Assembly (NCBI RefSeq): GCF_002608075.1
Contig: NZ_LAHA01000002.1
Coordinates: forward strand, 101,540-165,539
Source of the DNA: Nostoc linckia z4
GTDB lineage: Bacteria; Cyanobacteriota; Cyanobacteriia; Cyanobacteriales; Nostocaceae
Reading direction: 5' to 3'
DNA length: 64,000 bases
The notes under the pieces: model-generated
The model's input: only the letters and a program-made list of their open reading frames with translations
Told to the model about the DNA's origin: nothing
Database searches by the model: none
Shown: piece after piece, positions 1 to 64,000 of the stretch
Layout of the letters: every line of letters begins with the position of its first letter
Numbering within the stretch: the first letter of the stretch is position 1
Made by a program: the position numbers and the translations under genes

Positions 1-152
1 ACCGCAGCCGTGTTACAGTCAATACGGTCAAACTCTTCCTTGTAAAGCCTCCCAATGGCATTAACACTAATACCAGTTATTTTGGCTAGTTGGTATTGGG
101 ATAAATCCCCTTTTTCCATAAAATCCTTTAACCTACAGCAAATTTTTCTCAT
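1..152 (-). CDS. HTH (XRE/Cro-C1-like) regulator, partial
   Basis: This reading frame runs off the left edge of the window; only about the first 50 residues are present. It begins MRKICCRLKDFMEKGDLSQY and continues with QLAKITGISVNAIGRLYKEE, the spacing of a Cro/C1-type helix-turn-helix: the helix starting at QLAKITG, then the recognition helix SVNAIGRLY. Small cyanobacterial regulators of the HTH_26 kind look like this. The target and effector are unknown. A second ATG (codon 11, MEKGD) is an alternative start. The gene diverges from the exonuclease gene at 384. Confidence 0.65.
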   Translation of the reverse strand, partial: MRKICCRLKDFMEKGDLSQYQLAKITGISVNAIGRLYKEEFDRIDCNTAA

Positions 153-317
153 AAATTCTCTATTCAGTACTTAAAACTTAATCAAGAAGTCTATAACAAT
201 ATCACCACTAGCAGATATTAGTAACGCTTCCGTAATAACACTAAATAAACTAATAACGCTAGTGTTGACAAAGTAACATTGGTAAAGTAATCTGTATATA
301 TTCGGCTGTAAAAAGCC

Positions 318-358
318 AAAAAAATGCCCCCAAGGTTTCAACTTGGTAGGCATGTTTT
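318..358 (-). terminator. Hairpin with T tract upstream of the exonuclease gene
   Basis: AAAATGCC at 321-328 pairs with GGCATGTTTT at 349-358, and CCAAG at 330-334 pairs with CTTGG at 342-346, giving a long two-part stem. Read on the minus strand the stem is followed by seven Ts, as in an intrinsic terminator. Read on the plus strand it lies in the leader of the gene at 384. No minus-strand gene ends just before it, so its role is uncertain. Confidence 0.4.
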
Positions 359-383
359 CAATTATTTATTTTGTACTCCTATT

Positions 384-1145
384 ATGACGCAAAATTCCTT
401 CGTTTCATCCAATGCCCAGTTTCCTACACCTGATCAAGTTCTAATCCTTGATACAGAAACCACAGACTTAGACGTTAAGACAGGGCAGGTTATAGAGCTA
501 GGAGCTATTCTGTATTCGGTGAAACATCAAACCACCATTAAACAATATTCAGCTCTTCTCCCAGCACAGAATAATCCGGCAGAACATATAAACCGGATTA
601 AGCCAGCACCGTTAATGGAAATAACAGAAGAACAAGTGGCTGAAAGTGTGTGGATGATAACTGAGATGGCAAAGAAGGCGCAAGTTATTGTGGCACACAA
701 TGCTGAGTTTGACCAGAAGTGGTTTGGTTCTTCAAATAATGGAAAAAGTCTGCTACCTGTTTTATTGAACTCTAAAAATGAACCACTTCGTTGGGTTTGT
801 ACCTGTACTGAATTTGAATGGCCTCGTCAAATCCGATCTGGTCAATCTCTTATTGAATTAGCAGCAGCGCATGATATTGGTATTTTTGGAAATCATAGGG
901 CATTAACAGACTGTCAATTGATCGCATATCTTTTTGATCGGATGGAGAACCTGAACGCCATGTTTCAAATGGCGTTAAGACCGAAAGCTTACTTTAAAGC
1001 TCTTGTAACCTATGACAATAGGGAACTTGCAAAAAAGGCAGGTTTTAAATGGATTCCTAACCTTAAGAGTTGGGTGAAAAAAATGGCTGTCGATGATACC
1101 AAAGAACTTCCTTTTATGGTAAACCAAATTGAATTTTGTCAGTAA
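384..1145 (+). CDS. DEDDh-family 3'-5' exonuclease (DnaQ-like)
   Basis: The 253-residue protein has the three exonuclease motifs in order: ExoI LDTETTDLD (D23, E25), ExoII AHNAEFD (D110) and ExoIII NHRALTDC (H171, D176). The histidine five residues before the last aspartate makes it a DEDDh enzyme, the class of the DnaQ proofreading subunit and of RNase T, which removes nucleotides from 3' ends using two metal ions. A further ~55 residues (AKKAGFKWIPNLKSWVKKM region) follow the nuclease domain and recall small accessory domains on other cyanobacterial exonucleases. The ATG at 384 is preferred to one at 324, which lies inside the upstream hairpin region. Whether it acts in repair, proofreading or RNA processing cannot be told. 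Confidence 0.85.
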   Translation: MTQNSFVSSNAQFPTPDQVLILDTETTDLDVKTGQVIELGAILYSVKHQTTIKQYSALLPAQNNPAEHINRIKPAPLMEITEEQVAESVWMITEMAKKAQVIVAHNAEFDQKWFGSSNNGKSLLPVLLNSKNEPLRWVCTCTEFEWPRQIRSGQSLIELAAAHDIGIFGNHRALTDCQLIAYLFDRMENLNAMFQMALRPKAYFKALVTYDNRELAKKAGFKWIPNLKSWVKKMAVDDTKELPFMVNQIEFCQ

Positions 1146-1180
1146 TCTAGACGAAGTTCATTTATTTCCTGAAATAAAGC

Positions 1181-1230
1181 GATTGCACCTATGTTATCTC
1201 ACTCTTTGGCTAGAGGTGCGATCAATTTTT
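1181..1230 (+). terminator. Putative intrinsic terminator of the exonuclease gene
   Basis: ATTGCACCT (from 1182) pairs with AGGTGCGAT (ending 1222), allowing one G-U pair, and is followed by CAATTTTTAA. It lies about 40 bases after the stop codon of the exonuclease gene. The loop is long, so the call is moderate. Confidence 0.45.
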
Positions 1231-1359
1231 AACTTTAAGTTAAGATAGGCTGTCCTTTTTAAGATAGCCTATATCTAACCTTCAGGAGTCTACAGTCTCA
1301 AGTCAATTTTGCTAGCGTAGTGCTATAGGGTTTATCACTTCCCAGCACGAGGTTTTAAT

Positions 1360-2235
1360 ATGGCTCATTTAAATCAGCGTCGCAGCCAAAATGTTAACGG
1401 CGATTTTTATGTAGATACTACTTGTATTGATTGTGATACCTGTCGCTGGATGACTCCAGAAGTGTTTTCCCGTATTGATGAACAGTCAGCAGTTTATCAT
1501 CAACCAACAAATGAAGCCCAAACATTAGCAGCGCTAGAAGCACTTTTAGCTTGTCCTACTAGTTCTATTGGCACAATTGAAAAACCAAAAGATATCAAAG
1601 TTGCTCAAGAAAAGTTTCCAATTTTAGTAGAAGAAAATATTTATCATTGTGGCTATCATTCTGAAAAGTCTTACGGTGCTGCTAGCTATTTAATTCAACT
1701 TCCAGAAGGGAATATTTTGGTGGATTCTCCTCGATTTACGCCGCCTTTAGTCAAGCGTATAGAAGAGATGGGTGGAATTCGTTATATGTATCTAACTCAC
1801 AGGGATGATGTCGCAGATCATCAAAAGTTTGCCGAGCATTTTCAGTGTCAGCGCATCCTTCACGCTGATGAAATTTCTGCGGGTACTCGCAATGTGGAAA
1901 TACAGTTAACTGGTTTTGAACCGTTTACCTTGACTGAGGATTTATTAATTATTTCAGTTCCAGGCCACACCAAAGGACACACTGTTTTACTCTATAAAAA
2001 CAAGTTTCTCTTTACTGGCGACCATCTCGCTTGGTCAGAAAGGTTGCAGCAACTAGTTGCATTCCACGATGTCTGCTGGTATTCTTGGCCAGAACAAACT
2101 AAATCAATGCGTAACTTGGCTAATTACTCTTTTGAATGGGTGCTACCAGGTCATGGACGGAGGTTTCATGCTGATAGAGAAACCATGCGCCAACAGATGC
2201 AAAAGTGTATTGAATTCATGGAATCTTTGAAGTAG
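1360..2235 (+). CDS. Ferredoxin-like / metallo-beta-lactamase-fold fusion protein
   Basis: The 291-residue protein joins two modules. Residues 20-70 carry C22-x2-C25-x2-C28 and a distant C65-P66, the cysteine pattern of a single 4Fe-4S ferredoxin domain. Residues 90-285 are a metallo-beta-lactamase fold: LTHRDDVADH stands where HxHxDH-type metal ligands usually are, followed by VPGHTKGH, FTGDH and LPGHGRR. Such folds hydrolyse thioesters, glyoxalase intermediates or nucleic acids, or reduce O2/NO when joined to flavodoxin; here no flavodoxin domain is present. The first metal motif departs from the usual histidine spacing. It stands alone between a terminator and a convergent minus-strand gene. 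Substrate unknown; a redox-linked hydrolase is an inference. Confidence 0.75.
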   Translation: MAHLNQRRSQNVNGDFYVDTTCIDCDTCRWMTPEVFSRIDEQSAVYHQPTNEAQTLAALEALLACPTSSIGTIEKPKDIKVAQEKFPILVEENIYHCGYHSEKSYGAASYLIQLPEGNILVDSPRFTPPLVKRIEEMGGIRYMYLTHRDDVADHQKFAEHFQCQRILHADEISAGTRNVEIQLTGFEPFTLTEDLLIISVPGHTKGHTVLLYKNKFLFTGDHLAWSERLQQLVAFHDVCWYSWPEQTKSMRNLANYSFEWVLPGHGRRFHADRETMRQQMQKCIEFMESLK

Positions 2236-2363
2236 ATGTCAGTGTAAGCTTAAAGTTGGATAAAACTTGGCAAGTTTAGATTTTAAATTTTGAATCTTCA
2301 ATCCAAAATCTAAAATCTAAAATTCGGTGATAAATTAACTTATGTACTGATGAGAATTTATCT

Positions 2364-2798
2364 TTATTGTTGGTTGAACCAATTTTCTAAATCAGCAACA
2401 GTAGTAAAATCTAGCAATGCTTCTCCTAGATTCTCTAATTGTTCAATAGATAATTCTTGAACTCGCTCGATTAATGAAGCATCAATTTCATCAAAACGAC
2501 GATTGAGTAGACGCAGTATTAAGTTTTGTTCGCCTTCTTGTCTTCCTTCTTGTCTTCCTTCTTGTCTTCCTTCTTGTTTGGCTTGTTCTCTATCTCTTTG
2601 ATAAAGTGGCTCTAATCGCATAATCAACTCCCGATCATCTGCTTCTAATTCTTGATTGACTCTCAAGTTTTCGCGCAAGTTATAGATTAATTCGAGTGTA
2701 GCTTTCTGGTATGGATGATTTAATGGTAACGCTTCCAACTCAATAATTGCTTGTGACTGTATGCTTCCCCTACCCAAAAGCCTTAACCATAAAGTCAT
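2364..2798 (-). CDS. C-terminal part of an Rpn/PD-(D/E)XK transposase-like protein (DUF4351 type), truncated
   Basis: The 144-residue product ends with the helical tail LIERVQELSIEQLENLGEAL and ADLENWF, typical of DUF4351 at the C-terminus of cyanobacterial Rpn-family proteins, which usually have about 280-300 residues with a PD-(D/E)XK nuclease domain first. Here that nuclease half is missing: an in-frame TAA stands five codons upstream of the ATG. A run of QEGR units (RQEGRQEGRQEGEQ) comes from tandem 12-base repeats, a site where these genes often vary in length. It may be a remnant or a stand-alone tail; a nuclease activity is unlikely. Confidence 0.6.
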   Translation of the reverse strand: MTLWLRLLGRGSIQSQAIIELEALPLNHPYQKATLELIYNLRENLRVNQELEADDRELIMRLEPLYQRDREQAKQEGRQEGRQEGRQEGEQNLILRLLNRRFDEIDASLIERVQELSIEQLENLGEALLDFTTVADLENWFNQQ

Positions 2799-2942
2799 AA
2801 AGTCTACCTCAAATTAGCTTTAAGTAGTCTATATTTACTATTGCTAATTTAACTGGGAAATTTGGAAATCGTAGCTTTAAAAAAATGCTTGACAAGCTTA
2901 TTTTGTCTAAATTCTGCCTCTAGTTACAAGCGCATCAGAAAT

Positions 2943-4412
2943 TTATTTCTTAAAATATCTCAAGCCATAACGGTCTTGATATTTGCTGATATAGTCTACA
3001 TTTTGTTGCTCTAATTTTGACAACAATTTAGGTGAAAATTCTTTTGGTGAATATATGGGACGATACCAAGGTTGGTTATTAAAGTAAGCTTGTAATTCAG
3101 GCGTATCAAAACGGCGACCGTGGCTAGCAAATATCGAATTTCGCATAATATCTAATTCAAAACCGCTTTTACCATCTAAATCTGCATCGATGACAGGTCT
3201 TTGAGAAAGCCAAAAATAAGTATTAACAGTGGTGTTCTCATTTGGCGTTGTTAACTCAGTTGAAGAAGGTGTAGGTTGAGTGGAAATAGATGGAGTTGGT
3301 GTAAATTTTGGAGTTTCTATCACCGGACTAGGGATAGTTGATGGTGTTGGTGAAGGTGATATCGTTTTGTCTGTTATTTGTTGAGAAGGTTTTGTCAGCA
3401 TTTGACCAATAATTACAGATGCACCAATTAATCCAGCTGCAATTAAACTACCGATGAGGATATTATTCTGACTATTATTTTGAGAACTTTGAGGAATTGG
3501 CTGTGGCTTTTCATGCACTGTTTGAGGTGGTGGTGCAGATACTAAAGTTGCTTGAGTTGAGACGGGTTGCGTGGGCAAAATTGGATTTGCTATGCTCTGC
3601 AAAGCATCTAGCATTGCTCTAGCTGTAGGATAGCGATCGCGTGGATGATAAGCAATGGCTCTGTCAATTATTCCTACCATCATGGGGCTAATATGACTGG
3701 CGTACTGTCGCCAAATAATTTCACCAGTTTGAGAATCTGTTTCTAATTGTTGCGCTACTCTACCAGTCAGTAAATAAATTATCGTCATTCCCAAACTATA
3801 TAAATCACTCGAATAAACTGGTCTACCTGCGGCTTGTTCGCTAGGCATATACCCTGGTGTACCAATGACAATGGAACTGGTAGGATTTCCTTGGGAATTT
3901 ACCACTGTTCCCATTGATTCCCGCACAGCACCAAAATCAATTAACACTGGTTTTCCGTCACGATAACGCACGATGATGTTATCGGGTTTGATGTCGCGGT
4001 GAACGATATTTTTCGAGTGGACGTAATCCAAAACAGGTAAAATATTCATGAATAATTCTAAAGCAGCAGCTTCACTAAATTGCCCTTGCTTTTGGAATTT
4101 TGCAGTTAAAGTATCACCTTCAACCCACTCCTGAACTAAATAAAATTCCCCACCTGAAGAGAAGTAAGCATACAACGCTGGAATCTGGTCATTTGCACCA
4201 CCGAGTTCTTCTAAAATCGCTGCTTCCCGTTGAAATCTCTCTTGCACTATTTGATAAATTTGCGGGTTGTTGTGAATTGGTCTTAGTTGTTTGACCACAC
4301 AACGGCGCTTTGAAGGCATATAAGTGTCTTCTGCGAGGTAGGTTTGGCCAAACCCACCAGCACCCAATGTCTGGATAACTTGATAGCGATCGTTGAGCAG
4401 CTGTATTGTCAT
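2943..4412 (-). CDS. Membrane-anchored Ser/Thr protein kinase with C-terminal YARHG-like domain
   Basis: The 489-residue protein starts with a Hanks-type kinase domain (about 10-272): glycine loop LGAGGFGQTYLAED (17-29), ATP lysine K41, catalytic HRDIKPDN (H138, D140, N145), DFG at 159-161, and GTPGYMPSEQ in the activation region. A Pro/Gln-rich stretch leads to one membrane segment (about 320-340, ILIGSLIAAGLIGASVIIGQ). A Pro/Ser/Thr-rich linker follows, then an outer domain (about 395-485) with NSIFASHGRRF and WYRP, matching the YARHG extracellular module. The layout suggests a sensor whose outer domain detects a cell-surface signal. Ligand and substrates are unknown. It is transcribed away from the GIY-YIG gene in the same direction. 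Confidence 0.9.
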   Translation of the reverse strand: MTIQLLNDRYQVIQTLGAGGFGQTYLAEDTYMPSKRRCVVKQLRPIHNNPQIYQIVQERFQREAAILEELGGANDQIPALYAYFSSGGEFYLVQEWVEGDTLTAKFQKQGQFSEAAALELFMNILPVLDYVHSKNIVHRDIKPDNIIVRYRDGKPVLIDFGAVRESMGTVVNSQGNPTSSIVIGTPGYMPSEQAAGRPVYSSDLYSLGMTIIYLLTGRVAQQLETDSQTGEIIWRQYASHISPMMVGIIDRAIAYHPRDRYPTARAMLDALQSIANPILPTQPVSTQATLVSAPPPQTVHEKPQPIPQSSQNNSQNNILIGSLIAAGLIGASVIIGQMLTKPSQQITDKTISPSPTPSTIPSPVIETPKFTPTPSISTQPTPSSTELTTPNENTTVNTYFWLSQRPVIDADLDGKSGFELDIMRNSIFASHGRRFDTPELQAYFNNQPWYRPIYSPKEFSPKLLSKLEQQNVDYISKYQDRYGLRYFKK

Positions 4413-4459
4413 AAAAGATTACCAGCAATATTCATAAGATAGTTTTCCCAAAACTACCT

Positions 4460-5005
4460 TCATTTCAAATCCAGTAACCCTTGTTCTTTCAATTTAGGAT
4501 TAAAGCGAATTTCTACTTGCAAACTACGCGCTTCTAATTCTTTTAGGATTTCCGCTTCTACTCGCCGCGCCACATTTTTAATAACTTTTATTTTTGCTAA
4601 TTCATCATTGGCTGGATTTTGGTAATTTGCCTGTTCTTCAGATGTCATTAATTTTTTGACATCAATGGGGTTAGTCCATTTTTCCTTATAATCTCCATTT
4701 CCTAGTGGCACACTACCATTTTCAACAATCCAAGCATTTTCAATATTTTCTAAAACCGTGCGACTGGGACGTTCTATAGTTTGAACTTTCACCCAATAAC
4801 ATTGCTGTGGTTGACGTATCAAATGCTGCTTCAGGCTGAGATAAACATCACGGGAATATCCGACAAATTGTAAAGTTTTTTCTCGGTTAAAGATAGCATA
4901 CACGCCAATTTTACCTTGAAATTGTTCGGGGAGTTGGCCGCGATCGCCAATATAAGGAATGTATTCCAAACTTGCCAAAGCAGGAGTATTTGTTTCAGTA
5001 GCCAT
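4460..5005 (-). CDS. GIY-YIG nuclease-fold protein
   Basis: The 181-residue protein shows the GIY-YIG core: GVYAIFN at 34-40 (GIY position), FVGYSRDVYLSLKQH at 47-61 (YIG position with the downstream arginine), then LENIENAWIVENGSVPLGN, where the family's metal-binding glutamate and asparagine are expected. Family members cut DNA in repair, restriction or homing; many short cyanobacterial versions have no known role. A charged C-terminal helical stretch (about 130-181) follows. It lies 47 bases upstream of the kinase gene on the same strand, so the two may be cotranscribed. Confidence 0.75.
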   Translation of the reverse strand: MATETNTPALASLEYIPYIGDRGQLPEQFQGKIGVYAIFNREKTLQFVGYSRDVYLSLKQHLIRQPQQCYWVKVQTIERPSRTVLENIENAWIVENGSVPLGNGDYKEKWTNPIDVKKLMTSEEQANYQNPANDELAKIKVIKNVARRVEAEILKELEARSLQVEIRFNPKLKEQGLLDLK

Positions 5006-5127
5006 AAATCAAAAACTTGCTATTGCCTTTCTATTTCAAAATTTCTAGAGTAATCCTAAATCACTTAACTAAAATCTCTCTTATATCTCCTCTCTGCGTT
5101 CTCTGCGTCTGTGCGTGAAATTATTCT

Positions 5128-5448
5128 TCAAAATTTACGGTAAATAGCACAAAGGCGACTGGGTTTAAAAATCTTAGCACTAAACATGAAATTTGGTGGT
5201 ACATTAATGATGATATATTCATCAGATTCATGATATTTTTCAAACTCTGCCGGCATTCCCTTAATAGTAGTTAAGCTATAAGGAACAGGCTGGAAAAGTA
5301 ACTCCGTAAATTCAATTTTTTCACACTGTAATTGCTGGCATATTTGCTTTAAAAAAGCTTCACTAGTTAATAATTTGAATAAACTTTCTTTAGCTTGTGG
5401 TTCGAGAGTGAAACTCCCATCAAAGTTTTCAACTATTTTTAGAGGCAT
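5128..5448 (-). CDS. Hypothetical protein, 106 residues
   Basis: Not recognised. The protein begins MPLKIVENFDGSFTLEPQAK and is soluble in composition, with no signal peptide or membrane segment. A helical-looking stretch (20-45) and a strand-rich C-terminal half are visible. It lies between the GIY-YIG gene and the WD40 gene on the same strand, with gaps of 120 and 230 bases. Codon use resembles its neighbours, and the unbroken frame with no overlapping competitor is the main support. Confidence 0.5.
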   Translation of the reverse strand: MPLKIVENFDGSFTLEPQAKESLFKLLTSEAFLKQICQQLQCEKIEFTELLFQPVPYSLTTIKGMPAEFEKYHESDEYIIINVPPNFMFSAKIFKPSRLCAIYRKF

Positions 5449-5680
5449 TTTATCTATAGATATTAATTAACAACTCAGTGATGACATAAATTTGGCAACA
5501 TTTTGTACATGCTTATACCCAAATACTGAGAAACAAAGCCTACCTTTTTCAGTAGTTGAGCTTTGTGAAAATCGTCACTTTAAGATTAGCCTATTGGATT
5601 ATGGTACTCAAAAGTAAGCTGACATGATTAAGAATCATGAAGTGTAAGAGGCTATTATTCCGATGGAGATTATCTTCGTA

Positions 5681-8155
5681 CTAATCTCTATTGCTATCTT
5701 CCTCTAGCAGTTCTTCTGGTTCGCATTTCCAGACTTTTAGAGTCAAATCTCCACCAAGACTTACCATTGTTTGACCATCATTGCTAAAGACAACCTGCTC
5801 AATTCCACCTGAGTGGCCAGGGAGTGTTTGAAGCAGTTTCCCTGTTTCTCGATTCCGAATTTGCAAATCCCAAATACCTGTAGTCTCATCTTCAATGATT
5901 GTACAGAGGGTGTGTTTATCAGGAATTAGAATTGAATCTTTTGAACAGGATGGAAGCTTTTCTCCTGTCTCAATATTCCATACGTGAAGCACGTTATCTG
6001 TATCTTTACAAAGAACTATATTATCATTAAAGGTGATAGTGGAGGGTTTCATATAATAATTCGTGTCAGGTGTACCTCTATCCATTAATGAACTCATATC
6101 AAAATAATTAAATCGACGTTTTTCAAAAATCATTTTTGCATCAAACGATAATGATTTGAGGTTTTCTCCAGTATGAGAACTCCACAAACACAGAGAGTTT
6201 CTATAACGATATGAACTCACGAGTATCTGTCCATCTGGATTAAAAGTAAGTCCAAAAACATCTTCTTGAGAAATTGAATGCACAAGCTTCTGTAGCTTAA
6301 AATTCCAAATATGGATACTATTATCGTCGCTACTAGCAAGTAATTCATAATCAGGACTAAAGGTTACACAGTGAATAGAGGATGAATGTTCGGGAAGAGT
6401 AAAAAGTAATTCACCAGTGAATATATCCCAAATTCTAATTTTTTTGTCTTCACAACCAGCAGCAAGCAATTTACTATTCAGACTAATGTTAATAGGCTTC
6501 TCTTTACGATAATCATTAGCTATTCTTTCAGAAGGATTGAATAGCAAGTTTCCTGTTTGAGAATTATAAATTTTAATTGTATTGTATGAATCAGTAATCA
6601 GCAGCGTTCCGTCAATGCTAAAGGCATGAAAATTTTCTGATAGTTGATACAATGATTTTCCATTTACAGGGTTAAAAATAGTAATTTTACTATATTTATC
6701 CAGTTTCAAAAGTAGTTTTCCATCGGGACTAAATCCATCAAAATTATAAGTAAAAGCACGAATTAATTTTTCATTATTTAAATTCCAAATTTTAGTTACA
6801 CCACCAATAGTATGGTTTTGATAATCAGGTTTAGTAAATGAATTGTAGTAGTAATATTTTTCTTTTTTGGGTACTTCAATTTCATAAGATTGGCTTATGC
6901 CAAGTAAGGTTTGTCCATCAGGGCTAATTTCAATTGAGTATAAAGAATCAGAAAATCCAGTAAAAGTATTTACACACTTCCAAACCTGAGCTTGTTGAAG
7001 CATTTTAATTTCCCTTTCATGCACTTGAAGCTGCTGCTGTTGTATCTCCTTGAGGAGGTCTAGATAGGGTTGAATAAAGGATGTGGCTGCTTCTAATGGC
7101 AATCCCAAATCCATTTGAAATAGCTGGGGTTCATAATAAGGGTCTACTTCAATCAAGTAATATAAATCTGCCAGAAATGCTGCCAGCAATTTATTTAAAA
7201 CAACAATTAAATCACAAATTTCACAAAGAATTGTTTCATCACTAATTTCGGGGTTTTCAGCTTTTAATTGTTGAGAGAGCGATCGCCAATCTAAAGACTC
7301 TGTAATATTGAGGGTAGAGTGTCCGCTCAAACCTAGAAAACTGATATGAAAAAAAACTTTACGACTAGTAACGTTACTATAAATAATTGCTGTGGGAACT
7401 GGAGCCAAGATGTTTCTTAGCTGCTCAATTTCTAAATCAAACACAGCTTGACTGAAGAATCTACTGTAAAACCTAACTGGAGACTTTTTACTAGTATCAG
7501 GATAACGTTGCTGCATGAACTGTTTAAGTTCGTTTTCAACTTCCATCCCCAATTCTTCTTTTAAAAAAGCAGGACAAGCTTCACTTACTTCTGGCTTAGA
7601 AAGCAACATCAACAGGCGAAGTTGCTGCTGTCCATCAACCAAAATACTTTTTAACTCGGCGCGACTTAGAATAGTTGGTAGCTTCTCTCGATCCCAGTAA
7701 CCCTGAAGATTAGTGAGTTGGATAGCGATTTCCTGCTCTTTGTGTTTTTGCAGTAATTCTCGGTATAAAGCACTTTGTTTAGCCTGAAAATCTCGGTCTA
7801 CCCTCGCCATTGATTCCTGAAGCCGCAGCTTTTTATGCTCTAGTGCTAGCAGTTTTTCTCTATACTCAGAATTATCAATAGCAATTGCCTTTTGAATGTT
7901 TAGAGCAGTTTCTTGAATGTCTAACTCCTGTGCTTTGAGATCTGCTATGCGCTGCTGCTGCTCTCCAAGTACCTTTAAAAGAGACTCGTTGACATTTGTA
8001 TTTGTACTATTGCTTGGTGAGTCTGAAATTTTGGGCTTCTTACGTTTCTCCCTCAACTCGTCACTCAAGAAAACAGCTACTAGCCGTTGTGCTACCCCCA
8101 CAATTAAAGGAGTTACGTGGTTGGTGGCGATCGCTAAAATATGGGGTAACATCAT
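5681..8155 (-). CDS. Coiled-coil / WD40-repeat protein, 824 residues
   Basis: The N-terminal 25 residues are hydrophobic (MMLPHILAIATNHVTPLIVG) and could anchor the protein or form a short helix. Residues 60-150 are a heptad-rich coiled coil (EQQQRIADLKAQELDIQE, then EHKKLRLQESMARV). Residues 150-390 form an uncharacterised alpha/beta module containing WDREKLPTILSRAELK and FSQAVFDLEIEQLRNILAPV. From about 405 to 815 there are degenerate WD40 units (SPDGQTLLGIS, SPDYELLASSDDNSIHIWN, SNDGQTMVSLGGDLTLKVW), probably one or two propellers. No enzyme motif is apparent. It probably acts as a scaffold or sensor. A short His/Asp-rich gene lies 62 bases upstream on the same strand and may share its transcript. 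Confidence 0.7.
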   Translation of the reverse strand: MMLPHILAIATNHVTPLIVGVAQRLVAVFLSDELREKRKKPKISDSPSNSTNTNVNESLLKVLGEQQQRIADLKAQELDIQETALNIQKAIAIDNSEYREKLLALEHKKLRLQESMARVDRDFQAKQSALYRELLQKHKEQEIAIQLTNLQGYWDREKLPTILSRAELKSILVDGQQQLRLLMLLSKPEVSEACPAFLKEELGMEVENELKQFMQQRYPDTSKKSPVRFYSRFFSQAVFDLEIEQLRNILAPVPTAIIYSNVTSRKVFFHISFLGLSGHSTLNITESLDWRSLSQQLKAENPEISDETILCEICDLIVVLNKLLAAFLADLYYLIEVDPYYEPQLFQMDLGLPLEAATSFIQPYLDLLKEIQQQQLQVHEREIKMLQQAQVWKCVNTFTGFSDSLYSIEISPDGQTLLGISQSYEIEVPKKEKYYYYNSFTKPDYQNHTIGGVTKIWNLNNEKLIRAFTYNFDGFSPDGKLLLKLDKYSKITIFNPVNGKSLYQLSENFHAFSIDGTLLITDSYNTIKIYNSQTGNLLFNPSERIANDYRKEKPINISLNSKLLAAGCEDKKIRIWDIFTGELLFTLPEHSSSIHCVTFSPDYELLASSDDNSIHIWNFKLQKLVHSISQEDVFGLTFNPDGQILVSSYRYRNSLCLWSSHTGENLKSLSFDAKMIFEKRRFNYFDMSSLMDRGTPDTNYYMKPSTITFNDNIVLCKDTDNVLHVWNIETGEKLPSCSKDSILIPDKHTLCTIIEDETTGIWDLQIRNRETGKLLQTLPGHSGGIEQVVFSNDGQTMVSLGGDLTLKVWKCEPEELLEEDSNRD

Positions 8156-8217
8156 ACAATTATCTTTAGAGAGTCACAAAATTGCTATCAGGTAGAAAAT
8201 TGTTTGTCTAAAACTCT

Positions 8218-8430
8218 CTAATCATCGCAATTTCCATTGCCGTCATCGTCATCACAAATATCATGATGGTCATCGTCGTGGTCGTCATGGTCGTGTTCAT
8301 CGTGACTGTGGTCGTTGTGGTTATTCTCGCTATAACTAACCCCACCCTGGTCGCGAGAACCATCATAACCTCTGCGACGATTACGTAACTCGTCAGTTAA
8401 AGCATTCAAATCACTTCTTAGATTACTCAT
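8218..8430 (-). CDS. Small His/Asp-rich protein (possible metal binder)
   Basis: The predicted 70-residue protein starts MSNLRSDLNALTDELRNRRR, an amphipathic helix, and then becomes a run of His, Asp and Glu (units such as DHSHDEHDHDDHDD) ending ICDDDDGNGNCDD with two cysteines. The ATG at 8430 is preferred to a TTG nine codons earlier because AGAAAG stands just upstream. His/Asp tracts of this kind bind Ni, Zn or Co in metallochaperones, but no known family is recognised. It sits 62 bases before the coiled-coil/WD40 gene. The repetitive codons (CAT/GAT) make the coding call less certain. Confidence 0.5.
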   Translation of the reverse strand: MSNLRSDLNALTDELRNRRRGYDGSRDQGGVSYSENNHNDHSHDEHDHDDHDDDHHDICDDDDGNGNCDD

Positions 8431-8583
8431 TACTTTCTGTCTTATTGGATACTTCAATTTTATGTGATGAATAACAATTTGAAAAAAGAATGGGACAAAT
8501 ATACATGCTCAAACTCTTATGATGTGTGGTTTTCTTAATGCGTGAATTTTGAATTGATATTAGTCTATTTATTGAGAGCAAAT

Positions 8584-8619
8584 AAAAAAGGCAAAAGAAA
8601 ATCTTCCTTTGCCTTTTTA
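8584..8619 (-). terminator. Intrinsic terminator of the rpo cluster
   Basis: Read on the minus strand, AAAAAGGCAAAGGAAGATTT folds back on CTTTTGCCTTTTTT; the stem pairs AAAAAGGCAAA with TTTGCCTTTTT and ends in a T run. It starts 18 bases after the rpoC2 stop codon, as expected for the end of the rpoB-rpoC1-rpoC2 transcript. Confidence 0.85.
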
Positions 8620-8636
8620 TCATTTAGATTTGAGTT

Positions 8637-11600
8637 TTATTCGTCGTCCAAATCGTCTTCGTCTTCGTCGTCGTCTTCGTAATATTCTTCGTCTGCAACT
8701 TCATCGGCGATTAAGTCATCGTCGTCATCTAAAATTGACCTTTCTGCACGTCGGCTACCATAACTAGGCTCTCCCAAAGTCGGAGCATCTAAATTATAGG
8801 TACGAGCTGTGCGGTCATCTAAGACCATATCAAGGGGGTCATCAACTTCATCTAAAACACTACTGCTGATATCAGTAGCATAATCATCGATGGCACTGGT
8901 TTCTTCATAGGTATTGTAGCCAGTACCAGCCGGAATCAATCGCCCGATAATCACGTTTTCCTTTAATCCCCGCAGCCAGTCAGATTTACCTTCAATGGCT
9001 GCTTCGGTAAGTACCCGTGTCGTTTCTTGGAAGGATGCAGCAGAAATAAAGCTGTCAGTGTTCAACGATGCTTTGGTAATCCCTAATAGTACTGGGGTAT
9101 ACTGTGCCCTAGCACCGCCTGTGATTGCCATTGCTTCGTTCACCTGCTCAACTTGGCGCAGTTCCACCAATTCGCCGGGAAGCATTGTAGTGTCACCACC
9201 ATCATCAATCCTGACTTTGTTGGTCATCTGACGCACAATTACTTCAATGTGCTTGTCGGAAATATCAATCCCTTGAGACTGATACACCATTTGCACTTCG
9301 TTCACCAAGAATGTTTGGACTTTCTGCAAAGCATGGCTAGCACAAGCATAAACCCCGTCTTCGGAACCCAAGCTAAAGAAGATTTCCAAAATTTCATGGG
9401 GGTTAGATGGCCCATCAGTCAACGGTTGTCCGGCTGAGATGTGAGAGCCATCTGGGACAATTAAGTTTTGTCCAGGCCCCAGAGGATAATCTGTGACCAC
9501 ACCATTAGATTCTACGACCTTAATGGCGATCGCTTCATCACCATCACCGTAAACTACCTTGACTTCTCCCGCCCGCCGTGCTAAAATACATGCCTCTTTA
9601 GGTTTACGAGCTTCGAGCAATTCTTCAATCCGGGGCAAACCTTGAATAATGTCTCCGGTTTTGGCACGTTCAAATACCAACAACACCAAGTTATCACCCC
9701 GTTGCACCAAATCACCGTCTTCTATTTGTAAGACAGCACCAGGGCTGACTCGGTAGGGACGACCAAGGCGGATAGTAATAGCGTAGTTTTGAGTTTGGAG
9801 TGAGGAGTTAGCAGTTTCAGAATTAACTCCTAACTCTTCGCTCTTAACTCCTAACTTTTTAACATTCGTGACTTGCCCCGATTCTTCAGTAAAAATTCCA
9901 GTGGCAACTTCTGTACCTGCTACGAGTAAGTCACCCATCTTCACTTTCGGCTGAGTGCTGGTATTTACGGTAATCAAATCAGTTTCCCGCAACACCAAAC
10001 AGCGACGAACATTTTCCGTTCCTTTTTGCACGCCGCGCACTATGCCCCCTTCTTTAGACAAGATTTGAGTGCGTGCGACTACAGAACCAGGGGCGATGGT
10101 TAGTCCATCTTGGACTTCTAGTGTTGTCTGGGTGCTACCTTGGGTGGCATCAGCAGTAATGTCTCGACGAATTACCAAGGATTCCAAAATCACCAGTTGC
10201 AAGCGTTGAACTTCTGGATCTTCCGTATCCTGTACCAATTCAATATCTGCTGCTAGGGGGGAGGCGTTGTGGTCTTGTTGTTCGCCTTCTTGTTCGATTT
10301 CCAGCACTAGCTGGGTTCGCAGCAGTTCCACACCTTCTACGGATTTCACTCTTTCGGAATCCTTATAAGGTAGCCGCTGTACTGCGCGTAACTGAATAGA
10401 ACGCCCAGTTTGTTGACTTACGGATGTGGTTGATGGTACATCGGGATTGTTGGGTACGGCGAACTCCACAACTGGACGACTTAACAGCGCTGGGCCTTCT
10501 GGTGTCTCCACATACTGGATATAGCGTAATTCCGTGGCGACAGTGCCTTGAAACTCCTCGCCTGGTTGGACGAAGGTGTTATCTCGTCCCATAACTGCTT
10601 CAGGATCGTCCACCATCAGTAGTTCCCCTGGCTTGACGACTACTTCCCGTAGGATGTCGTTTTTCTGGGTAACTTCAATGACACCACTGTTTTGGCAGAA
10701 GATATCCTTCACAACTTCGGTGCCAGCTTCCACAAACTGACCGTCTTCTACTAACAACAAGGAGATATCTTTATTAACTTCGTGGGTTTCTTCCGGAATC
10801 CACAACAGCGTACCGCCTTGGACAACTTCGTAACCCAGTTTGGCTTTGCCTTTTTTCTGGACTTCCACCCCTGCGAATTTCAAAAATCCACCAGTGGTTG
10901 TGCGATAGCGGTCGTCAATTAACTCAGCTACCACTTGACCATTTTGCACTTTTGTGCCTGGTGTGGCGCGGAGGTTAAATACTTGGTTGTTGCCAGTGGA
11001 AACTAAGTAGTTATTGCGGCCTTGGGAACTTTGGACTGTTACCGTTGCTTGGTCTAAGACCACAGAAGCAGTGATAATCTCAATTTCCCTGGTACTCTTA
11101 CCTGGGGTAGCTTCGGGCAAACGCACCACACCACCGTGGAGAGTAGTTAATTTGGTTTCTGCTAATACTCCATTAGAAGCGATCGCATCACCATTTTTTA
11201 CTACCAATTCGGCACCAGGCGGCAAGTTGTAAACTTCACCCGACAAAATCCAAATCAAACCACCCCGTGCGGCTGTGGTTGTGGTGTTGCCTTGGCGGTC
11301 GGTTTTTTGTTCTGGAACAACTTCGGCAAATTGCACTTCCCCTGCCAAGTCAGATGCTACATCTTTAACAGCTTTTTCAGTATTAGTCCGAGTTGTACGT
11401 CCACCAAGGGCGACTTCTGCCAACAACTGGCCTTGTTTTACTTGATTGCCATCAAATACATATAATGTAGAACCTTGAGTGAGCTGCACCTCTTGGTTAG
11501 CTGGGGTAGCATCGCCTTCTTTTTTCGGTTCCAAAATTATGACGCCATTGGCCTCAACATACAAGGCATCTTCACCGTGGCGGGTACGGTATTGTCTTGT

Positions 11601-12704
11601 CCGCAATTTGCGGGGAATTTTCACAGTCCCATCAATTTTAGAACGGACTTGTTGTGCCACTTCCCCGGTAAACACACCACCTGTGTGGAATGTCCGCATG
11701 GTTAGCTGGGTGCCTGGTTCGCCGATACTTTGGGCGGCAATAATCCCCACAGCTTCGCCCAAGTCCACCATCTTGGCGTGGGCTAAACTCCAGCCATAAC
11801 AATGTTGACACACAGAACGTGCAGCTTCACAAGTTAGGGGACTCCGCACTACAACCTCTCCCACCCCAGACCTGCCTATTTCCTTGGCCAAGTCGTCAGA
11901 AATTGGGGTGTTGCGTGGTGCAATCACTTCTTTTGTGACTGGATGCACCACGTCTTCGCCAATTACCCGTCCCATTAAGCGATTTGCCAGAGGAATTAAA
12001 GTTTTGGCACCTTCTGTCATTGGCCGAATGGGAATACCTCTAGTGGTGCCGCAGTCAAATTCCCGAATAATCACATCCTGGGATACGTCTACTAAACGTC
12101 GGGTGAGATAACCAGAGTCAGCCGTCCGTAAGGCGGTATCTACCAATCCTTTTCTCGCACCATAAGACGAAATAATGTATTCCGTCACCGTCAACCCTTC
12201 GCGGAAGTTGGTTTTGATGGGCAAGTCGATAATTTCCCCTTGGGGATCTGCCATCAGTCCCCGCATTCCCACCAATTGCCGGACTTGGGAGATGTTACCC
12301 CGCGCCCCGGAGAATGCCATCATGTAGACCGAGTTGAGGGGGTTAGTCTTTTTGAAGTGGACAACTACTTCATCTTTTAAGGCTTCACTGGTACCGTTCC
12401 AAGTATCAATTACCTTTTGGAAGCGTTCTACTTCAGTGATTTCACCTCGTTGGTAACGGGCTTCGGTGGCGCGAATTTCTTCTTCAGCTGCTTCTAGGAG
12501 CGATCGCTTAGTTGGTGGTACCATCAGGTCGTCTACACTAATGGAAACCCCTGCTCTAGTGGCGTAGCGAAAACCCAAATCTTTCAATTTGTCTGCCATG
12601 ACTGCGGTTCGCGCCGTACCATAATGTGTAAAGGCCCAAGAAATCAAATTTCTCAGTTGACCTTTATCTACCACCCGATTGCGAAAAATCATTTTTTCAG
12701 TCAT
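8637..12704 (-). CDS. rpoC2: RNA polymerase beta' subunit, C-terminal half (RpoC2)
   Basis: The 1355-residue protein is the C-terminal half of beta', which is split in cyanobacteria and chloroplasts. Visible signatures are the bridge-helix region [37 protein letters not shown], a zinc site [11 protein letters not shown], and the trigger-loop region [20 protein letters not shown]. The long lineage-specific insertion between the trigger-loop halves (about 370-1000) is present. About 60 acidic residues close the protein. At about 947-973 a short stretch ([13 protein letters not shown] and following) is encoded by heptameric repeat DNA identical in type to the intergenic repeats, and looks like an in-frame insertion. 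It is the last gene of the cluster. Confidence 0.98.
9785..9866. repeat. Heptameric repeat block inside rpoC2
   Basis: Within the rpoC2 coding sequence stand GAGTTTGGAGTGAGGAGTTA and, inverted, TAACTCCTAACTCTTCGCTC and TTAACTCCTAAC. These are the same heptads as in the neighbouring intergenic spacers. The block stays in frame and adds about 25 residues. Confidence 0.8.
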
Positions 12705-12832
12705 TAGTCATTAGTCCTGAATTAATAGTTAGGAGTTAGCAGTTAAAAGTGAGGAGTTAAAAGTGAGGAGTTAGGAATAATAACTCTTAACTCATAACTC
12801 CTAACTCATAACTCCTAACTCATCACTCATCA
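12705..12832. repeat. Heptameric repeats filling the rpoC1-rpoC2 spacer
   Basis: The whole spacer consists of TTAGGAG/GTGAGGAG units followed by their inverse (CTAACTCA, CTCCTAACTCATAACTCC), so the transcript could form a long hairpin between the two genes. No Shine-Dalgarno of note lies in it apart from the GGAG-like heptads themselves. Confidence 0.85.
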
Positions 12833-14710
12833 CTAACTTGCTAGCGCTTCCTGAATCGCTTTATTGTAAATAACCCGACCAGGTGTTGTACGTATATACT
12901 GTGAAACGAGATTTCCCTTAGAGTCTTCTCTGACTCGGCGGAACTTATACTTTAATGTCCGGCTGCCATCTTCGTGTTCTTGTACCTCAAGAGGTTCTGT
13001 ATCGGGTTGGTCTGATTCCATTTCCCCGTCAAACCGCACGTAGATATAGGCGTGCAAGTCAATTTCCTCTTGCTGGAAGGCCATAATCACGTCATCTAAG
13101 GAAGCAAAGTACTTGCCTGCGCCTTTGGTAGCACCAGGATTTTCTGCTGTTAAGTAATATGCTCCCAATACCATGTCTTGGCTAGGCGTGATAATAGGTT
13201 TACCTGTGGCTGGTGACAAAATATTGTTAGAAGCCAACATCAACAAACGCGCCTCAGCCTGACTTTCTAAAGACAGGGGTACGTGTACCGCCATTTGGTC
13301 GCCATCAAAGTCGGCGTTAAATGCCGGACACACTAAAGGATGCAGTTGAATTGCTCTCCCTTCCACTAAAATCGGTTCAAAAGACTGAATACCCAAGCGG
13401 TGCAACGTCGGTGCCCGGTTCAGTAGCACTGGGTGTCCTTCAATTACTTCTTCCAGTACATCCCAAACACTGGGGTCATTACGTGATATCAGCTTTTTCG
13501 CAGCCTTAATGTTATTTACCATGCCACTGCGAATAAGGCGGTTAATCACAAATGGTTGAAATAGCTCAATTGCCATTTCTCTGGGCAAACCGCACTGGTG
13601 AATTTTCAGTTTTGGCCCCACCACAATTACCGAACGTCCAGAGTAGTCTACTCGTTTACCTAACAAGTTTTGTCTGAAACGTCCTTGCTTACCTTCAATA
13701 ATGTCGGACAAGGATTTCAAGGGTCGGTTATTTGCCCCCACCACAGTCCGTCCGCGGCGACCATTGTCAATTAAAGCATCCACCGCTTCTTGCAGCATCC
13801 GCTTTTCGTTCCGCACAATAATCTCTGGCGCTAAAATTTCTTGCAAGCGTGCCAAACGATTATTGCGGTTAATTACCCGCCTATACAAGTCATTCAAATC
13901 GCTAGTGGCAAACCGTCCGCCATCTAGCTGCACCATTGGGCGCAAATCGGGGGGAATCACGGGAATAACTGCCATCACCATCCATTCTGGTTTAGAACCA
14001 GTAGCAATGAAGTTGTCAATTACCCGCAATCGTTTAATTAACTTGGCTCGCTTTTGTCCCTTAGCATTACCAATTTCTTCCCGCAGGCTTTCAGCTTCTT
14101 GCTCTAAATTGATATCCGCAAGCAAGCGCAGCAGTGCTTCGGCACCAATGCCCACTTCCACGCCCTGTAGCTGAGAATCTTCACTATAAATTTGGTCTTC
14201 AATTTCCAGCCACTGGTCTTCACTTAGTAGCTGTTTGTAACTTAAAGTTTCGGCATTGCCTGGACTTAAGACAACATAAGAGTTGAAATAGACAATTTGT
14301 TCCACATCCCGCAAGGGCATATCCAGCAGGATGGAAATATAACTAGGAATGCCTTTGAGATACCATACGTGAGCTACTGGTGCAGCGAGTTTGATATAGC
14401 CCATCCGGTGACGACGCACCCGTGATTCGGTAACTTCTACACCACAGCGCTCGCAAACAATACCTCTGTGACGGACTCTTTTATACTTGCCGCAATGACA
14501 TTCCCAATCTTTTGCAGGGCCAAAGATGCGCTCGCAGAATAAGCCATCCATTTCTGGCTTGAGAGTCCGGTAATTAATCGTTTCTGGCTTGGTGACTTCA
14601 CCAACAACCTGGCCATTGGGCAAAGTTCTCTCGCCCCACTGGCGAATACGTTCTGGTGATGCTAAGCCGATTTTTACGTAATCAAACTGATTAGTTTGGG
14701 CTGGTCTCAT
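12833..14710 (-). CDS. rpoC1: RNA polymerase gamma subunit, N-terminal half of beta' (RpoC1)
   Basis: The 625-residue protein is the N-terminal half of beta'. It shows the zinc ribbon [13 protein letters not shown]...CERCG, the rudder/lid region ending in [27 protein letters not shown], and the catalytic [12 protein letters not shown] (about residues 463-474), whose three aspartates hold the active-site magnesium. The length matches the usual cyanobacterial subunit. An upstream in-frame ATG at 14782 is rejected because the extra residues are encoded by intergenic repeat DNA, while [20 protein letters not shown] is the normal start. It lies between rpoB and rpoC2 on the same strand. Confidence 0.98.
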
Positions 14711-14862
14711 ACCTTTAAGTGCTGAGTTTTGAGTTATGAGTATATTTAGTTTTTGGAACTTTAAGTCTTGGGCATTGGGCATTGAGCATTGGGCATTGGT
14801 GATTTTGTATTCCCCATTTCCTATGCCCTATGCCCTATGCCCCATACCCCATTCCCTAGTTT
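14711..14862. repeat. Repeat-filled rpoB-rpoC1 spacer
   Basis: The spacer contains GGGCATTGAGCATTGGGCAT and, in inverted sense, CCCTATGCCCTATGCCCCAT, both typical cyanobacterial short tandem repeats. The two arms could pair in the transcript. No other feature is seen here. Confidence 0.8.
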
Positions 14863-17800
14863 CTATTCATCGTCTTCCAGCGATTCGCGGGAAAGAGATT
14901 CGTAGGTGGGTCTGGGAGGTGTACGGCGAGCTGATTGGTCTGCCATTAAATCGACTTCCACATCTAAAGAACTACCGTCTGCTTGGGTTTCTACCTTGTG
15001 TACGGCAATGTCTAAGCCCAAGGATTGTAATTCGCGCATTAGCACCTTAAAGGATTCTGGTGTTCCCGGTCGAGGAATTGCCTTACCTTTAACGATCGCA
15101 TTTAACGCTTCATTCCGTCCTTGCATATCGTCAGATTTCACTGTCAGCAATTCCTGTAAGGTGTAAGCCGCACCGAAGGCTTCCAATGCCCACACTTCCA
15201 TTTCCCCAAACCGCTGACCACCCTGCTGGGCTTTACCACCCAATGGTTGCTGGGTCACCAGTGAGTACGGGCCTGTGGAACGGGCGTGGATCTTATCATC
15301 TACCAAATGCACCAGTTTCAGCATGTAAGCCACACCAACGGTGATTGGTCTGTCAAATGCTTCGCCTGTACGCCCATCAAACAGCATGATTTTACCTGGG
15401 TCATCTGGGTTATATACCCAGTCTTTGCTTGTTTCATCCCGTGCTTCTTGCAATTTGCCATGCACGATTCTCCGGGATGATTCTTCACCATACATTTCAT
15501 CAAAGGGAGTAATCTTAAATCGCACTCCCAAGGTATGACCAGCCCAACCCAAGAGGCACTCAAATACTTGGCCGACGTTCATCCGGCTGGGTACACCCAA
15601 GGGGTTAAGTACGATGTCCACTGGCGAACCATCGGGCAAATAAGGCATATCTTCCGCTGGCAAAATTCGAGAAATAATCCCTTTATTACCGTGGCGTCCT
15701 GCCATTTTGTCGCCGACTTGGATTTTGCGTTTTTGGGCGACATACACCCGGACTACCATATTGGCTCCTGGTGGCAATTCATCGCCTTGTTCGCGGGTAA
15801 ACAAGCGCACGTCAACTACGCGCCCTTTTTCACCATTGGGTACTCGCAGGGAATTGTCTCGTACATCCCGCGCTTTTTCACCGAAAATTGCCCGCAATAG
15901 TTTTTCTTCTGGTGGTTGGTCGGATTCACCTTTTGGTGTGACTTTGCCCACCAAGATGTCCCCAGCTTCTACCCATGCCCCAATGCGGATGATCCCTTGT
16001 TCGTCTAACTGACGCAAGGCGTCTTCCCCAACGTTGGGAATTTCTCTGGTGATTTCTTCTGGCCCCAGTTTCGTCTGTCTAGCCTCAATTTCATATTTTT
16101 CAATGTGAATTGAGGTGTAAATATCATCCTGTACCAGTCGCTCAGAAATTAAAATTGCGTCTTCGTAGTTGTAGCCTTCCCAAGGCATGTAAGCAACGAC
16201 GATATTTTGCCCCAGCGCCAATTCTCCGCCTTCGGTGGAGGAGCCGTCAGCTAGTACTTGACCTGCTACCACTTTTTCGCCAATGCGAACCAAGGGCTTT
16301 TGGTTCAAACAAGTATCTTGGTTTGAGCGTTGGTATTTAGAAAGTGGATATCTAATTTCTGTGGTGTTGGGTTTGGGACGCACCCGAATTTCTGTCGCAT
16401 CTACATAAGTGACATCGCCATCGGTACGCGATACAACCACCATCCCGGAGTCTCTTGCACCTTGGGCTTCCAAACCTGTGCCCACCAACGGCCGCTCCGG
16501 CTTTAGCAGGGGTACTGCTTGCCGTTGCATGTTCGACCCCATCAGCGCTCGGTTGGCGTCATCATGCTCCAAGAAGGGAATCATACTGGTAGCTACAGAC
16601 ACAATCTGGACTGGAGACACCGCTACATAGTCCACTTGCTCTGGCGTTGTGGTGGAGAATTCCTGACGATAGCGTACTGGTACTTGCGGCCCGATAATGT
16701 GCCCATTTTCATCTACGGGAATATCTCCAGGAGCAACCCGCAGGTCGTCTTCTTCATCGGCTGTCATGTAGACTGGTGGCAAGTCAAATCTGACCCGTGC
16801 ATTTTCCACTGGTCTAAATGGCGTTTCCAAGAAACCGTATTGGTTCACCCGTGCATGGGTGGCCAAGGAGCCAATCAAGCCAGCGTTGGGGCCTTCTGGT
16901 GTTTCAATGGGGCAAATACGTCCGTAGTGGCTAGGATGGATATCTCGCACGGCAAACCCAGCACGTTCGCGAGTTAGACCACCAGGGCCGAGGGCGCTCA
17001 AGCGGCGTTTGTGAGTCAGTTCTGCTAAGGGATTGGTTTGATCCATGAACTGACTTAATTGGCTAGAACCAAAGAATTCTTTAATTGCTGCTACCAGTGG
17101 TTTGGGGTTTACCAAGGAAGCAGGAGTTAACACTTCAGCATCAGATACGGTCATCCGTTCCCGAATGATTCTCTCTAGGCGATTTAAGCCTACCCGTACT
17201 TGGTTTTGCAGCAATTCGCCTACGCTTCTGACGCGACGGTTACCTAAGTGGTCGATGTCATCGATGTTGCCGATGTCATACTCTAGATTTATTAGGTAAT
17301 CCACCGCTGCTAAAATATCGCTGGAGGTCAGCACGCGCATGGTGTCGGGGACAGAAAGGCGCAATTTTTTGTTCAGCTTATAACGACCAACTCGTCCCAA
17401 GTCATAACGTTTTGGGTCAAAGAAACGGGAGTCTAAAAGCTGTTGTCCGCCTAATACTGTGGGTGGTTCACCGGGACGCAGCTTGCGATATAACTCCATC
17501 AAGGCTTCTTCTTCTGAAAATTGCCCTTCTTTTTCGATGGTTTTCTGGAAATATTCCGGGTGGCGTAAGGCGTCAAAGATTTCGTTATCTGATAAGCCTA
17601 AAGCTTTTAAGAGTACTTGGGCTGAGAGTTTGCGGGTTTTGTCGATGCGTACCCACACGAGATCGTTACGGTCTGTTTCAAATTTCAGCCACGCTCCCCG
17701 GTTGGGAATTAAGCTAGCAGAATAAGTACGTCGCCCGTTTTTATCGATTTCTGATTTGTAGTAAACTCCTGGCGATCGCACTATCTGGTTGACAATCACC

Positions 17801-18162
17801 CGCTCGGCTCCGTTGATAATAAAGGTGCCGCGATCGGTCATCAAAGGCAAGTCTCCAATGAATACCTCTTGCTCTTTGATTTCCCCGGTTTCCTTATTTA
17901 TCAAGCGTGTGGGAACATACATTTGAACTGCATAAGTACTATCCCGCCGTTTAGCTTCTTCAACGCTGTACTTTGGCTCTTTGAGTTTGTAGTTTTGACC
18001 CAAAAAATGTAGTTCCAGTTTGCCCGTGTAATCTGTGATCGGACTAAAGGAGTTCAGTTCTTCTATCAGACCTTCTTCCAAAAACCAGCGGAAGCTTGAG
18101 CGCTGGATTTCAATCAAGTCGGGCAATAGAAAGGCGGGTTCCATATATGTTTCTTTAGTCAT
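14863..18162 (-). CDS. rpoB: RNA polymerase beta subunit (RpoB)
   Basis: The 1099-residue product is a full-length cyanobacterial beta subunit. It starts [20 protein letters not shown] and carries the fork/rifampicin region ([38 protein letters not shown]), the catalytic-centre [12 protein letters not shown], and the C-terminal clamp [20 protein letters not shown]. An in-frame ATG 21 codons earlier exists; the ATG at 18162 is the usual family start. The rifampicin-region residues look wild type by eye. It is the first gene of the rpo cluster; the 757-base gap upstream should hold its promoter. Confidence 0.98.
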
Positions 18163-18919
18163 GCCTCTACCTTTGTCAACCTGGTTAAATTTTCCCTTGG
18201 ACACTTGCTGTTTAATCCTTCCCACTACTAGCCAGTGTCCTAGCTGTTTGGGAACTTTTCTTTATACACCTATCTATTTACAAGTGGGAGCCAACACAGC
18301 GACCAAAGCTGGAATCAAGGATTTTACCAAAGGGGTAATCGCTTCTAATGGTGAGTGGAGAACAGACAAATAGGTGTAGGAAAACTTTTGCCTAGTCCCC
18401 AATCCCCAATTAAAATATTCCTGAATTCGATCTACTTTCCTCACTTCCCCTCCAAAAAGCGCGTTAATTTGCTGACGCAGCTCTACACGGTGTGTGTCAA
18501 ATCCACACCGCTATTTAACTCTCAGTGATATCCTAGATATCTTGAGTTTGAGGAAACTATCCGCATTTTCTCGGCTTTGAATCAGAATCACTTTATTTTG
18601 CTGGATTGTAATCACAAGACAATTTCATTTAAGGATTTTGTATAGATTAAATACACACTAAGCCGATATTGTGCATAATTATGGCTCAACCTGAGTTGTC
18701 ACGGTCAGTCATGTGTCGAGAGCATCCCCTTGTAGAGATTTGTGGAGGATGGCCAAGCCTAATAACAGCACGGTAAATTAAACTTAGAAGTTTTACGTTC
18801 CTTCCTTTATCATTATGGCGCAAGCAAAATGTTTTGGAGGGAATGATCTTAGCATATTTTTGTCCTCCTAGAGTTTTATTTGTTTGTAAGCAACTGGATA
18901 AAATAGACTAAAGAACACT
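18163..18919. other. Long gap between tatD and rpoB
   Basis: This 757-base stretch precedes rpoB and follows tatD on the minus strand. It should contain the rpoB promoter and leader. A loose inverted pair TACACCTAT (from 18265) / ATAGGTGTA (from 18370) about 100 bases apart lies close to the start codon. No protein of known type, tRNA or repeat block is recognised in it. Confidence 0.5.
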
Positions 18920-19705
18920 TTATAATGACAAACCGAATAATTTGCAGGCATTTTGGGTAGTAGCTTGGGCGATGGCTTCCACAGATTCCTGACGCAGTTT
19001 TGCCACTTGCTCTGCAACATAACGAACGTAAGCAGGCTCGTTACGTTTTTCGCCACGTTTGGGAACCGGAGCCAAAAAAGGGCAATCTGTTTCGATCAAT
19101 AACCGATCGCTACTTACCATCGCCGCTGAGGATTGAATATCTTTAGCATTTTTGAACGTTACTGTTCCGCTAAAGCTGATGTAAAAGCCCAAGTCGAGAA
19201 ACCATTGGGTTTGTTCTGGCGTTCCTCCCCAACAATGCATAACACCACGTACTGTTTCTCCCTTTAGCGATCGCCATTTTTGCAATATTTCTCTGGTAAC
19301 GGATGCAGCATCGCGGCAATGGATAATTACTGGTAAATCGAGTTCAGATGCGATCGCTAATTGCGATTCAAACACCATGTACTGTTGCTGATAGTTATCA
19401 GCTTTGTAAAAATCCAGTCCCATTTCTCCAATTGCCACCACGTTGGAGTCCGATCTCGCCAAATATCTGATTTTCTCAGCTGTGTCGCTATTCCATCGAT
19501 CCGCATCCAAAGGATGCAATCCCACAGCAAAGCTGATTTCTGGAAACTGACGCGCTAAGGACTGAATGCTGGAAAACTCCTCCGGGTGAACGCAGGAATG
19601 AACTAAACGTACTACACCTGCTTGCTGCCACCGCGATCGCACTGCTGCTAAATCTGGCTGAAAATTCTCAAAGTTGAGATGGACGTGCGTGTCTATCAAT
19701 TGCAT
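18920..19705 (-). CDS. TatD-family metal-dependent DNase
   Basis: The 261-residue protein has the TatD TIM-barrel metal motifs: DTHVHLNF at the start (H7, H9), [25 protein letters not shown] and IETDCPFL. TatD proteins are Mg-dependent 3'-5' exonucleases acting on single-stranded DNA and RNA, linked to oxidative DNA repair and quality control; they are not part of the Tat translocase. The ATG at 19705 ([10 protein letters not shown]) is chosen because the 13 codons before it are encoded by repeat DNA. In cyanobacteria the order rpsT-tatD-rpoB is common, and that order is seen here. Confidence 0.92.
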
Positions 19706-19724
19706 CGTTTGTCCTTTGTCTTCT

Positions 19725-19941
19725 CTTACAAAGTTCCCATCCAAAGAAGCCTTGGCTCAACGCCACTTGCTTTCCGACGCAAGGCGACAGTAACGCAGTG
19801 GCTCGACTTGGCGCTTTGTCGGTTGTCATTTGTCAGTTGTCCTCTTTTACAAAGTTCCGATCCAAGGAAGCCTTGGCTCAATGCCACTTGCTTTCCGACG
19901 CAAGGCGACAGTAACGCAGTGGCTCGACTTGGCGCTTTGTC
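19725..19941. repeat. Tandem direct repeat, two ~96-base copies at 121-base spacing
   Basis: The segments 19725-19820 and 19846-19941 are nearly identical (TACAAAGTTCC, CTTGGCTCAA, CACTTGCTTTCCGACGCAAG, GGCTCGACTTGGCGCTTTGT). They fill the gap between rpsT and tatD, just before the tatD start, and are flanked by short TTGTC units. Confidence 0.85.
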
Positions 19942-19981
19942 CTTTGCTAATGACTAATGACCAATGACCAAGGACAAATGA

Positions 19982-20284
19982 CTACTCAGCTGTCTGTGTG
20001 AGGGGTTTTAGCTTAGTCGCCAATTTTGACTTTTTCCTAGCCCCATTATTGGGGTGAAGCACACCCCGTTTTACTGCTTTATCGATTTTGCTATAAGCCT
20101 CAGATAACTTCGACTGCACTTCTTGTTTTAATTCTGGGGTAGGATTGGCAGCATAGACAGTTACAGCATTCAAGTATTTTTTCATCAGCGTCTTTACAGC
20201 TGATTTGTAACCTTTATTACGCAGTCGGTTGCGTTCTGCGATTTCGGCACGCTTAAGAGCAGACTTTGTATTCGCCACAGTCAA
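19982..20284 (-). CDS. rpsT: 30S ribosomal protein S20
   Basis: The 100-residue basic protein begins [20 protein letters not shown] and continues [20 protein letters not shown], the standard bacterial S20 helical bundle that binds 16S rRNA early in 30S assembly. The characteristic [20 protein letters not shown] follows near the C-terminus. The length fits cyanobacterial S20. It is first in the minus-strand group rpsT-tatD-rpoB-rpoC1-rpoC2. Confidence 0.97.
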
Positions 20285-21095
20285 TTCCAGAAACTAATAC
20301 TAATATGTACACACACTACTAGATTTACTAATATAGCATCCAAATTGCCAATGTTAGAATTTCCTAAAAAAATTATGCCATTGGGTAGTAGGGAGTGGGG
20401 AGATGGAGGAGTAGAAAGAGCAGGGGAGCAGGGAAAAAGGTTAAAGGGAAAACGGAAAAGCAATAAATTTAATCTTACCCCTTTCCCTTTCCCCATTCAT
20501 TAGCCCCATGCCCCATTTACCAAGTCTCCAATTCAGTGTGCCGCTAATTAAGTAAATACGTTAAAATCAAATCTATGAATAAAATAGTAACCCTAACTCA
20601 CCACCCGATGGAGCAGTGTAATTACCAACACCATCTGTCATGAGAGCAGATAATAAAAGGTAAAAAACTGTAATACAGCTAAATTTCAGGGACTTTTAAC
20701 TATAGAACCGATATTTCATGTCTGTACACATGTTAGCTACTAAAAGTTAGAAAAATCAGTAAAAGTTAGTTATAGTTAAACCCTACCCTCTGTAAATGCA
20801 GGGGATTTAATGGGCAACCACACAACCTTTACCTCTTTTAGGAGTTAGGGTAACGGCATAAGGATAGTGGGAAATGGCACTCCCCTTTCCTGTGGATCTG
20901 CAACTTAGGCAGATTCAGATTAAACAATCAAGTAGCCTTTTCGAGTCAACCATCTGCTGGCAACCTTAGGAGTATCAAAAAAATCCAGGTTAAGCTAGAG
21001 AAGAGAATTAAAGTCAGCCTCCACACCCAGTAGGGCGGAAAGCTTTCACTAAATCTCAGGTGGCAATATTATAATTTTGGCATTGTCCTTACTCC
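20285..21095. other. Gap between rpsT and hisD
   Basis: The two genes diverge here. From about 20385 to 20515 there are short tandem repeats (AGGGGAGCAGGGAAAAAGG, CCCTTTCCCTTTCCCC, GCCCCATGCCCC). The remaining ~580 bases before hisD show no convincing protein or recognised RNA; they should hold the promoters of both genes. Confidence 0.5.
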
Positions 21096-22397
21096 ATGCT
21101 GCGAATCATTACTCAGCAGGCAGACGTTAGAGCAGAACTACAACGAATCTGCGATCGCACCCATGACGAACAGGTGCCCAACAAAGAAGCAACTGTGCGG
21201 GAAGTCTTGCAAGCAGTCAAGCGCCAAGGCGATAAAGCTGTACTGCATTACACCGCCGAATTTGACAAACAAACCCTCAAGCCAGAAGAACTCCGTGTAA
21301 CAGGGTCGGAACTGGATGCAGCCTACCAACAGGTGTCAAAGGAGTTGATGGGGGCAATTCGGCTAGCTTCCCGCCAAATTGAAGCATTTCATCGTCAGCG
21401 AGTCCCGAAAAGCTGGGTGCATTTTGGCGATGATGAGGTGGTACTAGGCAAACGCTATACCCCTGTCGACCGAGCGGGGCTGTACGTACCTGGTGGCCGT
21501 GCTGCCTATCCCAGTACAGTACTGATGAATGCAATTCCGGCAAAGGTAGCTGCCGTACCTCGCATAGTGATGGTAACGCCACCAGGCCCAGGAGGTGCAA
21601 TTAACCCGGCAGTTTTGGTAGCTGCTCAAGAAGCAGGGGTACAAGAAATTTATCGTGTAGGCGGAGCACAAGCCATTGCTGCTTTAGCCTATGGCACAGA
21701 AACAATTCCGAAAGTGAATGTGATTACTGGCCCTGGTAACATTTATGTTACCCTAGCGAAAAAACTTGTCTACGGCACTGTTGGTATTGATTCCTTGGCA
21801 GGCCCTAGCGAAGTGCTAGTGATTGCCGATGAAACAGCAAATCCAGTGCATGTGGCTGCTGATTTATTAGCCCAAGCCGAACACGATCCGATGGCGGCGG
21901 CTATTTTGCTGACCACAGATGCAGCTTTAGCAAAGAATGTGCAGGTAGCTTTGGAAAGACAGCTGGTGGATCATCCACGGCGCATAGACACAGAAAAAGC
22001 CATCGCTCACTACGGCTTGATTATCGTTGTGGAATCTTTGACAGCCGCAGCAGAACTCTCTAACGAATTTGCCCCAGAACACCTAGAATTAGAAGTCAAA
22101 GATCCTTGGGCGCTATTACCACAGATTCGCCATGCTGGAGCAATCTTTTTGGGTTACTCGACACCAGAAGCAGTGGGGGATTATTTGGCAGGCCCCAACC
22201 ATACCTTGCCTACTTCTGGTGCTGCTCGATATGCTTCAGCTCTGGGAGTTGAAACTTTCCTCAAACACTCTAGTATTATTCAATACTCCCAAACCGCACT
22301 GGAAAATATGGCTAATGCCATTGATGTCCTAGCAACAGCAGAGGGTTTACCTTCTCATGCTGATTCAGTGCGACGCCGAATTCAGCAAGAAGAGTGA
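21096..22397 (+). CDS. hisD: Histidinol dehydrogenase
   Basis: The 433-residue enzyme catalyses the last two oxidations of histidine synthesis, L-histidinol to L-histidine with NAD+. Family signatures are complete: VPGGRAAYPSTVLMNAIPAK, VGGAQAIAALAYGTETIP, TGPGNIYVTLAKK, LAGPSEVLVIAD, AQAEHDPMAAA (Gln and His of the zinc/active site), NEFAPEHLEL (Glu-His catalytic pair) and GPNHTLPTSGAARYASAL. The length is normal. No other his gene is adjacent, which is usual in cyanobacteria, where his genes are scattered. A HIP1 palindrome lies at 21151-21158 in the coding sequence. Confidence 0.97.
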   Translation: MLRIITQQADVRAELQRICDRTHDEQVPNKEATVREVLQAVKRQGDKAVLHYTAEFDKQTLKPEELRVTGSELDAAYQQVSKELMGAIRLASRQIEAFHRQRVPKSWVHFGDDEVVLGKRYTPVDRAGLYVPGGRAAYPSTVLMNAIPAKVAAVPRIVMVTPPGPGGAINPAVLVAAQEAGVQEIYRVGGAQAIAALAYGTETIPKVNVITGPGNIYVTLAKKLVYGTVGIDSLAGPSEVLVIADETANPVHVAADLLAQAEHDPMAAAILLTTDAALAKNVQVALERQLVDHPRRIDTEKAIAHYGLIIVVESLTAAAELSNEFAPEHLELEVKDPWALLPQIRHAGAIFLGYSTPEAVGDYLAGPNHTLPTSGAARYASALGVETFLKHSSIIQYSQTALENMANAIDVLATAEGLPSHADSVRRRIQQEE

Positions 22398-22969
22398 TTG
22401 GGAATGCTGAATTTTCCCTGAGCTTCAAACTAAAACTTTGGACAGCGATACCTACAGCAAGTTACGCTAACGCACAATGTTTGGTTACCCTGCCTTTCAT
22501 TGCTGATGGCAGTTGCAACTAAAATTGGGTATTAACGATGGCTACTGCTTGCGAAAAGGCGATCGCTGAAACTAAATTGTTGAGATCAAACTAGACAACA
22601 ATCGATGTTTTGTCTTGGACAAAACTTGTTAAACTTGGGATAACGCAAAAACCAAGCGCAAAAATCAAGGTTTGAGAAGCTGTCAAAAACTTTTCAGAGT
22701 AGTCCTGCCTGTTGTATGGTAGTCGAGAAAACTAGAGATTTTAATAGGACTGAAAATCACGGATTAAAATCACAAAGTTTCTCAATCTTCCAAACATACA
22801 ACCTCAAATGGGATAAGTTCTATCCGATTTTCAACTTGGCAACTGGCGAGTGACTATACTGCTAACATCAAGCAGGAAGCAATCAGGAGCAAGTTAAACA
22901 AAGTTATAACACTGTTTAACTCTGGCCAACGTGTTGTAGAACGGTTTACTCTTTAGGGGGACGATAGGG
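22398..22969. other. Gap between hisD and the universal stress protein gene
   Basis: These 572 bases contain a HIP1-like site near 22560 but no open frame with recognisable content and no repeat block. Within the last 40 bases stand GTA-N8-TAC (22936-22949), matching the NtcA consensus, and the purine-rich leader of the next gene. Confidence 0.45.
22936..22949 (+). promoter_or_regulatory. NtcA-like palindrome before the universal stress protein gene
   Basis: The sequence GTAGAACGGTTTAC fits GTA-N8-TAC exactly, the core of sites bound by the nitrogen regulator NtcA. It ends only 20 bases before the start codon, closer than activator sites normally lie, so it could be a repressor site or chance. 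Confidence 0.2.
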
Positions 22970-23395
22970 GTGCTAAATACTGTTTTGGTAGCTCTGGACG
23001 GTTCGGAAATTGCAGAACAAGTAATCCAGACTTTAGATGATTTGGCTTTTTCTCAAGACGCCAAGGTTATTCTTTGCCATGTATTTCCCACGCCAGACTC
23101 AGAGATTGAGCTACCTGCCGATCGCCCTCAGTCAGAGTCCCCGACATTCTCTTATTTTCATATTGAAAAACAGCTGCAATCTTATCAGGAAAAATTAGCA
23201 GTTAAAAGTGAATTAGAACTGGTAACAGGCGATCCTGCGGAAGAAATTATTCGCCTTGCCAACATCTACAAAACTGAATTGATTGTAATTGGCAGTCGTG
23301 GATTGATAGGGATGAAGCGAATAGTTCAGGGTTCTGTTAGCAGCCAAGTTGTAGAAGAAGCTAATTGTTCAGTATTGGTGGTAAAGCATAACTAG
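22970..23395 (+). CDS. Universal stress protein (UspA family)
   Basis: The 141-residue protein has one Usp domain: strand 1 with NTVLVALDGSEIAEQVIQTL and the ATP-binding signature GSRGLIGMKRIVQGSVSSQV, which fits G-x2-G-x9-G-S. It ends in SVLVVKH as usual. Usp proteins with this motif bind ATP and modulate survival under starvation or oxidative stress. The start codon is GTG at 22970, supported by the alignment of the first strand and by a purine-rich leader (TTTAGGGGGACGATAGGG), which offers a Shine-Dalgarno. It stands alone on the plus strand. Confidence 0.92.
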   Translation: MLNTVLVALDGSEIAEQVIQTLDDLAFSQDAKVILCHVFPTPDSEIELPADRPQSESPTFSYFHIEKQLQSYQEKLAVKSELELVTGDPAEEIIRLANIYKTELIVIGSRGLIGMKRIVQGSVSSQVVEEANCSVLVVKHN

Positions 23396-23707
23396 AATCA
23401 AGGGGCTTCCAAGTAAAAAAATATTTTATTATTGTTGATAGTTGACTGTTGACTGCGAACAGTCAACAACTTGAAGTGGAATGATTCAAGTAAGTCGGCA
23501 CAATAATGACATTAATTGAAGAATTATACGAACCAGTAGAGTTTGTTGATACTCAACATATTGAGTCTAAATTTTTCCAGATTTAATATCAACAGCCCAG
23601 CAAGTGCTATTTGCTGATTGAGGGCGATCGCTAATCATAACTTACAAATAAAATAGGGGACTGGGGACTGTCTAAAAAAAATAAATACCCAATCCCTAAT
23701 TCCTAAT
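23396..23707. other. Gap with a worn copy of a dispersed repeat
   Basis: At 23400-23490 lies GGGGCTTCCAAGTAAAAAAA followed by TTGACTGTTGACTGC and its inverse, matching the left end of the elements at 42358 and 46657, but the right end is not conserved. At 23506-23586 an ATG opens a 26-codon frame (MTLIEELYEPVEFVDTQHIE) that may be a gene remnant. STRR-type CCTAATTC units close the gap. Confidence 0.5.
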
Positions 23708-24094
23708 TCAACGTCTTTGAGTTGCTAAAAACTGACGCAAACTCAATAAACTCAGGGTTTGACCCAAATTCAGGGGCAAAACTGACACTCCTTCCAAGCG
23801 GGACTGTACCCAACCATCTCCCCAGTACCATTCGTGAAAACCATCAATACCTCCGGACAGCAACAAACGCAGGCAATTGGATTTGACAACATCCACATGA
23901 TGATGAATGGCAACTGGCCCAGTCCAGGTAGTAAATTCAAATCCAGGAAGCAATTCTTCTGGCATTCCTGGCGCAAAGCGTTGCCCTACAAGCCATTTTG
24001 TTAATTGCGGTGGATGCACTAGACTGTCATGAATTTTATCTGTTGGTGCTTCGATTTCGATTCGCAGTTGGCTTTGTTGAAAATTACCCAGCAT
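23708..24094 (-). CDS. SRPBCC/START-like domain protein
   Basis: The 128-residue protein begins MLGNFQQSQLRIEIEAPTDK and shows the SRPBCC pattern: first strand RIEIEAPTDKIHDSLV, helix with HPPQLTKWLVGQRF, central strands FEFTTWTGPVAIHHHVDVV and the closing WVQSRLEGVSVLPLNLGQTL helix. Members bind hydrophobic ligands in a deep pocket (polyketide cyclases, Aha1-like cochaperones). The ligand is unknown. It is convergent with the Usp gene, with its upstream side bordered by the large repeat block before hslO. Confidence 0.7.
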   Translation of the reverse strand: MLGNFQQSQLRIEIEAPTDKIHDSLVHPPQLTKWLVGQRFAPGMPEELLPGFEFTTWTGPVAIHHHVDVVKSNCLRLLLSGGIDGFHEWYWGDGWVQSRLEGVSVLPLNLGQTLSLLSLRQFLATQRR

Positions 24095-24151
24095 TTTTCT
24101 AGGATTACCTAAAGGTTAGACATTGCTATTTCTAATTTAGTCATTAGTCAT

Positions 24152-24416
24152 AGGGTATGGGGCATTGGGCATGGGGCATTGGGAGTTAGGAGTTAGGAGT
24201 TAGGAGATGGAGAGATGGGGAGATGGGGAGTTGGGAGTTGGGAGTTGGGAGTTGGGAGTTGGGAGTTGGGAGTTAGGAGTTGGGAGTTGGGAGTTGGGAG
24301 TTAGGAGTTAGGAGTTGGGAGTTGGGAGTTAGGAGTTGGGAGTTAGGAGTTATTCTTCCCCTGCTCCCCCATCTCCCCATCTCCCCCATCTCCCCATCTC
24401 CCCATCTCCCCACTAA
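24152..24416. repeat. Large heptameric tandem repeat (GGGAGTT / GGAGTTA) upstream of hslO
   Basis: Over twenty heptads of the types TTGGGAG and TTAGGAG run head to tail from about 24180 to 24345, followed by inverted pyrimidine units (CCCCATCTCCCCATCTCC) to 24416. The two halves are partly complementary. This is the densest short tandem repeat in the window and lies within 70 bases of the hslO start. Confidence 0.95.
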
Positions 24417-24483
24417 GTTCATTTTCTACCAGCACAGAACTTAGAATAGAAAGGTGGACTTGTTAAGAAATGTAAGGTTATTC

Positions 24484-25389
24484 ATGGCGGATCAGTTAAT
24501 TCGTGCAACAGCAGCTGAAGGTGGGATTCGTGCGGTAGGTGTAATTACCACACGTTTAACAGAAGAAGCACGGGAACGCCATAAGCTTTCCTATGTAGCA
24601 ACAGCAGCACTGGGGCGGACTATGGCGGCGGGTTTGTTGATGGCTTCTAGTATGAAGCGAACCGGGTCGAGGGTCAATGTCAGGATTAAGGGTGATGGGC
24701 CTTTGGGTGGCATATTGGTAGATGCAGGTCTAGATGGCACGGTACGCGGGTATGTGGCGAATCCATCTGTGGAATTACCTCCCAATGCCAAAGGTAAGCT
24801 AGATGTTGGCGGTGCAGTGGGTAACGGTTTCCTGTATGTAGTTCGGGATGTCGGTTATGGTTACCCTTACTCTAGTACTGTAGAACTAGTTTCTGGGGAA
24901 ATTGGCGATGATGTCGCTCATTATCTGCTGAATTCCGAACAAACTCCTTCTGCTTTGGTGTTGGGTGTGTTTGTGGGAGCAGGTGGAGTAACTGCGGCTG
25001 GAGGATTACTCGTACAAGTGTTACCCAAAGCTGCAAGAGATGAAGCTTTAGTAGAAAAGCTAGAATCACGAGTAGCTGCTTTAGCAGGTTTTACGCCATT
25101 GCTGCAAGCTGGGAAAACTTTACCTGAAATTTTTAACGACTTACTAGGAGATATGGGGCTAGTAATCTTTCCCGAAAGGCAGATACTACGCTTTCACTGC
25201 GGTTGTTCTTTCGATCGCGTTTTGGGGGCACTCAAAATTTTGGGAGAAGCCGAACTCCAAGATATGATTATTAAAGATGATGGTGCCGAGGCGACTTGCG
25301 ATTTTTGCGGCAGCGTTTATCAGGCAAGTAGTGACCATTTGGCGCAGCTAATTGCCGATTTACAAGCTGAATCTACTATTTCAGGATGA
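24484..25389 (+). CDS. hslO: Redox-regulated chaperone Hsp33
   Basis: The 301-residue protein is Hsp33, a cytosolic holdase switched on when its zinc-bound cysteines are oxidised. The N-terminal domain starts MADQLIRATAAEGGIRAVGV with ARERHKLSYVATAALGRTMA; the C-terminal zinc site is FHCGCSFDRV followed by CDFCGSVY (C-x-C and C-x2-C). The ATG at 24484 is preferred to a TTG ten codons upstream because it matches the normal family N-terminus. It stands between the repeat block and the helical-repeat gene at 25544, on the same strand with a 154-base gap. Confidence 0.96.
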   Translation: MADQLIRATAAEGGIRAVGVITTRLTEEARERHKLSYVATAALGRTMAAGLLMASSMKRTGSRVNVRIKGDGPLGGILVDAGLDGTVRGYVANPSVELPPNAKGKLDVGGAVGNGFLYVVRDVGYGYPYSSTVELVSGEIGDDVAHYLLNSEQTPSALVLGVFVGAGGVTAAGGLLVQVLPKAARDEALVEKLESRVAALAGFTPLLQAGKTLPEIFNDLLGDMGLVIFPERQILRFHCGCSFDRVLGALKILGEAELQDMIIKDDGAEATCDFCGSVYQASSDHLAQLIADLQAESTISG

Positions 25390-25543
25390 AAGTATAAAAC
25401 ACCACTGAAATTTGAAACTTTTAATGGTATCTGTGGACAAAGATAATCAAAAATGTAGCTTTTTACGCATGAGAAAGTTACTATGGCAACAATGGAATTA
25501 TCGATTTAAAACAGAAAGCTATTCAATTATTTTGGTGTGAGAA

Positions 25544-27616
25544 ATGACAGAACGGGATATTCCAGACAGTTGGTCAGGAGCCAGAGCAAGAGAGCCAGAT
25601 CAAAATACCAGATTATCCCGAACACAGCAATTCGGTGAAACTCAACCAGTTGATGTTTCAGGTACTGGTTCTAGCTCCGAGTCAGTGAAGCGGGGAAAAA
25701 AAAATAATTCCGTTGGCAAAGGCAAAGATAGTCATTCATCAGAAACTACCCAAGTCAGTAAAAGTTCTTGGAAATTGCCTCGATGGATGAGAAGTTGGAT
25801 CTTCTGGTCATTACTGCTAACTTTGATTCCTGGGAGCGTGGCATTCTTAGCGACGGCAATGCTGCTGAAATTACCAGCAGCCCCTAATTGTCCATCGATT
25901 TTCTGGCCTCTAGCTAGTGCCTCAGTCCGGTTGCACTGCGCTCAATTGGCGGCTTCTAAGCAAACGGTGAATGACCTACTGCAAGCTATTGCTCTGGTGA
26001 ATGAATTACCAGACAATCACCCGTTACACGCAGAAATCAATCGTTTTACAGAAGAATGGTCGCGGGATATTTTGCAGTTAGCCGATGCAAGTTTCCAATC
26101 AGGTAATTTAGAAGAAGCGATCGCTACTGCCCGTAAAATACCCCAAGAACTGGCGGCTTATAAGTTAGTAGACGAACAAATTGATAAATGGCAAACAACT
26201 TGGTCGAAGGCTGAAAGCATTTACAACAATGCCATCACTGAAGTCCGGGAACGACGCTGGCAATCGGCCTTCATGCTTTCGGCGAGAATGCTACGCATAG
26301 ACAATCAATACTGGGCGAGTACTAAATACGACCAATTGAACAAACTCATCGCCACAGCCCGCGAAGATGGCGATAAGTTAGGAAAAGCGGAAATTTTAGC
26401 CAGAAGCCAAGTTGTTGATAATTTGCTAGAAGCTATCAAGCTAGCCGAGTCCATTGGCCAGGAAAGTTACCTTTATCAAAAAGCTCAAGAGGCGATTCCG
26501 GCATTTGGACGTAAAATGTTGGAATTGGCACAGGCGAAGTTAGATAAGCAAGATGCCGACGAAGCACTAGATATTGCTAGACAAATTCCCGAAAGTGCCA
26601 AGCTGCAAGCCGAAACAGATGACTTTATCGCCATAGCTGATGCCAAAAGAAGTGCTTGGTTAGGTAACGTTTCTGGTTTAGAAGCAGCCATCGCCCAAGC
26701 CCAACAAATCGATCCTTCAAGGCCAATATACGAGGAAGCACAGCAGTTAATTGCTCGTTGGCAGTTGGAAATCGAAGATGTGGCCCATCTAGAAAAAGCG
26801 AGAGTATTGGCTAGCCAAGGAACAGTCAATAATTTAACAGCAGCGATCGCCCAAGTGCAACTCATCCCTGCTAGTAACCCCAGAGGCACAGAAGCCAGGG
26901 AAGAAATGAGTCGTTGGCGTGCCCAGGTAGAGACAATCGAAGACCAACCTTACCTAGAACGGGCCGAACAAATAGCGATATTTGACGATATTAATTCTTT
27001 GCAAGCGGCCATCGCCCAAGCTAGCCAAATCCGTAGAGGTCGTGCATTATATCCAGAAGCACGTAGAAAAATTCGCACTTGGATAGGAAAAATTCAGCGA
27101 ATCGAAGACCAACCCTACTTAGATCAAGCACGAGAATTAGCTTTAAGTGGCAATCTCCCCGCCGCCATTACCGCAGCTCAACAAATTGCATCGTCAGGAA
27201 GGGCGCTGGCTGGGGAAGCGCAAAGTGCTGTTGATGATTGGCAAGGGCAAATCCGCACGAAAGAAAACTGGAGACAAGCCCAGCAAATCGCGGTGGCTGG
27301 TACGCCAGAAGCTTTGGCAGAGGCAATCCGGTTAGCCGATCGCGTTTCCAATAATAGCATTTTACGTATGGATGCCAATCTCGGCATTGACCAATGGAGT
27401 CAGCAGTTATTAGACATCGCACGTACTCAAGCTCAGTCTGATATTTCCAGAGGAATTGAGATTGCCAAATCCATTCCCCGTGGTAGTGCAGCTTACAATG
27501 CTGCCCAAGACCAAATTAGAAGTTGGCAAGAGTTTCTCAATCCTCCTCGACCAGAACCTTCGCCGCCGCTGGAGTCCCCACAATCATCGCCATCAACGAC
27601 TACTATTAGTCAATGA
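25544..27616 (+). CDS. Membrane-anchored helical-repeat protein, 690 residues
   Basis: The first 80 residues are polar and low in complexity. One strong membrane segment follows (about 84-110, WIFWSLLLTLIPGSVAFLAT). The rest is a series of about nine irregular 45-60-residue helical units with a shared pattern: LEAAIAQAQQIDPSRPIYEE, then AQQLIARWQ; LTAAIAQVQLIPASNPRGTE; LQAAIAQASQIRRGRALYPE; then similar ones. They look TPR-like. A Pro/Ser-rich tail (RPEPSPPLESPQSSPSTT) closes it. Related cyanobacterial proteins are often labelled chromosome-segregation ATPases, but no ATPase motif is visible here. A scaffold in the periplasm or cytoplasm is likelier. Confidence 0.75.
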   Translation: MTERDIPDSWSGARAREPDQNTRLSRTQQFGETQPVDVSGTGSSSESVKRGKKNNSVGKGKDSHSSETTQVSKSSWKLPRWMRSWIFWSLLLTLIPGSVAFLATAMLLKLPAAPNCPSIFWPLASASVRLHCAQLAASKQTVNDLLQAIALVNELPDNHPLHAEINRFTEEWSRDILQLADASFQSGNLEEAIATARKIPQELAAYKLVDEQIDKWQTTWSKAESIYNNAITEVRERRWQSAFMLSARMLRIDNQYWASTKYDQLNKLIATAREDGDKLGKAEILARSQVVDNLLEAIKLAESIGQESYLYQKAQEAIPAFGRKMLELAQAKLDKQDADEALDIARQIPESAKLQAETDDFIAIADAKRSAWLGNVSGLEAAIAQAQQIDPSRPIYEEAQQLIARWQLEIEDVAHLEKARVLASQGTVNNLTAAIAQVQLIPASNPRGTEAREEMSRWRAQVETIEDQPYLERAEQIAIFDDINSLQAAIAQASQIRRGRALYPEARRKIRTWIGKIQRIEDQPYLDQARELALSGNLPAAITAAQQIASSGRALAGEAQSAVDDWQGQIRTKENWRQAQQIAVAGTPEALAEAIRLADRVSNNSILRMDANLGIDQWSQQLLDIARTQAQSDISRGIEIAKSIPRGSAAYNAAQDQIRSWQEFLNPPRPEPSPPLESPQSSPSTTTISQ

Positions 27617-27654
27617 TTTTCTACGTTTCGGGTAATTGTTGAGAAGCAATTCTT

Positions 27655-27815
27655 TGAAAAAATGGGGAGATAGGGGAGATGGGAATGCCAAAGGGAAAAG
27701 GGAAAAGGGCAAGGGGCAAAGGGCAAAGGAAAGCTCCCTGCTTGTCCTCTCTTACAAAGTTTGGACTTTGCGCCTTTTCCCTTTTCCCTACCCGAAGGAT
27801 TTTGCCCCATGCCCA
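27655..27815. repeat. Short tandem repeats between the helical-repeat gene and the dehydrogenase gene
   Basis: Purine-rich units (GGGGAGATAGGGGAGATGGG, GGGAAAAGGGCAAGGGGC) are followed by their pyrimidine inverse (CCTTTTCCCTTTTCCC, GCCCCATGCCC). The convergent genes end on both sides, so the hairpin could also end both transcripts. Confidence 0.7.
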
Positions 27816-27819
27816 ATCC

Positions 27820-28698
27820 TCAATCACCAACCGCTTCTCCCCATTCTTTAATCACAGCAAATAATGAGGAATAATCATCATCAGCAAATGACATTTTCGC
27901 AGCTGTTTGCAAAATTTGTCGCACTCCTTTAATGCTGCTGAGATCTAAACTCAAAGATTTTGCTTCCGAGATAAACAATTCTGTGTCTTTGAGCAAGTGT
28001 TTTGTGGGGAAATTGGGATTGGCAAAATCGTTATCCAACATTCGTTGGAGCTTTTTGTCAAAGGTGGGGGCATAAAGTGAACTGTCCCGTAAGATCTGCA
28101 TAAACACATCCACATCGACACCTTGACGTTGGGCAAAAGCCAGACTCAAAGCAAAGCTAGTTGTGAGAGAAGCTATTAGTTGATTGAGTGCCAATTTCAG
28201 TGCCGCCGCAGTTCCCACAGGGCCGACGAGTAAAGGTTCTGTGCCAAAATTTTGCAGCAACTTCAAGTGGCGTTGATATTGTTCTGGCTCTGCACCCACC
28301 ATCACAATTAATTTGCCAGCTTTTGCTTCAGGGATGCTACCTAACACAGGGGCTTCTATGTACTCACCGCCACCTCCAACCACTGCGTCTCGAATTTCTC
28401 GGCTTTCAGTGGGGGTAATTGTTCCCATTTGGATAATGGTGCGCCCTTTGAGAGTTTGCCAAGCTGTATCTGAAAGCAAGACATTATAGATGGCTGGGGC
28501 ATTAGTAAGCATGAGGATTACGCACTCAGCAGCACGAATGGCATGGCGGGGATGTGTGGCAATTTCAGCCCCAGCAGCTTGTAGTGGTGCTAATTTTTCT
28601 GGGGTGCGATTATAGGCCACTAGCTGTATATCTGCGGCTAATAACCTTTGAGCCATTGGTAGTCCCATCAGTCCGGTTCCCAGAAATGCCACCTTCAT
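27820..28698 (-). CDS. NAD(P)-dependent beta-hydroxyacid dehydrogenase family protein
   Basis: The 292-residue protein has an N-terminal Rossmann fold (MKVAFLGTGLMGLPMAQRLL, GxGxxG at 7-12), the substrate-binding APVLGSIPEAKAGKLIVMVG and the conserved catalytic lysine in AAALKLALNQL. The helical C-terminal half completes the beta-hydroxyacid dehydrogenase fold. The family includes 3-hydroxyisobutyrate dehydrogenase, tartronate-semialdehyde reductase and glyoxylate/succinic-semialdehyde reductases. The sequence resembles the glyoxylate reductase group, but the substrate cannot be settled by reading. It is convergent with the helical-repeat gene. Confidence 0.9.
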   Translation of the reverse strand: MKVAFLGTGLMGLPMAQRLLAADIQLVAYNRTPEKLAPLQAAGAEIATHPRHAIRAAECVILMLTNAPAIYNVLLSDTAWQTLKGRTIIQMGTITPTESREIRDAVVGGGGEYIEAPVLGSIPEAKAGKLIVMVGAEPEQYQRHLKLLQNFGTEPLLVGPVGTAAALKLALNQLIASLTTSFALSLAFAQRQGVDVDVFMQILRDSSLYAPTFDKKLQRMLDNDFANPNFPTKHLLKDTELFISEAKSLSLDLSSIKGVRQILQTAAKMSFADDDYSSLFAVIKEWGEAVGD

Positions 28699-28893
28699 TT
28701 TTACGTTCCTTTTGGTACAGCGTAGGCCTAATCCTTCGTGAAATTTGCGTGTCTATTTTGACATCTTACAATAGTTAAGCGATCGCAATTTTTTGGGTGG
28801 ACATTGCCTGATTTTGTATTGGCAATGCCTACCCAGTTATTGATAATAATGCAATATGGCAGTATTATCGGTTATTGGTAAACAGCGATCGCT

Positions 28894-28989
28894 TCACCCG
28901 CCAGCGGCAAAAGTCACCATAATCAAAACTGAAAGCAAAATACCTGGGGTAAGTAGTGTTACTAACATTAATAAGTCATGGGCTGACAT
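28894..28989 (-). CDS. Candidate 31-residue single-span membrane protein
   Basis: A short frame in an otherwise empty gap encodes MSAHDLLMLVTLLTPGILLS followed by VLIMVTFAAGG, a single hydrophobic helix of ~24 residues. GGAAAG stands 12 bases before the ATG. Cyanobacteria have many membrane proteins of this size in photosystem, cytochrome b6f and NDH complexes, but this one does not match those that I recall (PsaM, PetN, PetL, PsbX). It could be chance, although the hydrophobic content, ribosome site and clean stop argue for a gene. Confidence 0.4.
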   Translation of the reverse strand: MSAHDLLMLVTLLTPGILLSVLIMVTFAAGG

Positions 28990-29098
28990 AATTGTTACTT
29001 TCCAATTGTGTTTAACTTTACAGTAATCACTGCTATGCTAGTCCAAATAAAACTAATACTGCATTCTTAAATAGAGTTTTAACTTTTCAAATCTACTT

Positions 29099-30379
29099 TT
29101 ACTCAGGTACGGTCAATCCTTTGAGTGGTTGGGAAATTTCTGTTTTTCCCAAATTTTTGCCCTGAATTAAGACTCCAAAACCACCCAGTCCTGTGGGATC
29201 TAAAAGCTGGTGTAGTGCTTCCCGTCGCTGTAGTAATTGCGAGAGGGGTTGCTTTTGATAAGAAATAGCAGCAATTCGTTCCCCTAATCCCAAGGCCATC
29301 AAAAATAATCCTTGCTGGATAAAACCAACATTTTCTAAACCGCAGCGATCGCCCCAGCGTGACAAAGCTGTAAAGTCAACATGGGCAGTGATATCTTGTT
29401 GTCCAACGTTGATATAAGGATTGTCATGGTAACGGTGTTGGTAATAGCACTGTAGCGTTCCTTGCCATCGCCTCGGATTATAGTAACGAGTCGCAGGGTA
29501 GCCATAATCAATTGTTAGCACATAGCCACGCTGCAAGCGGTCTGCTACTATACTCAACCAGGAAAGAGCAGCTAAATTAATTTCACTGCGGTAACCATCT
29601 GGGTATGCACCTGAGGTTAAATCGATTTCCACTAAGTTGAAATACTCGGCTAGTTGAGGCGTAGAGGGTTTTCCTGTGACTTCGATAAATGATGACGCGG
29701 GGACATAGGGACGCGGGGACGCGGGGACTGAGGACGCGGGGAAATCGGGACGCGGGGACGTGGAGAATTCTTTCACCGCGTCCCCGCGTCTCCCACTCTC
29801 CGCGTCTTCTTCATCTTTCTGTGTTGTCACATAAATTTCTCGCAGTTCGCCGTTTTCTAGGGTGAATTGATGGACTGGAAAGGCATCAACTAATTCATTA
29901 GAAAAAAAACAGCCCACAATGGCATTTGATGGGATATCCTCTAGATTGCACCAACGCACGGGCAAATCTTGTAAACGTTTTTGCTGTTGTTGCCTTAAAG
30001 TCGGTGACTTTTCAATAATTACATACTCTATGGCTGTAAAAAAATCCGGGTATTGTACCTGGTAATACTTAAGGATATGCAATGCCAAGAGTCCTTGACC
30101 TGCTCCCATTTCTACCAGAGAAAAGGTTACGGGTCGCCCTAAGATTTCCCACATTTGCAAAAATTGTTCTGCAAGTAATTCGCCAAAGTCAGCGCTGAGG
30201 TTGGGAGAGGTAAAAAAATCACCACCTTGAAAACCAATTTTCACTGCATCGCTGGAATAATAGCCGTGTTCGGGGTGATATAGTGCCATATCCATGAATT
30301 CGGCGAAAGTAATTCGCTGTTGCGGACTGGTGGTAATATGATGAGCGATCGCTGTACACAATGCTGGATTTGAATCCAT
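29099..30379 (-). CDS. MidA/NDUFAF7-type SAM-dependent methyltransferase (COG1565)
   Basis: The 426-residue protein shows the family's N-terminal FAEFMDMALYHPEHGYYSSD and GDFFTSPNLSADFGELLAEQ, the SAM motif LVEMGAGQGLLALHIL, CFFSNELVDAFPVHQF, and LTIDYGYPATRYYNP, then the C-terminal ALGLGERIAAISYQ. Mitochondrial members methylate an arginine of the complex I subunit NDUFS2; NdhH, its cyanobacterial counterpart, is encoded 10 kb away, but that bacterial target is only inferred. Residues ~186-231 are a Pro/Ser/Arg-rich insertion encoded by a GC-rich repeat. A single-subunit cytosolic enzyme is expected. Confidence 0.88.
   Translation of the reverse strand: MDSNPALCTAIAHHITTSPQQRITFAEFMDMALYHPEHGYYSSDAVKIGFQGGDFFTSPNLSADFGELLAEQFLQMWEILGRPVTFSLVEMGAGQGLLALHILKYYQVQYPDFFTAIEYVIIEKSPTLRQQQQKRLQDLPVRWCNLEDIPSNAIVGCFFSNELVDAFPVHQFTLENGELREIYVTTQKDEEDAESGRRGDAVKEFSTSPRPDFPASSVPASPRPYVPASSFIEVTGKPSTPQLAEYFNLVEIDLTSGAYPDGYRSEINLAALSWLSIVADRLQRGYVLTIDYGYPATRYYNPRRWQGTLQCYYQHRYHDNPYINVGQQDITAHVDFTALSRWGDRCGLENVGFIQQGLFLMALGLGERIAAISYQKQPLSQLLQRREALHQLLDPTGLGGFGVLIQGKNLGKTEISQPLKGLTVPE
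29687..29823. repeat. GC-rich palindromic repeat inside the MidA-like gene
   Basis: GACGCGGGGACATAGGGACG and GACGCGGGGACGCGGGGACT are followed by the inverse CGCGTCCCCGCGTCTCCC. The block is in frame and encodes the low-complexity segment containing SPRPDFPASSVPASPRPYVP. Its base composition contrasts strongly with the gene around it. Confidence 0.85.
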
Positions 30380-30481
30380 AAAAATTTTAAATTAGTGACT
30401 AAAGAAAATAAATACTTGCCAGTAACACAATCAATTTAACTGAAGTGTAAAAATTAAACTGTTGTTTATTACAGCTATTTG

Positions 30482-31330
30482 TTACTGCGGCAGTTTACTT
30501 TTATATAAAAGAAATACGCTATTCTGATCTGGATTTTGTCTTTCACTAATTTCAAATAAGCCAGATGCTTTTAAAACACCTTTTAGTGTTTTAATGCCAT
30601 ACTTCTTAGGCGTGCAGGTAGGGTTTTGGAGCTTAATAAATTCGCCTGCTCTTGCCAACAAAATCATACCGTCTATTTTTTCTATATTTATTTCTGCTAA
30701 ACGCAGTAATTTTACAATCTCTGTATTTTCCCATGTTGTTTCAGACGGATTAATCAGATTGATATACTCAACGCCAGAAGAAGTAATATCTGCCTTGAAT
30801 TGCTTATATAAAATTTCTATTTTTGGGTTAGATTCGGCATAATTTTCCCGAAGAAAAACAAGCACACTAAATACAAAAGGTGTTATCTCTTTATAAAATG
30901 AAATTGCTTCTTGGTACTGTGATTCTAAATCGTTAATGCAAGTTCTACAATCTTCTTGATTCTCTAAGATATGTAAACCTTCCGACCCACCAAAGTGATG
31001 AACGAGTTTGTTCCGTTCGGCAACCATCTCTCTTAATTTATCGGCAAAGTAATCAGGGTTATAATCCACAGAGTCAATAGTGCTATAGTCAACAAAGTCA
31101 ATAATGTCGTAATCCACAGACTCAATAAAGGCATTTATTAAATATCCTAGAGTCTTTAACTTAGCTGTTTCTCTGTACTTCCGAAAGCTATCGATACCCT
31201 TTGCACTACCATCTGAGTGTATATATGGAAGAAGCAGTTTCAAGCCTTTTTCGATTTGCTGAAACATCAATATATTTCGTCCTATTTTTCTTAGGACTTC
31301 ATTTACTAAGTCTGGAAGCTCACTTTTCAT
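30482..31330 (-). CDS. HEPN-like / LOTUS (OST-HTH) fusion protein
   Basis: The 282-residue protein is helical at first (about 1-170) and contains MVAERNKLVHHFGG, that is R106-N107-x3-H111, the RN-x3-H (Rx4H) motif of HEPN ribonuclease-like domains. Residues ~200-282 fit a LOTUS/OST-HTH domain, with GMILLARAGEFIKLQ and KKYGIKTLKGVLKASGLFEI; such domains bind RNA, often G-rich. A short Asp/Tyr repeat (VDYDIIDFVDYSTIDSVDY) at 72-90 is encoded by a small nucleotide repeat. A role as an RNA-targeting effector is an inference; the motif may instead mark a non-catalytic HEPN-like fold. It lies in the accessory minus-strand block. Confidence 0.6.
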   Translation of the reverse strand: MKSELPDLVNEVLRKIGRNILMFQQIEKGLKLLLPYIHSDGSAKGIDSFRKYRETAKLKTLGYLINAFIESVDYDIIDFVDYSTIDSVDYNPDYFADKLREMVAERNKLVHHFGGSEGLHILENQEDCRTCINDLESQYQEAISFYKEITPFVFSVLVFLRENYAESNPKIEILYKQFKADITSSGVEYINLINPSETTWENTEIVKLLRLAEINIEKIDGMILLARAGEFIKLQNPTCTPKKYGIKTLKGVLKASGLFEISERQNPDQNSVFLLYKSKLPQ

Positions 31331-31431
31331 TGTCGTGTTAACCTGCTAGTCAAACGTAGCTAGAGGGTACGGCAATTATAGCTTTGCTTTTTGATGCCCT
31401 AATCAATCAAAATCCGAGGTAGTTAGTGGTA

Positions 31432-31821
31432 CTAACCACTCACCAAGGAAACCAGCACGCCGTTGAGGTCGCGGACGCGGGCTATTGTTTGTCCCCAAGG
31501 TTGGATTTTTGGGGGGTCTAATGGTTTGGCTCCTGCTCCGATGGCTTTGATGTAAGCGCTACCAACATCAGGAGTGATGAATGAGATTTGAATTAATGTC
31601 GGTGGTTGTGTGGCGTCGTTGGGATGAAAACCACCGGGAAATAATTTCTGTGCTTGGCTGGTGGAAGAAAAAGCCAATGTGGTGTTTCCTGTTTCGATTT
31701 CAGCCCAGATAAACTGTCCCCGATCCTCCACGGTGCGACGAACTAAACCAAATGCTTTTTCGTAAAACTCAACGGTCTTAACTACATCGTCTACCCAAAT
31801 GACCGTGTAACCAAATTTCAC
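31432..31821 (-). CDS. VOC-family (glyoxalase/bleomycin-resistance fold) protein
   Basis: The 129-residue protein has paired beta-alpha-beta-beta-beta units: MKFGYTVIWVDDVVKTVEFY, then ALVRRTVEDRG-like strands with FIWAEIETGNTTLAFSS, and the second unit PTLIQISFITPDVGSAYIKA followed by QTIARVRDLNGVLVSLVSG. Members bind a metal at the centre of the fold and act as lyases, dioxygenases or drug-binding proteins. The metal ligand set is not clear enough to name a substrate. It is a single gene 101 bases from the HEPN-like/LOTUS gene. Confidence 0.88.
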   Translation of the reverse strand: MKFGYTVIWVDDVVKTVEFYEKAFGLVRRTVEDRGQFIWAEIETGNTTLAFSSTSQAQKLFPGGFHPNDATQPPTLIQISFITPDVGSAYIKAIGAGAKPLDPPKIQPWGQTIARVRDLNGVLVSLVSG

Positions 31822-31998
31822 AGTTTTTTCTCCTTGTTGAGAAGAATCAGCGCTGGTAAATATTTTTGCTACTTACAGCAGATTGCAAGGAAACTAAATC
31901 CCAAAGCCAGGTATAAATAAAGCCTGTTCTACTTCTGAATTCTGAATTCTGAATTCTGAATTCTCCTATAACTGTATGCCATTTGAAGGCACTGTGGC

Positions 31999-32571
31999 TT
32001 AACTTTCGAGAATATTACGGTCTGTTGCTAGAGTTTGGGCTGCTGTTTGCATCATTTCCATATTTGATTGCGACCAATTATGAGGCCCTTGGCAGTGATG
32101 TGCTATTAATAATCCCCATAATCCTCTAGGTATCACAATTGGGACAACGAGGTTGGCGCGAACATGGAGACTGCGGAGAAAATCTCGGTGACAAGACTCC
32201 ATTGATTCTAATTCAATATCAGCGATCGCCTTTACCCGTCCTGCCAGATATAAAGCAGCATATTCATCGTTAAAACAATCATCTGGCCCAGTGGAACCAA
32301 GAATTGAAAATTCTTCAGAACTCAACGATTCAAAAGTTACCTGTCCTTCCCACTGACCATAAAAATAATACAAAACTACGCGATCGACCTGAAGCATTTC
32401 TCTGAGTTGATTCGTCGTTTCCCTGACTAACTCATCCCGGCGTATCCTTCTGACAAGGCGAGAGAGTAATTTTTCCAAACCCTGCTCGCGGCGATTGTGG
32501 CTTTGGTTTGATTCTGAGTGAGGATGAATTTGCACGGTTTTAAAATTACGACTAAGTAAATGCTGCCGCAC
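31999..32571 (-). CDS. Stand-alone cyanobacteriochrome-type GAF protein (DXCF class)
   Basis: The 190-residue protein is essentially one GAF domain (about 38-187). It carries DDCF at 97-100 (C99), aligning with the DXCF second-cysteine motif, and SCHRDFL with C127-H128, aligning with the cysteine-histidine that attaches the bilin in cyanobacteriochromes. The surrounding GRVKAIADIELE, VRANLVVPI and LWGLLIAHHC are typical of that family. DXCF cyanobacteriochromes usually switch between blue/violet and green/teal light using phycoviolobilin. No output domain is present, so it may be a light-sensing partner or bilin carrier. Bilin binding is predicted, not shown. Confidence 0.75.
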   Translation of the reverse strand: MRQHLLSRNFKTVQIHPHSESNQSHNRREQGLEKLLSRLVRRIRRDELVRETTNQLREMLQVDRVVLYYFYGQWEGQVTFESLSSEEFSILGSTGPDDCFNDEYAALYLAGRVKAIADIELESMESCHRDFLRSLHVRANLVVPIVIPRGLWGLLIAHHCQGPHNWSQSNMEMMQTAAQTLATDRNILES

Positions 32572-32889
32572 TTAATATAGTAATTTATTAGACCTTATTT
32601 AAATACATTTTTGTATTTATAGCAGCAATTCAATTTTAACGTAACATAATACTAGTCAAGCACTTTGATAAAATTTAAATAAATTATTAAGAAAATAAAA
32701 TTTTTAATTCATACCATTAAAAAATCAAAATTATAAATTCAAAGTTAAGATTTTGATAAAATTACAAATAATATGTTTAGTGTTTTTTTATAAGAATTGA
32801 GCCAATAAGTATACTTAAGACTGCAATATAAAAAGTCAATTTGTATTCATAGTTACAGATATTTGTGATGCTGTTAATATTCCTAGTTT
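32572..32889. other. AT-rich gap before the methyltransferase 3' end
   Basis: This 318-base stretch is strongly AT-rich (runs such as TTAAATAAATTATTAAG) and has no repeat, hairpin of note or open frame. It should carry the promoter of the GAF gene, read on the minus strand. Confidence 0.5.
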
Positions 32890-35800
32890 TTATGCAGAGC
32901 ATGGGTACTCTAAGTTTCTAAACATTGGAATAAAGTTACGGTAAGCTGACAATGCTGCTTCTTTAACGGTTGCACTCACAATGGGAAAGGTAGTGAGGAT
33001 GTAGCTAAATTCATCTTCGGTTAAACCGTAAAGGTGTGCTACCATGCCATCGAGTTCTGCGCGGAGTTTGGCGCGTTCTGTTTCGTCGGTAACGCCTTGT
33101 TGATGGGAACCTAAATTGACTTCTTGCGCGAGTTCGTCAAATTCTGGTGTGGTGCAGATGAGTTTGGCGGCGCGTTGTACAATGTCGTTGAAGTAGCGAT
33201 CGGTTTTTGTTAAGCGTGGGATTGGTAGTTGATATAAATAAAAAGAGTTAAGATTCGTAGTCATACGTGAGCGTAGAGTATAGTCAACTACGAAGGTATT
33301 TAGTAATGAAGAAAGAACGACTAACTCTGAATTTGATATTCTTAATTCATTATATCTATCCGTGTCGTGATGGAAAGGAAAATTTACTGTAAGCGAGTTA
33401 CCAGCAAATGACCAAGCTGGAATTACAGTAGATATTAAGGTTCTTTCATTGGTGTTAGAAGCTATTTTGCGTATTGCCAGTCTATAAACCTCATAATCAT
33501 TTTTTAAATCTTTAGTAATTTTTCCACTAAATTTTATTCTTTTAGCGCGTTTCTCCAAAAACACTTCTCTTAAATCTGATTCTTTAATCCAGTAATGAGG
33601 TTTATCATAATCATGCTGAAAATGCCAAATCATTCCTCCTTCATATAAGGTATACTTGGTTGGCAATTGCTGAAAATATTTTTTTGAGCGAGTCATGTGA
33701 AGTTCTTCTCCGTAAAGCTCAAGTCCCCAACCCAACTTGGAATCAGAAAGCAACGGATAATTCAAGAACTTTTCAGTAATCTCTAAGTCTTCTCTACTCC
33801 TAAATTCCATTATTGACATAGAATCAGGTGAGAAACGGCGTACTAATTTAACACTGATAGAGAAGTTTTCATCATTAGGAAATTTTTGCAGTTCTTGTAC
33901 ATCATGGCGCATGAATGACGCTGGGAAATCTTCCGTTTTATTGCCCTTCTCAAACGTGAGAACAACAAACTTAAAACTACGATGAACTCCTTCAAAGATT
34001 TCTTTTCGGTTTTCAAAGCAGAATAATCCAGATATTTGAGTTTGGTTAAACAACATTTCTCGTAGTTTTTTTGCTCCTAAGTCAGTATAGATACCACTAG
34101 GGACAACGATTCCACATTCACCACCCGGAGTTAATAAATTCAAGCACTGTTCTAAAAATATTTTATAAAGATTAATATCAGTGCCTATCTTCTTACCGTT
34201 TACAATAGGAACTTGATTTTTATACTGTTGAGATAAACGGTAATAATCACTGATGTAAGGAAACTGTTTTTGATAATCTAGCCAAGCCGCAGCAATTTCT
34301 ATATCTTTAAGAAGTTTTTCTTGTTCCTGCTCAAAGGTATGAATGTCCATCTTCTTTTTTGTCACCAAGTCACTATATTGTGCGAAAAACTCTTTAGCTT
34401 GTGGCTTAAATATCTCCCAAGGTGGATTAGTGATAATTGCATCAAAGCCGCCACGTTCTAAAATTTTGTCAAAGTGATAACCCCAGTGAAACGGCTTCAA
34501 AGCTGTAATATCCTCAATCTTTAAAACACGCTTTTTTGATTTACCAGTTAACTGAACTTCCTCGTATTTAATGCCCAACTTTTGACTAAACTCATCCAAC
34601 AATAAAAGATTTAATTTCTTTTGTGATTCGTGATTAAGGTTGTCAATAGATTTACGTAAGTTCAATAACCTTGCATCTTGATGGGTTCCCAGTTCTCCAC
34701 CAGAGAGTTTTTCCTCACCAGGAATAAAGGCGTGTTTTTTGTACAATTCAACAGATTTATTCTTTTCTTCTAAAATCTTTTTATAATTATCTGCTGCTAA
34801 AGACTGTAATAGATTTCCTTGTAGTGAATTTCCCACTGCATCAAAAGCAGTGTCATCTACTTTAATCAACCCAATCAGTGAATTACCCGCCATAATATTA
34901 AAATCAATATTAGGCAATGGTTCTAATTCTTCCACTTCATTAGCCGAAGAAACCAAAGCTAAGAAAAGACGCAGTTTAGCAATTTCCGTTGCTTCCTCCA
35001 TGATGTCTATACCATAGAGGTTATCAGAAACAATCCGCTTTTTGATAAAATAAGGTAGTGAGGGATGGGAATTTTCTATATTTTCAAGCTTCTTTTTAAG
35101 AGTGTCATCACCCATTAACTGAATTGTTCCAAACACCGCACTATAAACTTGGATTAGCGTTTTCATCGCCGCCACAAGAAAAGCACCAGAACCGCAAGCT
35201 GGGTCAAGAATTGATAAATTAGGAAGAATATCTTCCATTAGTGAACGACAGACATTTGTATCCAGTTTGATGAGAAGTTCGTTAATATCCTCAAAAGGCT
35301 TATATTTATCAGGTAATGCATTATTTACGCGGTCTAAAATTAATTTGTGAATAGTTCTGTCACAAAGATATTCTGTAATTTGTGGTCTAGTATAATAAGC
35401 TCCAAAAGCCTTTTGATTAATGTATTTTTCAAATATATATCCTAAAACATCGGGGTTAATTTCGTCGTCTTTTCCTTCCGGCGTATCATCTAAATTCCAA
35501 GAATAACGCGCAAATAAATCGAGAACTTGCTCAAACGCTTCATCAATGATAGAAATTTGATATCTTTCTTCAATATGATGTTTGAGAAATAAACCTCCAT
35601 TCAGGTATTTAACCTTTCCTACCAATTGTTGTACAGATAAATCGCGTTCAATCTCAGGTTTAGCAAAGCTTTCAAAAAACAAAGCCTTGAGAAATTCAGC
35701 ATAAAAATGATTTTCACCTTTTTGCTTGCTTTGTTCAAGCTTATTTTGCAGATAATTTAAATCCTTGTTATCAATAAAACCTTTACGTTGAAGAAAATAA

Positions 35801-36420
35801 ACAAACATCAAGCGATTGAGAATTACCGATGTATACCAACGTCTATCTGTTTCATTGTCGATTCCTTTCACAAACTGCAAAAACTTCTGGTGTTGTTCTT
35901 GAAATTCCTTATAAAATTTTTTAGTTACAGGTTCAACATCAAAACCGCGTTGTAGCTTATAAGCAATTTCGACTACAGTCGGTTCACCATGTTCTAATTC
36001 AGTAATATCAATAACTAAAGAACCAAGCTTACTTAAAAATAAGTCTCCTGGTTGACCTTTTACATATAAATGGTCGCGGACGTAACTTTTACTTCCTTCT
36101 CTTTTAACCCAATACCAAAGACTACGCGTGCGTTCTTCGGTAATAAAAATTAGCAGATTTTCAGCTATCAGTTTAGTAATTTCTTGATGAATAGCAACTC
36201 TAACTTTCGCCTCTGGTATTTTTCCATCAGTTGCAGTGATTTCAAAGATTGCAACACCTGAAAGTTCAGCAATCTTTTTGTATTGATACGTCTTATTCTC
36301 AATCTTTAACGCAACAGCCTTTTGCCTTGAAGGTTTAGACCAACCTAATTCTTCTATAAATAAATCACCAAATTGAAAGTTATGGAGTAAATCGCGTGTT
36401 CGTTGAAAATTAAGCGACAT
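32890..36420 (-). CDS. Large Eco57I-type N6-adenine DNA methyltransferase (restriction-modification or DISARM-like)
   Basis: The 1176-residue protein has a class I SAM methyltransferase core with motif I DPACGSGAFLVAAM (about 404-417) and motif IV TNPPWEIF (about 661-668), the NPPW form that methylates adenine N6. The long insertion between them, LYGIDIMEEATEIAKLRLFL, and NIMAGNSLIG are typical of Eco57I-like and PglX/DrmMI-like enzymes. The first 200 residues (LFIEELGWSKP, ENLLIFITEERTRSLWYWVK) resemble the N-terminal part of such proteins; no clear PD-(D/E)XK nuclease motif was seen. The C-terminal 350 residues should recognise the DNA target. It probably works with the PLD-SNF2 helicase gene upstream, though a hairpin terminator separates them. 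Confidence 0.88.
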   Translation of the reverse strand: MSLNFQRTRDLLHNFQFGDLFIEELGWSKPSRQKAVALKIENKTYQYKKIAELSGVAIFEITATDGKIPEAKVRVAIHQEITKLIAENLLIFITEERTRSLWYWVKREGSKSYVRDHLYVKGQPGDLFLSKLGSLVIDITELEHGEPTVVEIAYKLQRGFDVEPVTKKFYKEFQEQHQKFLQFVKGIDNETDRRWYTSVILNRLMFVYFLQRKGFIDNKDLNYLQNKLEQSKQKGENHFYAEFLKALFFESFAKPEIERDLSVQQLVGKVKYLNGGLFLKHHIEERYQISIIDEAFEQVLDLFARYSWNLDDTPEGKDDEINPDVLGYIFEKYINQKAFGAYYTRPQITEYLCDRTIHKLILDRVNNALPDKYKPFEDINELLIKLDTNVCRSLMEDILPNLSILDPACGSGAFLVAAMKTLIQVYSAVFGTIQLMGDDTLKKKLENIENSHPSLPYFIKKRIVSDNLYGIDIMEEATEIAKLRLFLALVSSANEVEELEPLPNIDFNIMAGNSLIGLIKVDDTAFDAVGNSLQGNLLQSLAADNYKKILEEKNKSVELYKKHAFIPGEEKLSGGELGTHQDARLLNLRKSIDNLNHESQKKLNLLLLDEFSQKLGIKYEEVQLTGKSKKRVLKIEDITALKPFHWGYHFDKILERGGFDAIITNPPWEIFKPQAKEFFAQYSDLVTKKKMDIHTFEQEQEKLLKDIEIAAAWLDYQKQFPYISDYYRLSQQYKNQVPIVNGKKIGTDINLYKIFLEQCLNLLTPGGECGIVVPSGIYTDLGAKKLREMLFNQTQISGLFCFENRKEIFEGVHRSFKFVVLTFEKGNKTEDFPASFMRHDVQELQKFPNDENFSISVKLVRRFSPDSMSIMEFRSREDLEITEKFLNYPLLSDSKLGWGLELYGEELHMTRSKKYFQQLPTKYTLYEGGMIWHFQHDYDKPHYWIKESDLREVFLEKRAKRIKFSGKITKDLKNDYEVYRLAIRKIASNTNERTLISTVIPAWSFAGNSLTVNFPFHHDTDRYNELRISNSELVVLSSLLNTFVVDYTLRSRMTTNLNSFYLYQLPIPRLTKTDRYFNDIVQRAAKLICTTPEFDELAQEVNLGSHQQGVTDETERAKLRAELDGMVAHLYGLTEDEFSYILTTFPIVSATVKEAALSAYRNFIPMFRNLEYPCSA

Positions 36421-36490
36421 AATTTACAATGTTTAGAAAATAGAAAAGCAGCATGGTAAATTTGCCACTCAGAAAATAAATCTGTGGCTA

Positions 36491-36520
36491 TAAAAAATTA
36501 AGTCCGCCAGCGCGGACTTT
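36491..36520 (-). terminator. Intrinsic terminator between helicase and methyltransferase genes
   Basis: On the minus strand the stem AAGTCCGC / GCGGACTT (8 bp, four-base loop) is followed by AATTTTTTATAG. It lies 71 bases before the methyltransferase start, so the two genes are not simply one transcript. Confidence 0.7.
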
Positions 36521-36656
36521 AAGAAACGCTCTTTATACGAGTTAAATTTTTACCCATGCTTTTTATACTTTATAAATCCTTTATACAAAATTCGGCTCAG
36601 TGATATTATTGAGTTATCTAAAGGCCGACTTAGTTTTGTGCGGGCGTAGTTTTTAA

Positions 36657-36980
36657 TTGTCAGGTATATTTGCTGATTACTTTATCAAAATCTCTAATTG
36701 CTTTCTTAAAATGAGCTTTTACTTACTCAAAATCTCTAATTGCTTTCTCAAAATGAGCTTTTACTTACTCAAAAGAAGCTTTTGCTTACTCATTTTGGTG
36801 TTTTCCGCAAGTAAAATAAGCTTTGACTTATTCAAACCCCAGTTTGCTTACTCATTTTAGTGTTTTCCGCAAGCAAAAGAAGCTTTTGCTTATTCATTTT
36901 GGTGTTTTCCGTAAGTAAAATAAGCTTTGACTTTCTCAAACCCCAGGTTGCTTTCTAATTTCGGTGTTTTCCGCAACATA
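36657..36980. repeat. AT-rich imperfect direct repeats between the helicase and methyltransferase genes
   Basis: Units with CAAAATCTCTAATTGCTTTC, AAAATGAGCTTTTACTTACT and CATTTTGGTGTTTTCCGCAA recur two to four times at spacings of about 40-60 bases. A 67-codon frame runs through part of it, but its product is just the repeat translated. The block is unlike the purine/pyrimidine repeats elsewhere. Confidence 0.8.
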
Positions 36981-37181
36981 ACAAAGACGCGATAAATCGC
37001 CGTGTCTACAAAAGACAATACGGTTCACTTAAGGCTATAACTCTTTTTTTTAACGAACCGCAGAGGCGCGGAGGGCACAGAGAGAAGAGAGAAAGAGAGG
37101 GAAGAAATGCTTAACTGAACTGTATTGCTATTAAAGACTTCTTATTGTAAAGACGGCGATTTATTATGTCTCTTACATTAA

Positions 37182-40100
37182 TTACGAATTACAAAATAAT
37201 CCCAAAGAACAAATAATTTGAGGTTCTCGTTTTTCTAGTTCTTCAGTCACAATACACAAACGGTCATCCATTCGTAACGCCACAACTAACTCAGCCAACT
37301 GCTGATTATTAATACCGCTTCTTAGTTGGCGGTTGAGAGTATCAATGGCTGACTGTCGCAAAGGATAACGGTAAATCTCATCGATTGCTTTTAAAAGTTC
37401 TTCGCTGACAAATAGTGTTCCCTGCATTTCTTGAACATAACTTTTCAGCCGTTCATAGGTGCGGAACCTTGCACCTGATGGTCGCCCCAATTGACCGCCT
37501 GCATTTTTCTCTTCTTCAGCAATCAGTTCAGTACCCTTTTTTACTAATTCGTGATGCTGTTTATCTTTGGGTATGGCTGGGGTAGATTCTTCACACGCTG
37601 CTACCCGCAGAACCGCTAATTGTGATTGAGTAACGCTGTTACCATCGCGGTCAACATAAATCAAAGAATCATTTCCCTCGGTGGTTTTCATATAAAGCAA
37701 TACCCCCTCCGGTTGGACAGGTTGCGGAGTATGGGCGCGGGTAGAATAAACCACATTTTGCATTTCCTCAATGGTTTTTTTCAAGCCGGGATTTCCATCG
37801 GTGGCTTTCTTCCAGATTTGAAATGCTTCTGAAGTCAAGTCTACTTCTGTATCTTCTTCGCCATCTAAAATTCCAGATTTCTCGTTGTAGAGGTCGAGAA
37901 TTACTCGTGCATCATCATCTTCAAAAAATGCTTCATCAGTTCCCACGACTTCCGCATTTTCTTGCAGTCGTTTACGGAGTCGTCCCCGCAAATTAATAAT
38001 TCGTTCTACTCCCTCGGCTGGTAAAAAAGAATAACAAAGAATTTTATCAGCATTTTGTCCAATGCGGTCTACTCTTCCTGCACGTTGAATTAAGCGAATA
38101 ATCGCCCAAGGTAAATCCCAATTAACAATAATTGCACAGTCTTGCAAATTATGACCTTCACTTAAAACATCCGTGGCGATTAAAATACGTAACTCATTTG
38201 ATGATGAAATTTGTTCGCGTTTACCATTACTTACAGGACTAAATCTTCCCGTGATTATTGTCGGGTCTTTAGATTGACCTGTTACCCCTGCCACATTAAT
38301 AATATGGTTTAATTGCAAATTGTCTACAAGGTAGCGGACTGTATCGGCAAACTGTGTGAAAATTAGGACTTTATCTTGGGGGTGAGTTTCTGTTAGCAGT
38401 TTGATTAAAGCAGCAAGTTTTTCATCTACTTGGGGATTCCAATTACCACACTGTTGCAAGACATTAATCAATGCTTTGGCATCTTCTAATAAATCCCGCT
38501 TCAATTTTTTAATATCAAAAACTGTAGAAGGTAACCACTTAAATCGTCGTTGGTATTTAGTTATATATTCTTGATAAATTAATTCTGCTCTTTGACGAAA
38601 TACTTTTTCTGTTTTAGATAATTTTTCATCCTCCTTTAAAAAAACAGTTGCTTCTTCTGTTTCCACTGGCAGCAAAGTATTGGAATCATCTTCTTCCGTT
38701 TCTGTATCAAACAAAGCTGCTGCCACAGAATCGGCATCTTCATCATTGTTACTTGTATCTAATAACTCTGCATCCTGAGTTCCAATCGGAATATTAAGCC
38801 CCTGCTCTAAGGCATATAAATAAATGAAGTTCCGTAAAATGTGGCGTTCAATTGATTGCATAAAAGCAACACCACTACTTTCTAAACGTTTAAATAAATT
38901 AGTTCGAGAAAAACCCATTAACCTCCTACCGCCACGAAATAAACTATTAATCAAACGTTGTTCTATATCTGTAAGCGGCTGTTTGGGTTTAGCAATCAAG
39001 TAATTTCCTAATCCATAACGAGGTAAATTAAGTTGATTAATTACTTCTATGACTGACTCTGAGTAAAGACGAGAATAAAAGTCAGTGTCAGCACCTTCTA
39101 AAGGAAACTTGAGACTCCGGGGTAGGCGCTGGGGAAAATAAGAACGTCTCCCATCAGCAAATTCTAAATATTTACGTCCTGTTTCATCTGTGCAAGCATA
39201 ATTATCTTTAATAAAAGAGCGAGTGCGTCGCACCATGTAGCGTTTCATCAATTCTCGCCAGTCATCAGGGTGTTCGCTTTTCTCAAAGGCAGCTAAGGAA
39301 CGTACAGAACATTGATGTTTTCTAATAAACTCTAATTCTCCTACCGAACTGCCACCAAGTTGATTAATTAAAGCTTCTGGTCTTAATCCTAAATCTTGGT
39401 CTTCTGGCACAAATAGCCGCAGTTGGGCAGAAAGGTCAAGATAACTTTTATTGTAAGGAGTAGCAGATAATAAAATACATTTACTTTCATTAGCAGTAAT
39501 ATATTCTGTAATTGCTCGATAACGTTTACCTTCCCGGTTACGTAAGTTGTGACTTTCATCAATTAATACAATTCGGTAACGGCGGAGTTTTGGTAATTTG
39601 TTTTGTACTTGACTAATTGGCATAACTTCGGCGAGTAACCGATAGTTATTGACATATTCTTGCCACATTGATACCAAGTTTTTTGGGCAAATAATTAATG
39701 TTTCTAAATAACAATCTTCTTGTAATATCTTGGCTAGGGCGGTTCCAACTAAAGTTTTACCCAAACCAACTACATCCCCAACTAAGACGCCACCACGCTT
39801 AGTTACATGACGTGCTGCTAGCTGCACGGCGGCTTTTTGAAAATCAAATAAGTTATTAAATTCGCGGGGAATGCGAAATTCTGAAAGTCCAGCGATCGCT
39901 TCATGGGATAAGTGATAAGCTATCTTCAGGTAGATGTAGTATGGTGGGATTAATTCTGCTCTTGCCCAACTGCGATCGATAATTTCAGCCAATTCTTGGG
40001 AAATATCTACACAACCGTAATCTTGCCAGCGATCGCTAAACCACTTTTGCAGTTTATTACAAGCATCGTGGTCTAAAATATCAACATTCAATTCCCCTTG

Positions 40101-40610
40101 TTTTGCCAGTCCGGGAAGAGTCAAATTACTACTACCCAAGAATCCCACAGTTGGGGTATTAGGGTCATTGCGATGCACAAGATATAACTTGGCGTGTAGA
40201 GAATGACGGAGGAAAAGTTTAATAATTAGTTTCTGAGTTTTTAGCTGATGACTTAACCGCCGCAACCCCGCTTCATCCAGATTAGTCGGCGCACCAATAG
40301 TCAACTGTTGGCGAAATTCCGCCGCCATGCGTTTTTTAAACCGCACGATGGCGCTATTATCAATCCGTCCATCACTACTACCAAGGGTAAATGCCGCTTG
40401 AACTTCATCACTCGGTAAACTTTGCATCCCTATTAACAAACGACAACAAGCATTTTCACTACCAACATACTGTTCGATTAAATCATCAATTCTTCGCCAA
40501 CCTCTGAGGTTAAAGTAGCCAACACAAAAATCTGCCCGATAAGAGACTTTCAGGGTTTCTCGTAAAATCGGTAGCAGTTGTAAATCAATGTTGTCAAAAA
40601 TCCGGGGCAT
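37182..40610 (-). CDS. PLD-like nuclease domain fused to SNF2-type helicase
   Basis: The 1142-residue protein has an N-terminal PLD-like region (about 20-210) with LRHSLHAKLYLVHRND and VGFLGSSNLTLPGL, the single HxK-GSxN form seen in helicase-linked PLD domains. The SNF2-like motor follows: Walker A GDVVGLGKT (about 277-285), DESHN (about 347-351), LSATPYNKS and motif VI QRAGRVDRIGQN (about 843-854). A C-terminal region without known motifs ends the protein. DISARM DrmD/DrmC and related defence proteins combine SNF2 motors and PLD nucleases with an adenine methyltransferase; here both functions are in one polypeptide. The neighbouring methyltransferase supports a defence role. Confidence 0.85.
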   Translation of the reverse strand: MPRIFDNIDLQLLPILRETLKVSYRADFCVGYFNLRGWRRIDDLIEQYVGSENACCRLLIGMQSLPSDEVQAAFTLGSSDGRIDNSAIVRFKKRMAAEFRQQLTIGAPTNLDEAGLRRLSHQLKTQKLIIKLFLRHSLHAKLYLVHRNDPNTPTVGFLGSSNLTLPGLAKQGELNVDILDHDACNKLQKWFSDRWQDYGCVDISQELAEIIDRSWARAELIPPYYIYLKIAYHLSHEAIAGLSEFRIPREFNNLFDFQKAAVQLAARHVTKRGGVLVGDVVGLGKTLVGTALAKILQEDCYLETLIICPKNLVSMWQEYVNNYRLLAEVMPISQVQNKLPKLRRYRIVLIDESHNLRNREGKRYRAITEYITANESKCILLSATPYNKSYLDLSAQLRLFVPEDQDLGLRPEALINQLGGSSVGELEFIRKHQCSVRSLAAFEKSEHPDDWRELMKRYMVRRTRSFIKDNYACTDETGRKYLEFADGRRSYFPQRLPRSLKFPLEGADTDFYSRLYSESVIEVINQLNLPRYGLGNYLIAKPKQPLTDIEQRLINSLFRGGRRLMGFSRTNLFKRLESSGVAFMQSIERHILRNFIYLYALEQGLNIPIGTQDAELLDTSNNDEDADSVAAALFDTETEEDDSNTLLPVETEEATVFLKEDEKLSKTEKVFRQRAELIYQEYITKYQRRFKWLPSTVFDIKKLKRDLLEDAKALINVLQQCGNWNPQVDEKLAALIKLLTETHPQDKVLIFTQFADTVRYLVDNLQLNHIINVAGVTGQSKDPTIITGRFSPVSNGKREQISSSNELRILIATDVLSEGHNLQDCAIIVNWDLPWAIIRLIQRAGRVDRIGQNADKILCYSFLPAEGVERIINLRGRLRKRLQENAEVVGTDEAFFEDDDARVILDLYNEKSGILDGEEDTEVDLTSEAFQIWKKATDGNPGLKKTIEEMQNVVYSTRAHTPQPVQPEGVLLYMKTTEGNDSLIYVDRDGNSVTQSQLAVLRVAACEESTPAIPKDKQHHELVKKGTELIAEEEKNAGGQLGRPSGARFRTYERLKSYVQEMQGTLFVSEELLKAIDEIYRYPLRQSAIDTLNRQLRSGINNQQLAELVVALRMDDRLCIVTEELEKREPQIICSLGLFCNS

Positions 40611-40659
40611 TATTTAACACTCTATGAATATTTCGTACTTATGTTATAAGCGTTTCCCA

Positions 40660-40880
40660 ACCTAGTAGTACGCCAAGGCAGCTTGGCGGGGTCAAGGGTA
40701 AAGGGGAAAGGGAAAAGGTTTTTTATCCCTTACCCTTTTCCCCTTTCCCTTTCCCCAGCCCTTATCCAGCAAAGTTGACTTGCCAGACTACTAGTAGTAC
40801 GTCAAGTGAACTTGGTGGCGTAAAGGGCAAAGGGGAAAGGTTTTAAATACCTTACCCTTTTCCCTTTCCCCTTTAACCGA
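40660..40880. repeat. Two tandem palindromic repeats after the helicase gene
   Basis: TAGTAGTACGCCAAGGCAGC and TAGTAGTACGTCAAGTGAAC each begin a unit with GGGAAAGG-type purine runs and the inverse pyrimidine runs (CCCTTTCCCTTTCCCC). The second ends CCTTTAACCGAACCCTATTG, matching the end of the repeat at 63030. It lies upstream of the helicase and downstream of ndhH. Confidence 0.75.
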
Positions 40881-40920
40881 ACCCTATTGGGCTATATCAT
40901 CGCCAGTTTTACGAATATCA

Positions 40921-40965
40921 AAAAAATAGAGCAGTTGCACTGTAATACAACTGCTCTAAAAAATA
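40921..40965 (-). terminator. Intrinsic terminator of ndhH
   Basis: On the minus strand TAGAGCAGTTG pairs with CAACTGCTCTA and is followed by TTTTTTT. It begins 24 bases after the ndhH stop codon. The stem is 11 perfect base pairs. Confidence 0.9.
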
Positions 40966-40981
40966 CTTGGATGGAGATTTT

Positions 40982-42166
40982 CTACCTATCCACAGAACCC
41001 ATAATCACGTCAATACTGCCGAGAATTACCACAATATCAGCAACCTTCATTCCACGCAGTAAATGTGGGAGAATCTGGAGGTTGTTGAAGTCAGCAGGGC
41101 GAATCTTCCAGCGTGCAGGGAAGACGTTATCATCGCCTACTAGATAAATTCCGAGTTCACCTTTGCCACTTTCTACACGGGCGTAGATTTCACCTTTGGG
41201 AATTTTGAAGGTGGGGGAAACTTTTTTACCGATGTACTGATAATCAAAAGCGTCCCACTCAGATTTTTTACCTGCGGCTAAACGCTTGGCTTCGAGATTT
41301 TCATAAGGGCCGCCAGGAAGTCCTTTAATTGCTTGGCGAATAATCTTCACAGATTCGCGCATTTCCCGCATCCGCACCACGTAACGGGCAAAGCAATCGC
41401 CAGCAGTTTCCCATTGTACATCCCAGTCGAAATCGTCGTAGCATTCGTAATGGTCAACTTTCCGCAAATCCCATTTCACGCCAGATGCGCGTAACATCGG
41501 GCCAGAAAGTCCCCAGTTAATTGCTTCTTCACGGGTGATAGTCCCGATACCTTCAACACGCCGGCGGAAGATGGGGTTATCGGTTACCAAGCGTTCGTAT
41601 TCATCAATTTTGGGTATCAAGTAATCGCAGAATTCCGCACACTTATCTACCCAGCCATAAGGCAAATCAACCGCCACGCCACCGACGCGGAAGTAGTTAT
41701 TATTTACCATCCGGTAACCTGTGGCGGCTTCCCACAAATCATAAATCATCTCCCGTTCCCGGAATTGGTAAAAGAAGGGAGTTTGAGCGCCAACGTCAGC
41801 GAGGAAGGGGCCGAACCACAGCAAGTGGTTGGCGATGCGGTTCAACTCCAGCATAATTACGCGGATGTAACTAGCGCGTTTGGGAACAGCGACACCTGCT
41901 AGTTTTTCCGGTGCGTTGACGGTGACGGCTTCGTTGAACATTCCCGCAGCGTAGTCCCAGCGACTAACATAGGGGACGTACATGACGTTAGTGCGGTTCT
42001 CAGCAATTTTTTCCATTCCTCGGTGGAGGTAGCCAATAACTGGTTCGCAGTCAACGACATCCTCGCCGTCCAAGGTGACAATTAGCCGCAGAACTCCGTG
42101 CATTGAGGGGTGGTGTGGCCCCATATTTAGCACCATCGGTTCAGTGCGGGTTTCTATTCTGGTCAT
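40982..42166 (-). CDS. ndhH: NAD(P)H-quinone oxidoreductase subunit H (NDH-1)
   Basis: The 394-residue protein corresponds to the 49-kDa (NuoD) subunit of complex I, lying in the hydrophilic arm near the quinone-binding cavity. Signatures are the N-terminal [57 protein letters not shown] and the C-terminal [12 protein letters not shown]. It takes part in respiratory and cyclic photosynthetic electron flow on thylakoids. The ATG at 42166 ([11 protein letters not shown]) is preferred over 42193 because it gives the usual 394 residues. The MidA-like methyltransferase gene at 29099 could modify this subunit, by analogy with mitochondria. Confidence 0.97.
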
Positions 42167-42588
42167 AGATTTAGTGTTCTCCCGTTGTGACAATTTTGAA
42201 TCGAACCGCTAAGATGCCAACTAGACACAATTATTTTGTCTGTCAGGGATTGACGGGGGGATGGGGAGACGCAAGGACGAGGAGAATCAAAATTTTCCCA
42301 TGTCCTGACATTAGCCTCAACTTTCAATTTGACAGACTATTAGAGGCAATACTTTTAGGGACTTCCAAGTAAAAAAATATTCCACAGAAGACTGTTAACT
42401 GTTAACTTTTGACCGTTGACCGTTGACAGTCAGCAGTCAACAGTGAACAGTCAACGACCTGAATCGGAACAATTTATTTTTTGGAGTTCCCTTAAATCTA
42501 TTGCCCATACAGGGGTATGTTTGAGAGGGGGTGACAGAGGAGAGGTTTTACTTGATGTTTCATTTTGTTGCACTTCTTCAACTATTAT
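42167..42588. other. Divergent promoter region of ndhH and rsmH
   Basis: The 422-base gap carries a MITE-like element at 42358-42491 and a small repeat segment near 42253-42300. Promoters of both genes must lie here, but no clear -10 box was singled out. Confidence 0.5.
42358..42491. mobile_element. MITE-like element with 26-base imperfect terminal inverted repeats (copy B)
   Basis: The left end GGGACTTCCAAGTAAAAAAA and the right end TTTTTTGGAGTTCCC (start GGAACAATTTAT) are imperfect inverted repeats of about 26 bases. The centre consists of GTTGACTG-type heptads and their inverse. Size and ends match the element at 46657-46782, and the left part matches 23400. No transposase is carried. Confidence 0.75.
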
Positions 42589-43479
42589 ATGGAAGCTGGA
42601 TATCAAGAACTTGAGGCGCAGGAATTTTTTCATGTGCCAGTGTTGGGTCGGGAGATAATTGAAAATCTGGCGGTGCGTCCCGGCGGGCATTATTTAGATG
42701 TAACAGTAGGTGGTGGCGGTCACAGTCGGCTAATTTTAGAAGCTGCTGCGGATGTGCGGGTAACGGCAATTGACCAAGATGAAGATGCTTTAGCTGCGGC
42801 GCGAAAGAATTTAGCTGAATTTAGTCATGGCGTACAATTTATTCATCGCAATTTTGCTACCTACGAGTTTTCCCCTCACACTTTCGATGGTATCCTCGCG
42901 GATTTGGGGGTGAGTTCTTACCATTTAGACCAGCCAGAGAGGGGTTTTAGCTTTCGCCAGGATGCGAGTTTGGATATGCGAATGGATCGCGGGCGATCGC
43001 TAACTGCTGCTGATGTGATTAATAATTGGGATGAAGCCGAATTAGCTCAAGTTTTTTTTGAGTACGGTGAAGAGAGATTATCGCGCCGTATTGCTAGACG
43101 CATCATCGAACGCCGTCCGTTTCACACCACTGTTGAGTTGGCCCAAGCGATCGCCGGTTGCGTTCCCCCCAAATACCGTTATGGTAGAATTCACCCTGCT
43201 ACTCGTGTTTTTCAAGCTCTGCGAATTGTGGTCAATGATGAGCTAAAATCCTTAGAAACTTTTTTGGATAAAGCACCAAACGCCCTTGTCCCCGGTGGCA
43301 GAATTGCAATTATCAGTTTTCACAGCCTAGAAGACCGTTTGGTAAAACATGGTTTGAGAAATTCACCTTTATTAAAAGTCTTGACAAAAAAACCAATTAT
43401 TGCATCTGAAGAAGAAATTAATAAGAATCCGCGATCGCGATCGGCCAAGTTGAGGATAGCAGAAAGAAAGCAAGAGTGA
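42589..43479 (+). CDS. rsmH: 16S rRNA (cytosine1402-N4)-methyltransferase
   Basis: The 296-residue protein is RsmH (MraW), which methylates N4 of C1402 in the decoding centre of 16S rRNA. Signatures are [20 protein letters not shown], the SAM motif [63 protein letters not shown], and [13 protein letters not shown]. The ATG at 42589 ([12 protein letters not shown]) is chosen over an upstream TTG. It starts just downstream of the MITE-like element. Unlike many bacteria, no mraZ or cell-wall gene cluster follows. Confidence 0.96.
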
Positions 43480-43560
43480 ATCGACATGTAGAGAAGTTGC
43501 AATGCAACGTCTCTACAAAGATTTTGATAAGTAGGTCAACTTAATTAAACATAAAACAAT

Positions 43561-43652
43561 GGTAGGGTGCGTTATCGCAAAGCGTAACGCACCTCAATTG
43601 CTATAGTACAGTCTACAGAGGTGCGTTAGCCTACGGCATAACACACCCTACA
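43561..43652. repeat. Palindromic dispersed repeat
   Basis: GGTAGGGTGCGTTATCGCAA reads into AGCGTAACGCACC, then GGTGCGTTAGCCTACGGCAT and AACACACCCTACA close the unit. The outer ends are inverted repeats of about 15 bases. Such GTAGGGTGCGTTA units are familiar dispersed palindromes in cyanobacterial genomes. Confidence 0.75.
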
Positions 43653-43752
43653 TTTATTGACATCTACGTATGACGTTTTTTTAGGTTGAGCTACTTATAT
43701 ACACAATCGTTTTCATAGATGAAATCAGCAATAACCAAATTAATATTAATCA

Positions 43753-43790
43753 ATTAAAAAAACCGCCACTATATTAATTAGGACGGTTTG
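43753..43790 (-). terminator. Hairpin with T run, minus strand
   Basis: Minus-strand AAACCGTCC pairs with GGCGGTTT around an AT-rich loop, followed by TTTTTAATTG. It could end the WD40-gene transcript (gene end at 44337), although 550 bases separate them and the element at 43867 intervenes. Confidence 0.45.
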
Positions 43791-43866
43791 GTTAAGCAAT
43801 CGGAGGGTAATTACAGATTACTTTGCTAATAAATGAAATTGCTGTAACGAAGTTTGCAATTTGTAA

Positions 43867-44168
43867 GAATTCAGGAGTCAGAATCCAGGATTCAAAAGGG
43901 TTAAAGAACGAGATTGAAGAAGAACTCAGAAGTCAGAATGGGCTAAACGCCCCGCTACCGCTAACAGGAGTCAGAATCAAGACGCTCCCTACAAGACGCT
44001 ACGCGAACGCGGACTCGCTAACGCTGCGCTATCAGTCGGGGATTCAGACCCGCGACTGATTGCAGTCCACCAAATTTTAAATTTGGAGGGGGTCTTAAAC
44101 CCACTTATTCATTCACCAGTCGGACTTTAATTCGATTCTGAATTCTGACTCCTGACTCCTGAATTCTT
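43867..44168. mobile_element. Palindrome-ended dispersed element (GAATTCAGGAGTCAGAAT family), longer copy
   Basis: The left end AGAATTCAGGAGTCAGAATC and the right end ATTCTGACTCCTGACTCCTG followed by AATTCT are inverted. The centre contains GACTGATTGCAGTCCACCAA and GGAGGGGGTCTTAAA, also found in modified form in the copy near 52360-52523. No transposase gene is present, so it is likely a non-autonomous element. Confidence 0.65.
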
Positions 44169-44336
44169 TCTTGATAAATATTTGATAAACAAATTTACTG
44201 TTCTACTAGATACTTCTAAATTGTGACTCTTGGGTGCTGAATTCTTTAAATTGGTATCCAAAGTGAAGAGTTATCTGAAGTCAAGAAATAAGTTATCTTT
44301 ACCACAGTTATGACACGCATTCTGTGTAATTTGCTA

Positions 44337-45410
44337 TTACTTACGTTGGACTGGAATTCCCCAAATTTTGATTTGTCGATCGAATCCACCACTGGCTAGA
44401 ATTTGCCCATTTGGACTAAAAGCGATCGCACTTACCCAGTCTGTATGTGCGCTGAATGTATTAATTAACTCACCTGAAGTGATATTCCACAATCTAATAC
44501 CATCTTTACCAGCACTAGCTAGGGTTTGTCCGTCTGGGTTAATGGCGATCGCATTTACCCAGTTATTGTGTCCTGTGAGGGTGCGGAATAATTCTCCACT
44601 ATTGACATTCCACACTTTAACAGTGCGATCGCGGCTAGCACTAATCAATGTTTTTCCGTCCGGTGTAAAAGCAACTGCGGTTACGGAATTAGTATGAGCC
44701 ACTGATTCACTGATTAATTTACCACTACTCAAGCTCCACAACTTAATCACACCTTTATCGTCACCACTAGCCAAGGTTTGCCCATCAGGACTAATAGCCA
44801 CCGCATAAATCAAATTGTTGAAGCGTGCTAAACTACCCAGTGGGCGCTGCTGCAATAAATCCCACAAGCGAATTCCATCTAAAGCACCGCTAATTAAAAC
44901 TTTACTATCAGGGGATACCGCTAAAGATAATACGTTACTGGTATGTCCTACAAAGGAGCGGCTAAATTTAAATTTAAAATTTTTCACATTCCAGAGGTTA
45001 ATGGTGTTGTCAGTACTACAACTAACCAAGGTTCGACCATCTGGCGAAATTATTAAAGATTCCACGGCACTTTTGTGTGCTTTGTTAATATCCCCGAATT
45101 TTTTGCCGTTTGCTGGATTCCACAGACGAATTATACCTTCATTTTCCGCACCACCACTGATAAGAATTCTGCTATCTGGAGTGAATGCTAGGGATTTAAC
45201 AGTTCCGGTATGTCCTTTGAGGGTATAAAGTAATTGAAAATTGGCAAACCTATTTGTAGTTTCGGAGTTTGGTGCAAATTCAATGACAGCATTAGCTTGA
45301 TGACTATAAAACCCTTCCCAAGTAATTACTGGAAGGGCAACAGCTATTATTGATGCCAGAATAATATACCTACGCCGGAAATTACCCCCTCCTCTTCCCT
45401 CACTCCTCAC
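44337..45410 (-). CDS. Membrane-anchored seven-bladed WD40 protein
   Basis: The 357-residue protein begins with basic residues and a membrane segment (about 15-33, YIILASIIAVALPVITWEGF), then seven WD40 units that would close one propeller: GHTGTVKSLAFTPDSRILIS, AHKSAVESLIISPDGRTLVS, GHTSNVLSLAVSPDSKVLIS, FNNLIYAVAISPDGQTLASG, AHTNSVTAVAFTPDGKTLIS, GHNNWVNAIAINPDGQTLAS and AHTDWVSAIAFSPNGQILAS. No kinase or enzyme domain is fused. It probably presents a protein-binding propeller at the outer face of the membrane. Its partner is unknown. Near-identical repeats suggest recent duplication within the gene. Confidence 0.9.
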   Translation of the reverse strand: MRSEGRGGGNFRRRYIILASIIAVALPVITWEGFYSHQANAVIEFAPNSETTNRFANFQLLYTLKGHTGTVKSLAFTPDSRILISGGAENEGIIRLWNPANGKKFGDINKAHKSAVESLIISPDGRTLVSCSTDNTINLWNVKNFKFKFSRSFVGHTSNVLSLAVSPDSKVLISGALDGIRLWDLLQQRPLGSLARFNNLIYAVAISPDGQTLASGDDKGVIKLWSLSSGKLISESVAHTNSVTAVAFTPDGKTLISASRDRTVKVWNVNSGELFRTLTGHNNWVNAIAINPDGQTLASAGKDGIRLWNITSGELINTFSAHTDWVSAIAFSPNGQILASGGFDRQIKIWGIPVQRK

Positions 45411-45419
45411 TACTTTGCC

Positions 45420-45670
45420 TCACTTTTTGATTAGGTATAAAAAAACATATACATACAAAAATCTGAGAGTTATGAACTATAACTCATAACTCCTAATACC
45501 ATTTCACTTTATAAATGATACAAATACAAGGGTAAGGGCGTAGGCTCTGTTTTCCCGCAGGGTACAGCCGTTCGCCCCTACAGGTTATTGTATGTGTATC
45601 AATATTTTGGTGAATTGGTATAACTCCTAACTCCTAACTCCTACCTCCTAACTCCTAATTTTTAACTCAA
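45420..45670. repeat. Gap with heptad repeats and a MITE-like element
   Basis: The gap between two minus-strand genes contains ATAACTCATAACTCCTAA, a 126-base element with inverted ends (45496-45621), and CCTAACTCCTAACTCCTACC heptads. No gene is seen. Confidence 0.7.
45496..45621. mobile_element. MITE-like element with 27-base imperfect terminal inverted repeats
   Basis: The left end ATACCATTTCACTTTATAAA and the inverse of the right end, ATACCAATTCACCAAAATAT, match over about 27 bases, both closing in TGATACA. The core GGGTAAGGGCGTAGGCTCTG resembles degraded tandem-repeat DNA. Flanking TAA/TAA hints at an AT target, not certain. Confidence 0.7.
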
Positions 45671-45676
45671 CACTCC

Positions 45677-45973
45677 CTAAAGAGGTGGTTTTTTCTTAGA
45701 AACACTTAGCATTGGTAAAGGTGGACTAGAGGAACGAGAGGGCAAGTAATGTTGTACTATAGGCTCCTCTGGTAGAGGACGACGCTGTTGGATACGCCAC
45801 AACTTTAAGCCTAGCGCTATCCCCGCCGTTCCCAAACCAAAAGCAAACAACGACCAGCTATCATCCAATCCGCCAATCAGGGCATCTACCAGTCCCATCG
45901 TAATCAATATAGTGATTAGTGGTTCTTTGCGGTAGGTTGATTTCAAAAAACGAGGTAATACAGCATTCATCAC
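45677..45973 (-). CDS. Small two-span membrane protein, 98 residues
   Basis: The protein starts MMNAVLPRFLKSTYRKEPLI and has two hydrophobic helices: about 18-36 (PLITILITMGLVDALIGGLD) and 41-58 (LFAFGLGTAGIALGLKLW). A Pro/Ser-rich cytoplasmic tail (PPLPMLSVSKKKPPL) follows. The family is not named; similar short proteins are known only as conserved cyanobacterial hypotheticals. It is on the minus strand, upstream of the WD40 gene and separated from it by a MITE-like element. Confidence 0.65.
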   Translation of the reverse strand: MMNAVLPRFLKSTYRKEPLITILITMGLVDALIGGLDDSWSLFAFGLGTAGIALGLKLWRIQQRRPLPEEPIVQHYLPSRSSSPPLPMLSVSKKKPPL

Positions 45974-46314
45974 AGGTTGATTGGTTCCAGTTCACCTTTT
46001 GTGTATATTCTTGACCAAGAATACCTCACCCATATTTTGCCTTTTTCATGGAAGGCATAAACTAATATTTATGACTTTCTTGAGTAGGGGAGGAAGTCTA
46101 CTCTTTAATGTTGTTACATGTGCTAATTGCAACTTTTCGGATATTTTAGTCAATAATAGATATTTAGATTCCTCTCTTGGTTACATTCTAGGATAACAAT
46201 TTACAAATATCAGCCCTGAAAGTCAAAACCAACTGGTTATACCAGCTGGTTAAAACTCCTCTAAATACTAGCTTACAATTTGTACGTGTGTTTGTTGCGT
46301 GTTTCTTGGTGGCA
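45974..46314. other. Gap between the HLIP gene and the small membrane protein gene
   Basis: No open frame of convincing composition, repeat block or strong hairpin was found in these 341 bases. It should include the promoter of the 98-residue protein gene. Confidence 0.45.
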
Positions 46315-46485
46315 CTATTTTAGACCAAGCCATGATAACACCCCTTGATTAGTGACGTATTCAATCACCAACATTAAGGCAAAGCCAATCATTGCAGCTC
46401 GACCATTCAACCGCTCAGCATATTCGTTAAAGCCAAACTTCGGTTCGTCTAGTTTAGGTGTAATTGTCGGTTGTGATTGTGTCAT
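46315..46485 (-). CDS. High-light-inducible protein (HLIP, CAB/ELIP family)
   Basis: A 56-residue frame begins MTQSQPTITPKLDEPKFGFN and continues EYAERLNGRAAMIGFALMLV. Residues E24, N27, R29, A31, M32 and G34 fit ExxNxRxAMxG, the chlorophyll-binding signature of one-helix light-harvesting-like proteins. Its single membrane helix would sit in the thylakoid, dissipating excess energy or assisting chlorophyll recycling and photosystem II assembly. It is too short for standard length cut-offs. Regulation by high light is known for the family; no specific site was seen here. Confidence 0.92.
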   Translation of the reverse strand: MTQSQPTITPKLDEPKFGFNEYAERLNGRAAMIGFALMLVIEYVTNQGVLSWLGLK

Positions 46486-47066
46486 TTTTTAGAAACCTCT
46501 TTTCGGCAAACGGGACTTAATATCGGACTTTGTCTTAGGTGTCGTGCATTTAAATTGCACATCTTTTGGTGTTGGCTGTTGAGTGTCAAAGGTTAAGGTG
46601 CGAACAAGATCCTTTACCCTAGACCCTGTTCTTGTTTAGAAAACTTCCACCTTTGGGGGACTTCCAAGTAAAAGAATATTCCGTTGCTGGTGTTGACCGT
46701 TGACTGTTAACTCTTGACGGTGAACTGTGAACCGTCAACAGTCAACGACCTAAATCGGAATAATTGATTTTTTGGAGTTCCCTAGCTGATTTTGACAGTT
46801 CTGGGATGCAAGATGACTCGATAAGTTTAGCTAAGGCTTCCTAAAGAGCAGCTTGCAGCCACTTTTTTAATAAATCGTTACTATTCTTTATATATTGTAT
46901 TAATACTGAGGCAATAGTCAAGAGTGAGAATTTGCAGCTATTTAGATTAAATTTACAGGCTCCAGAGAAAGAATAGCTATTTCTAATACAGCTATCGCCT
47001 ATGGATCGGTAGCAAGCTTGAGATTGGCAGGCTACAGTTAAACAAAAAAATTATCAGAGGCGGTAT
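46486..47066. other. Gap between HLIP and ald genes, with MITE-like copy A
   Basis: The two genes diverge here. A MITE-like element occupies 46657-46782. Elsewhere there is no gene or recognised RNA. The ald promoter probably lies near 46990-47060, the HLIP promoter near 46490-46560. Confidence 0.5.
46657..46782. mobile_element. MITE-like element (copy A)
   Basis: The left end is GGGACTTCCAAGTAAAAGAA and the right end TTTTTTGGAGTTCCC (start GGAATAATTGAT). The centre is GTTGACCGTTGACTGTTAAC and its inverse CCGTCAACAGTCAACG. It matches the 134-base copy B at 42358-42491 in both ends and in the heptad core. Confidence 0.75.
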
Positions 47067-48158
47067 ATGGAAATTGGTGTTCCGAAGGAAACTAAAGATT
47101 TAGAATTTCGGGTGGGTTTAAGTCCTTCGAGTGTGCGGGTGTTGCGAGAAAATGGTCATAGTATCTTTGTCCAGACTCAAGCAGGTGATGGTGCTGGATT
47201 TACAGATGAGGACTACGTCAGTGCGGGAGCAGAAATTGTCCCCACAGCAGAAGCGGCTTGGAATCGGGAATTGGTGGTAAAAGTCAAAGAACCGTTAAAA
47301 TCAGAGTATAGTTTTTTGCAAAAAGGGCAAGTATTATTTACTTATTTACACTTAGCAGCAGATCGCAAATTAACAGAACATTTAATTGATTGTGGCACTT
47401 GCGCCATTGCCTACGAAACTGTAGAACAACCAGGTGCTAACAAATTACCTCTGCTGAGTCCCATGAGCGTAATTGCTGGTCGGCTTGCAGTCCAATTTGG
47501 AGCCAGATTTCTAGAACGTCAGCAAGGCGGTAGAGGTGTGCTTTTGGGTGGTGTACCTGGAGTCAAACCGGGTAAAGTGGTAATTCTCGGTGGCGGTGTT
47601 GTGGGCACAGAAGCAGCTAAAATTGCTGTGGGTATGGGTGCTAGCGTCCAAATTTTAGATGTGAACGTCGAGCGGTTATCTTATTTAGAAACCTTATTTG
47701 GCTCTAGAGTGGAATTTCTTTACAGCAACTCAGCTCATATTGAAGCCGCAGTTAAAGAAGCCGACTTGCTCATCGGTGCAGTTTTAGTTCTGGGACGTAG
47801 GGCACCAACTTTAGTATCCCGCGAATTGGTCAAACAAATGCATCCTGGGTCAGTAATAGTTGATGTTGCTGTAGATCAAGGTGGTTGTGTGGAAACGTTA
47901 CATGTCACATCTCACACAAATCCTGTATATATTGAAGAGGGTGTGGTGCATTATGGCGTTCCCAATATGCCAGGAGCCGTACCTTGGACAGCAACTCAGG
48001 CACTCAATAACAGTACATTACCTTATGTTGTGCAGTTAGCGAACTTGGGAATTAAAGCATTAGAAGTAAACCCAGCTTTAGCTAAAGGTGTGAATGTGCA
48101 AAATCATAAATTAGTGCATCCTGCTGTGCAAGAGGTTTTTCCTGATTTAGTGAGTTAG
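47067..48158 (+). CDS. ald: Alanine dehydrogenase
   Basis: The 363-residue enzyme interconverts L-alanine and pyruvate plus ammonium with NAD(H). It has the family start [20 protein letters not shown], the catalytic region [20 protein letters not shown] with FTYLHLAA, the Rossmann [20 protein letters not shown], and the C-terminal [20 protein letters not shown]. In Anabaena-type filaments this enzyme helps catabolise alanine imported into heterocysts. The start at 47067 has GAGG (AGAGGCGGT) a few bases upstream. The last 300 bases before the CRISPR array follow it directly. Confidence 0.96.
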
Positions 48159-48461
48159 AAGCTGTGCAAGTGTTGGGCGATCGCCTATGCTAATGGTGGC
48201 AATCTTCATCAATTAGACTAATTTCGTTACCAAATGCGCGGATGGGTAGCTGTAGAAAATCAAAGCCAGCAAAAAATGGCTGCATCTCAATGTGTACAAG
48301 GTTTTGACGACTATAGAACTTTTAAACCATCCGCGCACCTTACGGAGACTGAGTTTCAGCAATTTTGAATTGTTTGACTACCATTTCCTGTGTTATCATT
48401 CTGTACATCCGCGCAACTGCACCTTGAAAACCAAATACAGCAAGTCTTTTTAGTGCCGGCG
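48159..48461 (+). promoter_or_regulatory. Presumed CRISPR leader
   Basis: The 303 bases between ald and the first repeat should be the leader if the array is transcribed rightward. The motif ATCCGCGCA occurs at 48329 (CCATCCGCGCAC) and again near 48407 (CATCCGCGCAACTGCACC), and once inverted near 48236 (TGCGCGGATGG). No cas gene is present. Orientation comes from the repeat end (ATTGAAAC). Confidence 0.5.
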
Positions 48462-50149
48462 ATTGCAATTAACTAAAATCCCTATTAGGGATTGAAACAA
48501 TGACCCAGAGCTTCAGGCAATGCAACAACATTATTGCAATTAACTAAAATCCCTATTAGGGATTGAAACAGATAATTTCTAATGACACAACTTAAGCCAG
48601 TTATTGCAATTAACTAAAATCCCTATTAGGGATTGAAACTTGTGGGTAGGGATTAATCAAATCTTTGTAGCGATTGTAGGATTGCAATTAACTAAAATCC
48701 CTATTAGGGATTGAAACATGCCCCTCTGGGTTGCTTACATGACCTTTAGGCGCAATTGCAATTAACTAAAATCCCTATTAGGGATTGAAACAAAAGGATA
48801 ATGGCTAATGGAACCTTCCTTGCTATTGCAATTAACTAAAATCCCTATTAGGGATTGAAACAGAGAATGCAGAGGACTTATACTTGATGAATCTGATTGC
48901 AATTAACTAAAATCCCTATTAGGGATTGAAACCCATATTTATTATCCTTTTAATATAAATTATTAAATTGCAATTAACTAAAATCCCTATTAGGGATTGA
49001 AACAATATTAACTTGCAAGGAGAGGACAATTTATCACAAATTGCAATTAACTAAAATCCCTATTAGGGATTGAAACAAATCAGAAAAATTAATATACTCA
49101 AATCCCCAATCATTGCAATTAACTAAAATCCCTATTAGGGATTGAAACAATATCAAATCTGCTGTATTAGCAATCTCTAAATATTGCAATTAACTAAAAT
49201 CCCTATTAGGGATTGAAACATCTGCTCTTACTTGAGAAACTGTTCCCGCTTCATTGCAATTAACTAAAATCCCTATTAGGGATTGAAACAAGTACTGAGC
49301 GGTTCCCTGGCTACTACGATCGGATTGCAATTAACTAAAATCCCTATTAGGGATTGAAACACAGACCTTACAAGTGTACCTGTAACCCGTGGAAGATTGC
49401 AATTAACTAAAATCCCTATTAGGGATTGAAACCTGGCTCAGGCTGCCACTTAATCACCACAAAAATATTGCAATTAACTAAAATCCCTATTAGGGATTGA
49501 AACTTGGAAGATGATATTAGAATCGTCGAGGGAGCGAATTGCAATTAACTAAAATCCCTATTAGGGATTGAAACACCTACCACCAGGAATGATTTGAGGG
49601 CATTGCCATTGCAATTAACTAAAATCCCTATTAGGGATTGAAACCTTTGTAGAACAAATTGCGCTGTTCGACCCTGACATCAAAATTGCAATTAACTAAA
49701 ATCCCTATTAGGGATTGAAACATCATGTTGAGCACCCTATCTAAGTGCAGCCAATTATTGCAATTAACTAAAATCCCTATTAGGGATTGAAACATCTTGT
49801 GTGGCATCTCCTTCCTCGGCCCCCAATTGCAATTAACTAAAATCCCTATTAGGGATTGAAACCATAGGGTTTATGCGAGCGAGTGTTGCTAGCGCTTTGG
49901 ATTGCAATTAACTAAAATCCCTATTAGGGATTGAAACGGCTAACCAGAATTAAGCAGAAACCGACTACTAATTGCAATTAACTAAAATCCCTATTAGGGA
50001 TTGAAACATAAAGCACGAGCATCGGATCGATACTTGGCACTATTGCAATTAACTAAAATCCCTATTAGGGATTGAAACGATTTTAATACTTATCGCCAAA
50101 AATTTAAGGCGGATTGCAATTAACTAAAATCCCTATTAGGGATTGAAAC
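48462..50149 (+). CRISPR. CRISPR array, 24 repeats, 23 spacers
   Basis: A 37-base repeat that begins ATTGCAATTAACTAAAATCC and ends TATTAGGGATTGAAAC is present 24 times with no visible variation, at starts 48462, 48533, 48603, 48681, 48755, 48825, 48896, 48966, 49040, 49112, 49183, 49253, 49324, 49396, 49467, 49538, 49608, 49685, 49757, 49826, 49901, 49971, 50042 and 50113. Spacers are 32-41 bases, most 33-35. CCCTATTAGGG inside the repeat can form a small hairpin, and the final ATTGAAAC matches the 8-base 5' tag left by Cas6 in cyanobacterial I-D/III-type systems, so transcription is rightward. No cas gene lies in the window. Spacer targets were not searched. Confidence 0.99.
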
Positions 50150-50471
50150 TCTGATTTTTGAGTTTGTACGAAATAAAAGCCTTGAAGTTACGCGGATTCT
50201 CAATGCAGAGGAAGATATAGCAAGCATTTGAGAACAAGAGGTCTATTGAATAGCGATCGCCATTATGATTGTATCGGTGGAGTACTGGCATTTGAGGTCA
50301 TTTTTGCCTTATCGCCCTCAGACTTAGTACAATATTTCACCCATTCAGTGTATGGCGATCGCTTTCCTCTTTGGATATGCTTTAAGAAGTATTAAAACTA
50401 GGCTCCTATTTTTCGGTATCCGTATCTGAGCGATTGTAATTATTAAACTGACAAACTTGAGAAATTTAACA
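50150..50471. other. Gap after the CRISPR array
   Basis: Some HIP1-like GCGATCGC sites (near 50255 and 50356) lie in this 322-base stretch. No degenerate terminal repeat, cas gene or other recognised feature is present. It includes the promoter of the next small gene. Confidence 0.5.
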
Positions 50472-50864
50472 ATGAAATCCTTTTCTATTCCCTTAATTGT
50501 TGTAATGAGCGCACTTGCTCTTCCCCAGAGTGCCTATGGTAACGAACAGAATGTCCCAAATGCAACAAGCGATGGCAATCAGGCTGAAGCTTTATTGACT
50601 CAACCCGCCTCCATTAATACTAAGTGGAGAAATTTTAGCGGACAGACTTTTAATCTCAGACCAACTTCTCAATCTATTTCAGGAGTCCAAGACCAAGAAT
50701 GTGCAAAAATCAACCCCCTGGAAATCCTCAATAACCCGGAGTCATTCTTCAAGGAATGTCCGCAGCTAACAAACGCCCGAAGAAATCAAAATTATGAACC
50801 AGTTGAATATTTCAAGGTTCCTAAACTTGATTCTGGCATTAAACTAACAGTGACTCAATTTTAA
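50472..50864 (+). CDS. Small secreted protein, 130 residues
   Basis: The protein opens with a signal peptide MKSFSIPLIVVMSALALPQS with AYG/N as the likely cleavage site. The mature part (~105 residues) has a central ECAKINPLEILNNPESFFKE with two cysteines about 20 residues apart (in QECAK and KECPQ), which could form a disulfide, and is otherwise hydrophilic. No family is recognised. The ATG at 50472 is chosen over one at 50457 because it gives a clean signal peptide. It follows the CRISPR array and is the only gene between the array and the convergent methyltransferase gene. Confidence 0.65.
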   Translation: MKSFSIPLIVVMSALALPQSAYGNEQNVPNATSDGNQAEALLTQPASINTKWRNFSGQTFNLRPTSQSISGVQDQECAKINPLEILNNPESFFKECPQLTNARRNQNYEPVEYFKVPKLDSGIKLTVTQF

Positions 50865-51322
50865 TTATAAAAAGTCTGCGATTCCCAGTTAACTGAGGTA
50901 TCGATAATATTTTTAAACCCTCCAGGGACGCGGAGATTTCTACCTCAGCACACTAGGAAACGCTATATCTTATAATAATTGATACAAAAAAATGCATGAG
51001 ATATTTATGCTGGCTGCTTTAGAGGTTGTTTGAAAAGTGATTGGCTGTGATTTTAATTACGTTCTTACCCCCCTTAGTCCCCCCTTGTAAAGGGGGGAAA
51101 CAAGAAAAATCCAGTCCCCTCCCCTTTCCAAGGGGAGGGCTAGGGAGGGGTAAAAAAGATTTGATACATCAATCATGACTTTTCAAACATGCTCTTAGAA
51201 CAAAGCAAAAAAGCTTTATCTCAATGTTTACCGAACCCATCAGTGAAATGTGTTTGCGGTTAACAGTCAACAGTCAACAGTCAACTACCACCAGTAGTTT
51301 TTTTTAGCGCGCATTAGCTGAT
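50865..51322. other. Gap with a palindromic element and heptads
   Basis: This gap contains the palindromic element at 51022-51196 and a GTTAACAGTCAACAGTCAAC repeat near 51258. The two adjacent genes converge on it, so it may also serve as terminator. Confidence 0.55.
51022..51196. mobile_element. MITE-like element with inverted ends
   Basis: GAGGTTGTTTGAAAAGTGAT at the left and ACTTTTCAAACATGCTC at the right are inverted repeats. Inside are CCCCCCTTAGTCCCCCCTTG followed by TAAAGGGGGGAAA, and CCCTCCCCTTTCCAAGGGGA, forming strong internal hairpins. No coding capacity. Confidence 0.7.
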
Positions 51323-52165
51323 TTATTTACTACCGCACAGCAAGCCGAACCGAATTAACCCGCGCTGATAACCGCGACGCATTAACCCCAGTGAAAGCGC
51401 CCCTTGAATGGTAGTCCAACCAGCGTTGAGTAAACCCCAAAGGGCTTGGGGAGTAAAAGCGGAATCAATGACTACATCCCAAAATGGTGCTACAGCCTGC
51501 GACCAATCAGCAGTGCGGATATTGTTTAATGGTAATTCACGGGCGATCGCTTCATACTCCGGTAAAGAAATTACATAAGGCAAACAATAAACTCGATAAA
51601 TATCCTGTAAGTGCTTTTCCTCATCTGGCGTTAGTGGTGACTCAGCAGTTGGTCGATGACACCAAGTCACCATAATAAACGTACCACCAGGCTTCAGCAC
51701 CCGATAACACTCTTGCATAAACTTGGTTTTATCTGGCATGTGTTCGCCACTTTCCAACGACCAAACCAAGTCAAAATAATTATCATCAAAAGGCATTTCT
51801 TGGGCATTGGCCACCTGGAATTTGGTTCTTTCACCCAAATTCGCCTCTAGGGCACGTTCTTTTGCTCTGGCGGCTTGTACGGGGCTTAATGTAATCCCTG
51901 TAGCTTCAGCATGAAACTTTTCTGTCAAGTATAAAGAACTACCCCCAATGCCACAACCCACATCCAAAATATTTTCAGCCGCCTCCACCTTTGCCCAACT
52001 GAGTAATTCTTCAATTAAGTCAATTTGTGCTTGACGACGGTTTTTTTTCTCCCCACCATCAGCCCCATAGTAGCCGTGGTGCATATGTTCTCCCCAAATC
52101 TGTTCCCAAAGACCAGAGGAAGCATCGTAGAATTGTTGAATTTGCTGGTATGGTGTTGCACTCAT
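51323..52165 (-). CDS. Tocopherol-type SAM-dependent C-methyltransferase
   Basis: The 280-residue protein has the SAM motif ILDVGCGIGGSSLYLTEKFH (about 66-85), then ATGITLSPVQAARAKERA, and VWSLESGEHMPDKTKFMQEC, as in gamma-tocopherol methyltransferase and the related sterol/tocopherol group. In cyanobacteria such enzymes methylate the chromanol ring to make alpha-tocopherol, an antioxidant of membranes. The N-terminal YDASSGLWEQIWGEHMHHGY is the family hallmark. No membrane segment or transit sequence is seen. It stands alone, convergent with the small secreted-protein gene. Substrate specificity (gamma-tocopherol or another phenol) was not determined. Confidence 0.85.
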   Translation of the reverse strand: MSATPYQQIQQFYDASSGLWEQIWGEHMHHGYYGADGGEKKNRRQAQIDLIEELLSWAKVEAAENILDVGCGIGGSSLYLTEKFHAEATGITLSPVQAARAKERALEANLGERTKFQVANAQEMPFDDNYFDLVWSLESGEHMPDKTKFMQECYRVLKPGGTFIMVTWCHRPTAESPLTPDEEKHLQDIYRVYCLPYVISLPEYEAIARELPLNNIRTADWSQAVAPFWDVVIDSAFTPQALWGLLNAGWTTIQGALSLGLMRRGYQRGLIRFGLLCGSK

Positions 52166-52627
52166 GAAAAAGTAGTCTCAAGATAAAGCATTGTTTAAAA
52201 AAACATATTCGTTAGGCTACCATGTATGTTTTTAATTAAATAAGGGTATTTTTGTTCCAGAGAAAGTAAGCCATGATATATCCTCATGGGAAACATTTCT
52301 CAACTTTACCTCAATCAACTGTTCTGAGCTTAATTTATACCATTGAAGAAGAATACAGAATACAGAATTCAGAATTCAGAATTCAGAATCAAGACGCTCG
52401 AAGACCCAATACTGATTGTAGACCACCAAATCTACGATTTTGTGGGGGTGCAAAAACGCTGATTATTCAGACGCCAGTCGCACAAAATACCCGACTGAAT
52501 TCTGACTCTTGACTTCTGAATTCTTTTTGATAATTACAAATAATGCTAAAAACTCAAGCATGTACCAATCGATATTAATTTAGCTTTATTAATGTGTGAA
52601 TTTTGAAATTTGAATTTTAAATTTATT
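52166..52627. other. Gap with palindrome-ended element before the TrkH gene
   Basis: From about 52358 to 52523 lies a shorter copy of the GAATTCAG family (AGAATTCAGAATTCAGAATC ... CTGAATTCTGACTCTTGACT), with core TACTGATTGTAGACCACCAA. No gene is found in the rest of the gap. The two flanking genes diverge. Confidence 0.6.
52358..52523. mobile_element. Palindrome-ended dispersed element, shorter copy
   Basis: The ends AGAATTCAGAATTCAGAATC and TGACTTCTGAATTCTTTTTG are inverted, and the centre (TGATTGTAGACCACCAAAT, CCAGTCGCACAAAATACCCG) corresponds to that of the copy at 43867-44168. No transposase is present. Confidence 0.6.
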
Positions 52628-53962
52628 ATGACTGTTGCTCGGACAATTTGTTTGGGATTTTTGGCTGTCATTGCTATAGGGACTATCTTATTGATGATGC
52701 CTTTTTCCACTAGCAGTGGTACGTGGAATAACTTTATTGTGGCATTATTCACCTCTACGTCCGCAGTTTGCGTTACAGGTTTATCAGTAGTTGACCCTGG
52801 TACTTATTTTTCCTTTTGGGGTCAGTTGTTTATTGCCCTATTAGCTCAGGTTGGCGGATTGGGTTATATGACAACTACCACATTTCTGATTTTGCTCATA
52901 GGGCGTAAGTTTGATATGCGGCAAAAAATCGCAATTCAACAGGCTTTAGACCGACCGGGAATGAGTGGTAGTAGCCAAGTTATCCGCTCAATTATTGCCA
53001 CAACATTGATTTTTGAAATTACTGGTGTCTTTTTACTTTTGCTGGCTTTTGTTCCTGAATATGGTTGGCAAAATGGACTGTGGTTAGCGATTTTTCATAG
53101 TATCAATGCTTGGAATAATGCCGGATTTAGTTTATTTAAAGATAACTTGATTGGCTATCAGTCATCTTTCTTAGTAGTCTTCACCATCACAACGTTGATT
53201 ATTTTTGGTGGCATAGGCTATCAAGTAATATTAGAAATGTATCTTTGGTTGCGCGATCGCATTTTAAGAAAAACTAGTTGCCAAATATTTTCCCTAGACT
53301 TTAAAGTTGCCACCAGCACAACAATTATCTTGTTAATTCTCGGAACTATTGCGTTTTTCTGTATAGAAGTAAGAAATCCTGCAACATTTGGTTCGTTAAA
53401 TTTCTACGACCAAATATTAGTAGCTTGGTTTCAATCAGTTACACCGAGAACTGCTGGCTTTAACACCATTGACATTAGCAAAATGACCACAGCTGGTTTA
53501 TTTATTACAATTGCCCTCATGTTTATTGGTGCGAGTCCAGGTGGTACGGGAGGGGGTATGAAAACAACAACCCTGAGAGTCTTAACTAGTTGCACCAAAG
53601 CAATTCTACAGGGCAAAGAAGAAGTTTTATTATACGAACGCAAGATAGCAATATCTTTAATTTTGAAAGCCGTGGGTGTATTAGTGGGTTCGGTAACCAC
53701 ACTGATTTTAGCGACTACTTTAATCAGTCTCACAGATCCAACTTTGGATTTTATTCAAATTTTGTTTGAAGTAGTATCAGCCTTCGCCACCGTAGGACTT
53801 TCCACAGGTATCACAGGAACCGTATCCATAGCAGCCAAACTAATCTTAATTATCACCATGTACGTTGGACGAGTAGGTGTTTTGCTACTAATGTCCGCCA
53901 TACTAGGAGATCCGCGGCCTACTAGAATTCATTATCCGGAAGAAAACTTACTGGTGGGATGA
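52628..53962 (+). CDS. TrkH/KtrB-type potassium (or sodium) transporter
   Basis: The 444-residue membrane protein has four repeats of the TrkH/Ktr channel type, each with a selectivity-filter-like loop: ALFTSTSAVCVTGLSVVDPG, IFHSINAWNNAGFSLF, SVTPRTAGFNTIDISK and VVSAFATVGLSTGITG. Membrane segments fill the spans between them. It should import K+ with a regulatory partner of the KtrA/TrkA type; none is encoded next to it. The ATG at 52628 is chosen over a TTG at 52610. No catalytic domain is fused. The downstream spacer is filled with heptads. Confidence 0.9.
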   Translation: MTVARTICLGFLAVIAIGTILLMMPFSTSSGTWNNFIVALFTSTSAVCVTGLSVVDPGTYFSFWGQLFIALLAQVGGLGYMTTTTFLILLIGRKFDMRQKIAIQQALDRPGMSGSSQVIRSIIATTLIFEITGVFLLLLAFVPEYGWQNGLWLAIFHSINAWNNAGFSLFKDNLIGYQSSFLVVFTITTLIIFGGIGYQVILEMYLWLRDRILRKTSCQIFSLDFKVATSTTIILLILGTIAFFCIEVRNPATFGSLNFYDQILVAWFQSVTPRTAGFNTIDISKMTTAGLFITIALMFIGASPGGTGGGMKTTTLRVLTSCTKAILQGKEEVLLYERKIAISLILKAVGVLVGSVTTLILATTLISLTDPTLDFIQILFEVVSAFATVGLSTGITGTVSIAAKLILIITMYVGRVGVLLLMSAILGDPRPTRIHYPEENLLVG

Positions 53963-54075
53963 GGGAGATGAGGGAGACGAGGGAGATGGGGAGATGGGGA
54001 GACAAGGGAGAATAACTCCAAACTCCTAACTCCAAACTCCAAACTCATAACTCCTAACTCCAAACTCCAAACTCT
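53961..54075. repeat. Heptad repeats after the TrkH gene
   Basis: GGGAGATGAGGGAGACGAGG runs into ACTCCTAACTCCAAACTCC-type units from just after the stop codon. It is the same repeat type as at 24152. No other feature is present. Confidence 0.8.
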
Positions 54076-54175
54076 TGCAAAAATCTTTCAAAGACTACTG
54101 CCGAGTATCCAGGGAACACACTAAAAACTTACTATTAGATTTTCTCATTAAGTAGTTCAGGTCTTACTATCGACC

Positions 54176-54835
54176 TCAGCAAAACTTGGGGTTAATTATT
54201 GGTACTTCTTTAAAACTTTCTGGTGGTTGGGGGTCTAAACCTTTGTCAGCAAAATGCTTATTCATCAGTGCTGGGACTTGTGATGCTTGAATTTGGCTGT
54301 AGCGGGTTTTATCGGGCATAACTACATTTGGCCCGCCTTTGCAGTTTTTCATACAACCAGTGCCCTTGATTGTAACTTGGTCTTCTAAACCGCGATCGCT
54401 TAAAGCAGCTTCTAAAGCCTGACAAACTCCTCTACCACCGCGTTTCATGCAATCAGACTTTTGACACACCAAAATTGTTGCTTTCGTCTTCGGTGGTCTT
54501 ACCTTCCCACTATCAATTGATGGGGGTTCTTGTGGTGCAGCAATAGCTTGAACTCTCGCCATTTCAGAACGCGCCGCCATCACTCGTTCGGCTTTCAGTG
54601 TAACTTTGTCTTTTTTTATATCGTATTTTTTGTAACCAAAAACTTGTAGCCAAGTACCTCGTGGTAGCCGCAAATCAAAAGCAGCCCGTAAATGTTTAGC
54701 CAGTTTCACATAACATTCACCCTCATGAGTACTCAGCAATAAGCCCTTTAGCTTATAACCATCTTTCATAACAAAATCAATAAACCTGCCCTCAAGGCAA
54801 AATTCCGATACTTCTAAACTCTGACATGCACCCAT
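54176..54835 (-). CDS. Thioredoxin-like [2Fe-2S] ferredoxin domain protein
   Basis: The 219-residue protein has an N-terminal domain (about 1-100) of unknown function with GRFIDFVMKDGYKLKGLLLS, and a C-terminal thioredoxin-like ferredoxin domain (about 116-205) with C124, C129, C161 and C165 in LVCQKSDCMK and KGTGCMKNC. This is the pattern of NuoE/HoxE-type and Azotobacter-type 2Fe-2S domains. It would carry electrons; the partner is unknown. A further cysteine, C138, lies between the ligand pairs. It lies about 80 bases downstream of the Asr1405-like gene on the same strand, so the two may be cotranscribed. Confidence 0.85.
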   Translation of the reverse strand: MGACQSLEVSEFCLEGRFIDFVMKDGYKLKGLLLSTHEGECYVKLAKHLRAAFDLRLPRGTWLQVFGYKKYDIKKDKVTLKAERVMAARSEMARVQAIAAPQEPPSIDSGKVRPPKTKATILVCQKSDCMKRGGRGVCQALEAALSDRGLEDQVTIKGTGCMKNCKGGPNVVMPDKTRYSQIQASQVPALMNKHFADKGLDPQPPESFKEVPIINPKFC

Positions 54836-54911
54836 TTTTTAACCTCCTTTTAACTCATACAAGCTAGCTACAGCGATTTTTTCAGCACCAGGTAAAAATT
54901 GGCCACGTAGA

Positions 54912-55184
54912 TTAAGGCTTTTGATAACGACTTTTCCAGCAGCATTCAAGAGTCGAGATTTGGTCTTGACGAGAAACTGCAAATCGCCGCATCACACTCC
55001 AAAGTTGAATAGCCGCAGTGGGAGAACTAATTTCAACTTGTAATGGCTGATTAGTCACACAACTACACGGAATGTCCAACTCCTGTAGCCGTTGATAGAC
55101 TTGCCAACGGTCTGCCCAATTAACTTCTACAACGTGTTTTTTTTCGACTTCTGAACTAGACGATTTCAAGAGAATTGCCCTCAA
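54912..55184 (-). CDS. Conserved cyanobacterial hypothetical (Asr1405/Asl0597-like), 90 residues
   Basis: The sequence VVEVNWADRWQVYQRLQELD followed by IPCSCVTNQPLQVEISSPTA is recalled from a small conserved cyanobacterial family known by locus names (Asr1405/Asl0597). It is soluble, with three cysteines. The function is unknown. The gene lies just upstream of the ferredoxin-like gene, on the same strand. The first 15 residues are uncertain; an internal start would shorten it little. Confidence 0.65.
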   Translation of the reverse strand: MRAILLKSSSSEVEKKHVVEVNWADRWQVYQRLQELDIPCSCVTNQPLQVEISSPTAAIQLWSVMRRFAVSRQDQISTLECCWKSRYQKP

Positions 55185-55317
55185 AGTGCAACAAACTTGC
55201 AGTAAATACCGCGATATAACTTCTTACTTTTGGAAAGTCATGGGAGTTTAACCTCTTAAAACCAGCATACCTTAAGTGCAAACAATTCTCATTAACTTTG
55301 AAAAAAAATAATTGCTG

Positions 55318-55506
55318 GGGATGGGGCATTGGGCATGGGGCATTGGGCATTGGGTATGGGGCATTGGGCATTGGGCATTGGGCATTGGGCATTGGGAGTT
55401 AGGAGTTAGGAGTTAGGAGTTAGGAGTGAGGAGTTAAGGATTATTTTCCTTGTCCCGTTGTCCTCTTCTCTCCCTCCCCATGCCCTATGCCCAATGCCCC
55501 ATGCCC
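55318..55506. repeat. Short tandem repeat block in the gap before dps
   Basis: GGGGCATTGGGCATGGGGCA and TGGGCATTGGGCATTGGG are followed by GGAGTTAGGAGTTAGGAG and then the inverse CCCATGCCCTATGCCCAATG. The rest of the 479-base gap (to 55663) contains an AT-rich dps promoter area with TATAAAG near 55614. Confidence 0.85.
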
Positions 55507-55663
55507 CAATCTCTGACATTCAACAAATAAATAAAATGATAATTTTTCTAGCTAATAATTAAAAATTTCGTCATAGCAAATAGGCCTTGCCATTATTATG
55601 AAAATGTTAGTATATAAAGACTAAGCAGTTAAAAACTGTAACTGTTAAAGAGCGAGGAGAACA

Positions 55664-56218
55664 ATGTCTGAAACGCAAACTTTGTTACGAAATTTTGGTC
55701 ATGTATATGACAATCCTGTACTGCTAGATCGCAGTGTAACTGCCCCAGTTACAGAAGGATTTAACGTTGTATTAGCTAGTTTTCAAGCACTTTACTTGCA
55801 GTACCAAAAGCATCATTTTGTAGTGGAAGGTGCAGAATTTTACTCTCTGCATGAGTTTTTTAACGAAAGCTACAATGAAGTGCAAGACCACATCCACGAA
55901 ATTGGAGAGCGCTTGGATGGACTGGGTGGTGTGCCAGTTGCGACCTTCAGTAAACTAGCAGAATTAACCTGTTTTGAACAAGAACCAGATGGCGTATATT
56001 CTGCCCGCCAAATGGTAGAAAATGACCTAGCTGCCGAACAAGCAATCATTGGTGTGATTCGTCGCCAAGCTGCTCAGGCAGAGAGTTTAGGGGATCGGGC
56101 TACACGCTATCTCTACGAAAAGATTTTGTTAAAAACTGAGGAACGTGCTTATCATTTGTCCCACTTCCTCGCTAAAGACAGCTTAACCTTGGGCTTTGTT
56201 CAAGCTGCTCAAAGCTAA
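55664..56218 (+). CDS. dps: Dps family protein with altered ferroxidase ligands (Dps4-like)
   Basis: The 184-residue protein is a four-helix Dps, which forms 12-mers that oxidise and store iron and protect DNA. The ferroxidase region is [20 protein letters not shown], then [15 protein letters not shown]. Counting from the start, the usual ligands are H51, H63 and E82 as expected, but the positions normally occupied by aspartate carry N67 and H78. Loss of two acidic ligands and gain of a histidine match the His-type centre reported (as recalled) for Nostoc punctiforme Dps4. GAGGAG stands before the start. It precedes carB and the sigma gene, and a terminator follows. Confidence 0.9.
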
Positions 56219-56290
56219 AACTCTCATAATCTAGATTTTTCTACCTACAGCGCAAGAAAAAATCAGCGGTATTAACTCTTAAAAGATTAT

Positions 56291-56334
56291 AAAAGGTGGC
56301 AGAGAGTAGGATTCCTATTTCTCTGCCATTTTTA
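56291..56334 (+). terminator. Intrinsic terminator of dps
   Basis: TGGCAGAGA pairs with TCTCTGCCA (9 bp) around the loop containing GTAGGATTCCTATT, followed by TTTTTAATC. It begins 73 bases after the dps stop codon. Confidence 0.9.
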
Positions 56335-56770
56335 ATCTAAGTCAACATATTTACATCAGAATTTAACCTTGAAAATATTTAGCAATTAGTTATTCAACAT
56401 ATATTTTGATATCGCTAAACTAGTTGTTATAAATAAACAGCCAAATATTTGTCATCATCAATCGGCATTTATTGAAAATTTTCATCAAAGTAAATAAAAA
56501 CTATTTGCAAGAGCCAGGAGTAATTTAGCATCATAATTCAATAAAATTTAGAAATAGGAAATACTCTATTGAGTATGGGGCATTGGGTATGGGGGTGTTG
56601 ACTGTTGACTGTTGACAGAGAAATTATTCTCCTTGTCCCCTCATCTTTGTCATCTCTCTAATCTCCCCGCCCCCGTTCAAGTTAGAAAACTTAATAATAA
56701 AAAGTACGATAGGGGGTAAACACCCTTAAAATAATCAGGATTTGTATTCTCGTACTCCAAGGCAAATACT
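56335..56770. other. Gap between dps and carB
   Basis: AT-rich for its first 230 bases, then a small repeat (GTTGACTGTTGACTGTTGAC) around 56600-56620, then CCCCTCATC units. It includes the carB promoter. No gene or RNA was recognised. Confidence 0.5.
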
Positions 56771-59700
56771 ATGCCCCGCCGTGATGACCTCCGGAAGATT
56801 CTACTGTTAGGCTCTGGCCCAATTGTGATTGGACAAGCCTGTGAGTTTGACTACTCTGGCACTCAAGCCTGCAAAGCGTTGCGAGAAGAAGGCTATGAGG
56901 TGGTGTTGGTCAACTCTAACCCTGCAACGATTATGACCGACCCGGAAACGGCCGATCGCACTTACATTGAGCCGCTGACCCCGGAATTGGTCGAAAAAGT
57001 AATCGCCAAAGAACGCCCTGATGCTCTACTCCCAACGATGGGAGGACAAACTGCTCTGAATATCGCTGTTGCTTTAGCCAAAAATGGCGCTTTGGAAAAG
57101 TACGGCGTTGAGTTAATCGGAGCCAAACTGCCAGCCATTGAAAAAGCCGAAGATAGAAAACTTTTTGGTGAGGCAATGGCAAAAATTGGCGTAGCTGTAT
57201 GTCCTAGTGGTACAGCCGAATCCTTGGATGAAGCAAAAGCGATCGCTCGCGAAATTGGTACTTATCCCCTGATTATTCGTCCTGCTTTTACAATGGGCGG
57301 AAGTGGCGGCGGTATTGCCTACAACCAAGAGGAATTTGAGGAAATGGCACAGGTTGGTATCGATGCTAGCCCTGTTTCTCAAATTCTCATTGACCAGTCT
57401 TTACTCGGTTGGAAAGAATACGAACTCGAAGTGATGCGCGACCTTGCAGATAACGTGGTGATTATCTGCTCCATCGAAAACCTTGACCCTATGGGCATCC
57501 ATACCGGGGACTCCATTACCGTGGCTCCCGCCCAAACCCTCACTGATAAAGAATATCAAAGGCTGCGGGATATGGCAATTAAAATCATCCGCGAGATAGG
57601 TGTGGAAACTGGCGGTTCTAATATTCAATTTGCCGTTAATCCTGTCACCGGAGATGTGGTGGTGATTGAAATGAACCCCCGCGTGTCCCGTAGTTCGGCT
57701 TTAGCTTCTAAAGCTACGGGTTTCCCCATTGCCAAAATGGCAGCAAAGTTGGCTGTAGGCTACACTTTGGATGAAATTAAAAATGACATCACTAAGAAAA
57801 CTCCGGCGTCCTTTGAACCAACAATTGACTACGTAGTTACAAAAATCCCCCGCTTCGCTTTTGAAAAGTTCCCTGGTTCGGAACCAGTGCTGACAACGCA
57901 AATGAAGTCAGTGGGGGAAGCAATGGCAATTGGGCGGACTTTTAACGAATCTTTCCAAAAAGCACTGCGTTCTCTGGAAACCGGACGTGCTGGCTGGGGT
58001 TGCGACAAAGCCGAAAAATTACCCAGTGGCGAACAAATTCGGGCGCTGCTACGGACACCAAACCCCGATCGCATTTTTGCTGTGCGTCATGCCCTACAAC
58101 TAGGAATCACTGCTGAGGAAATTTACGAACTCACAGGTATTGACCCGTGGTTCCTGGATAAAATGCAGCAAATTTTAGATATAGAGAAATTCCTCAAGCG
58201 CACATCATTAAAGGAATTGACAAAAGAGCAACTTTATGAAGTGAAGCGGAATGGATTTAGCGATCGCCAGATTGCCTATGCTACCAAAACCACCGAAGAT
58301 GAAGTCCGCACCTATCGCCAACAATTAGGAGTCATCGCAGTTTACAAAACTGTGGACACCTGTGCAGCGGAGTTTGAAGCGTTTACTCCTTACTACTATT
58401 CTACCTACGAAGAAGAAACAGAAGTTTTACCAGCAACCAAGCCCAAAGTCATGATTTTGGGTGGTGGCCCTAACCGCATCGGACAGGGAATTGAGTTTGA
58501 CTATTGTTGTTGTCACGCTGCCTATGCATTGAAGGCTGCGGGATACGAAACGATTATGGTCAACTCAAACCCAGAGACAGTTTCCACTGATTATGATACC
58601 AGCGATCGCCTTTACTTCGAGCCGTTAACAAAAGAAGATGTCCTAAATATCATCGAAGCTGAAAATCCTGTCGGCATAATAGTCCAGTTTGGCGGACAAA
58701 CACCATTGAAGTTAGCTGTTCCACTGCAACAATATTTGCAAAGACTGGGGACTGAGGAAAACTCCCAATGCCCAATTCCCAAAATTTGGGGTACATCCCC
58801 AGATTCCATTGATATGGCAGAAAACCGAGAGCGATTTGAAAAAATTCTCAAGGAGTTGAATATTGCTCAACCACCCAACGGTATTGCTCGCAGTTACGAA
58901 GATGCGTTGATTGTGGCCAAACGCATTGGCTATCCAGTGGTGGTGCGTCCTAGCTATGTGTTGGGGGGAAGAGCGATGGAAATCGTTTATTCCGATGCCG
59001 AGTTGGAACGCTACATGACCTTTGCGGTGCAAGTAGAACCAGACCATCCAATTTTAATTGATAAGTTTTTAGAAAATGCCATTGAAGTCGATGTTGATGC
59101 CATCGCCGACCATACAGGACGAGTTGTCATCGGCGGTATTATGGAACACATCGAGCAAGCAGGAATTCACTCAGGAGACTCTGCTTGTGCCCTACCTTCC
59201 ATTTCCTTACCACCAGCAGTTCTCAACCAAATTCGCACATGGACAGTGCAACTAGCCCAGGCCTTGTCAGTGGTGGGATTGATGAATATTCAGTTTGCCG
59301 TCATTGGTGCAAGCGGCTATTCTCCCCAAGTTTACATTCTCGAAGCCAACCCCCGCGCCTCCCGTACAGTGCCATTTGTTTCTAAAGCAACGGGCGTCCA
59401 GTTAGCCAAACTAGCCTCCTTAATCATGTCAGGGAAAACCTTAGAGGAGCTAAACTTCACCGAGGAAATCATCCCCACCCACATTGCTGTTAAGGAAGCT
59501 GTATTACCCTTTAATAAATTCCCTGGAACTGATACAATATTAGGCCCAGAAATGCGCTCCACTGGTGAGGTGATGGGGATTGACAGCGACTTTGGCCGAG
59601 CCTTTGCCAAAGCGGAATTGGGTGCTGGAGAGCGTTTACCACTAAGCGGAACCGTCTTTGTTTCAATGAGCGATCGCGATAAAGCAACTGCCGCAGTTGT

Positions 59701-60052
59701 GGTGAAAGAATTTATCGATTTGGGCTTTAACGTGATGGCCACACTTGGTACGCGCCGGGTTCTTCGCGAACAGGGCTTAGATGTTGAATTAGTACTGAAA
59801 CTCCATGAAGGACGACCCCACGTCCTAGATGCAATCAAAAATCAGAAAATCCAACTGATTATCAACACACCTTCAGGAGAAGAAGCCCAAACCGATGCCA
59901 GGTTAATTCGCCGCACAGCCTTGGCTTACAAAATCCCTATCATAACCACCATTGCAGGCGCAAAAGCTACCGTCGCCGCCATTCGTTCCTTACAAAATAC
60001 GACCTTGGATGTAAAAGTCATCCAAGAATATTGCAAGATTGCGAAAAAGTAG
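56771..60052 (+). CDS. carB: Carbamoyl phosphate synthase, large subunit
   Basis: The 1093-residue enzyme makes carbamoyl phosphate from bicarbonate, ATP and ammonia delivered by CarA, for pyrimidine and arginine synthesis. Two homologous ATP-grasp halves are present ([20 protein letters not shown] at the start and [20 protein letters not shown] near residue 557), as is the C-terminal allosteric MGS-like domain ([20 protein letters not shown]). An insertion of about ten residues ([12 protein letters not shown], about 659-670) interrupts the usual link before GTSPDSID; its DNA (CCCAATGCCCAATTCCC) resembles the repeats, so it may be recent. carA is not in the window. It follows dps on the plus strand. 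Confidence 0.97.
58746..58785. repeat. Repeat-like insertion inside carB
   Basis: GGGGACTGAGGAAAACTCCC followed by AATGCCCAATTCCC resembles the ATGCCCAATGCCC-type intergenic repeats. It adds about ten residues in frame. Confidence 0.6.
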
Positions 60053-60053
60053 G

Positions 60054-60254
60054 GAGTGGTGAGATCGGGAGATGGGGGAGATGGGGGAGATGGGGGAGAT
60101 GGGGAGATGGGGAGATGGGGAGATGGGGAAAAGGTTAAAGGGAAAAGGAATAAATTTAGTCTTTCCCCTTTACCCTTTACCCTTTACCCTTTACCCCTTT
60201 CCCTTTACCCCTTTCCCTTTACCCTTTACCCCTTTCCCTTTCCCCATGCCCCAT
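60054..60254. repeat. Short tandem repeats after carB
   Basis: GGAGATGGGGGAGATGGGGG units (heptads GGAGATG) are followed by CCCTTTACCCTTTACCCTTT units. The two types are not complementary along their full length but both are typical cyanobacterial repeats. Frames reading through it, at 60056 and 60072, are repeat translation. Confidence 0.9.
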
Positions 60255-60677
60255 GCCCAAAAATTAAACAATTGTTATAAGAGAATGACTATAGTTCTCA
60301 TTGAGATATTTTAACAAATATGAGGAAGTTTCTTTTTGCCAGATAAGTAGTGAAATCCTCTTTGAGGCTTTATTGAAAGGAAAAAACTACTTCATAAACT
60401 GGAATAACCAGGAAATTTATTCAGATATATAGCCAAAACCTTATCAGAAAGGTTACAATTGTTAATATTAATCTAATAGAAGAATGTTTAAGAAATTACC
60501 TTTTATCTAACTGTAGATACTTGTGGAAAGTAGGAAAAAACTGTAACTTTTAGCAGTTAAGAAGCTCAATTTTGATTATTTATGAGCAGCCGAATTTATC
60601 CGGCGCGTAAGTTGCAAAGCATAAGTATGGGTTCCCACTCACACTGGGTAGCACCCATAGAGAGCATCTATCCCTGA

Positions 60678-61676
60678 ATGACCCTACCATCAAACCCATC
60701 ATCACCAAAGAGTAGCGCCATGAAGACCGCTCAGACAGCCACAGACCTCGTGCGGACTTACCTGCGTGAGATTGGCCGTGTGCCACTCTTAACCCACGAG
60801 GAAGAGATTTTCTATGGTAAGCAGGTGCAACGTTCAACGGCTTTGCACGAATCGCGGGAAAGTCTTGCCAACCAGTTAGGTCGCGAACCAACTCTAGAAG
60901 AGTGGGCGAAAGCAGCACTATTAGAACCAGAAGAGTTGAACGAAGCGATCGCTGATGGTGAAATTGCCAAGCGCAAGATGGTAGAAGCCAATTTGCGGCT
61001 AGTGGTGTCCGTTGCTAAAAAGTACATTAAGCGCAACGTCGATTTACTGGATTTAATCCAAGAAGGTAGTATCGGAATGCAACGCGGTGTAGAAAAGTTT
61101 GACCCCACCAAAGGTTATAGATTTTCTACCTATGCCTATTGGTGGATTCGCCAAGCTATCACCCGTGCCATAGCGGAAAAAGCGCGTACTATTCGACTGC
61201 CTATCCACATAACTGAAAAATTAAATAAAATTAAAAAAGCACAGCGGCAATTGTCTCAAAAATTGGGACGCGCTCCCACAGCCAGCGAGCTAGCTCAAGA
61301 ATTGGAATTGACCCCGAAGCAAGTGCGAGAGTATCTAGAAAAGGCGCGTTTGCCTCTTTCGTTGGATTTGCGCTTGGGTGATAACTACGACACCGAACTT
61401 GGTGAAATGCTGGAAGATCCAGGAGCATCTCCAGAAGAATTTGTCATGCAATCTTCCTTATCTTATGACTTAGAACGCCTCATGGGCGATCTAACGCCAC
61501 AACAAAGGGAAGTAATTACACTGCGCTTTGGATTAACTGACGGCCAAGCACTGACTCTGGCAAGAATTGGTGAAATCCTCAATATTAGCCGGGAACGAGT
61601 CCGCCAAATCGAACGGGAAGCCTTGACCAAACTTCGTAAATCCAAAGCCAACATAGATGAATACTTGGCAAGTTAG
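60678..61676 (+). CDS. sigD: Group 2 sigma factor of the RpoD family (SigD-like)
   Basis: The 332-residue protein has regions 1.2 to 4.2: [20 protein letters not shown] (1.2), [20 protein letters not shown] and [20 protein letters not shown] (2.1-2.2), [20 protein letters not shown] (2.3-2.4), the central domain [20 protein letters not shown], and [20 protein letters not shown] (4.2). Region 1.1 of SigA is lacking, as in non-essential group 2 factors, which respond to stress, nitrogen or carbon status. From recall of Anabaena 7120, where dps, carB and sigD lie in this order, SigD is the likely name. An ATG 14 codons later (60720) is an alternative start. Confidence 0.85.
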
Positions 61677-62002
61677 TCATTGGTCATTAGTCATTAGTCA
61701 TTAGTCATTAGAGTGTTGACTGTTGACTGTTGACTGTTGACTGGTGACTGGGGAATTATATTCTCCTGTGCTCCTCTGCTTCATCTCCCTATCTCCCCAT
61801 ACCCAATGTCTCATAACTACTGACCAATTGGTGAGAAAATACGCTGGTTTTGGTACGGTTACACCCACTTTCAACAATAGGAGAGCCTGTTACATTATTT
61901 AACAGGAAGACTAAGTAAATTAGTTACAACAAATACCCAAAAGGCATTTAGTCTCCAAATTACCAATACCGTAGCTAAAAATTCTAGCCAAGGAGATAGA
62001 AA
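61677..62002. repeat. Heptad-rich gap between sigD and the DUF760 gene
   Basis: TCATTGGTCATTAGTCATTA and GTTGACTGTTGACTGTTGAC fill the first 70 bases, followed by pyrimidine units. The remaining ~190 bases, with GGAGATAGAA just before the next start, include its promoter and ribosome site. Confidence 0.75.
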
Positions 62003-62347
62003 ATGAATAATCCATCCAATCGCGTTTCAGAATTTTTCAATGGGGAATCAGAAACTAGCGATTTGCTATGGCAATACGTTAAATCCTTAAGTCCTGAGAC
62101 AGTTACCCAACTATCTAAACCTACTTCTCCCGAAGTTTTTCAAGTGATGGAACGTAACATCACAGGACTATTGGGAAACCTACCTTCAGAACACTTTGGC
62201 GTTGCAATAACCACAAGTCGCGAAAGTCTGGGTCGGCTTTTGGCCTCTGCGATGATTAGCGGTTATTTCTTGCGTAACGCTGAACAAAGAATGAATTTTG
62301 AAATCGCCTTACAAGGAACTGAAACTAACAACAGCGAAATTGACTAA
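62003..62347 (+). CDS. DUF760 domain protein, 114 residues
   Basis: The protein MNNPSNRVSEFFNGESETSD contains the DUF760 pattern LWQYVKSLSPETVTQLSKPT, then SPEVFQVMERNITGLLGNLP and LGRLLASAMISGYFLRNAEQ, a small helical domain shared by cyanobacteria and plastids. Plant relatives have recently been linked to plastid or nuclear stress functions, but the bacterial role is unknown. It is soluble. It has a good ribosome site (AAGGAGATAGAA). It stands alone on the plus strand. Confidence 0.85.
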   Translation: MNNPSNRVSEFFNGESETSDLLWQYVKSLSPETVTQLSKPTSPEVFQVMERNITGLLGNLPSEHFGVAITTSRESLGRLLASAMISGYFLRNAEQRMNFEIALQGTETNNSEID

Positions 62348-62825
62348 AAGCATTACAGCAGAATTGGGAAGTCAAACAGATTTATCACTTAATTTTGAGA
62401 CTCATGGTTGTGTATTTGACCTGAGTTGTATAGCAACAACCAAGGTGTTTAGGACATCAAACATATGCTAAAACTCAGACACAAAAGACTTTTTACCCAA
62501 TCACCAGTCCCCAATCTCCAGTTTGTGGCTATAGTTCGCTGTAAAATTCAGGAAATTTAATATGATTGGGCTAAAGTCACTCACAGTCATGGCTAGCATA
62601 GAATTTCCCTTAATGCATTACATAAGTATTTGACCAAAAGCAAAGTACAAGCGAACTTGAATTGAAATTGATACTCAAACAGTGCAGAGGAATGCAGAAT
62701 TTTTAATTCATTTTTCTCGAAACCTGGTTAATTTGGGAATTAGTCAAATCAGAGGCGCATTTTTAAATGAATAACAAAAACGTGTGCATAAACAATCAGC
62801 GATAAATCAGATTCGCAATCAATAC

Positions 62826-62866
62826 AAACTCGGCAGATTTAAAACTAGTCTGCCGAGTTTTGTTAT
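62826..62866 (+). terminator. Perfect 12-bp hairpin, terminator-like
   Basis: AAACTCGGCAGA pairs exactly with TCTGCCGAGTTT; TGTTAT follows on the plus strand. No gene ends immediately before it on the plus strand (DUF760 ends 480 bases earlier). It could end a transcript from that gene or an unknown RNA. Confidence 0.6.
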
Positions 62867-62906
62867 AAGGTGTTGGGAGTGTTGAGTGTTGACTGTTAAC
62901 TGTTGA

Positions 62907-63050
62907 CTGGTCAATACGGTTCGGATAAGCAGTAGTATGAACTTCCCTTGTGGTCTGGGAAAAGGTTAAGGCGTAAGGGGATTTGGATGTATTTGAAACC
63001 TTTCCCTTTCCCCTTTCCCCTTTCCCCTTTAACCGAACCGTATTGGATGA
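62907..63050. repeat. Left inverted repeat of the pair flanking mutT
   Basis: CTGGTCAATACGGTTCGGAT, AAGCAGTAGTATGAACTTCC and CTTGTGGTCTGGGAAAAGG start the unit. It then runs through TTTGAAACCTTTCCCTTTCC to CCTTTAACCGAACCGTATT. Its first 60 bases are found inverted at the right edge of the window. Confidence 0.85.
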
Positions 63051-63193
63051 GTGGGGAGTTATTATTCTCCCCTACTCCCTTGCCCCTCTACCACATCTCC
63101 CTTGTCTCCCACCCTACGGATTGGCGCTAGCGTCTCTTAAAGAGAAGCTAAAGCTACATCCCCCACACTTCCCATCTTCCACTTCCATAAACC

Positions 63194-63604
63194 ATGAATC
63201 CAACTACTTCTTTCCCGCCTCATAAAATCATTGGTGTTGCCGTAATTTGGAATGACCAAAAGCAAATCTTAATTGACCGCCGTCGTCCACAAGGAGCGAT
63301 GGGTGGTTTGTGGGAATTTCCTGGTGGTAAGGTTGAGCCTGGTGAAACCATCCAAGAGTGTATTCAAAGAGAAATAACAGAAGAACTGGGAATAGCAATT
63401 GAAGTGGGAGAACATTTAATTACTGTCGATCATACTTATACAGATTTGCGCGTTACCCTAACAGTACATCAGTGTCGTCATGTTGCAGGTGTTCCCCAAC
63501 CTTTAGAATGCGACGAAATTCGCTGGGTAAGCTTGAAAGAACTTGAAAAGTTTGATTTTCCGAAAGCAAATATTCAAATTATTGATGCTCTTAAGGGGAG
63601 ATGA
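63194..63604 (+). CDS. mutT: Nudix hydrolase, MutT-like (8-oxo-dGTP diphosphatase)
   Basis: The 136-residue protein has the Nudix box at 45-67 (GKVEPGETIQECIQREITEE then LGI), fitting G-x5-E-x7-R-E-U-x-E-E-x-G-U, and begins MNPTTSFPPHKIIGVAVIWN, as in MutT. MutT removes 8-oxo-dGTP from the nucleotide pool and prevents A:T to C:G mutations; the neighbouring WEFPGGK is typical of MutT. Other Nudix substrates cannot be excluded. The gene is enclosed by two copies of an inverted repeat. It is the last gene of the window. Confidence 0.9.
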   Translation: MNPTTSFPPHKIIGVAVIWNDQKQILIDRRRPQGAMGGLWEFPGGKVEPGETIQECIQREITEELGIAIEVGEHLITVDHTYTDLRVTLTVHQCRHVAGVPQPLECDEIRWVSLKELEKFDFPKANIQIIDALKGR

Positions 63605-64000
63605 GGGAGAGAATAATAACTCCCCACTCACCCAGTATGGTTTGGGGAAAGGGGAAAGGGGAAAGGATAGACTTCTAAGAGAAGTCGGGAAAAGGGGAAG
63701 GGGAAAGGGGGAAAGGATAGACTTCTAAGAGAAGTTGGGAAAAGGGGTTGCATGTTTGGTATTTTCCCTTTCCCCAATAAAGATGCATCTCTTTGACCAC
63801 AAGAGTGCTTTTTGCACTCTTGTACAAAAGGTCTGATGTATTTGAAACCTTTCCCCTTTCACCTTTCCCCTTTCACCTTTCCCCTTTCCCCTTTCACCTT
63901 TCCCCTTTCACCTTCCCCTTTCACCTTTCCCCCTTACCCCTTCCCCTTTTCCCAGACCACAAGAGAAGTTCATAGTGCTTATCCGAACCATATTGACCAG
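63605..64000. repeat. Repeat-filled right end of the window, ending in an inverted copy of the 62907 repeat
   Basis: The 396 bases hold GGGGAAAGGGGAAAGGATAG units (with the palindrome GACTTCTAAGAGAAGTC twice, 60 bases apart), a GATGTATTTGAAACCTTTCC stretch, long CCTTTCACC runs, and at 63949-64000 CCCAGACCACAAGAGAAGTT continuing to ATATTGACCAG, which is the inverse of the unit at 62907. A 60-codon frame at 63793 is repeat translation. Confidence 0.85.

Follow-up and report, generated by a model that had tools for sequence, protein, structure and literature searches.

The minus strand of a 64,000-nucleotide stretch of Nostoc linckia z4 DNA (the window) encodes, probably at 31999..32535, a small protein made up of a GAF domain only. 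We assign this protein to the DXCF-type cyanobacteriochromes, an assignment supported by its predicted fold, the positions of its two cysteines and the lack of a partner domain, with bilin binding and a photocycle predicted. Characterised cyanobacteriochromes are mostly modules of large signalling proteins. Here, our probable reading is of a DXCF cyanobacteriochrome reduced to its photosensory domain, which would act as a blue/green dual-cysteine switch, signal in trans and have its supply set by FurA. The bilin-photoswitch part of this proposal is very likely on our analysis, and signalling in trans is the weaker part. As a cyanobacteriochrome GAF protein it is of a kind already known, with a probable described counterpart in Alr3356 of Anabaena PCC 7120.

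Residues are numbered below in a 190-codon frame that extends the gene at its 5′ end, unless stated otherwise. A Pfam scan returned GAF (E 8.9e-18, residues 45-182), together with another GAF model and a DUF of marginal significance (E 0.0098), in agreement with the first-pass annotation, which had described a protein lacking kinase, cyclase or methyl-accepting domains; there is likewise no PAS or PHY partner, the 178-190 aa holding the GAF domain only. An NCBIfam search gave no family above its cut-off for the GAF protein. The motifs on which the annotation was based, DDCF (C99), SCHRDFL (C127-H128), GRVKAIADIELE, VRANLVVPI and LWGLLIAHHC, all read as it had quoted them. By sequence, the best-matching solved structures are all bilin GAF domains, i.e. 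6oap (a dual sensor histidine kinase), miRFP670nano3, TePixJ 3vv4 and RcaE 8k9o. Alignment with TePixJ (phmmer against 3vv4; E 9.4e-23) places C99 on C494, the Cys of its DPCF motif, and C127-H128 on C522-H523. In TePixJ, C522 is described as linking bilin C3(1) and C494 as linking C10, and D492, H523, Q526 and N535 as lying at the pigment (PMC6955287). The DDCF codons (D97-F100; 32272..32283, minus strand) would hence carry the second, C10-linking Cys, and those for Cys127-His128 (32188..32193, minus strand) the canonical C3(1)-linking Cys of helix alpha4 with its His.

An AlphaFold2 model built from 119 family members (mean pLDDT 90.9, pTM 0.82) was compared with the PDB (Foldseek, VIA-align 2), and the best matches were bilin-binding GAF domains, so that the predicted fold is of the bilin GAF type. 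The model begins with a long N-terminal helix (model residues 8-48). As far as the alignment and the model tell, C99 and C127 do not fall outside the bilin pocket. The top fold match, miRFP670nano (6mgh; Z 25.0), is also a single GAF domain but an engineered one, derived from the cyanobacteriochrome GAF NpR3784 according to an abstract, and its motifs are DRYF instead of DXCF and CY instead of CH. The GAF domain of TePixJ (3vv4, 4glq, 6p58), a blue/green DXCF sensor, matches closely in fold (4glq; Z 23.1, rmsd 1.9 over 148 residues) and shares both pocket cysteines, their spacing and the Asp, His and Asn. In contrast to the Nostoc protein, it is one domain of a 940-residue receptor (PMC6955287), identity is about 32-35%, and its Q526 is replaced by Phe in the stand-alone family. 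Together, the TePixJ alignment, the predicted fold and the invariance of both cysteines across the family bear out the DXCF-type assignment.

The annotation had placed the protein in a 190-codon frame at 31999-32571. This frame is present, but on the minus strand (frame 1 of 31999-32571 on the plus strand has stops throughout), and its start at 32571 is unlikely. Instead, the real start is probably the GTG at 32535, giving 178 aa. An aligned codon is found at this position (codon 13) in 45 of 46 Nostocaceae-type rows (43 GTG and 2 ATG), whereas the window alone among the 46 has GTG at codon 1, immediately preceded by TAA. The remaining row without an aligned codon 13 is L046, a relative from Nostoc sp. 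CCCryo 231-06 with an interrupted frame, either a pseudogene or an assembly error. Across 19 Nostoc loci, dN/dS was 0.237 for codons 13-190 (171 pairs) and about 1.9 for codons 2-12, the latter a rough figure from only 11 codons. Codons 13-190 are under constraint and the 11 codons before them, which show no sign of purifying selection, are not. Alignment of the upstream regions of Nostocaceae-type loci also revealed a conserved -10-like element, TTACTATA (32576..32583, minus strand), part of a likely promoter by motif matching only. Its 3′ end is 4 bases upstream of the first GTG, and therefore transcription would start about there, with the 12 codons from that GTG to the preferred start (32536..32571, minus strand) probably being 5′ untranslated. 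In the 178-aa protein, C99 becomes C87 and C127-H128 becomes C115-H116.

Conservation was counted over 139 distinct family sequences. C99, F100, C127 and H128 are each found in all 139, D97 in 132 and N140 in 136, and the invariance of both cysteines is more than chance. The second Cys is thus never missing in the family, unlike in 17 of the 51 GAF stretches tabulated from the same genome (some overlapping), which have CH and lack a Cys in the DXCF stretch; a further 13 of the 51 have both. Since both cysteines and the His are fixed, the Asp is nearly so, and the DXCF Cys serves colour tuning (PMC11284453, PMC5578081), a working dual-Cys photoswitch is predicted. The position of TePixJ Q526 is Phe (F131) here and in 127/139, and the photocycle may therefore differ from that of TePixJ. 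DXCF sensors convert reversibly from blue to green, teal or orange by way of a labile C10 thioether. As for the colours here, position 78, which appears to be the beta2 Phe site, is Val in 137/139 sequences and in TePixJ, and Phe (in GEF) in many other GAF domains of the same genome. On this basis blue/green rather than blue/teal photoconversion would be expected, and we favour a green photoproduct. A teal photoproduct had been considered when Phe80 and Phe131 were matched to the trapped-twist Phe, and was rejected because the Phe of the paralog GEF falls on position 78.

In the proposed mechanism, phycocyanobilin would be taken up and linked by Cys127 (C115 of the 178-aa protein), Cys99 (C87) would add a second, labile thioether to bilin C10, and the pigment may isomerise to phycoviolobilin, as it does in typical DXCF members. 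Isomerisation of C15=C16 and breakage of the second link would then convert a blue-absorbing dark state to a green-absorbing state and back. Lacking an output domain, it would pass its signal to a separate protein through contacts that depend on light. Judging from Alr3356, the supply of the sensor probably rises when FurA repression is relieved (i.e. under iron or redox stress).

Alr3356 is reportedly among the seven blue-absorbing GAF domains of Ma et al. 2012. In PCC 7120, the preceding gene, alr3355, is ndhH (PMC8147232, PMC12923008), and alr3356 itself is called 'similar to phytochrome', and its product is presented as a cyanobacteriochrome whose GAF domain binds a chromophore (PMC4788461, where Ma et al. 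2012 is cited for it). Given its place after ndhH and its membership of the same kind, the window gene is a probable positional ortholog of alr3356, by synteny and not by sequence. Turning off furA raised alr3356 expression 3.94-fold, and FurA binds the alr3356 promoter in vitro and represses the gene (PMC4788461). This control was shown in PCC 7120, not in the strain of the N. linckia z4 protein. Upstream of the window gene lies a weak FurA-box-like site (32677..32695, minus strand) with 15/19 matches to the published consensus, a score reached or exceeded by 18 of 200 sequences simulated from the dinucleotide composition. The best such site falls in the same orientation, 158-180 bases before the start, in 15 of 38 other rows. 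The FurA-box-like site of the window is suggestive only.

The link to FurA bears on two alternatives. The protein could be a carrier, buffer or scavenger that binds phycocyanobilin covalently for storage or detoxification and takes no part in signalling. A single domain with no output would suit this, as would the 2.01-fold increase of pcyA upon furA turn-off, although FurA did not bind the pcyA promoter (PMC4788461). Nevertheless, covalent attachment would suit a carrier poorly, and the family keeps the C10-linking Cys99 without exception and the DXCF Asp almost always, both residues that serve photochemistry, which makes a carrier unlikely. Of the two roles first suggested for the protein, a light sensor working through protein contact fits better than a bilin carrier, because the colour-tuning second Cys never varies. 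Less likely still is a bilin-free thiol switch, in which the Cys pair responds to redox or metal and the domain acts as a readout of redox or iron status. Two invariant cysteines and the FurA control of the PCC 7120 counterpart would be consistent with this, but D97, H128 and N140, whose TePixJ counterparts serve the bilin, are also kept, and the cysteines are 28 residues apart, as in TePixJ.

Next to the GAF gene, shared neighbours are found in Nostocaceae. Of 145 family loci (the window copy included, and a few representing the same contig twice), 85 have flanks of at least 5 kb on both sides and 31 have less than 2.2 kb on both sides. In 16 loci including the window, the GAF gene is preceded on its own strand by ndhH, at a distance of up to 650 bases in 10 cases, and a PF02636 methyltransferase gene lies downstream in 31; all loci with either neighbour are Nostocaceae-type. 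In the window, ndhH (40982-42193, minus strand; PF00346) is 8.4 kb from the GAF gene, beyond an Eco57I-type adenine methylase gene and a PLD/SNF2-like helicase gene (32890-40610, minus strand). These two are related to DISARM DrmD and a PLD anti-phage protein, with matches far under the cut-off, and occur in 14 and 11 loci, respectively (window included). Where ndhH is close to the GAF gene the pair is not in between, and it therefore resembles a defence island that entered a pre-existing gene order. The PF02636 methyltransferase gene (29099-30379, minus strand) flanks the GAF gene on the opposite side from ndhH. Between it and a glyoxalase-like gene, a 282-aa protein with an OST-HTH/LOTUS-type match is encoded (30482-31330, minus strand), which is not among the most shared neighbour families.

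The PF02636 methyltransferase is presumably NDUFAF7-like. Mitochondrial NDUFAF7, which is of the PF02636 type, methylates NDUFS2, the NdhH homolog, and the clustering of the methyltransferase gene with ndhH may be meaningful. In Nostocaceae the GAF gene is placed between the two, and its product might be a sensor tying NDH-1 assembly or activity to light colour. However, neither neighbour was found in any locus of the distant set, nor were the methylase and helicase, and the order may be plain shared ancestry; we regard an NDH-1 sensor as improbable.

No conserved partner gene was found beside the GAF gene in the distant loci, outside Nostocaceae. Of these 93 loci, 28 carry an upstream frame no more than 120 bp away on the same strand and 21 a downstream one; some of these frames may not be genes. 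They include a CoaBC-type flavoprotein, an ABC transporter ATPase and, in one genus, a response regulator. These adjoining frames differ by lineage, and an operon partner was rejected as a candidate. Frames of a kinase-type cluster occur near the gene, on either strand, in 18 distant loci (the two members scanned were both histidine kinases), which is probably near chance level for such genomes. In a genus-level group (g36; L157, L158, L159, L160 and L162), the GAF gene is followed some 55-115 bp downstream by a co-directional response-regulator gene, and that of L157 has Response_reg and Trans_reg_C domains. This regulator is a possible partner there, in an arrangement not seen elsewhere.

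The stand-alone state described in the first-pass annotation is shared by the whole family. Relatives at E 1e-45 or better were found in 96 of the 195 genomes sampled from the order, that of the protein itself among them, as two copies in G090 and G107 and one in the others at this cut-off. At 1e-42, they were found in 44 of 292 genomes sampled across the phylum, 5 of the 44 belonging to other orders within the class. Nostoc, Scytonema, Fischerella, Planktothricoides and Chamaesiphon are represented among the 34 named loci. None of the 145 loci showed a fusion to another domain, with relatives gathered at these strict cut-offs, which a more distant fused relative could escape. Stop-to-stop frames are 164-214 aa in 142/145 loci. 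The exceptions are the interrupted frame of L046 (129 aa) and two longer ones, L120 (260 aa) and L107 (341 aa), whose additional sequence we take by its appearance, and not on the strength of a domain scan, to be 5′ read-through.

In its own genome, by contrast, the protein is an exception. The genome has 58 GAF matches, and the other 57 are all in open frames of at least 429 aa. The next best match is 41% identical. Multi-domain DXCF GAFs of this genome (e.g. L002 and L004) resemble the protein in having DTCF or DPCF with CH, at up to 41% identity, but lie within frames of 735 and 907 aa and fall outside the stand-alone clade. In a quick 84-row tree (41 family members, 41 own-genome GAFs and two PDB sequences), a branch with SH-aLRT 100 sets the family apart, with all 41 own-genome GAFs on the other side; the root is a midpoint only and the paralogs come from one genome, so that multi-domain relatives elsewhere are possible. 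The size of the other GAF frames could suggest that the protein is what remains of a larger photoreceptor after loss of the output half, but 0/145 fusions, the SH-aLRT 100 branch and the dN/dS of 0.237 make this so improbable that we rejected it. In conclusion, this is a long-conserved stand-alone family, kept under purifying selection.

Since no member has an output domain, either a second protein receives the signal or the role is a non-signalling one, and we favour the former. The case for signalling in trans rests on the absence of an output domain, because no partner is conserved nearby outside Nostocaceae. More broadly, and with slightly less than even confidence, we suggest an orphan photoswitch, encoded by a single gene of its own in roughly half of the genomes sampled from the order, which would pass a colour signal in trans to a shared partner in an amount set by FurA. 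It would then act as a free light-dependent ligand, not as the head of a kinase or chemoreceptor. A conserved stand-alone cyanobacteriochrome is a natural minimal photoreceptor, the partner of which must be a separate protein, and a small single-domain switch offers a plain starting point for optogenetic tools. A light-dependent partner could reveal a new signalling route, and the link to FurA would couple light colour to iron or redox status.
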